This document shows, piece by piece, positions 1 through 32,710 of a stretch of 32,710 nt of DNA (the stretch's first letter is position 1; the number at the start of each line of letters is the position of its first letter). The translations under genes and the position numbers were made by a program. Source of the stretch: Fidelibacterota bacterium (lineage in GTDB: Bacteria; Fidelibacterota; Fidelibacteria; Fidelibacterales; Fidelibacteraceae); contig JASGMP010000003.1 in the NCBI GenBank assembly GCA_030156395.1, positions 1 to 32,710 on the forward strand. Direction: 5' to 3'. Below the pieces are notes generated by a model, which saw only the letters and a list, made by a program, of their open reading frames with translations, ran no database searches and had not been told where the DNA came from.

Positions 1-2259
1 GCCGACATAACCGATCTCATTCATCATGCCGAGTTGGACTACGGGGATATGCATCTCAAATCGGATACGATTCGGGTGGATTGGAACGCGGAGATGCTCT
101 ATGCGCTACCGCAGAAAACCGATAGCGGATTTGTCAGTATTCCTGAATTCATTCAGGGCACGGCGGAACCGATGTATGGAGAAGCTTTGTATTACAACTT
201 TCGAACCCGGCGTGGAAGGGCCGTCTACGGTTCAACAACCCTGGAAGATGGTTTCTATACCGGGCGGCAAATCCAGAAACGGGAAGACAAACCTTTTTAT
301 ATAGACTATGCCCGTTACACCACTTGCAACCTAAAGGAGAATCCTCATTACTGGATTGAATCCCGGCGCATGAAACTAATTCCCAACAAAGTGGTGATTG
401 CCAAACCCCTGGTTCTCCGGATTATGAATATCCCTGTTTTTTACCTTCCTTTCGGTGTTTACCCTGATAAAAAGGGCCGACGGCACAGCGGATGGTTCAT
501 GCCGACCTTCGGGACATCCAACATATCGGGTTGGTATTTGAAAGGCGCCGGCTATTACTGGGCTCCCAACGATTATATGGACACAAAAATTCAGATTGAC
601 TTTTTCGATTTGCAGGGAATCAAAATCAACAACACAACCCGTTATGCCCTAAGATACAAACTGAATGGACAGATCCGGACCAGTTATAACAACAATTTTC
701 TGGCAGACCGTCCACAGGTACGGTATGACATCGCCTTGAACCACCAGCAAACCCTGGGACAATCCTCCAATCTCAATATTTCCGGTTCCTTTACCAATGA
801 CCGGTCTTATTATCAGCAAACAGGCATCGAACTGGATGAGCGGCTGAACCAGAAACTTATTTCAAATGCTACCTATTCTACACGGATTGGGGAGATGGGA
901 CTCTCCATGAATGCGTCCCGGACAGAAGATCTCATTACAGGAAACATCCAATCCTCCGTCCCTCAGATATCCCTCTCCAAAAGCACAAGCCAGATTTTTA
1001 AGAAATCAAAGGCAACAGATCCTGAGCGCTGGTATCACACTCTTACTTATAACTACTCAACGAATTTTCAAAATCGCTATTCCCACACACTGCAAAACGA
1101 TTCCACATTTCTGGATGACCAACGAAACAGAATGATTCATCAGGGAAATATATCATTGAATCATAAATTTTTTAATTGGCTGACAACTTCTCCCGGGCTC
1201 AACATTCAGGAAGGATGGGTTTTTGAATATAAAACACCCCAGCTTTCAAATAATGGAAGAGTCCTTCTGGATAGTACAGGCCACATAATCCTGGAAGATC
1301 AAAAGGCTTTTAAACGCCGGGCTGTTTACTCAGCAAATCTTCGTCTTTCCTCTAAATTCTACGGAATTTTCTATGTTCGTGCCGGCCGTTTCCAGGCTCT
1401 CAGGCATGTCATCAGCCCGTCTGTAAGCTTTGCTTTTACACCGGATATTTCCAAAAACCCGGATTATGTCTTCCAGGGGACAGATACTTTAGGCAATCCG
1501 GTGACTTATGATTATTTTTCATCAACTCTTTTAGGAAAAACCCCCTCCAGAGATTCCCGAACCATGAACTGGTCTGTCGGTAACCAGTTCTCCGCAAAAT
1601 TTTCCAATAAAACAAATCCTGAAAAATTTAATAAATATGATTTTTTAACTTTGAATTTGAACGGAAATTATGACTTTAATGCCGACTCTCTCAAATGGAG
1701 TCCTGTCAATATTTCCTACAGAGCATCCCGTTTACCCGGGAATCTTCAGTTCAACGGAAATATTCGCATGGATCCCTATCGGTATGATACCATCAATGAC
1801 CGGCGAATCAATGATTTTGAAACCATTCCCAGACTTACTCATTTCAGTTTTGACACAGGCTTTCAGTTCAACGAAAAAGCGAAGGGGGACACAACGGACA
1901 CCCGACGTAACGAGGGTATTTCAGATTGGCAGGCCCAGATAAGTGTGCGGTATAACTACTCGGCAACAAACCCGGACAAAACCAGCCAAAACCTCACGTT
2001 AAATACCCGTTTTTCAGCTAATCTCAGTCCGAACTGGTTCCTGGATTATACCCTGAACATCAATGTGATCAACCAAAAAATCACGTATCAATATATTTCA
2101 TTAAAACGGGATCTCCACTGTTGGGAGATGAGTCTGAATTGGACACCCACATCATATGTAAAGAGTTTTTACCTTCGAGTTAACGTAAAATCATCTGTTT
2201 TAAGTGATGCCTTGAAACTGGAAAAAAGGGAAGGACGACAAGCCAATGTCTGGAGATAA
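1..2259 (+). CDS. lptD: LPS-assembly outer-membrane protein LptD (5' truncated by the window edge)
   Basis: This is the C-terminal 752 residues of an LptD/OstA (Imp) family protein, which inserts LPS into the outer leaflet of the outer membrane together with LptE. The frame is open from base 1 without a start, so the signal peptide and most of the N-terminal OstA (beta-jellyroll) domain lie outside the window. The visible N-terminal stretch (LDYGDMHLKSDTIRVDW) is the end of that domain. The family hallmark around IPVFYLPFGVYP, then RRHSGWFMPTFG and YYWAPNDYMD, is seen at about residues 140-200. The rest is a long run of amphipathic beta-strands typical of the barrel. The end, with LHCWEMSLNWTP and an LRVNVKSS-like last strand, resembles Bacteroidota-type LptD. 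The stop overlaps the next gene by 14 nt, which suggests translational coupling. Identity is secure; the N-terminus is unseen. Confidence 0.92.
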   Translation, partial: ADITDLIHHAELDYGDMHLKSDTIRVDWNAEMLYALPQKTDSGFVSIPEFIQGTAEPMYGEALYYNFRTRRGRAVYGSTTLEDGFYTGRQIQKREDKPFYIDYARYTTCNLKENPHYWIESRRMKLIPNKVVIAKPLVLRIMNIPVFYLPFGVYPDKKGRRHSGWFMPTFGTSNISGWYLKGAGYYWAPNDYMDTKIQIDFFDLQGIKINNTTRYALRYKLNGQIRTSYNNNFLADRPQVRYDIALNHQQTLGQSSNLNISGSFTNDRSYYQQTGIELDERLNQKLISNATYSTRIGEMGLSMNASRTEDLITGNIQSSVPQISLSKSTSQIFKKSKATDPERWYHTLTYNYSTNFQNRYSHTLQNDSTFLDDQRNRMIHQGNISLNHKFFNWLTTSPGLNIQEGWVFEYKTPQLSNNGRVLLDSTGHIILEDQKAFKRRAVYSANLRLSSKFYGIFYVRAGRFQALRHVISPSVSFAFTPDISKNPDYVFQGTDTLGNPVTYDYFSSTLLGKTPSRDSRTMNWSVGNQFSAKFSNKTNPEKFNKYDFLTLNLNGNYDFNADSLKWSPVNISYRASRLPGNLQFNGNIRMDPYRYDTINDRRINDFETIPRLTHFSFDTGFQFNEKAKGDTTDTRRNEGISDWQAQISVRYNYSATNPDKTSQNLTLNTRFSANLSPNWFLDYTLNINVINQKITYQYISLKRDLHCWEMSLNWTPTSYVKSFYLRVNVKSSVLSDALKLEKREGRQANVWR

Positions 2260-3490
2260 AACCATCATTATCCGTCCATATCAACATGATCGGGATTTTT
2301 CCGATATCCACCGGATATGGGAAGAATCGGGTTGGATGGAATGTGAAAACGAAGAAGCTATGGCACTTTTCCTGGGAAAAGCACGAACCACCGTAGGCGA
2401 GGTGAACGGACACGCAGAATCCATGGTTTCCACTTTTTCAGGAGAATTGTTGCATGGTCATTCAACCCTGAATCTTTCGGTTGTGGGTGCCGTGCTTACG
2501 GGATTTGTGTCCCGGAAACTTACACTGGCCCGGAAAATTACAGCACTTCGTTTGTCAGAAGAAGCAGTTCGGGGAGCCCATATAAGTACGCTGGGAATGT
2601 TTGAACAGGGATTTTATAACACCTTGGGCTTCGGAAATGCCGGATATCTACACATTGTAACATTCCAGCCGGCTTCCCTGAGAAAACTGCCATCTTACGG
2701 GACACCTGTCCGCCTTACGGTTGAAGATGTTGAAGAGATTCACGAAAACCGGCGGCGTCACCTGCCATCCCACGGGAGAGTTCTTCTGCCGAAATTCCAC
2801 ACACATGCTGAGCTTCTGTGGAAAAAAACCGGTTTTGGCCTGGGCTTCAGGAATGCACAAGGCAGACTGACACACCATCTTTGGTTAACCGGAAAAGGGA
2901 AAGAAAAGGGCCCCTTTAAAGTAGAATGGATGGCTTACGAAACCAAAGAACAGCTAATTGAACTCTTATCCCTTCTTCGAAGCATGGGAGATCAGATTCA
3001 TTCGATAACCCTTCTTGAACCGCCTCATGTGCACATTCAGGATTTTCTGGAAAGACCTTTTTATCACCATTCCATCACTCAGAATTCTCCGCACCAGGCT
3101 GCCATGAAAGCCATCTCAGTTTCCCAGATCCGAATTCTAAATCTGGAAGAAACGTTACAGCGCACGCATCTGACATGTCCCGATTTCGATTTCAACCTGA
3201 AGCTGATGGATCCGGTGGAATCCTTTTTACCGGAGAATTCTGACTGGCGGGGATGCGGGGGGCAATATCGGGTGCACCTGGGGAAAAACTGCAGAGCAGA
3301 TACAGGGAAAAAAGATCCTGATCTGCCAACCCTGGTTTGTTCAATCAATGCTTTTTCACGCATGTGGCTTGGCGTTCGCCCTGCCTCAGTTCTTCAGGTA
3401 AGTGAAATCCTGGAAGGAGATTCTTCACTCATTTCCCGCCTGGATCATGCCTTTAACCTGCCAACACCTCATTTCAACTGGGAGTTTTAA
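2246..3490 (+). CDS. Eis-like GNAT-family N-acetyltransferase
   Basis: The 414-residue protein resembles the Eis/COG4552 family: an N-terminal GNAT acetyltransferase domain, a second GNAT-like part and a C-terminal sterol-carrier-like domain. The acetyl-CoA-binding region is seen around residues 80-135, with GAVLTGFVSRKLTLARKIT followed by GAHISTLGMFEQGFYNTLGFG. The latter matches the Eis segment carrying the catalytic tyrosine. The chain ends in Trp-Glu-Phe; in mycobacterial Eis the C-terminal carboxylate of a terminal Phe acts as catalytic base, so the ending fits an active enzyme. The acetyl-group acceptor cannot be told from sequence; known Eis proteins acetylate aminoglycosides and lysines. 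The ATG lies inside the end of lptD (14-nt overlap). The stop abuts the next start directly. Family is likely, substrate unknown. Confidence 0.75.
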   Translation: MSGDKTIIIRPYQHDRDFSDIHRIWEESGWMECENEEAMALFLGKARTTVGEVNGHAESMVSTFSGELLHGHSTLNLSVVGAVLTGFVSRKLTLARKITALRLSEEAVRGAHISTLGMFEQGFYNTLGFGNAGYLHIVTFQPASLRKLPSYGTPVRLTVEDVEEIHENRRRHLPSHGRVLLPKFHTHAELLWKKTGFGLGFRNAQGRLTHHLWLTGKGKEKGPFKVEWMAYETKEQLIELLSLLRSMGDQIHSITLLEPPHVHIQDFLERPFYHHSITQNSPHQAAMKAISVSQIRILNLEETLQRTHLTCPDFDFNLKLMDPVESFLPENSDWRGCGGQYRVHLGKNCRADTGKKDPDLPTLVCSINAFSRMWLGVRPASVLQVSEILEGDSSLISRLDHAFNLPTPHFNWEF

Positions 3491-4171
3491 ATGATTTCCA
3501 AACCAATTCTCACCGTCCCCTTTAGGCACATCAGAAAATTGGAGTGGCTGTTGGATCCTCAGAACTGGGAAAAGGTATCATCGGTAAAACTGCGGGAGAT
3601 CCGCCCCGAAAGCAGTGATCATATCCCTCATGTAGAAGTCCGCCTGTTCCGGGATCATCAGGCGTTGTATGGAAAATTTTCTGTCTACGACCGCTATGTC
3701 CGCTGTGTACAGGATGGTTACCAGGCAAAGGTCAGCAAGGACAGTTGTGTGGAATTTTTTTTGAAACCCGCTGCTTCCAAGGGATATTTTAATTTTGAAT
3801 TCAGTTGCGGCGGAAATCTGCTCTGCTACTATATCCGGAATCCACAAAAAAAAGACGGGAAACGCATTGATTACGACATCCTTTCGTGGGAAGAACTGGC
3901 TATGGTACGCCGGCAAAGTACTCTTCCTCCTCGCATTCCCGAGGAAATCACAACCCCCCTTCTTTGGGAACTTGCTTTTCTCATTCCCCTTGATCTGATT
4001 CAACGATACACACCTTTGTCCCAGAATATATTCACTAAAATCTGGAGGGCTAATTTTTATAAATGCGGGGATGAAACATCTCATCCCCATTGGATCAGTT
4101 GGACGCCTTTACCTGAGAAAAATTTTCACAGACCTGATGCCTTCGGGTATTTGCAATTTGAAAATCCTTAA
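3491..4171 (+). CDS. CBM9-like carbohydrate-binding-fold protein
   Basis: The 226-residue protein matches the carbohydrate-binding-module family 9-like fold (PF06452 type). The conserved core is visible: LYGKFSVYDRYVRC at about 58-71, KDSCVEFFLKP at about 79-89, then GYFNFEFSCGGN at about 94-105, an SxLPPRIPEEI segment near 145, and the IPLDLI strand near 167. No signal peptide or membrane segment is seen, so it is predicted to be cytoplasmic, unlike CBM9 domains of secreted glycosidases. It is the third gene of the lptD run, starting at the base after the stop of the Eis-like gene. Its stop overlaps by 4 nt the stop of the convergent penicillin-binding protein gene. Ligand and role are unknown. 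The fold assignment is fairly sure; a sugar-related role is inference. Confidence 0.7.
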   Translation: MISKPILTVPFRHIRKLEWLLDPQNWEKVSSVKLREIRPESSDHIPHVEVRLFRDHQALYGKFSVYDRYVRCVQDGYQAKVSKDSCVEFFLKPAASKGYFNFEFSCGGNLLCYYIRNPQKKDGKRIDYDILSWEELAMVRRQSTLPPRIPEEITTPLLWELAFLIPLDLIQRYTPLSQNIFTKIWRANFYKCGDETSHPHWISWTPLPEKNFHRPDAFGYLQFENP

Positions 4172-6282
4172 AAATCCACTCCCCGGCTTGAACGGGAACT
4201 GTTTTTGCCATGGACGGTACATCGTGTTTTAGGCGCATATCGGACATTAAAAATTTCGGTCGTTGTGGGACAATATTCAGTGGGAAGTTTCTTTGTTTCG
4301 GAACAGATTTCAATGGAGCGAACACCGGGAGGCATGATAAAATCTTTCACAGGCAATTTCAATTCATCATAGGTCTTTTTCATAAAAGTGGCCCAAATCG
4401 GTAGAGCAGCCACGGCCCCGGCTTGTCCTTCACCCAAAGAGACACGGGGATCATCCACACCCACCCAGGTACCGGCACATAGATTCTTTGTAAATCCCAC
4501 AAACAGGGCATCGGTAAAATTTTGTGTTGTTCCGGTTTTCCCACCGGCAGGGACACCGGTAAACTGGTATTTCCATCGGATGCTGCCACCTGTTCCCGCA
4601 TCCACAACAGTACGCAGCATGTCCGTCATAATATAAGCTGTCTCGCGGCTCAGGACCTCGCGGGTATCCCGGGGACTACGGTATACTTCGTGTCCATTTC
4701 TATCCAGGACCCGTGTGATCGCAAAAGGTTTATTCCACACACCCTGATTGGGGAAAACGGCATAAGCAGCCACCAGTTCGGATAAGCGTGTAGGGGATGT
4801 CCCCAAAGAAATAGATTCAACAGCATCAATAGGGGTTGTAAGTCCCATTTTCCGGGCATAATCCCTAACAACAGCAGGCGTCACCTTTTGAGCCCAGCGG
4901 ATTGATACGAGATTCGTTGACCATTGGATGCCTTCTCGCATTGTCATGAGCCCGCCGGTTTTGCCGTTGTAGTTGGTGGGTGTCCATCGGGTCCCGTTCG
5001 CCTCAATAATGACTACCGGCTGATTCAATACCTGATCAGACGGTGAAAAACCATTATCTACGGCAGCTGTATAGACAAAGGGCTTAAAAATAGATCCAGG
5101 TTGCCGTTCGGCCTGGATGGCGCGGTTAAATTTGCTTTCTTCAAAATCCCGGCCGCCAATCATAACTAAAATGGCGCCGTTTTCCGGATCAATGGCGAAG
5201 AAACTACCCTGAACCACACGCTGACGTTTAGGGAGCAGATGAAACAGAGAATCGTTGGAGAGATGAGCTACACTATCAGCCGGAATCCCCAGTAACGCAA
5301 TCATCTCTTCACGGTTGGCCAACAATCGACGATCCAGTTTTTTCTGTTGATAACGCAAATGGTTCTGAAGGGCTTCCTCAGCAATCAACTGCATCCGGCT
5401 ATTCAATGTTGTATATATTTCCAGTCCGTCCCGGTAAATGTTGATGTTGTAACGATCACCCAGATCCGATATTTCCTGCCGAACATACTCCGTAAAATAC
5501 GGGGCAATCCCCAGGGTTTCACCCCCGGGTGCCACCGATGTGTTTTGATTTAAGGCATTGGCATAGTCCCATTTACTGATTTTACCGGTGACTGCCATAT
5601 TCCGCAGGACCAGATTCCGCCGCTGGATGGCCACATCAGGATAATGGATCGGCGTAAAGCGAGCAGGGGCAGGAAGTAATCCAATCAACATGGCCCCTTC
5701 ATCCAGGTTTAAATTTTGGACATCCTTGTTGAAGTAAAGTTTGGCCGCTGCCTGTATGCCGTACGTTCCATGGCCAAAGTGAACAGAATTCAAGTACATT
5801 TCTAGAATTTCATCTTTTGTATAGGTCTGTTCAATATGAATGGCAATAATCAATTCTTTCAGCTTACGAATATAGCTCCGTTCAAGATTCAGGTGAAGTG
5901 TCCGGGCAAGCTGTTGTGTGATGGTAGAGGCCCCGCCGTATCCCACAATAAAGGCTTTGACAGTCCGCTTTACATTCATCCCCCAGTGATCATAAAAGTC
6001 CCTGTCTTCCGTTGCCAACAGGGCATCCACAACATAGGACGGGATTTCTTCAAGGGGAATAAGAACCCGCCTCTGTGTGTAAAATTCCTTAAGAATTGTC
6101 CCGTCCGAAGCATATACCCGGGAAATAAGTTCTGGTTCAAAACGTTCAAGCTCTTCCAGGCTTGGCAAATCCCGCCCCAGATAAAAATACCCCCCCAAAA
6201 GGACAAATAAGCCGAACAACATGACCAATAATGAATAGATGAAGTATCGATATATTAATTTCTTCGTTGATATTTTCTTCAT
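4168..6282 (-). CDS. mrcA: Penicillin-binding protein 1A (class A, bifunctional transglycosylase/transpeptidase)
   Basis: This bifunctional peptidoglycan synthase polymerises lipid II and cross-links the strands on the outer face of the inner membrane. One N-terminal membrane anchor (about 10-36) is followed by a glycosyltransferase-51 domain with the catalytic Glu in ATEDRDFYDHWG (about 92) and STITQQLAR (about 119-127). The transpeptidase domain has SIFK (nucleophile Ser about 397), STN (about 455-457) and KTGT (about 582-585), so both active sites are intact. A C-terminal tail with three cysteines (ICSETK, EYCPTT, TRCTVH) is usual for PBP1A. ATG at 6282 was chosen; a TTG two codons upstream (6288) has closer spacing to an AGG and is an alternative. 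The gene follows the helicase gene on the same strand with a 59-nt gap, so co-transcription is likely. Length, 704 residues, is normal. Confidence 0.93.
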   Translation of the reverse strand: MKKISTKKLIYRYFIYSLLVMLFGLFVLLGGYFYLGRDLPSLEELERFEPELISRVYASDGTILKEFYTQRRVLIPLEEIPSYVVDALLATEDRDFYDHWGMNVKRTVKAFIVGYGGASTITQQLARTLHLNLERSYIRKLKELIIAIHIEQTYTKDEILEMYLNSVHFGHGTYGIQAAAKLYFNKDVQNLNLDEGAMLIGLLPAPARFTPIHYPDVAIQRRNLVLRNMAVTGKISKWDYANALNQNTSVAPGGETLGIAPYFTEYVRQEISDLGDRYNINIYRDGLEIYTTLNSRMQLIAEEALQNHLRYQQKKLDRRLLANREEMIALLGIPADSVAHLSNDSLFHLLPKRQRVVQGSFFAIDPENGAILVMIGGRDFEESKFNRAIQAERQPGSIFKPFVYTAAVDNGFSPSDQVLNQPVVIIEANGTRWTPTNYNGKTGGLMTMREGIQWSTNLVSIRWAQKVTPAVVRDYARKMGLTTPIDAVESISLGTSPTRLSELVAAYAVFPNQGVWNKPFAITRVLDRNGHEVYRSPRDTREVLSRETAYIMTDMLRTVVDAGTGGSIRWKYQFTGVPAGGKTGTTQNFTDALFVGFTKNLCAGTWVGVDDPRVSLGEGQAGAVAALPIWATFMKKTYDELKLPVKDFIMPPGVRSIEICSETKKLPTEYCPTTTEIFNVRYAPKTRCTVHGKNSSRSSRGVDF

Positions 6283-6341
6283 AAACAAATATACCTGAAT
6301 TCCAATTTAATCCCAACGGTTTGAATAAACTTTTGTTCCGT

Positions 6342-8288
6342 TTATATGCTTCCTTTCAGATAGAGGTCCTGATCATCCTCAGCTATTCCATGGCAAGTTA
6401 AAAGCTGTGAAAGATGTCTTTTCCGCGGGGGAAGACACCCCTTATCCGACTCAAATAACTTCAATACATCTTCAATAATGGATTCTTTCAGGGGAAAAAG
6501 CAGCATGCGGATTTCATCTTCCGTCACAAGGGCTTCAAGGATTTTTCGGTAAGGTTTCCTGCCTATACCATTCAAAAACCACCGTGGAAGCCTTTCCTCC
6601 AGGATTTTCAGCCGCTGCTGACCCACCAATTTCCGGGCTTTCTTCGCCCTGATGAAAAGCCCGGGGAAATGCTTTAACGTCAAATCATCCCCCTCTACGG
6701 GAAGTTCTTTTCTGAAGGCAGATGTTGCCGTCCAAAGACCCGGAAGCATTTCACGTACCAGACCATTTTTTTCACCATGATTTAGAATGCAGCGAATGAT
6801 GGATCGGTGTTTGAAATGGAATCCATCCATATAAAACCGGTGTGTATCAAACCAGGCATAAAGCTGTCGCGCCAAAACCATTTCATTTTTTAAATCATTT
6901 TTCATGACAAGATAATCAGTTTTCAAATCGTCCGGAGACCACGGCAGGCATACATCGCATCCACCACAGTTTTTCAGGGAAGATGCTTCATCAAAATAAT
7001 CCAGAATAGCTTTTCTCCGGCAACGATTTTCCAATACATACCCCTTCATTTTTTCAAATTTCTCAATCTGAAGTGATGCATATAATTTCAGCTGTTTCAA
7101 ATCTTCTCGGATACGATATATATTTATTTCATCGTGGTATAACATCTCAGATAAATATCGTGTCATATATTCCGGCAGGTTTTCCGGGATGCAGCCTTTC
7201 GTAAGAGCATCTTCAAGTATGATGGGATCCCAGGAGGCATGGCGGGACAGAAAAAATTCCTGAATCTCCTGGTCTTCGGGTGTATATAAAAGAATACAAT
7301 AAGCATCCTGTCGATCCCGTCCTGCCCGGCCAGCCTCCTGATAGTAATTCTCCAAATTTCCGGGGACTTGATAGTGGATGACAAAACGGACATTCTCCTT
7401 GTCTATTCCCATACCAAAAGCATTTGTGGCAACTATAAGCGGTTTACGCCCGGAAATCCAATCCGCCTGTGATTTCTTTCGGATATGAGGAGAAAGTCCG
7501 GCATGATACATGCAGGGATCAGCACCCCACATCCTGAGCAAAGTGTGTATTTGTTCCACATCCTTCCGGGTGGAACAGTAAATAGCACCGGTACCCTTCA
7601 TTCCCCTTAAAATCTGTTTTAAAGCATTGCGTTTGGTCAGGGAATTTTTAAATGAATACGCCATATATTTCAGATTCGGCCGGTCAAAAGTTGCTTTTAA
7701 CACCAGGGCCTTTTCCCATCCTAAAGACCTTTTCATATCTTCAATCGTTTCTCGTGTGGCGGACCCGGTAAAAGCTGCCTTATACGGAATCGCATAATGG
7801 TGCACAAAAGGACCGATTTCCATGTAGGATGGTCTGAAATCATGTCCCCACTGGGAAATACAGTGGGCTTCATCAATGGCAATGAAGTAAGGTGGATAGC
7901 TTTCCATGGCATGATTCAGAGATTTGGACGGCAATTGTTCTGGTGCAATAAAAAGGATTTGATACTCTCCCCTGGCAAGACACCGTAATCGGGATTTTTT
8001 TTCCTCCTCATCCAGAACGGAAGAAATATAGGTTCCGGAAATTCCCAATTCCAGAACCCGTTTTACCTGATCTTCCATCAATGCAACCAAAGGTGTGATC
8101 ACCAGGGTGAGCCGCCCAATCAACAAGGCAGGCAATTGGAAACAGAGGGATTTTCCCCCGCCTGTTGCCAGCACCGCAATCACATTTTTTTCCTCCAGAA
8201 TGCCTTCAATAATTTCACGCTGAAGAGGCCTGAAACCGGGAAGATGAAAACGCTCTTTCAGTGTTTTCTCCAAAAAATCCACATCCAT
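6342..8288 (-). CDS. recQ: RecQ-family ATP-dependent DNA helicase
   Basis: This is a superfamily 2, 3'-5' DNA helicase for recombination and fork repair. The 648-residue chain carries the RecQ motif 0 region (FRPLQREII), Walker A ATGGGKS (41-47), the DEAH box DEAHCISQWGHDF (139-151), motif III GSATRET, motif V with GMGIDKENVRFVIHY, and motif VI with the arginine finger in QEAGRAGRD. A RecQ zinc-binding module follows, with cysteines in NRCRRK and NCGGCDVC at about 410-450. After this, the C-terminal 200 residues do not show a clear winged-helix plus HRDC arrangement, and no HRDC domain is recognisable. The ATG follows an AT-rich leader without an evident Shine-Dalgarno sequence. The start is divergent from the antiporter-like gene, 106 nt away. 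The helicase call is firm; orthology to E. coli RecQ is less so because of the C-terminus. Confidence 0.88.
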   Translation of the reverse strand: MDVDFLEKTLKERFHLPGFRPLQREIIEGILEEKNVIAVLATGGGKSLCFQLPALLIGRLTLVITPLVALMEDQVKRVLELGISGTYISSVLDEEEKKSRLRCLARGEYQILFIAPEQLPSKSLNHAMESYPPYFIAIDEAHCISQWGHDFRPSYMEIGPFVHHYAIPYKAAFTGSATRETIEDMKRSLGWEKALVLKATFDRPNLKYMAYSFKNSLTKRNALKQILRGMKGTGAIYCSTRKDVEQIHTLLRMWGADPCMYHAGLSPHIRKKSQADWISGRKPLIVATNAFGMGIDKENVRFVIHYQVPGNLENYYQEAGRAGRDRQDAYCILLYTPEDQEIQEFFLSRHASWDPIILEDALTKGCIPENLPEYMTRYLSEMLYHDEINIYRIREDLKQLKLYASLQIEKFEKMKGYVLENRCRRKAILDYFDEASSLKNCGGCDVCLPWSPDDLKTDYLVMKNDLKNEMVLARQLYAWFDTHRFYMDGFHFKHRSIIRCILNHGEKNGLVREMLPGLWTATSAFRKELPVEGDDLTLKHFPGLFIRAKKARKLVGQQRLKILEERLPRWFLNGIGRKPYRKILEALVTEDEIRMLLFPLKESIIEDVLKLFESDKGCLPPRKRHLSQLLTCHGIAEDDQDLYLKGSI

Positions 8289-8394
8289 AAAATAAAAAAA
8301 CCGTCCAACAAATTAAACTTTATTCATTCTTTCCTATATTATCTGTTTTGAATATTCACATTGCAGGCCTGAACGCAGTTAGATAAATTTATGT

Positions 8395-9564
8395 ATGGGA
8401 ACACCTTTCATCTTATCTATTATTTTTCTCCTGGTTTTACTTTTCCTCAGAGTGTTCTGTGTTCGCATTGAAGCAACCCGTGAAATTTTCAGGGAGCTTG
8501 TGATCATCTCCATTCCCTTTATAGCTGGTGTTTATGTGGGCGTTTCGGGACTGGATCTGATGACAGACGCATTAACGGTTCAAATTCTGCCGCTACTGGA
8601 ATTCTGTCTGGGTTTTCAGGGATTGTACTGGGGATTGTTTTTTGGATTCCGGGATATCCGATATTTCGATGTGAATGTCAAACGGTTTGCAGTCCTCCAC
8701 TTTTTTTTCATGTTTACAGGAATTCTGGCGGCGTCCTATATACTTCTTTATCTGGCTCATTTCCCGGCCTGGGAAATTTTGATCGGCGGGATCTATCTTT
8801 CCCTTGCCCTGACCCAGATTTCTTCCGCTTCCCTGTTGTTTTTAAAAAAATTCAAAAAATACTCATCTTCATTTGCTTTTCTTTTCAAAACGGTATCGGG
8901 TTTAAGTGGGCTTTTTACCATAATCCTTTTTGGAATCCTTTCGCCCATGGGAATCAGTTCCTCGATGCCCCATTTTATTCTGAACCTGGTGGCTCAGGTA
9001 CTGATTGCCCTGATAACCGGACGCCTGGTGTATATGGGAATCAAGAAAGCCAGTCAGGGTGAGGGAATGCTCATCTGGCTTTTAAGTCTTTTGCTCATCA
9101 ATTCGGGAATGTCCTACTTTTTTGGTTTTAATCCTTTGCTGATGAATCTGGTGTCGGGGATGGCCATCTCGTCAGGCGGATTCCGGAAACAGCAGATTCA
9201 GGATACCCTGAAACCGCTGGTACGTCCGGTGATTTTGTTCCTTCTCTTTTATACGGGCCTTTCCCTTAAACTACATCCCTGGCTTACGCCAGCCGTTGTT
9301 GCCGGTCTGATGTTGCTCCGCTTTATTCTGAATCGCTGGTCTTTCCGTCGCTTTTTTACGAAACAGATCCTGCAGGTGGAAGAGATCCGGCCCATTCTCA
9401 CATCTCTTATCCCGCTGGGAGTCTTGACTCCGGCTATTGCAGTTCATCTCCATTTGATCTCTTCATCTGCCTGTTCAGAAATTATTTCAGGTTGCCTCGG
9501 CCTTGCATATATTACCGGATATGCTCTCATGATCCTGCTGGTTCAGTGGGAGGTCCGACGATGA
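8395..9564 (+). CDS. Antiporter-like polytopic membrane protein (Kef/CPA-type fold, first of a pair)
   Basis: This 389-residue inner-membrane protein has about ten or more hydrophobic segments across its whole length. Together with its downstream neighbour it resembles monovalent cation:proton antiporters (CPA superfamily), though the similarity here is weak. Visible parallels are the late glycine-rich segment GFNPLLMNLVSGMAISSG and the following PVILFLLFYTGLSLKL, equivalent to the LLFLFAGLxL-type helix of Kef proteins. The segment aligned with the ion-binding helix (about 164-180, FKTVSGLSGLFTIILFG) lacks the Asp pair or Asn-Asp expected for exchange. ATG at 8395 lacks a good Shine-Dalgarno; another ATG at 8391 is in a different frame. 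The stop overlaps the next start as ATGA. Transport activity is uncertain; the family assignment rests partly on the neighbour. Confidence 0.55.
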   Translation: MGTPFILSIIFLLVLLFLRVFCVRIEATREIFRELVIISIPFIAGVYVGVSGLDLMTDALTVQILPLLEFCLGFQGLYWGLFFGFRDIRYFDVNVKRFAVLHFFFMFTGILAASYILLYLAHFPAWEILIGGIYLSLALTQISSASLLFLKKFKKYSSSFAFLFKTVSGLSGLFTIILFGILSPMGISSSMPHFILNLVAQVLIALITGRLVYMGIKKASQGEGMLIWLLSLLLINSGMSYFFGFNPLLMNLVSGMAISSGGFRKQQIQDTLKPLVRPVILFLLFYTGLSLKLHPWLTPAVVAGLMLLRFILNRWSFRRFFTKQILQVEEIRPILTSLIPLGVLTPAIAVHLHLISSSACSEIISGCLGLAYITGYALMILLVQWEVRR

Positions 9565-10844
9565 GTTTTCTAATTATTCTCATACTTACCGGACTGACGG
9601 TCGGCTCGCAATATCTGTCCCGCTATCTGAATTTGCCAACCGACCTCAATCCATCCATTCTTCTTGGGCTGATCCTGGTTTCGGGATGGGTCATCGGACG
9701 TTCAATCAAAAATAAAATACTTCCGATGATGACAGGATTTATCCTTTACGGCATGCTTGTGGGTCCGGAAGGACTAAATCTCATTACAGCTTCAGACCTT
9801 GAATCCCTTGAATTTATCCTCTTCATGGCTTTTATGATGATAGCATTTCTTGCCGGAGGGAGCCTTGAATTAAAGACTTATATGGATTTCTCCAAAAAAA
9901 TTCCCCTGCTTATCGCAGTACATTTTGGAGGACTTTTATTGGGGACCGTCCTGCTTTTTCTTATTCTCCCGGTTCTTTTTCATTCATGTGTTTTTTTAAA
10001 CGGTTCCCACACTGCTTTTTATATCCTGTTCACAACCCTTGTTCTGGCGTCAGGTTCTCCGGCGGTAGTCCTTTCGGTAAACCGGGGAAATGTGTCACCG
10101 CTGCGGATCAAAGCCTTCTTACTGAATACTGTCACATTGGCCGGTATGGTCCTGATCATCCCTTTTCTGGGTCACGGCGTCTTATTGCAAGCCATGACAC
10201 CCAAAGGCCCGGGATGGGTACAGACTATTCAAATATTTGCCCTTCACTTTTTCAGTGTGATTTTTGTCTCTGTCATCATCGGACTGCTTCTCCGTTTCTT
10301 TTTGAAACATTTCAGGGGAGAACTTATTTTCTTCCTTGTCATTTTTATGATTGTACTTTATGGCAATGGAAATATTTATATGCCGGAATTGATGTTATCT
10401 TTTATGCTGGCCGGAATCATGGTCCGTCACCATTCAGATCCGGGCAAGGAGTTTATCAAAGACATCAGCCGGCATTCCCAGCCCTTTTTTATTGTTTTCT
10501 TCACGCTTACAGCCGCGGGAATCCGCTGGTCTTTTATCCCGTCCCTTATTCCTATCGTGATCGTACTTTTTATGATGCGATATACCATCCTTCGTTTTTC
10601 AACAGTGCATGTCCTCCGCAGGTGGCGTGAAGAATCTTACGCCGCCACGCCTCTCTCCCGGGGATTTGTATCCCAGAATGGTCTGACGCTTTGCTTTATT
10701 TCGATTGTGTCCTCCTTCCCAGGAATTTCTCACCTTCAGGAACTCTGTACTGTCCTTACACTGTTGGTTTTCCTAAATTTGCTGGTTGGACCACCCCTGT
10801 TGCAACGGGCTTTATATCGAATCAAACAATTCCGGGAAACATGA
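9561..10844 (+). CDS. Kef/NhaP-type cation:proton antiporter homologue (second of a pair)
   Basis: The 427-residue polytopic membrane protein resembles CPA-superfamily exchangers. The signature PMMTGFILYGMLVGPEGLNL (about 55-74) matches the Kef N-terminal helix with its GP-GL motif. AFLAGGSLEL (about 95-104) matches the FxAGLEL motif and ASGSPAVVLS (about 163-172) the broken-helix TSPTVVL region. The next helix reads LLNTVTLAG (187-195), where exchangers carry Asp-Asp or Asn-Asp, so the ion-binding acid appears missing. The start at 9561 overlaps the preceding stop by 4 nt (ATGA). An upstream in-frame start inside the neighbour would add 23 residues and is not favoured. The stop overlaps the next start in the same way, so all three genes are probably translationally coupled. 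It may be a regulator or sensor rather than an exchanger; that is inference. Confidence 0.65.
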   Translation: MSFLIILILTGLTVGSQYLSRYLNLPTDLNPSILLGLILVSGWVIGRSIKNKILPMMTGFILYGMLVGPEGLNLITASDLESLEFILFMAFMMIAFLAGGSLELKTYMDFSKKIPLLIAVHFGGLLLGTVLLFLILPVLFHSCVFLNGSHTAFYILFTTLVLASGSPAVVLSVNRGNVSPLRIKAFLLNTVTLAGMVLIIPFLGHGVLLQAMTPKGPGWVQTIQIFALHFFSVIFVSVIIGLLLRFFLKHFRGELIFFLVIFMIVLYGNGNIYMPELMLSFMLAGIMVRHHSDPGKEFIKDISRHSQPFFIVFFTLTAAGIRWSFIPSLIPIVIVLFMMRYTILRFSTVHVLRRWREESYAATPLSRGFVSQNGLTLCFISIVSSFPGISHLQELCTVLTLLVFLNLLVGPPLLQRALYRIKQFRET

Positions 10845-12295
10845 AAATCGATATCGACCACCTTTTGAAGGATCAGAAAGAACTCATTGACTGTTTACAT
10901 CTCATTGGCAAAGAAGGCCGCCGGTCAAATCTTGAAACATATATTGTGGGAGGGATTGTCCGGGATGCCTTTATGGGGCATCCTATTACGGATCTTGATA
11001 TTGTAGTCACCGGTAACGGCCTGGATTTTGCGGACCAGATTGCCCGGACTCTCCATGCAGGGCCCGTCGTGAAATTTCATCCCTTCGGTACCGCCATGAT
11101 CCCCTATAAGCATATCCAGATCGAAATTGCCACGGCCAGAAAAGAAACCTACCGTTCAGACTCCCGAAAACCGGATGTCGTATTTACAGATTTGACAGAA
11201 GATCTTCGGCGGCGGGATTTTACCATCAATGCCATGGCTGTAGATATCCGCCCCGATCATTATGGTGAATTCAAAGATCCTTTTAATGGGATTCGGGACC
11301 TGAAAATAGAGGTGATCCGGACTCCCTTAGATCCTGAAGAGACCTTTTTTGACGACCCGCTACGTATGTTGAGGGCAATCCGTTTTGCCACCCGCTTTCA
11401 GTTCCGAATTTCAGATGAAACTTTCAACGCTATCAAAAAAGCAGCAGAACGTATTCAAATTATCAGCATGGAGCGCATTCGGGACGAGTTGCTAAAAACG
11501 CTCATGGCTTCACAACCATCCATGGGGTTTATTCTCATGGAAAATACCGGTTTGCTACCGTTGATTCTGCCGGAAATAAGCGGCTTGAAGGGTGTGGAAG
11601 AAAAAAACGGGTTTGGACATAAGGACGTTTTTTACCATAGTCTCAAAGTGGTGGATAATGTATGCAAAATGACCGATAATCTGACGGTCCGCCTTGCAGC
11701 ACTCTTTCATGATGTAGGGAAGCCGGCTACAAAGCGATTTTTTCCCAATCAGGGATGGACTTTTCACGGCCATGAGGATGTGGGTGCCCGGATGTTTGAA
11801 ACCATCGGACGACACTTGAAACTTCCGGTCCGCCAAATCAAGGAGATTCGAAAACTGATCCGTTTGCATCTGCGTCCCATTGCCATTGCCGGTGACGAAG
11901 TGACCGATAGTGCTGTCCGCCGTTTACGGGTTGAAGCCGGAGAGTCCATCCATGATTTACTGACATTGTGCCGGGCAGACATTACCTCAAAAAATCCGGA
12001 AAAAATCCGGGAATATCAGAATAATTTTGACGAGGTTGAAAAAAGGATACAGGTGGTGGAAGAGAAGGACAGGCTAAGAGCTTTTCAATCACCGGTTCGG
12101 GGTTGGGAACTCATGGATTTTTATCAAATCCCACCGGGCCCACTGGTAGGTAAAATCAAATCTCTGATTGAAAATGCCATCTTGGATGGAGAAATCCCAA
12201 ACGAGTATGAAGCCGCCAAAGACTGGCTTATCAAAAACAAAGACGCACTGTTGGAGAAAGCCCGAAAGATTCAAAGCGTGACAAGAAAAACCTAA
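10841..12295 (+). CDS. cca: CCA tRNA nucleotidyltransferase / poly(A) polymerase family protein with HD domain
   Basis: This is a class II nucleotidyltransferase that adds CCA to tRNA 3' ends or adds poly(A). The 484-residue chain shows the head domain GGIVRD (37-42) with the catalytic DLD (51-53), then RRRDFTINAMA (121-131), the neck motif DDPLRMLRAIRFA (169-181) and ERIRDELLKTL. An HD-type metal phosphohydrolase domain follows, with ALFHDVGKP (His-Asp at 288-289) and FHGHEDVGARM. The HD domain is common in bacterial CCA enzymes of this group. The ATG overlaps the antiporter stop by 4 nt. A longer reading frame opens upstream inside the antiporter gene, but its N-terminus has no family match. 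The stop overlaps the convergent symporter stop by 4 nt. The tRNA-Glu in this window lacks an encoded CCA, so a CCA-adding enzyme is required in the cell. Confidence 0.9.
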   Translation: MKIDIDHLLKDQKELIDCLHLIGKEGRRSNLETYIVGGIVRDAFMGHPITDLDIVVTGNGLDFADQIARTLHAGPVVKFHPFGTAMIPYKHIQIEIATARKETYRSDSRKPDVVFTDLTEDLRRRDFTINAMAVDIRPDHYGEFKDPFNGIRDLKIEVIRTPLDPEETFFDDPLRMLRAIRFATRFQFRISDETFNAIKKAAERIQIISMERIRDELLKTLMASQPSMGFILMENTGLLPLILPEISGLKGVEEKNGFGHKDVFYHSLKVVDNVCKMTDNLTVRLAALFHDVGKPATKRFFPNQGWTFHGHEDVGARMFETIGRHLKLPVRQIKEIRKLIRLHLRPIAIAGDEVTDSAVRRLRVEAGESIHDLLTLCRADITSKNPEKIREYQNNFDEVEKRIQVVEEKDRLRAFQSPVRGWELMDFYQIPPGPLVGKIKSLIENAILDGEIPNEYEAAKDWLIKNKDALLEKARKIQSVTRKT

Positions 12296-14082
12296 ATTCC
12301 GGAAGAATTTTTTTCCAGTTTATCATACCAAACCACTTTAAGCAGACCCGTCGTCATCAAGGCAACCACAAACCATATCAGCATGGGTCCCCAATATTTC
12401 ATCACCAGATAAACAGGCACGGCCGCAAGGCTTAATTGCCACACAATTCCGATACAGATACTCATCATGTCCCGCCTAAAAGAAGAAGGTTTCAGCCCGG
12501 GTGTTTCCAATTGGACTTTTTCTTTCACAGGTTTCCAGAAACCCCAGGGTCTCACGGTCCGGTAAAAGTTACATAAAATTTCATCCGGTTCTTTCGGCGT
12601 CAGCAAGCTCCCGGCAATGGTTCCGGCCAGGGAGAGTCCGAAAACAATAGGAAAAGTCACCAGGGGATGAAGACCGGGAATCAGGAGAGGCAAGCACAGG
12701 GCAGCGGCCATACCACTTGCCATCCCCCAAAAAAAGCCGAAACCATTCATACGCCACCAGTACCATTTCAACATATTCGGGGCGGCATACCCTCCCCACA
12801 GTCCGGAGACAATCCACATCATGGCTTCATTAATGGATTCGGCCATGAGTCCAAACACAATTCCCAGTAATACCAGTAGGAGTGACGCACCATAGGATAT
12901 GTAAACCAGTTTTTGATCAGATGCTTTAGGATTGATATAGCGTTTATAGACATCATTTACCAGATAGGCGGCACCACTGTTCACCGTGCTGTCAAAAGTG
13001 GACATAAACCCTGCCAGAAGGCCGGCCAGAATTATACCCATGAGTCCTGCCGGAAGAAAATGGCGGATTACAAAGGGTAAAATCTGCTCATAATCCACAT
13101 CGGTACCCATGGTCACCATTTCGGGAATAAAAAATTTAACAGCCATCAGTGTAATCCCAGCAATCATAATCCAGCGCGGGATCAGTGAAACCGTCACCAT
13201 CCCGCTCATGAGAGCACTTTCCCTGGGATTCCGGGTCGCCAGAACACGCTGCATATCATACCCGGGAGACGGCCCGGCACTGCTTACCAGAAATCCTTTG
13301 AACAAAAGTCCCATCAGTATGATGCTGAAAAATTCCCACCCATCCGTCATGATACGCTGCTGGGCTGAAGGCAGGGATTCGCTCCAATCTATTCCCAAGC
13401 GGGCACCGAAGCGGAGAGTATCCCATCCCTGAGGAACAAGTTGGGCAATTTCTCCGGGATTAATCCGGTGCATAGCGATAATCCCCAGAGCAATGCCAGC
13501 CGCCCCCAGAAGAAAAAACTGAATCACATCGGTAAAAACCACGCTGTACATTCCCCCAGCGATCACGTATATAGCCGTCACGCTCATAAAGAGAATTGCA
13601 TAGGTATCCGGACTGAAATCCCAGGGGAGAAAGGTTGCAGCAAATTTGCCGATTCCCTGAAAGGCATACGTTAAAAAACCGATGACGGAGATGAAGGCAA
13701 ACAGCGTGACTGACAGGCGGGCAAATTCACCTCCCCGGCGGCTGAAACGGGTATCCATCCATTCCGCTCCCGTCAGGGCATTGCTTCGTCGGATCCAGAC
13801 CGCCAGGTATACCATCATAAAAATCTGGTTAAAAATAGGCCACTGCCACTGAAGAAGGATGCCTTTCATCCCATACACAACCATCACATACACCACCCAC
13901 ATGGTTCCTGTGATATCAAACATAGAGGAAGCATTTGACACACTGAGCCAGTACCAGGGGACCCGGTTTCCACTGAGAAAATAGTTTTTCAGATCCTTCC
14001 CGGCTTTTTTTGAAATAAAAATTCCCAGTAAAACAATACCGATCAAATAGATTACAATGATCCAGGCATCCAGTGTAGTCAT
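12292..14082 (-). CDS. Sodium:solute symporter (SSS family)
   Basis: The 596-residue polytopic inner-membrane protein of the SSS family (LeuT-like fold) couples uptake of a small solute to sodium. The family signature lies near residues 170-195, with YVIAGGMYSVVFTDVIQFFL. The N-terminus (NYFLSGNRVPWYWLSVSNAS) matches the usual start of the transport core. About 13 or 14 hydrophobic segments are visible. Between helices there are conserved-looking segments such as LTGAEWMDTRFSRRGGEFAR, plus FMSTFDSTVNSGAAYLVND, where the SxxDSxxN pattern fits the sodium-site helix. The substrate cannot be assigned; sugar, amino-acid or carboxylate uptake are all possible. The start has an AAGGAAAT ribosome site upstream. 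The gene follows the short-chain dehydrogenase by 51 nt, probably in one operon. Confidence 0.88.
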   Translation of the reverse strand: MTTLDAWIIVIYLIGIVLLGIFISKKAGKDLKNYFLSGNRVPWYWLSVSNASSMFDITGTMWVVYVMVVYGMKGILLQWQWPIFNQIFMMVYLAVWIRRSNALTGAEWMDTRFSRRGGEFARLSVTLFAFISVIGFLTYAFQGIGKFAATFLPWDFSPDTYAILFMSVTAIYVIAGGMYSVVFTDVIQFFLLGAAGIALGIIAMHRINPGEIAQLVPQGWDTLRFGARLGIDWSESLPSAQQRIMTDGWEFFSIILMGLLFKGFLVSSAGPSPGYDMQRVLATRNPRESALMSGMVTVSLIPRWIMIAGITLMAVKFFIPEMVTMGTDVDYEQILPFVIRHFLPAGLMGIILAGLLAGFMSTFDSTVNSGAAYLVNDVYKRYINPKASDQKLVYISYGASLLLVLLGIVFGLMAESINEAMMWIVSGLWGGYAAPNMLKWYWWRMNGFGFFWGMASGMAAALCLPLLIPGLHPLVTFPIVFGLSLAGTIAGSLLTPKEPDEILCNFYRTVRPWGFWKPVKEKVQLETPGLKPSSFRRDMMSICIGIVWQLSLAAVPVYLVMKYWGPMLIWFVVALMTTGLLKVVWYDKLEKNSSGI

Positions 14083-14133
14083 GTCACATTTCCTTGGATC
14101 GGTTTTTGATATCAGGTCATTTCGGAAATTTCT

Positions 14134-14952
14134 TTAATGCTGTTTTTTAAAATCTGGATGATTCCGGCGTTTTTCGATCCAGTTCCGCATAATTTTGTAT
14201 AAGATTTTCCGGGGCACAAGGCGTGACCCCGATTTCAAAAGCCGGTTATTCCAGCCGGGAATGCATACAAGTTTTCCTTTCTCAAGGCAGCGGGCCGCTT
14301 TTTGAACCACTTCCTGAGCTGTCAAAGCTTTTTCCAATCCCGATTTTTTATACACCTTATCTGCATCCAGTCCCATACGGGTATGGAAATCAGTCATGGT
14401 CATTCCCGGACAAAGAGCCATGAATTTCACCCCATCCTGCCGGTATCGGATCCCCAGGGATTCAGAAAAATTGATTATAAAAGTCTTCGTGGCTGAATAC
14501 ATGGTATGGTTGGGATAGGGAAAAAAACCGGCCAGAGACGCCACATTGATAATGGTTCCCTTTTTCGCGGCAAGCATGGGGGTCAGGGCGGCGTGAGTCA
14601 GTCTGATTGTGACATCGCAATGGACTGACAACATGCGTCGGTGGATTGAAAGGTCACTTTCATAAAAACCACCGTATGACGCAAATCCTGCATTATTGAC
14701 TAAGACCCGGGCATTTGTATCTTTCCGAAGAGCCTTTTCAATACCGGAAACAATCGATTCGTCTGCCAGATCACCCAGAAAAAGGCGGGATTGACATCCA
14801 TATTTTGCCTTTAGCATCCCGGCAATTTCCTTTAATTGGGGTTCCCGGCGTCCGGTCAGCGCCAGATTGTATCCCCGGGAAGCAAAATATTCTGCAAACG
14901 CAGCGCCGATTCCACTTGTGGCACCGGTAATCCAGGCAACCTCTTTCGCCAT
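14134..14952 (-). CDS. Short-chain dehydrogenase/reductase (SDR family)
   Basis: This is a 272-residue classical SDR oxidoreductase using NAD(P)H. The Rossmann glycine motif TGATSGIG is at 9-16, followed by TGRRE (33-37), where the basic residues favour NADP. NNAG lies at 86-89. The catalytic Ser139 (INVASLAG) and the YxxxK pair Tyr152/Lys156 (YSATK) are all present. The C-terminal segment (PGWNNRLLKSGSRLVPRKILYKIMRNWIEKRR) resembles the membrane-associated tail of DltE/YqjQ-like SDRs. The start at 14952 is set by a strong ribosome site, AAGGGGG with a 5-nt spacer. An in-frame ATG 12 codons upstream has no such site. The start is divergent from the desulfhydrase-family gene, 63 nt away. The substrate is unknown. 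Confidence 0.88.
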   Translation of the reverse strand: MAKEVAWITGATSGIGAAFAEYFASRGYNLALTGRREPQLKEIAGMLKAKYGCQSRLFLGDLADESIVSGIEKALRKDTNARVLVNNAGFASYGGFYESDLSIHRRMLSVHCDVTIRLTHAALTPMLAAKKGTIINVASLAGFFPYPNHTMYSATKTFIINFSESLGIRYRQDGVKFMALCPGMTMTDFHTRMGLDADKVYKKSGLEKALTAQEVVQKAARCLEKGKLVCIPGWNNRLLKSGSRLVPRKILYKIMRNWIEKRRNHPDFKKQH

Positions 14953-14957
14953 CAAAA

Positions 14958-14964
14958 CCCCCTT
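14958..14964 (-). promoter_or_regulatory. Ribosome binding site fixing the SDR start
   Basis: On the minus strand AAGGGGG lies 5 nt before the ATG at 14952. It decides between this start and an in-frame ATG at 14988. Confidence 0.8.
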
Positions 14965-15015
14965 TGTGATTTCTGCCGGAAAATACATAGATTATTGAAA
15001 AAATAAAGGGTGAAT

Positions 15016-15981
15016 ATGAGCATCATTCAGAAGAAACTCGCCCCCTTTCCAAGGGTTAAAATCAGTCTGCTGCCTACACCATGCCATCGGCTGGACCGGC
15101 TATCGGATGAAACCGGATGTGAACTATGGATCAAGCGGGATGACCTGACCGGTTTTGGATTTGGTGGAAATAAAACACGGAAATTCGATTTCCTGATGGC
15201 CGATGCCATGCAAAAAGGGTGTGACAGCCTCATTGGGATTGGGGCCAACCAGTCCAACTTCTGTCGCATACTCTCTGCCGTGGGAAGCCGCTATGGGTTG
15301 GATGTGTTTCTCGTTCTGAGTGGTGAAAAACCGGATCATCCCACAGGAAATCTTCTGATAGATCATCTGTTGAATGCCACAATATACCATGTCCCCCGTT
15401 CTGAGCGTGAAAACCGGGCACGGGAGCTGTACCACGAACTGACAGCCCGTGGAAGAAAGGTTTATTTTATGCCGCCTGGCGGCTCCACACCCATCGGCAC
15501 CCTGGGATATGCCGCTGGTTTTGATGAAATCCTCCGGGATATTAAACAATCAAATATCCCTATCCGTCATATTATCCATGCCTCTTCATCGGCCGGAACC
15601 CAGGCCGGACTGGTATTGGGTCAGGCTATAAGCGGCTGGGACGGCCGGATTACCGGCATCAGTGTGGATGTCCCTGAAAAAGAACTGGCAAAAAATGTTT
15701 TCACCCTTGCTTCGCAGGCCGGAGCCTTGATGGATGTGTCTGTAGATATGGATCTGGTTCATACGGACGGTGCCTATATCGGCGAAGGATATGGCATACC
15801 CACCCCGGCATGCCGGAAAGCCATTCAAACCTTTGCTTCCCGGGAAGGAATCTTTCTGGATACCGTTTATACAGGAAAAGGAGCTTCAGGGCTTCTTGAC
15901 TATTGCACCAAAGGTGTCATCTCCCCGGGTGAAGGGGTCTTGTTTATCCATACCGGTGGTAATATTCAGTTATTTGAATAG
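15016..15981 (+). CDS. PLP-dependent ACC deaminase / D-cysteine desulfhydrase family enzyme
   Basis: This 321-residue fold-type II PLP enzyme resembles 1-aminocyclopropane-1-carboxylate deaminase and D-cysteine desulfhydrase (DcyD). The N-terminal substrate-side motif LLPTPCHRLDRLS and WIKRDDLTGFGFGGNKTRKF are visible; in the latter, Lys53 is the expected PLP Schiff-base lysine. IGANQSNFCR (about 77-86) follows, and a glycine-rich phosphate-binding stretch, ASSSAGTQAGL, is near residue 194-204. The C-terminus has FIHTGG, typical of the family. D-cysteine desulfhydrase is the commoner activity in bacteria, but the two cannot be separated here. ATG at 15016 has AAAGGG 5 nt upstream and is preferred to a GTG at 15010 overlapping that site. 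The gene is single and followed by a strong terminator. Confidence 0.85.
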   Translation: MSIIQKKLAPFPRVKISLLPTPCHRLDRLSDETGCELWIKRDDLTGFGFGGNKTRKFDFLMADAMQKGCDSLIGIGANQSNFCRILSAVGSRYGLDVFLVLSGEKPDHPTGNLLIDHLLNATIYHVPRSERENRARELYHELTARGRKVYFMPPGGSTPIGTLGYAAGFDEILRDIKQSNIPIRHIIHASSSAGTQAGLVLGQAISGWDGRITGISVDVPEKELAKNVFTLASQAGALMDVSVDMDLVHTDGAYIGEGYGIPTPACRKAIQTFASREGIFLDTVYTGKGASGLLDYCTKGVISPGEGVLFIHTGGNIQLFE

Positions 15982-15990
15982 TACTCACAA

Positions 15991-16018
15991 AAAAAGCATC
16001 CAATTGCGGATGCTTTTT
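15991..16018. terminator. Probable bidirectional rho-independent terminator
   Basis: A perfect 11-bp stem (15991-16001 with 16008-16018) with a 6-nt loop sits between two convergent genes. The A-run on the left and T-run on the right give a U-tract on either strand, so it can end transcripts of the desulfhydrase gene (stop 15981) and of the acyl-CoA ligase gene (stop 16043). Confidence 0.9.
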
Positions 16019-16042
16019 GATGTTTTATATGTAGTACAATGA

Positions 16043-17869
16043 CTACTTTAGTCCGTTCATATTGTTCTCTTTGTAAAGACTTTCAATTTCTTTTTTGTAC
16101 CGTTCTTCCACCACTTTCCGTTTGATTTTCAGGCTGGGTGTTAATTCACCGCTTAAAATGGTAAAGGCGTTGGGAATAAGAAGGAATTTCTTAATCTGTT
16201 CATAGCGGGGCAGGGAGGTCTGGCGTGTGGCGATATCTTCACCGATCAGATCTTTGAGTTCCTTTTTCTTCAAAATTTCTTCATAGGGTTTGTCGAATCC
16301 TTTTTCATGTGCCCATTTTTCAATCACATCTTTATCCGGGACAATCAAAGCTACCAGATAATTCCGCCGGTCTCCGATCACGACAATCTGATCAATATAG
16401 GGAGACTGACCCAAAAGATTTTCTATATTTGCCGGCGCAATATTTTTGCCACCGGAGGTCACAATCAGATTCTTTTTTCGGTCGGTGATTTTCAGAAAAC
16501 CATCTTCATCCACCATGCCGATATCTCCGGTATGGAACCAGCCATCTTCATCAATAACTTCCGCTGTGGTTTCCGGATTATTCCAGTATCCTTTCATAAC
16601 ATTGCTGCCTTTAAAAAGAATTTCACCGTCATCGGCAATGCGCATTTCACAGCATGGAATGGTTGGACCGACTTTACCAAAGCGGATATCATGAAGAGGG
16701 TTTACATTGGTCACCGGAGACGTTTCGGTCAGGCCAAAACCTTCCAGAATGATAATTCCGGCGGCGGCAAAAAATTCGCCGATTTCTTTGGGCAGTGGTG
16801 CGCCGCCTGAAACGCAGAAACGAAGTTCTCCGCCAAAGGCGTCCTGAATTTTCTTAAAAACCAGTTTTTTGGCAATTCCATATTGAATTCCCAGGATTCC
16901 GGAAGGGTTTTTCCCCTTCACCAAATACTTTGAAGCCACTTCACGACCGACATGGCTGGCCCAATTGAAAATTTTCTGTTTTGTGGCTGACGCATCATGA
17001 ATCTGATTGGTGATTCCGGCAAAGATCTTTTCATACAGGCGTGGTACACTAATCAAATAGTGTGGACGTGCGATTTTAAGATACTCTGGGACTTTCAGAA
17101 AATCTTCGGCAATATAGATTTCCGATCCAAGCCAGAAGGTAAGATGAGAAGCTGCACGTTCAAAACTGTGGCTGAGCGGCAAAAAAGAAAGCCAGCGGCT
17201 CCCCCGTTCAAATTTTACGATATCAAAGGTGGATATCACATCCGACACCAGATTGTAATGGGTAAGCATCACACCTTTGGGATTTCCCGTGGTCCCGGAT
17301 GTATAAATCAGGGTCCACAAATCATCCTTCATGATTTTTTTCCCTTCGTCAACCAAGGTTGTGCCGGATTCCTTTTTCTGTTCCCGGCCCATATCCAGCA
17401 GCTCACGAAAGGTAAAAATCCATTTTTCATCAAAGGATTCATCGTCCATCACCACCATAGTTTTCAAAGAGGGCAGAGATTTTTTAATAGAGATAATTTT
17501 TTCCGCTTGTTCCCGGGTGGAAACGATCGCGGCACTGGTTTCGGAATCCTGGAGAATAAACTGGATCTGGGGTTCCAGAAGTGTGGGATAAACGGCCACA
17601 CTAACATACCCAAAATGGGCGCAGGCATAATCGGTAAGAGTCCACTCAGAGCGGTTTTCCGATTGAATGGCCACGCGGTCTCCCTTTGTGAGTCCCAACC
17701 GCCTGAGTCCAAAGGCAATCAACTCAATGCGGTCTGCCGCTTCGCGATAGGTCATAGAGACCCACTTTCCTCCCTTATTTTCATAGAAGACATTCCTGTC
17801 CGGATTCCGGCTCAGGGTTTCATTAAAAAAATCAGGGATAACCATCGGCTTATTACGTTCGTTTGTCAT
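16043..17869 (-). CDS. Long-chain fatty-acid:CoA ligase (AMP-binding), second copy in the transcript
   Basis: This ANL-superfamily adenylating enzyme converts fatty acid, ATP and CoA to acyl-CoA. The 608-residue chain has the P-loop-like motif YTSGTTGNPKG at 189-199. The A5 motif GFGLTETSP is near 375, WFHTGDIG near 445, and the hinge/A8 segment DRKKNLIVTSGGKNIAP near 465. A C-terminal PSLKIKRKVV segment contains the lysine region. It is of the large FACS type (COG1022), which lacks an obvious membrane segment. It lies 72 nt downstream of a paralogue of nearly the same length with motifs in exact register, so it arose by tandem duplication. The start is set by AGGAGGG 4 nt before the ATG. The fatty-acid chain length is not deducible. 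Confidence 0.92.
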   Translation of the reverse strand: MTNERNKPMVIPDFFNETLSRNPDRNVFYENKGGKWVSMTYREAADRIELIAFGLRRLGLTKGDRVAIQSENRSEWTLTDYACAHFGYVSVAVYPTLLEPQIQFILQDSETSAAIVSTREQAEKIISIKKSLPSLKTMVVMDDESFDEKWIFTFRELLDMGREQKKESGTTLVDEGKKIMKDDLWTLIYTSGTTGNPKGVMLTHYNLVSDVISTFDIVKFERGSRWLSFLPLSHSFERAASHLTFWLGSEIYIAEDFLKVPEYLKIARPHYLISVPRLYEKIFAGITNQIHDASATKQKIFNWASHVGREVASKYLVKGKNPSGILGIQYGIAKKLVFKKIQDAFGGELRFCVSGGAPLPKEIGEFFAAAGIIILEGFGLTETSPVTNVNPLHDIRFGKVGPTIPCCEMRIADDGEILFKGSNVMKGYWNNPETTAEVIDEDGWFHTGDIGMVDEDGFLKITDRKKNLIVTSGGKNIAPANIENLLGQSPYIDQIVVIGDRRNYLVALIVPDKDVIEKWAHEKGFDKPYEEILKKKELKDLIGEDIATRQTSLPRYEQIKKFLLIPNAFTILSGELTPSLKIKRKVVEERYKKEIESLYKENNMNGLK

Positions 17870-17885
17870 TGTTCCCTCCTGTTCA
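17870..17885 (-). promoter_or_regulatory. Leader with ribosome site, copy 1 of a 16-nt repeat
   Basis: The 16 bases before this acyl-CoA ligase start are identical to bases 19755-19770 ahead of its paralogue and contain AGGAGGG. Here the ribosome site is 4 nt from the ATG. The shared leader indicates that the duplicated unit included upstream sequence. Confidence 0.75.
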
Positions 17886-17941
17886 GATATATGTATAAAG
17901 GATAAGGATGCCGGCCTGATTCTCAGGTTCCCGCAAGAGGC

Positions 17942-19750
17942 TCAGGCTGAATACAGGGCATCGATTTCCTTCTTGTATTTTTCTTCCACAACTTTACGTT
18001 TGATTTTCATACTCGGTGTCAGTTCTCCTCCTTCAATGGTAAAGGGTTTGGGAGGAATAAAAAACTTCTTCACCTTTTCATACCGGGCAAATTCTTCCTG
18101 CAGGTGCTGGATTTCATGATCAATCAGTGTGTATACTTCCGGTTTATTCCGGAGTTCATCCCAGGATGAGTAGTTAATCCCACTGTCTTTAGCCCATAGC
18201 TCTACGGCTTCCTGAGCCGGAATAACGGCAGCTGTCAGAAAATTACGCCGGTCTCCAATCACTACGATCTCTTCGATATACCGAGATTTGCACAGCGCGT
18301 TTTCAATCTGGAAAGGTGCAATATTCTTGCCGCCTGATGTGACAATGATATTCTTTTTACGATCTGTAATCTGGAGAAAACCTTCTTCATCGACTGTCCC
18401 GATATCACCGGAATGAAACCATCCATCTTCATCGATAACTTCTTTTGTGGCTTCTTCATTATTCCAGTATCCCTGCATGATATTGGGACCTTTGAAAAGT
18501 ATTTCCCCGTCATCAGCGATTTTCATTTCAACATCTGGCAGTGTGGGTCCCACTTTCCCGAACTTAATATTATCCCGGGGATTTACATTGGTTACCGGGG
18601 TGGTTTCGGTCAGACCGAACCCTTCCAGGATCACAATGCCAGCGGACGCAAAAAATTCACCCACCACCTGAGGCAGGGGTGCTCCGCCGGAAATACCGAA
18701 GATAAAATGCCCTCCAAATGCATCCATAACCTTGGACAAAACCAGTTTATTGGCCAGACGGTATTTGAAACCGATCAAACCGGACGGTTCTTTGTCTTTC
18801 TGGATGAAATCCCGTGCCGCAACACTCCCCACATTCTTGGCCCAGAAAAAAATCTTCTGTTTCAAGGGAGAAGCCTGACCGATGTCATCCAGAACCTTGG
18901 CATAAATCTTTTCATATAAACGGGGAACACTAACCAGGTAGTGAGGTTTGGCCTCTTTGAGGTTATCCGGGACTTTCAGAATTCCTTCGGCAAAATAAGT
19001 GGTTGACCCGATCCAGAAAGACATGTGAATACCCACCCGTTCGAGGCTGTGACTCAGGGGCAGAAAAGAGAGCCAGCGACATCCGCTTTTGAAATGCAGT
19101 GTTTCCTGGGCTGCCTGAACATTGGTGGAAATATTGAATTGCGATAGCATCACACCCTTGGGCATGCCTGTGGTACCGCTGGTATATATGATTGTCCACA
19201 AATCATCTTTTTTCCGCTGGGCACCCCGGCTTTCAAGGGTAAAATCCACATTTGCCTTATAGGCTTTGCCTTTTTCCGCCAATTCCCCAAAAGATAAGAT
19301 CATGGGATCATCGGTTTCAAAAGGATCAAATACAATGATATACTGTAAATCCGGCAAATTTTCCCGGACGGCCAGCACTTTTTTTACATCCTCTTTGGAA
19401 GAGGCGAAAACGGCTTTGGCGCCTGAATCTTTTAGGATGTATTCTACCTGTTTTTCCATCAGGGTTGGATAAATAGTAGCACTAACAATACCAAAATGAG
19501 CACAGGCAAAATCAGTTATGACCCACTCTGGCCGGTTTTCAGATTGAATAGCAATCCGGTCACCCGATTTTAGTCCCAACGCCTCCATACCCATGGCAAT
19601 ATTTTCTGTAACATCCCGAAATTCGGCATACGTAATTCCCTGCCACTGACCCTCTTTTTTGGTGTAAAACGCCACCATCCCGGCGTTGTGCTTCTGAGCT
19701 TCTGCAAACAATGCCGGAATTGTTTCAATATATTCCAATTGATAAGTCAT
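17942..19750 (-). CDS. Long-chain fatty-acid:CoA ligase (AMP-binding), first copy in the transcript
   Basis: This is a paralogue of the ligase downstream, 602 residues, with the same motifs in the same register: YTSGTTGMPKG at 189-199, GFGLTETTP, WFHSGDIG, DRKKNIIVTSGGKNIAP and PSMKIKRKVV near the end. Long blocks such as AIQSENRPEW and DFACAHFG are almost unchanged from the partner. Differences cluster in residues 1-60, 110-185 and the last 120. The start at 19750 is fixed by AGGAGGG 8 nt upstream. The frame extends a further 31 codons, but that part spans the ribosome site and has no family match. Both ligases are probably one operon; no terminator is visible in the 72-nt gap. Two isoforms may differ in chain-length preference (inference). 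Confidence 0.92.
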   Translation of the reverse strand: MTYQLEYIETIPALFAEAQKHNAGMVAFYTKKEGQWQGITYAEFRDVTENIAMGMEALGLKSGDRIAIQSENRPEWVITDFACAHFGIVSATIYPTLMEKQVEYILKDSGAKAVFASSKEDVKKVLAVRENLPDLQYIIVFDPFETDDPMILSFGELAEKGKAYKANVDFTLESRGAQRKKDDLWTIIYTSGTTGMPKGVMLSQFNISTNVQAAQETLHFKSGCRWLSFLPLSHSLERVGIHMSFWIGSTTYFAEGILKVPDNLKEAKPHYLVSVPRLYEKIYAKVLDDIGQASPLKQKIFFWAKNVGSVAARDFIQKDKEPSGLIGFKYRLANKLVLSKVMDAFGGHFIFGISGGAPLPQVVGEFFASAGIVILEGFGLTETTPVTNVNPRDNIKFGKVGPTLPDVEMKIADDGEILFKGPNIMQGYWNNEEATKEVIDEDGWFHSGDIGTVDEEGFLQITDRKKNIIVTSGGKNIAPFQIENALCKSRYIEEIVVIGDRRNFLTAAVIPAQEAVELWAKDSGINYSSWDELRNKPEVYTLIDHEIQHLQEEFARYEKVKKFFIPPKPFTIEGGELTPSMKIKRKVVEEKYKKEIDALYSA

Positions 19751-19754
19751 GAAC

Positions 19755-19770
19755 TGTTCCCTCCTGTTCA
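19755..19770 (-). promoter_or_regulatory. Leader with ribosome site, copy 2 of a 16-nt repeat
   Basis: These 16 bases are identical to 17870-17885 and contain AGGAGGG, here 8 nt before the ATG at 19750. They decide the start of this ligase. Confidence 0.75.
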
Positions 19771-19857
19771 TTGTTTTAAGATAATGAGTTTCCTCTAGAA
19801 ATACAACACTTGCAATTGCATCTTTTATCCCGAACGTTTCCAACCTGCCCCTACCTG

Positions 19858-19886
19858 TTGCGGATTTTTTTCTTGCACTATATTCT
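19858..19886 (+). promoter_or_regulatory. Possible promoter of the tRNA gene
   Basis: TTGCGG at 19858-19863 and TATTCT at 19881-19886 are separated by 17 nt and lie about 35 nt before the tRNA. Both hexamers are imperfect. An alternative, TTGCAC at 19873 with a TTAAAC 17 nt on, is no better. Upstream, 19771-19857 shows nothing else recognisable. Confidence 0.3.
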
Positions 19887-19920
19887 ATATCCTCTTAAAC
19901 TTGCTGGCTATTTGAGATAC

Positions 19921-19992
19921 GTCCCGTTCGTCTAGTGGTCAGGACTCAGGACTTTCATTCCTGCAACAGGGGTTCGACTCCCCTACGGGATA
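19921..19992 (+). tRNA. tRNA-Glu (anticodon UUC)
   Basis: The sequence folds as a cloverleaf. The acceptor GTCCCGT (19921-19927) pairs with ACGGGAT (19985-19991) with one G-U closing pair, and the discriminator base is A19992. The anticodon stem CAGGA/TCCTG encloses CTTTCAT, giving anticodon TTC at 19954-19956. The T arm AGGGG-TTCGACT-CCCCT is canonical. The D-arm start TTCGTCTAGTGGTCAGGAC is typical of bacterial tRNA-Glu. No CCA is encoded (CTC follows), so the end must be added by the nucleotidyltransferase family encoded at 10841. The gene stands alone between the ligase leader and a terminator. Confidence 0.97.
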
Positions 19993-20003
19993 CTCCATCT
20001 ACG

Positions 20004-20034
20004 AAGCCTTCTTCAGAAGAAGGCTTTTATTTTT
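20004..20034 (+). terminator. Rho-independent terminator of the tRNA-Glu transcript
   Basis: A perfect 10-bp stem (20004-20013 with 20017-20026) with a 3-nt loop is followed by a T-rich run to 20034. It starts 12 nt after the tRNA and separates it from the next operon. Confidence 0.9.
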
Positions 20035-20059
20035 AATTTAAATTATTAGCTATATATAT

Positions 20060-20088
20060 TTGACTTAATTACCAGACCCCTCTATATT
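20060..20088 (+). promoter_or_regulatory. Sigma70-type promoter of the FecR/CHASE2 operon
   Basis: TTGACT at 20060-20065 and TATATT at 20083-20088 have the ideal 17-nt spacer; each is one mismatch from consensus. Transcription would start near 20095, leaving a leader of about 80 nt before the ATG at 20176. The hexamers lie beyond the tRNA terminator, so the operon should be transcribed independently. Confidence 0.7.
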
Positions 20089-20175
20089 TAATGAGGCGGG
20101 ATGATATTTATCACAACAACCCGCAGGGAGATTACCTAACTTACCTTAAACACCATAAATATAGAGGAGCCTGAC

Positions 20176-21384
20176 ATGAAACGTGGTCTTTTGTGTTTTT
20201 TTGCCTTTTTAATGGCCACTACCGGACTTCCAGGAGCGGTTCCCATTGAAATTTCCGAAGAATTTTTCAATGAAGATATCGTTGTATTCTACCTCTCTGA
20301 TTTCAATTTGGAAAACCCACAGGGGAATCCATTGATTTTTGAATACTACATCGGAAACAAGAATTATCCCTGTATATTTCCCGAACCGGTCCAGATCAGC
20401 CTGGAATTTTATTTTAAAGCCCGTATCAGGGCTTTGGGCTGGACCAATTTTCAGCCTATTGTCACCATTGTTTTAAATCCATTTACCATCGCAGGTCCAT
20501 GCCGCATATCCAACCAGATTATTTCTTCCAATATCTCCAATTTTTTCATTCCCTATGATTGTCCTGCCCAGGTGAATACCGGGAGCCCCTATGTGGATCT
20601 GAACGGCGGACAGGCAGATGTGGACAATACGGCTATGTCCCGCTTATCCAACTCCATTTTATCTACCGGACAACTTCCTGCAGGGACTTATTCTTTTCTG
20701 GTCCGCATTGTCAATGAAGGAAGCGGCCAGGTATCAGAAATCTCTAAAAATATACAGATTGTATCCCCTACATCCCTGGAACTCATCGGCCCCGGGAATC
20801 TAGTTCACGGACTTCGGGACTTTGAAAGTCAGTTCAACCGCTTTCCCATGTTCCAGTGGGAAAGCGAAGCCTGTGCATCCTGCAACTATGCGATCCGCAT
20901 CTGCGAGTATGTCCCCGGCATCCATGCCAGCCCCTATGATGCCATGATGGATGAGGCGATTCTGCCATTTCCCGATGACGGGGATTTTTATGACGTGGGA
21001 AATAATATCACCGTCTTAAATTATGACCCGGCTTTGGCCGGCCGGGATCTGGAATTTGGGAAATATTACGTGTGGCAGGTTGAAAAAACCTTTGAAACTT
21101 CAGGTGGGATTCAAAATATGAAAAGTGAAATCTTCGGATTTTTTCTTGAAGATCCCTCTTCGAAGGAAACGGCCCGGCATATAATCAATCCCGTAGAAGA
21201 ACTGCTAAAGGAGCTGGTGGGTGAAGACCAGTTTGAAACCTTGAAAGCCGGTCAGTTAAGCGGTTACCAGCTGTCCGGCATGATGAGTGTGAACGGCCGC
21301 CCCATTACGGTTGAAGAGCTCCGAACTATCGTCAACGGCATCCAGAACGGATCCTACACGATACAAAATGTGTTTGTGGAATAA
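20176..21384 (+). CDS. Secreted protein of unknown function, first gene of the cyclase operon
   Basis: The 402-residue protein has an N-terminal signal peptide (hydrophobic core about 4-16, likely cleavage near residue 21). I do not recognise a named family. Beta-rich segments dominate, with a fibronectin/Ig-like flavour: AGTYSFLVRIVNE at about 169-181 and FGKYYVWQVEKTFE at about 294-307, the latter typical of repeats in secreted proteins of FCB-group bacteria. Six cysteines lie outside the signal peptide (66, 109, 129, 233, 236, 243), with a CxxC at 233-236, suggesting disulfides in the periplasm. A distinct tail (about 338-402) looks mixed helical and strand. The start has AGAGGAG 6 nt upstream. 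The FecR gene begins 10 nt after the stop. The role is inferred only from the operon: an exported partner of the envelope module. Confidence 0.7.
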   Translation: MKRGLLCFFAFLMATTGLPGAVPIEISEEFFNEDIVVFYLSDFNLENPQGNPLIFEYYIGNKNYPCIFPEPVQISLEFYFKARIRALGWTNFQPIVTIVLNPFTIAGPCRISNQIISSNISNFFIPYDCPAQVNTGSPYVDLNGGQADVDNTAMSRLSNSILSTGQLPAGTYSFLVRIVNEGSGQVSEISKNIQIVSPTSLELIGPGNLVHGLRDFESQFNRFPMFQWESEACASCNYAIRICEYVPGIHASPYDAMMDEAILPFPDDGDFYDVGNNITVLNYDPALAGRDLEFGKYYVWQVEKTFETSGGIQNMKSEIFGFFLEDPSSKETARHIINPVEELLKELVGEDQFETLKAGQLSGYQLSGMMSVNGRPITVEELRTIVNGIQNGSYTIQNVFVE

Positions 21385-21394
21385 CGAGGTCGCC

Positions 21395-22081
21395 ATGAAA
21401 TATTTACAAGCCATTCTTGTGATGACACTGATCTTTACGGCTATCCCTGCCAATGCCGATAATCAAAAACTCGCCATGGTGGCAAAAACACGGGGAGAGG
21501 TGACTTTCCGCCATGAAGATGAAACAGCGTTTAAAAACACGGCAAAGGCCGGTACAATCCTGGAAAACGGAGATGTCATCAAAACAGGAAAAGAGTCTTT
21601 TGTCGCCCTGATCTTTCTCGATGATAAAAGCCAGGTGAAACTCCTTGAAAACTGCGATCTCGAAATCCGGGGAGAAAAGATTCGTAACCAGCTCAACAAG
21701 GATCTTTCCATGAATTTCGGCGAATTGAAGGCTGAAATTTCCGATCAGCGCCGCGGGGAATTTAAAATATCCACGCCGACTTCCGTCGCTTCGGTGAAAG
21801 GAACCGATTTCTGGATTTTATCCGATCCCAGGCTGGGTGATAAAATTATCGGCCTGAGTGGACTCGTGGAATTGATGAACCAGATCACTGGTTATACGGT
21901 GTCTGTTGGCCCTAATCAAACAGGATTATCTCTTCCAAACGGTAATGTGAATATTCAGGTAACCAACCCGAATGATATCCCCGAAGATATCGTGGTGGAT
22001 GAAAAAGAATTACATCAACTGAAAATCCAGTTTCAAAATCCCCGGGGAGAATCAAAAAATATCATCATAGAATATCGGTAA
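21395..22081 (+). CDS. Secreted FecR-domain protein
   Basis: The 228-residue exported protein has a signal peptide (about 1-21, IPANA-like cleavage) and one FecR domain. The domain opens with KTRGEVTFR and proceeds through AKAGTILENGDVIKTGKESFVAL (about 50-72). It ends in the hallmark KISTPTSVASVKGTDFWI (about 124-141), equivalent to the usual TPxxxxxVRGTxF motif. Unlike anti-sigma FecR proteins it lacks a cytoplasmic N-terminal part and an internal membrane helix, and no ECF sigma gene lies nearby. It is therefore more likely a periplasmic structural or sensing partner. The ATG follows a GAGG site. A longer frame starting inside the previous gene has no signal peptide and is rejected. The stop overlaps the next ATG by 1 nt (TAATG). 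Confidence 0.88.
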   Translation: MKYLQAILVMTLIFTAIPANADNQKLAMVAKTRGEVTFRHEDETAFKNTAKAGTILENGDVIKTGKESFVALIFLDDKSQVKLLENCDLEIRGEKIRNQLNKDLSMNFGELKAEISDQRRGEFKISTPTSVASVKGTDFWILSDPRLGDKIIGLSGLVELMNQITGYTVSVGPNQTGLSLPNGNVNIQVTNPNDIPEDIVVDEKELHQLKIQFQNPRGESKNIIIEYR

Positions 22082-24591
22082 TGAAAAAACGCCTCTTTCG
22101 GACCCTGTTCCTCCTATGGATACCCTGCCTCCTTTCAGCTCAAACAGGTACTCTTGTCCATATTCCAGTCAGAGAATATATACCGGGTGAAACGTTGACT
22201 TTTCAATGTTTATTTTCCGGGAATATCTCCCATGTCAAAGCGATGAATTTGTTTATTCGTCCCACCGGAAACCGGTCATATCACCAATATTCCATGAAAT
22301 ACAACGGGATCGAATGGACAGCAACCGTGCCCGGCAATGCTTTATCCGGCGGGGACATGGAATATTTTATCCTGGCTGAATTATCCCATGGGGGTGTAAT
22401 CAGTACACCGGTTGACAATCCCTTTGATGATCCCCTAATCATACGGGATATGGAAACCGGTGAAGTCTCTGTTACAGAAAGCTCGTCCATGTCGGAAGAG
22501 GGTAGTATTCCAGCAGAATACATTATCCTTGCCCCGGAACCAGGCAAAACCATTGAAAGCAGTGATTTTGTGGTCGCCGTCTCACTTTTTAACATGCCGG
22601 ATATTGATGTATCCAGCATCCGTCTGGAACTAAACGGTCACGATTATTCTTCCTACCTGGAAAAATCTCCGGATATTATCACACTCACCCTGCCGTCGGG
22701 AACCCTTGAACCCGGGATGTACACGGTAACACTCCATGCCAAAAACCATTATGGTACCTATTTCAATCCTGAAACCTGGACATTTACACTCATCAGTGCC
22801 CAGGAATCTATGCAACGTATAGACCGTTCGCTAAGTGGCCAGGTGGGGACCGAATTTCGCTGGGAAAATGTGGATGGAGAACCCAACAATCTCCTCCGGT
22901 TCACCGGCAGGATCACTGGAAGCATTCAGGGCATTACACTGGGATCTTCAGGATTGTGGGCTTCCAATGAATCCTCCCACTATCAGGCCAGAAATTCTTT
23001 TAATGCTTATGCCCGGACATCCTATACGGATCTTGAATTGGGAACCTTTTATCCGGAACTCTCCCGTCTTACCCTTTACGGAAACCGGGTCAACGGTGCC
23101 ATGATCCGGCTAAAACTGAATTTTCTGAACCTGACATATCTCAGGGGGGAACTGCTCCGGGAGGTTCTGAACCGGGCAGAGCTTGACAGCAGCTCGCACA
23201 CCTGGACTATTTCCTCCTTTACCTATGCCCGGGATATCCAGGTCATTCAACCTGAACTCCGCTTTGGATCCTTTCTGAATTGGAAAATGACCCTCATGCA
23301 TGCCCGGGATGATACCGCCAGCCTTGATCCGGCCCTGAATATTGAAGATTATAACCCGGAGACCGATTCGTATGTTTTCCAGGGAAATTCACCGGTGGAC
23401 AATCTGGTTTTTGATAACAGTATCATCCTGAGCCTGGATAATCAGCGCCTGGTATGGTCCCACAATCTAGCCCTGAGCATGACAAACCGGAACATCCGGG
23501 GAGGCGTGCATGATTCCATCACTATCGGTGACGAAATCATCAGTGTTTCAGACAAACTCCCGGATTTCCTGAGTCCTGACCGGCTGTCTCGTTTCTTTAT
23601 CATCAACGAAAACACAACCCTTCCCATACCGGCCAAAGTGAGTGAAGACCTGACAGGATTCAGGCTGCAACCTTATAAAATCATGGACTATCCTTCTCTG
23701 GCTTACTGGACAACCTTGCGCCTGAATTATTACAATAACCTGGTTACATGGACGTTTAAACATATTGCGCCTGAATTTTCATCTCTTGCTTACCCGGGCT
23801 TACAGACCGATATACACTTGTCAGAAATCGGGGACCGAATTCGTCTGTTCCGGAACAGGCTAATCGTAACTCTCCGGTACAGCAGCCAGCATGATAATCT
23901 GTTGGGGGAACAGAAAGAGTATGTGACCAATACCAACTCCTTATCTGCGGCAATATCTGTCATGCCGGGACAGGAACTACCCACCGTGTCCATGTCTTTC
24001 AGATACTATCTTAGGGAAAACGACCTGAATACCGCCGCGGATACCCTCAGCGAATTGCTTACATTTGCAGTAACCGACCAACGGATACGAAATGAAAACC
24101 TGTATCAGATGTTTACCCTGACCCAACCCTTGAAAACCGTTGGAATTCCCACAGATCTGACAATCAACTATATCCGCACATTTCGGAAGGATAAAATCCC
24201 CAACAGACCACCAGGCTATATCAGTCCCGACTATTCCCTAAACCTCTGGTCTGCCTCCGCTCTGACCCGGTGGTCATCCACTCTGTCCCAGACTCTTTCC
24301 TGGAGTTTGATGGATAATAAAATCAGTCATACATCCGATTTTACATACCAGACCTTTGCCGGAAAAATTGAAAAATCATTGTGGGAAAACAAACTCTTCG
24401 GAGCTTTTGAAATAAAGTGGACTCATGCCTCGGGAGATGTGGCTTTTGACCAGTACCAGGTTTCACCTGAACTACGTATAAAAATCTTCGAAAATGATTT
24501 GTTTCTAAACCTGCACATTAATAAACTGAATCAATCCGGGACAACAGGAACCAGCACTCGGTTTTATACGAAATACACTTACCAATTCTGA
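22081..24591 (+). CDS. Secreted Ig-like plus predicted outer-membrane beta-barrel protein
   Basis: The 836-residue protein has a signal peptide (about 1-20, ending LLSAQ). Two Ig-like beta-sandwich domains seem to follow: about 22-125 (YIPGETLTFQCLF to MEYFILAELSHGG) and about 148-245 (ILAPEPGKTI to PETWTFTLI). From about 260 to the end the sequence is a long series of alternating hydrophobic strands rich in aromatic and Asn/Thr residues, as in outer-membrane barrels. The chain ends in YTKYTYQF, with a terminal Phe as in the beta-signal recognised by BamA. I do not recognise a named family. Translation is coupled on both sides (1-nt overlaps with the FecR and cyclase genes). It probably links the outer membrane to the periplasmic FecR and CHASE2 partners; that is inference. 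Confidence 0.7.
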   Translation: MKKRLFRTLFLLWIPCLLSAQTGTLVHIPVREYIPGETLTFQCLFSGNISHVKAMNLFIRPTGNRSYHQYSMKYNGIEWTATVPGNALSGGDMEYFILAELSHGGVISTPVDNPFDDPLIIRDMETGEVSVTESSSMSEEGSIPAEYIILAPEPGKTIESSDFVVAVSLFNMPDIDVSSIRLELNGHDYSSYLEKSPDIITLTLPSGTLEPGMYTVTLHAKNHYGTYFNPETWTFTLISAQESMQRIDRSLSGQVGTEFRWENVDGEPNNLLRFTGRITGSIQGITLGSSGLWASNESSHYQARNSFNAYARTSYTDLELGTFYPELSRLTLYGNRVNGAMIRLKLNFLNLTYLRGELLREVLNRAELDSSSHTWTISSFTYARDIQVIQPELRFGSFLNWKMTLMHARDDTASLDPALNIEDYNPETDSYVFQGNSPVDNLVFDNSIILSLDNQRLVWSHNLALSMTNRNIRGGVHDSITIGDEIISVSDKLPDFLSPDRLSRFFIINENTTLPIPAKVSEDLTGFRLQPYKIMDYPSLAYWTTLRLNYYNNLVTWTFKHIAPEFSSLAYPGLQTDIHLSEIGDRIRLFRNRLIVTLRYSSQHDNLLGEQKEYVTNTNSLSAAISVMPGQELPTVSMSFRYYLRENDLNTAADTLSELLTFAVTDQRIRNENLYQMFTLTQPLKTVGIPTDLTINYIRTFRKDKIPNRPPGYISPDYSLNLWSASALTRWSSTLSQTLSWSLMDNKISHTSDFTYQTFAGKIEKSLWENKLFGAFEIKWTHASGDVAFDQYQVSPELRIKIFENDLFLNLHINKLNQSGTTGTSTRFYTKYTYQF

Positions 24592-26768
24592 TGAAGATCA
24601 AACAAAAAACATGGCAAAACATCCTAGCTGGTACAATTATCGGGGTCATTGTCTTGTTGCTGACCATTTTAATCCGCGAAACCGGCATGATAGAGACTGT
24701 TGAACTGAAATCCATTGATTACCGGTTCAAGCGGCGCGGCCCGATAGAAGATATCCGGGAAAGGAGTCCCATCGTCGTCGTTGCACTGGATCAGGAATCC
24801 TGGGAATCCATCCCATATCGCTTTCCCTATCCCCGAAAAATGTGGGGGAAGGTCGTCCGGAACCTCAAGGATGCCGGTGCAAAGCTCATCGTCTTTGACT
24901 TTCAGTTTGACACCCATGATATCAATGACCTTCGTAGTGATACTCTATTTGCTGAAGCCATTAAATATGCCGGCAATGTGATCCTTCCCAGTAAGCTGAA
25001 CCAGGAAATTGTCCGGGGACATGTCATCCAGTATATTACTGAGCCGGTGAATCTTTTTTACGATGCCTGCTTGACAACGGGACTTATCGGTGAATTGAAG
25101 GATATTGATCAGTATACCCGGAATTATTCTATTTTTTATCCCCTCAAGGATAAGTACTATCTTTTTCTGGGCATGAAAGCCATTAAAGAGTATTTGGGTA
25201 TTCACGATTCTGTGAAAATGGCCTTTTCAGAGGATATGAATTTTATTGAGTACGGTCCTTTGCGCATCCGCCATAACAATGGAAACAGCTTTATGATCAA
25301 TTATTACGGGCCGGCCAAAACCTTTAGTACTTACTCTTTGTCATCTGTCCTGGATGATGCGGAAACAGATCTCAGAGGAGATTATGACACAGATTACATG
25401 GAATTGTGGAAAGGCGACAAATCGGTCTATCCCAAGGAACTTCTCTCCATTTTGAATCCAACCGGGGAAGATTCTCCCTTTAAAGATAAGATTGTACTTA
25501 TCGGAGATGCTCTGGAAGAACACTTTGACACCAAATTCACCCCTTTTTACAATTATAAGGGAATGACCAACCTTATGGCCGGTGTAGAAACCCATGCCCA
25601 TGCCATGCAAACGGTCCTGGATGAAAATTATCTGATTAAACCCGATAAATGGGTGAATAATATCATTGTATTGGTTTTAAGTGTTCTTGCGCTGATTATT
25701 ACCATCACCCTGGGGCCCGTATGGGGGATCATCATCATCTCCCTTTTAATCCTGGCCTATACCTATCTATCCTTTTCTCTTTTCAACGAAAACCGGATAA
25801 TCATCGAGCTTTCTATTCCCATCCTGACCGTTTTCCTTTCCTATGCTTTTGACATGTTGTATGAATTCATCTTAGAGCAGCGTGAAAAGAAAAAAATCCG
25901 AGGAATGTTTTCCACCTATATATCCCCCAAGATCTTAAAATATCTTGAAGATCATCCGGACGCTTTTACCCTGACGGGAGAAAAACGGGAAGCCACCATA
26001 TTTTTCTCTGATGTTCAAAGTTTCACGACCATTTCCGAGAGTCTGAATCCGGAAGATCTGGCCATGTTATTGAACAAATATCTTTCTCCTATGACACAAA
26101 TCCTCATGAGTTATGACGGATACGTAGATAAGTACGAAGGCGACGCCATTATGTGTGATTTCGGTGTCCCTGTTGAAGACAACGAACATGCCCGGAAAGC
26201 CTGTTGGGCCGCTCTGGAGCAGCAGAAAAAGATATCTGAACTACGGCCTGAATTAAAAAAGGAATATGGCGTGGAAATCTATGTCCGCATGGGCATTAAT
26301 TCCGGGCTGGTCAGTGCCGGCAACATGGGATCTGAACAACGTTTTCAATATACCGTGATGGGGGATGCTGTTAATGCCGCCTCCCGATTTGAAGGGGCCA
26401 ACAAACAGTATGGCACCTACCTGATGATTGGAGAAAGTACATACAATCTGGCAAAGCCCTTCATAGAAGCCAGGATGCTGGACCGTCTGATTGTCAAAGG
26501 AAAAGCCAGGCCCATTACCGTATATAATCTGATGGCAAAAAAAGGAGAAGCCACAGAAGCGGAACGGAAGCTCATGGAATGGTATGAAAAGGGATTAAAT
26601 CTCTACTGGAATCAGAAATGGGATGATGCCATCGATGCTTTCCGGATAGCCCTTGAATTTGTCCCGGGCGATCCGCCCTCAGAACGTTTTATTCAGCGCT
26701 GCCGCGATTTTAAAATTACCCCGCCGCCTGATCACTGGCAGGGTGAATATATCATGACGACAAAATAA
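24591..26768 (+). CDS. CHASE2-domain class III adenylate cyclase
   Basis: The 725-residue inner-membrane enzyme makes cAMP in response to a periplasmic signal. Domain order: one membrane helix (about 11-28); a CHASE2 sensor domain (about 35-345) that opens with VELKSIDYRFKRRGP and contains IVVVALDQESW and KDKIVLIGDALEEHFDTKFTP; three membrane helices (about 355-421); a short coiled linker; a class III cyclase domain (about 465-640). Catalytic residues are complete: metal Asp474 (FFSD) and Asp518 (EGDAIM), substrate-specifying Lys514 and Asp592 (MGDAVN), and transition-state Asn595 and Arg599. The Lys/Asp pair favours ATP over GTP. A C-terminal tail (about 655-725) has a TPR-like helix pair, EKGLNLYWNQKWDDAIDAF. 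The start overlaps the barrel stop by 1 nt (TGATG). Confidence 0.93.
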   Translation: MKIKQKTWQNILAGTIIGVIVLLLTILIRETGMIETVELKSIDYRFKRRGPIEDIRERSPIVVVALDQESWESIPYRFPYPRKMWGKVVRNLKDAGAKLIVFDFQFDTHDINDLRSDTLFAEAIKYAGNVILPSKLNQEIVRGHVIQYITEPVNLFYDACLTTGLIGELKDIDQYTRNYSIFYPLKDKYYLFLGMKAIKEYLGIHDSVKMAFSEDMNFIEYGPLRIRHNNGNSFMINYYGPAKTFSTYSLSSVLDDAETDLRGDYDTDYMELWKGDKSVYPKELLSILNPTGEDSPFKDKIVLIGDALEEHFDTKFTPFYNYKGMTNLMAGVETHAHAMQTVLDENYLIKPDKWVNNIIVLVLSVLALIITITLGPVWGIIIISLLILAYTYLSFSLFNENRIIIELSIPILTVFLSYAFDMLYEFILEQREKKKIRGMFSTYISPKILKYLEDHPDAFTLTGEKREATIFFSDVQSFTTISESLNPEDLAMLLNKYLSPMTQILMSYDGYVDKYEGDAIMCDFGVPVEDNEHARKACWAALEQQKKISELRPELKKEYGVEIYVRMGINSGLVSAGNMGSEQRFQYTVMGDAVNAASRFEGANKQYGTYLMIGESTYNLAKPFIEARMLDRLIVKGKARPITVYNLMAKKGEATEAERKLMEWYEKGLNLYWNQKWDDAIDAFRIALEFVPGDPPSERFIQRCRDFKITPPPDHWQGEYIMTTK

Positions 26769-26781
26769 GACCACAGGATCT

Positions 26782-28599
26782 TTATTCATCCTCTTCGTGA
26801 AAAATGTCTGCCGTCAGGGTATCCTGAAAGGATTTCAGTTTTTTTAATAAGGTTTGCTTTTCTTTCAGCAAAGCACCTGGAAATTCTCCTTTTTTGTCGG
26901 CTTCCCGAAGTTTTTCTCCGATCAGGTTCAGTTGATCCCGGATTTTTTGTTCGCCCAGACGTGCCAGACAATCCAGAAATGTTTTTTGGGGTTCCTTAAA
27001 AGGATTTCCTTCCATAATCAGACGAAAAATAAAGCGCTTAACAGTTTCATCTGTTACAGATTCCGCCAGGGAAGACGGGGAGATTTGAACCTGCTTGCGC
27101 AAAACCGCCTGAATCTGTTGGTAGACCTTTTTGAGAAAGGCATGGGTGAAAAGATCCTCCTTCAGGACCCGGAGAGCAGCAGACCGGATGGATGTGGAGG
27201 AGTTATTCACAAGCAGTTGGATAAGCTGGTATTGGGCTGCTTCAGACTTGTTTGCAAAGTGTTTCTCTTTCTTTACAGGTTCCACATATCCTGCATCCTC
27301 TTTCTCCCTGAAACCGGTACGATTCAGTTGCTGTTTCAACACGACCATATCCGTCCCAAAAACACGGCCTAAATCGCCGAGGAACATCTCTTCCATTACG
27401 GGATCGACAAAGGGCCCCAACTGATCCAGGATCCGCCTGACAGCATCAGCCCGTCTGGCTGCCGAAAGGCGCAATGGTGTGATCAAAGACTCAATGTAGG
27501 ACATAAAATCTGGTGCTTCACTGATTTTCATCTGAAACGCTTCCGGACCTGCTTGGCGGATAAAACTATCGGGGTCTTCCTTTTCCGGCAGCCTTACTAC
27601 CCGGCAGGATATCCCCTGGGGTGCGAGAATAAGGCCTGTTTTAACGGCAGCTTTTTGTCCTGCTTCGTCACCATCGTAACATAAAACGGCTTTGGAAGCA
27701 AATCTTTTGATCATCCGGGCATGATCAGGAGTAAAAGCGGTTCCTGAACCGGCAATGATATTTGTAAAACCGTTCTGCCACAACTGGAGCAGATCCATAT
27801 ATCCTTCCACGATCAAAACGGTATCAGCTTTCCGTATGGCATCCCGGGATTTATGAAGTCCGTACAAAATCCGGCTTTTATGATACACCGGAGTTTCGGG
27901 GGAATTGAGATATTTTGCACCCTGGTCATCACCGGCCAAAACCCGTCCACCGAAACCAACGGGATTCCCCCGGGGATCAAAAACAGGAAACATGATCCGG
28001 TTTCGGAAACGATCATATTTTTTCTTTCGCTCCGATTCGGTCACAAGTCCTGACGATATGAGCAGGTTTTCATCAAATTTTTTCTTTAATGCTGTTTTCA
28101 ACAAAGTATCCCAAGCATCGGGAGCAAACCCGATTTCAAAGGTACTCAGTGTCTGTTCATCCAATCCCCGTTTGATCAAATACTCCCGGGCTGCTTTTCC
28201 TTCAGGAGATTTCAAGGCTTTTCTATATACATCGATGGCCAGGCGGTGTAGTTCGTAAAGACGTGAACTGATACTTTTTTCTTCTTCCGAAGGTTGATAG
28301 GTATATTCTTCAAGACTAATACCCGCCCGGTCTGCCAGTGCGTGAAGGGCTTCGGGAAACGTGATCTTTTCGTAATTCATGACAAAATTGATCACATTTC
28401 CGCCGGCTCCGCAACCAAAACAATGATAAATCTGTTTGGATGGGCTCACGCTGAAGGACGCCGTTTTTTCCTGGTGAAAGGGACAGCGGGCCCAGTAATT
28501 CTGCCCTTTCCGGGTAAGGGAGATATAAGAGGATACGACATCCACAATATCATTGGATTCTTTTATCTGTTCAATCACATGTTCCGGGATGCGTCCCAT
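26782..28599 (-). CDS. dnaG: DNA primase DnaG
   Basis: This is the replicative primase that makes RNA primers at the fork. The CHC2 zinc domain is complete, with CPFHQEKTASFSV and CFGCGAGGN (Cys39, His42, Cys60, Cys63). The TOPRIM core has LIVEGYMDLL (about 262-271) and CYDGDEAGQKAA (about 307-318), with the usual Glu and Asp residues. The C-terminal half (about 420-605) is less conserved and fits the helical DnaB-interaction region. It is 605 residues long, as expected. There are two adjacent ATG codons (28602 and 28599); an AGGA site is better spaced for the second, which is used. The gene follows mutS2 by 12 nt in the YqeY-CvpA-MutS2-DnaG run. The 13-nt gap to the convergent cyclase holds no clear terminator. 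Confidence 0.96.
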   Translation of the reverse strand: MGRIPEHVIEQIKESNDIVDVVSSYISLTRKGQNYWARCPFHQEKTASFSVSPSKQIYHCFGCGAGGNVINFVMNYEKITFPEALHALADRAGISLEEYTYQPSEEEKSISSRLYELHRLAIDVYRKALKSPEGKAAREYLIKRGLDEQTLSTFEIGFAPDAWDTLLKTALKKKFDENLLISSGLVTESERKKKYDRFRNRIMFPVFDPRGNPVGFGGRVLAGDDQGAKYLNSPETPVYHKSRILYGLHKSRDAIRKADTVLIVEGYMDLLQLWQNGFTNIIAGSGTAFTPDHARMIKRFASKAVLCYDGDEAGQKAAVKTGLILAPQGISCRVVRLPEKEDPDSFIRQAGPEAFQMKISEAPDFMSYIESLITPLRLSAARRADAVRRILDQLGPFVDPVMEEMFLGDLGRVFGTDMVVLKQQLNRTGFREKEDAGYVEPVKKEKHFANKSEAAQYQLIQLLVNNSSTSIRSAALRVLKEDLFTHAFLKKVYQQIQAVLRKQVQISPSSLAESVTDETVKRFIFRLIMEGNPFKEPQKTFLDCLARLGEQKIRDQLNLIGEKLREADKKGEFPGALLKEKQTLLKKLKSFQDTLTADIFHEEDE

Positions 28600-28611
28600 C
28601 ATATCCTGCCG

Positions 28612-30954
28612 TTAAATATTCAATTTTACAAGGGTTATACCGGCACCACCCTGATCCCAGGGAGCTTCTTCGAAAGAGAGGACCCGTCGGTCTTTTGTCA
28701 GAAATTCTTCAATAAATTTTTTCAGGATGCCATAACCCGTCCCATGGAGAACTTCCACCTGGGAAAGGCGGCTGACCACAGCCCTGTCGATAAAGCGGTC
28801 CAGACTGCTCAGGGCCTCTTCTGTCCGGAATCCCCTCAAATCAATCCTGTGCGATACAATATCACCGCTTCTTTCTACATGAGTTTCCACCCTTTGAGTT
28901 GATTTCCGGGCTTTGTCAAGCCATGACAGGTCCAGTCGCATTCTTGAACCATCCACATCCACCCAGACGCGGTGTTTCCGGGGATTGATTTCCACAATTC
29001 TGCCATTTTGCTCCAGTGAGCGAATCCACACTTCATCTCCAACATTCAAGGCATTCATTTTCAGGATGGATTTTTGAGGATCTGCCGTCTTTTCCTGCCG
29101 GATCTGAACTTTTGCCTTTACCTCGGTAAAGGTTTGTTTTGCCTTGTGAATCGCAGCCGATTCTGCTCCGGTTTCGCGGATTTCCCGGATAGTACTTTCC
29201 AGTTCTTTTTGCAAATCGGTAATAATGAGCTCTGCCCGTTTCAGGGCCTCCCGTTCGGCTTTTTTATATTTGGTATCAATAGTCTTCAATTTTTCCTGAA
29301 TATGTTCTGTATCTTGTTTCAGATGTTCTTCCCGTTTCCGGATATCCTTCAGCAACGTATCATAGCGGAAAATTTTTCGTTGAAGATCCTGGATCAGCCG
29401 TTCCAGCTTTTCACGGCTTTTCCCCACCCGCATTACAGCGGTTTCAATGACCCGGGGATCCAGATGGTAGCGCCGTGCAATTTCGATGGCATAACTACTC
29501 CCGGGAATACCTAAGCGGAATTCATAGGTGGGAGAAAGAGATTTATCATCAAACATCATGCTGCCGTTTTCCAGGTCATCAATCTCAAAAGCCAGGGTTT
29601 TCAGGGCGCTATGGTGTGTTGTGGCAAAGGTCATGGTGCCCCGGTGCATGAGCTCCCTCAGAATGCCTTCCGCCAGGGCCGCGCCTTCATCGGGATCTGT
29701 TCCCGTGCCCAGTTCATCAATCAGGACCAGGCTTTCATGAGTTGCCTGCTCAAGAATGGTCCGGATGCGAAGAATATGGGAACTGAAGGTGGAAAGATCC
29801 CCTTCAATCGATTGTTCGTCACCAATATCCACAAAAATCCGGTCAAAGATTGGCAGGGTACTGGAAGCATCGGCCGGGATCAGTAATCCTGCCTGGTTCA
29901 TAAGGGCAAGAAGTCCCACCGTTTTCAGGGTAACGGTTTTCCCTCCCGCATTTGGACCGGTAATGATAATACCCCGTTTCCCTTTTTCAAGGGAAAATGT
30001 GAGAGGAACCACATCCCGCTGAACTGCCAGCTCCAGATTCCGTCCGTTGACAATACGAAAAGTATCCGTTTCTTCCGAGGGCTTATCACATGCATATCGG
30101 ACTGCAATCTTTCCGGCGGCATGGATAAAATCCAAATCTTCCAGCATATTTGTCGCAACCTGAAAATCCCCAAGATGCTCCCGTACCCGGTCTGTCAGTG
30201 CCTGTAAAATCCGGTGTATCTCTTCTTTTTCAGCTAGCTGGGCTTCCCGTAAATCGTTATTCATCACCACAATGGTTAAGGGTTCAACATAAAAAGTTTG
30301 CCCTGTCTGACTCTGATCGTGGATAATGCCTTCAATTTGATGTTTCCGGCTGGCCCTGACGGGAATTACATGACGGCCATTTCGAAATGAGACCTGATCG
30401 CTGACGGCCACCTGATCTTCTACCAGTTTTGCCGAAATTTTCTGTATTTCCTGGAAAATCCGTTGATTCAGCCGGCTGATCTTTTTCCGGATGGCATGCA
30501 GCTCTGGTGATGCGTGATCGACAACGGCCCCACTTTCATCGAGAACAGAGAGTATATCCTGTTCTAGTGGGTGTAAATCAACCGTAGGATCCAGGACCCG
30601 TTTACGTAACAGGGGATACTTTTCAGGCCGGTTTTTGAAATATTCCCGGATTTTCCGACTTGTTTGAAGAATAGAACCCAATGTAAAAAGCTCTTCACCC
30701 GATAAAGCGGTTCCCTGGACAGCTGCACGTTTAAAAATACGTGTCTGGTCACTAAAACCGGAGAGGGGAATGGCTGTATCCAGGGCAATGAGATCCCGCA
30801 TTTCAAGAATTAAATCCTGTGTTTTTCGGAAGGTTTCAGGAGCTTGGAAAGAACGCAAATTATCTGCCCGGTCACCTGCCTTTTCTGTAGAGGTTTCCGC
30901 CTTGAGAAGGCGCCGGACCCGGTCAAACCCCAGGACTGCTTCGGGGTGTATCAT
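28612..30954 (-). CDS. mutS2: MutS2 family ATPase with Smr domain
   Basis: This is a MutS-like ABC ATPase without the mismatch-recognition domain. Family roles include suppression of homologous recombination and, in Bacillus, splitting of collided ribosomes. The 780-residue chain has a core and clamp region (about 1-320), Walker A GPNAGGKT (333-340), the Q-loop-like DIGDEQSIEGDLSTFSSH (376-393) and Walker B LVLIDELGTGTD (409-420). A long coiled coil spans about 510-620 (KLERLIQDLQRKIFRYDTLL onward). A KOW/SH3-like segment lies near 645-680. A C-terminal Smr domain has IDLRGF and HGTGYGILKK, consistent with its nuclease motif. It starts 7 nt after the cvpA stop with an AGGA ribosome site close to the ATG. 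All catalytic motifs are intact. Confidence 0.96.
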   Translation of the reverse strand: MIHPEAVLGFDRVRRLLKAETSTEKAGDRADNLRSFQAPETFRKTQDLILEMRDLIALDTAIPLSGFSDQTRIFKRAAVQGTALSGEELFTLGSILQTSRKIREYFKNRPEKYPLLRKRVLDPTVDLHPLEQDILSVLDESGAVVDHASPELHAIRKKISRLNQRIFQEIQKISAKLVEDQVAVSDQVSFRNGRHVIPVRASRKHQIEGIIHDQSQTGQTFYVEPLTIVVMNNDLREAQLAEKEEIHRILQALTDRVREHLGDFQVATNMLEDLDFIHAAGKIAVRYACDKPSEETDTFRIVNGRNLELAVQRDVVPLTFSLEKGKRGIIITGPNAGGKTVTLKTVGLLALMNQAGLLIPADASSTLPIFDRIFVDIGDEQSIEGDLSTFSSHILRIRTILEQATHESLVLIDELGTGTDPDEGAALAEGILRELMHRGTMTFATTHHSALKTLAFEIDDLENGSMMFDDKSLSPTYEFRLGIPGSSYAIEIARRYHLDPRVIETAVMRVGKSREKLERLIQDLQRKIFRYDTLLKDIRKREEHLKQDTEHIQEKLKTIDTKYKKAEREALKRAELIITDLQKELESTIREIRETGAESAAIHKAKQTFTEVKAKVQIRQEKTADPQKSILKMNALNVGDEVWIRSLEQNGRIVEINPRKHRVWVDVDGSRMRLDLSWLDKARKSTQRVETHVERSGDIVSHRIDLRGFRTEEALSSLDRFIDRAVVSRLSQVEVLHGTGYGILKKFIEEFLTKDRRVLSFEEAPWDQGGAGITLVKLNI

Positions 30955-30961
30955 AATCCTA

Positions 30962-31693
30962 TCATAATCCCTGATTCAAACGTTCGATGGCCTCACGCAT
31001 TTCCTGTCCACCCTGTTTTAGTTTCACTATGATCTCTTTCCGCTCAGGCAGGGGCAGTTTCTTGAAATTCTCCTCCAGATATTGCTGTTCCTGAAAATCA
31101 AAGGCATCCAGTTGGCGGAGTTGTCTGGCAAATTCTTCCGTTGTACCTTGAATGGTTGGTAAAATATCCTCACGAACGCTTTTATTCAATTGTTGACGGA
31201 GCTTCTCTTCATCAAAAAAGGGTTTTATCAGAGTTTTATGAACCATGGGCACAACCCCTTCAAGAAATTCATAGCTTTTGGAATCCCGTTTTATCTGGGG
31301 AACCCAGTTATTATTGGGCATGAGATCAAAAATCCAGAAAATCACGCTTAAGACAATCACCGCTTTCAAGGCCCCAAGAACGATACCTCCCAGTTTATCC
31401 ACCCATCCCAAGAGGACCAGGTTGAGGGCGGCTCGAATAAGATTGGCCAGAATCTGGGCGACAATCACTACGCCCAGAAAAAGGATCACAAAGCCAAGGG
31501 CCATGGTCAGGGTGGGATTCCAGTCAAAACGGCCAAAAAGGGCGTTTCCCACACTCACACTGTAGTTTGACCCGATGATAATACCCAGCACCAGCCCAAT
31601 CAACCGGAAACTGCTTAAAATCAATCCGTTGAAATAATCTTTTACCACAAACCAGGCAACAATGATAATGGCCAGGATATCCATCCAATGCAT
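30962..31693 (-). CDS. cvpA: CvpA family membrane protein
   Basis: This 243-residue inner-membrane protein belongs to the CvpA family, named for its need in colicin V production and linked to envelope stress tolerance in enterobacteria. Four hydrophobic helices are seen in the first 125 residues, with the family pattern MDILAIIIVAWFVVKDYFNG at the start and GWVDKLGGIVLGALKAVIVL near 95-114. The rest (about 150-243) is a charged, helical cytoplasmic or periplasmic tail, longer than in E. coli CvpA (162 residues). AGGAGG lies 5 nt before the ATG, inside the last codons of the YqeY gene. The gap to that stop is one base, so coupling is strong. CvpA-MutS2 adjacency is common in bacteria. Confidence 0.88.
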   Translation of the reverse strand: MHWMDILAIIIVAWFVVKDYFNGLILSSFRLIGLVLGIIIGSNYSVSVGNALFGRFDWNPTLTMALGFVILFLGVVIVAQILANLIRAALNLVLLGWVDKLGGIVLGALKAVIVLSVIFWIFDLMPNNNWVPQIKRDSKSYEFLEGVVPMVHKTLIKPFFDEEKLRQQLNKSVREDILPTIQGTTEEFARQLRQLDAFDFQEQQYLEENFKKLPLPERKEIIVKLKQGGQEMREAIERLNQGL

Positions 31694-31694
31694 A

Positions 31695-32144
31695 TTAACC
31701 TCCTAGTTCTTCGCGAACTATCATTTGGACCCGTTTCCCGTCTGCACGACCGGTAAGTTCTTTCATCGCCGGTCCCATCACCTTTCCAAGATCCCGGATA
31801 CTTTCTGCACCGCTATCGCGGATAATTTTCCGGACGATCTGACGGATGGCTTCATCATCCATTTCCGCCGGCAGATAGGTTTCAATAATTTTCAGCTCCT
31901 CCTCTTCCTTTTCGGACAAATCGGTCCGTCCCGCCTCCTGATAGGTCCGGGCAGAATCCTGGCGCTCTTTAGCTGCTTTCCGGATCACAGCCAAGGCTTC
32001 TTCTTCTTTCAGGTCGTGGAGTACTTCAATGCGTTTCTCTTTCAGTTTGGACAGAAGCATTCGCAAAGTCCGGGTACGCACGACATCCCGGTTTTTCATG
32101 GCATCTTTTAAATCAAGCTGAATTTTTTCAAGATAATTCGTCAT
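31695..32144 (-). CDS. yqeY: GatB/YqeY domain protein
   Basis: The 149-residue protein of the YqeY family resembles the C-terminal tRNA-binding domain of GatB. The pattern is typical: LEKIQLDLKDAMKNRD with RTRTLRMLLS near the start, EEALAVIRKAAKERQDSARTY in the middle, and IRDLGKVMGPAMKELTGRADGK near the end. The exact function is not established; genes of this family often lie near rpsU, dnaG and rpoD, and dnaG is downstream here. The ATG has a GAGG site 9 nt upstream. It is the first gene of a probable four-gene operon ending with dnaG. Confidence 0.92.
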   Translation of the reverse strand: MTNYLEKIQLDLKDAMKNRDVVRTRTLRMLLSKLKEKRIEVLHDLKEEEALAVIRKAAKERQDSARTYQEAGRTDLSEKEEEELKIIETYLPAEMDDEAIRQIVRKIIRDSGAESIRDLGKVMGPAMKELTGRADGKRVQMIVREELGG

Positions 32145-32185
32145 TTTTCAATACCTCATTGTGTTTCATCCCTCAAATCCATCAT

Positions 32186-32191
32186 TATTAT
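32186..32191 (-). promoter_or_regulatory. Possible -10 element of the yqeY-cvpA-mutS2-dnaG operon
   Basis: On the minus strand a perfect TATAAT lies about 41 nt before the yqeY start. No good -35 hexamer is found at 16-18 nt. The surrounding 32145-32362 is AT-rich and holds nothing else I can name. Confidence 0.35.
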
Positions 32192-32362
32192 AACGGTTAA
32201 AAATAAGGGATTCCTTCCGTTTATTAAACAAATTTTACGGATTTAAAGGCATACTTCTTTTTTACGCGAATCATATCAATTGCAAAATTTATATGAAATG
32301 TTTATATTCTTTCCGTTCTGAAAAATGTAGGAAGACCAAATGCTGCAAAAGGTACCACTTTT

Positions 32363-32710
32363 TTATAAATCATCAGATGACTCTTGGCAACATTTACCGT
32401 GTCCGTATCGTTCTGCCAAGGAGTGAAGATCCGTACTGCCACATTGGGGGCATTGGCCGGGAGGGGTTACCAGTTCGCCACTGAAGGCATGGCCGCATTT
32501 TCGGCACCACCACTGATCCTTCAGAAAGTGTACGGCACCTCCGTCGATCGTAAGGAGAGGACCTTTTTCAAGAAATTCCGCTATTTTATGCCTGGCGCTT
32601 TCGATCAGTCTTGTAAAAGTCGGGCGCGAAATGCCCATCAGCTCCGCTGCCTGGGACTGGTTATATCCCTCACCATCAGCAAGCCGGAGGGCTTCATACT
32701 CATCCAGGGA
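32363..32710 (-). CDS. DUF134 family DNA-binding protein with C-terminal zinc ribbon (5' truncated by the window edge)
   Basis: The frame is open to the last base of the window; 115 C-terminal residues are visible. The DUF134 core is clear: LDEYEALRLADGEGYNQSQA, then a helix-turn-helix AAELMGISRPTFTRLIESAR, and the closing KGPLLTIDGGA. A second module follows that the short DUF134 proteins lack: WWCRKCGHAF and QCPQCGS, two CxxC knuckles of a zinc ribbon, then a tail with HGKCCQE. The protein probably binds DNA and a metal, and may sense or structure itself through zinc or another ligand (inference). The N-terminus, including the usual PRRPR-type start, lies outside the window. No terminator is clear downstream of its stop. 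Confidence 0.85.
   Translation of the reverse strand, partial: SLDEYEALRLADGEGYNQSQAAELMGISRPTFTRLIESARHKIAEFLEKGPLLTIDGGAVHFLKDQWWCRKCGHAFSGELVTPPGQCPQCGSTDLHSLAERYGHGKCCQESSDDL

Follow-up and report, generated by a model that had tools for sequence, protein, structure and literature searches.

Four genes that lie in series on the + strand of the window (the whole 32,710-nt stretch of DNA analysed here) are no local curiosity, but a unit that is co-conserved across most of the Neomarinimicrobiota (Marinimicrobia), the phylum to which the genome of the window belongs. They encode, in order, a secreted 402-aa protein with Ig/FN3-like beta-sandwich regions (gene 1, positions 20176..21384), a secreted 228-aa FecR-domain protein (gene 2, fecR, 21395..22081), a secreted 836-aa protein with two Ig-like domains and strand patterns, which we predict to be an outer-membrane beta-barrel (gene 3, 22081..24591), and a 725-aa CHASE2 class III adenylate cyclase with a TPR-like C-terminus (gene 4, 24591..26768). 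The spacing between them is 10, -1 and -1 nt. A preliminary description of this DNA had reported a four-gene operon, and we reproduced its coordinates, gaps and domains. We consider it fairly probable (about 60%) that the four genes make up a trans-envelope cAMP signalling unit, a split version of the NsrA-CyaK kind of system with a barrel of a different family.

The unit is widespread. The barrel gene is present in 38 of 61 genomes, and gene 1 (counted beyond a match to its domain alone) is present in exactly the same 38, nearly all of which have an adjacent CHASE2 cyclase. All four genes, with order and strand unchanged, occur in 31 related loci that we fetched, in addition to the window; one of these loci (L038) is broken by frameshifts and a contig end. 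Four further genomes have a CHASE2 match directly beside the barrel gene; two others are cut off at that gene by a contig end. In a phylum-wide sample, gene 1 was matched in 66 of 74 genera and in 124 of 175 genomes, with a handful of these matches being domain-only. The lineages that lack it include a family (f7) with reduced genomes and, among some others, two sister genera of the window's family. The preliminary description had staked its reading on the co-occurrence of the four families in other genomes, and on this point it stands, since the same unit is found phylum-wide.

Gene 4 matches the Pfam families CHASE2 (PF05226, 1.2e-38) and Guanylate_cyc (PF00211, 4.6e-25), and its hydrophobic segments (residues 10-28, 358-376 and 403-421) are arranged such that the CHASE2 domain lies between membrane helices. 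As had been claimed, the catalytic residues are all present: none of the six class III residues (D474, K514, D518, T588, N595 and R599) varies among 28 aligned sequences. A Lys/Thr base-recognition pair in class III cyclases fits an adenylate cyclase, and the best solved relatives of gene 4 are bacterial adenylate cyclases, e.g., CyaB. The product of the enzyme is probably cAMP. The cyclases of the operon group in a single clade (100/99), distinct from the phylum's other CHASE2 cyclases.

Gene 2 carries a FecR domain (PF04773, Pfam E 3.7e-10), with the conserved core TPTSVASVKGTxFW, in which SVASVKGT is strongly kept. We detected no anti-sigma part in the protein, and a simple Kyte-Doolittle scan found no hydrophobic segment of membrane length beyond the signal peptide-like N-terminus, in agreement with the earlier view that this FecR protein lacks a membrane helix. 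The absence of a sigma gene, likewise noted before, also holds: fecR is bordered by gene 1 and by the barrel gene, and further out by a tRNA-Glu gene, an AMP-binding ligase gene and dnaG. A search of plasmids for the FecR protein gave no match.

The assignment of gene 3 as a barrel relies on pattern evidence, because structure prediction failed for residues 241-836, where AlphaFold2 returned a pLDDT of about 22 and no usable model from a three-row alignment that was too shallow. Neither gene 3 nor gene 1 products had a significant Pfam match. Specifically, the N-terminal part of the gene 3 protein comprises two Ig-like domains at about residues 33-124 and 143-240, predicted at moderate confidence (pLDDT mostly 54-86), and residues 250-836 display amphipathicity at the beta angle (z = 5.1 relative to shuffles) that is absent both at the helical angle and in the Ig part. 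The same region has about 25 strand-like segments and almost no Cys, and 27 of 32 sequences of the family end in Phe. Matches to porins and outer-membrane proteins were weak and limited to single members of the family; among the families listed, none of the 32 proteins matched Plug or a TonB receptor, and Foldseek with the model yielded generic Ig/FN3 folds only. Thus, the barrel named in the preliminary description keeps the support of a signal peptide, amphipathic strands and a C-terminal aromatic residue, but has no confident model behind it; residues 250-836 appear to carry the marks of an outer-membrane barrel, short of proof. When we scanned the gene 3 alignment against genome contigs, only two close relatives were recovered. 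The closest named records to the window are Marinimicrobia 46_43 and UBA6817.

Gene 1 matched no Pfam or NCBIfam family, and its structure prediction, from a three-row alignment that was again too shallow, had a mean pLDDT of 33. Weak matches of individual members to TcfC E-set, FlgD-Ig, Rha78A-N and PKD-type domains point to Ig/FN3-type beta-sandwich regions, which are followed by predicted helices at the C-terminus. A region corresponding approximately to profile columns 200-288 recurs in proteins of 1,100-2,200 aa elsewhere in the phylum. The earlier label of a Cys-rich protein fits the family poorly: the mature protein has 6 Cys in the window but mostly 2-5 in other members, and a CxxC at about residues 233-236 is the sole recurring Cys feature.

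The closest parallel to this unit, which the preliminary description does not mention, is in the plant-nodulating bacterium Sinorhizobium meliloti, in which experiments have established that the outer-membrane receptor NsrA acts through inner-membrane CHASE2 cyclases, CyaK and CyaD1/D2, in a cAMP pathway (PMC7529298, PMC13001267). In both systems FecR and barrel sequences (the latter predicted here) are encoded immediately before a CHASE2 cyclase gene with a 1-nt overlap, as nsrA overlaps cyaK by 1 nt. Moreover, the FecR parts are homologous (93.9% in hhalign, 1.6e-7), as are the cyclases, with gene 4 matching CyaK from end to end (27%, 7e-57). In contrast, the barrel family has no detectable similarity to NsrA (0.6% in hhalign), and NsrA is a single chain of 1,200 aa with FecR and TPR domains ahead of its barrel, whereas here the FecR protein and the barrel come from separate genes, neither has a TPR match in Pfam, and there is an additional secreted protein, that of gene 1. 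Owing to the different barrel, the split receptor and the absence of TPRs, we do not regard the operon as a member of the NsrA family.

Other systems share parts of this arrangement. CHASE2 cyclases of Campylobacterota cluster with a FecR-domain outer-membrane protein (PMC9239204). That cluster also includes a TPR protein and a cAMP phosphodiesterase, neither of which we saw here, and it is not reported to contain a counterpart to gene 1. In the BiofilmReg operon of Burkholderia, a secreted FecR-domain protein is encoded beside a CHASE2 sensor, as it is here, but the sensor is a histidine kinase with a response regulator as its output, and there is no outer-membrane barrel (PMC5192318). In Ruegeria, FecR adjoins a CHASE2 cyclase. 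The likeness to FecI-FecR-FecA consists of the FecR domain and the inward relay of the state of the outer membrane, and differs in that our locus has no adjacent ECF sigma gene, a FecR protein without a membrane helix or cytoplasmic part, and a barrel without a Plug. The preliminary description mentions that FecR and CHASE2-cyclase genes are found near each other elsewhere, which is the case in S. meliloti, Campylobacterota and Ruegeria. The flow that it proposed, from barrel to FecR to CHASE2 to cAMP, is plausible, and also less novel than it held, because the NsrA-CyaK pair and the Campylobacterota clusters precede it. We found no description of such an arrangement in Marinimicrobia in the openly licensed literature.

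We picture the unit as follows. The 836-aa protein would be an outer-membrane beta-barrel bearing the two Ig-like domains, with the secreted FecR protein as its partner in the periplasm, and the beta-sandwich protein of gene 1, whose location we place by inference, would belong to this outer-membrane assembly as an accessory. The state of this assembly, set by a bound ligand or by a condition of the envelope, would be conveyed to the periplasmic CHASE2 domain, which would alter the activity of the cytoplasmic cyclase and hence the supply of cAMP to CRP-type regulators; the genome of the window has four cNMP-binding matches. The physical coupling of these parts and the inward direction of the signal are presumed.

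Such a unit offers a testable pathway of trans-envelope signalling for a phylum that is almost wholly uncultivated. The logic of signalling from the outer membrane to a CHASE2 cyclase and cAMP has been studied so far in rhizobia, and our results suggest that a distant phylum uses it too, with a different barrel and a receptor divided among separate proteins; therefore, each part can be separated by experiment. To our knowledge, the ligands of CHASE2 domains are essentially unknown. The family also supplies many natural variants for comparison, with the cyclase, without it, and with the cyclase alone.

These variants bear directly on the most serious alternative, that genes 1-3 form a structural or surface-assembly module with a job of its own and that the cyclase is a co-transcribed monitor of the envelope or an unrelated passenger. 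We found triads of gene 1, fecR and the barrel gene with no cyclase in several lineages (L040, L060, L106, L108, L111 and L114, although the contig of L106 ends within its barrel gene), including second copies in several genomes. Furthermore, three loci of the window's genus (L070, L072 and L073) have a more distantly related FecR-barrel pair behind a secreted, Ig-rich protein of 1,555 aa with Rha78A-N-type Ig domains, again with no cyclase. Conversely, in another genome of this genus (G003) genes 1-3 are gone, and an intact cyclase of the operon type, 80% identical and with all six catalytic residues, persists beside dnaG. The divergences of FecR and barrel correlate the most closely (Spearman 0.90, compared to 0.69-0.79 for each with PorX), whereas that of the cyclase does not track the triad (0.47-0.55), a difference that we take as a hint only, as the correlations come from 19 non-independent genomes. 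On the other side, in the main lineage a cyclase of a single orthologous clade almost always occupies the fourth position, and FecR and barrel are associated with CHASE2 cyclases in Alphaproteobacteria and Campylobacterota as well. Thus, since both cyclase-free triads and a triad-free cyclase exist, the coupling of triad and cyclase is common but not obligatory; these cases speak against a strict four-part path, and a surface module with its own job strikes us as rather unlikely, while still well ahead of the other alternatives.

We also followed the place of these genes in the chromosome. Outside the window's genus, both the operon and a 5S rRNA gene were found in 25 genomes, 24 of which have them on one contig. 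At the loci that we read, the operon comes immediately after 23S-5S and points the same way, with 115-371 nt from 5S to gene 1. The operon likewise follows the rRNA operon at 16 further loci from other families, 15 of which have all four genes; the exception (L110) lacks a cyclase gene after the barrel gene. Because there is one 5S match per genome, this is suggested to be the only rRNA operon. On the other flank, 27 of 61 genomes have porX (encoding a response regulator with a PglZ domain) as the next gene downstream, and tsaE and tsaB come after it. In the window's genus, a tRNA-Glu gene occupies the place that the rRNA operon has in most of the phylum, and in a single-contig genome of this genus (G004) the four genes are together at 157-164 kb, with porX at 356 kb and 5S at 808 kb. 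We conclude that the order rRNA operon, four genes, porX is ancestral and was broken up in the window's genus.

We considered read-through from the rRNA operon and rejected it as unproven. The rRNA-linked loci have a terminator-like hairpin with a T run right behind 5S, and several of these lineages have promoter-like sites downstream of the hairpin; thus, the linkage to the rRNA operon is one of position, with no evident co-transcription.

This history allows the adjacency of the genes to be read as a relic of a slowly rearranging ancestral segment that extends from the rRNA operon through porX to tsaE and tsaB and carries no functional information, as the whole stretch, including genes of unrelated function, is kept in many families. 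We consider this improbable: in the window's genus the four genes moved away from the rRNA operon and porX as a block, triads are also found at other sites, where their reading frames overlap, and in the window the genes are packed with a 10-nt gap and two overlaps behind one promoter. If anything slightly less probable is that the operon regulates type IX secretion together with PorX, as an arm of that system. In its favour are the frequent porX neighbour and the translocon protein SprA of this system, which is present in 59 of 61 genomes. We rejected this as the main reading, since PorX and SprA also occur in operon-free genomes, in which porX retains tsaE and tsaB, and since a long distance separates operon and porX in the window's genus.

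A further idea, which we hold only tentatively and would not expect to prove right in full, is that gene 1, FecR and the barrel constitute a previously undescribed, exchangeable outer-membrane sensor triad of the Neomarinimicrobiota that is set on a CHASE2 cyclase in most of the phylum and is cyclase-free elsewhere. Its retention directly behind the single rRNA operon through most of the history of the phylum would mean that its role may be partly tied to growth state.

In the window, the operon is preceded by the gene for tRNA-Glu (UUC) (19921..19993, + strand), the intrinsic terminator of that gene (20003..20027, + strand; an 11-pair stem and a T run), and a predicted sigma70-type promoter, TTGACT-17-TATATT (20060..20088, + strand). 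The promoter had been proposed before, and the scan that detects it proves nothing alone, because it is one of 17 matches where 13.7 +/- 3.7 are expected by chance; however, across four species of the genus, to 69% protein identity, the -10 hexamer is identical and the -35 hexamer near-identical, and this conservation supports the call. Downstream, dnaG is on the opposite strand. Related species have a hairpin of different sequence at the place of the tRNA-Glu terminator. In the most distant of the four species, much of the sequence around the promoter has diverged, with the hexamers kept.

In most families of the phylum Neomarinimicrobiota, an rRNA operon, apparently the only one, lies directly 5' of gene 1 (loci L041-L116), and the other flank, 3' of the four-gene operon, is formed by porX-tsaE-tsaB. 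PorX-like proteins occur in most of 61 Neomarinimicrobiota genomes, and SprA, the type IX secretion translocon, was found in 59 of them. In the window, two adjoining paralogous genes for long-chain acyl-CoA ligase-like proteins (16043-19843) are located 5' of the tRNA-Glu.

The triad and the cyclase are also found apart. Triads of gene 1, FecR and the predicted barrel without a cyclase, with short overlaps between the genes, are second copies at unrelated sites (L106, 6589-10562; L108, 8954-13146; L111, 1392-5635; L114, 2946-7653). A paralogous cluster in L070 (988-9469), L072, L073 and L086 likewise has no cyclase; it begins with a secreted protein of 1,555-1,584 aa that joins Rha78A-N-type Ig domains to a gene 1-like part, followed by FecR (386-399 aa) and a distant relative of the barrel. 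In G003, a genome from the window's genus, genes 1-3 have been lost and an intact orphan cyclase is kept beside dnaG (L135, contig C12, 10300-13226).

Other CHASE2 cyclases have other neighbors. The second such cyclase of genome G000 precedes an SH3-domain/M48-peptidase protein (L074, contig C39, 5938-9317), and many paralogues of this type are followed by a partner of similar size. On an Azospirillum plasmid, a ShlB/FhaC-type outer-membrane protein, another barrel, is encoded after a CHASE2 cyclase (L094, 6103-10725).
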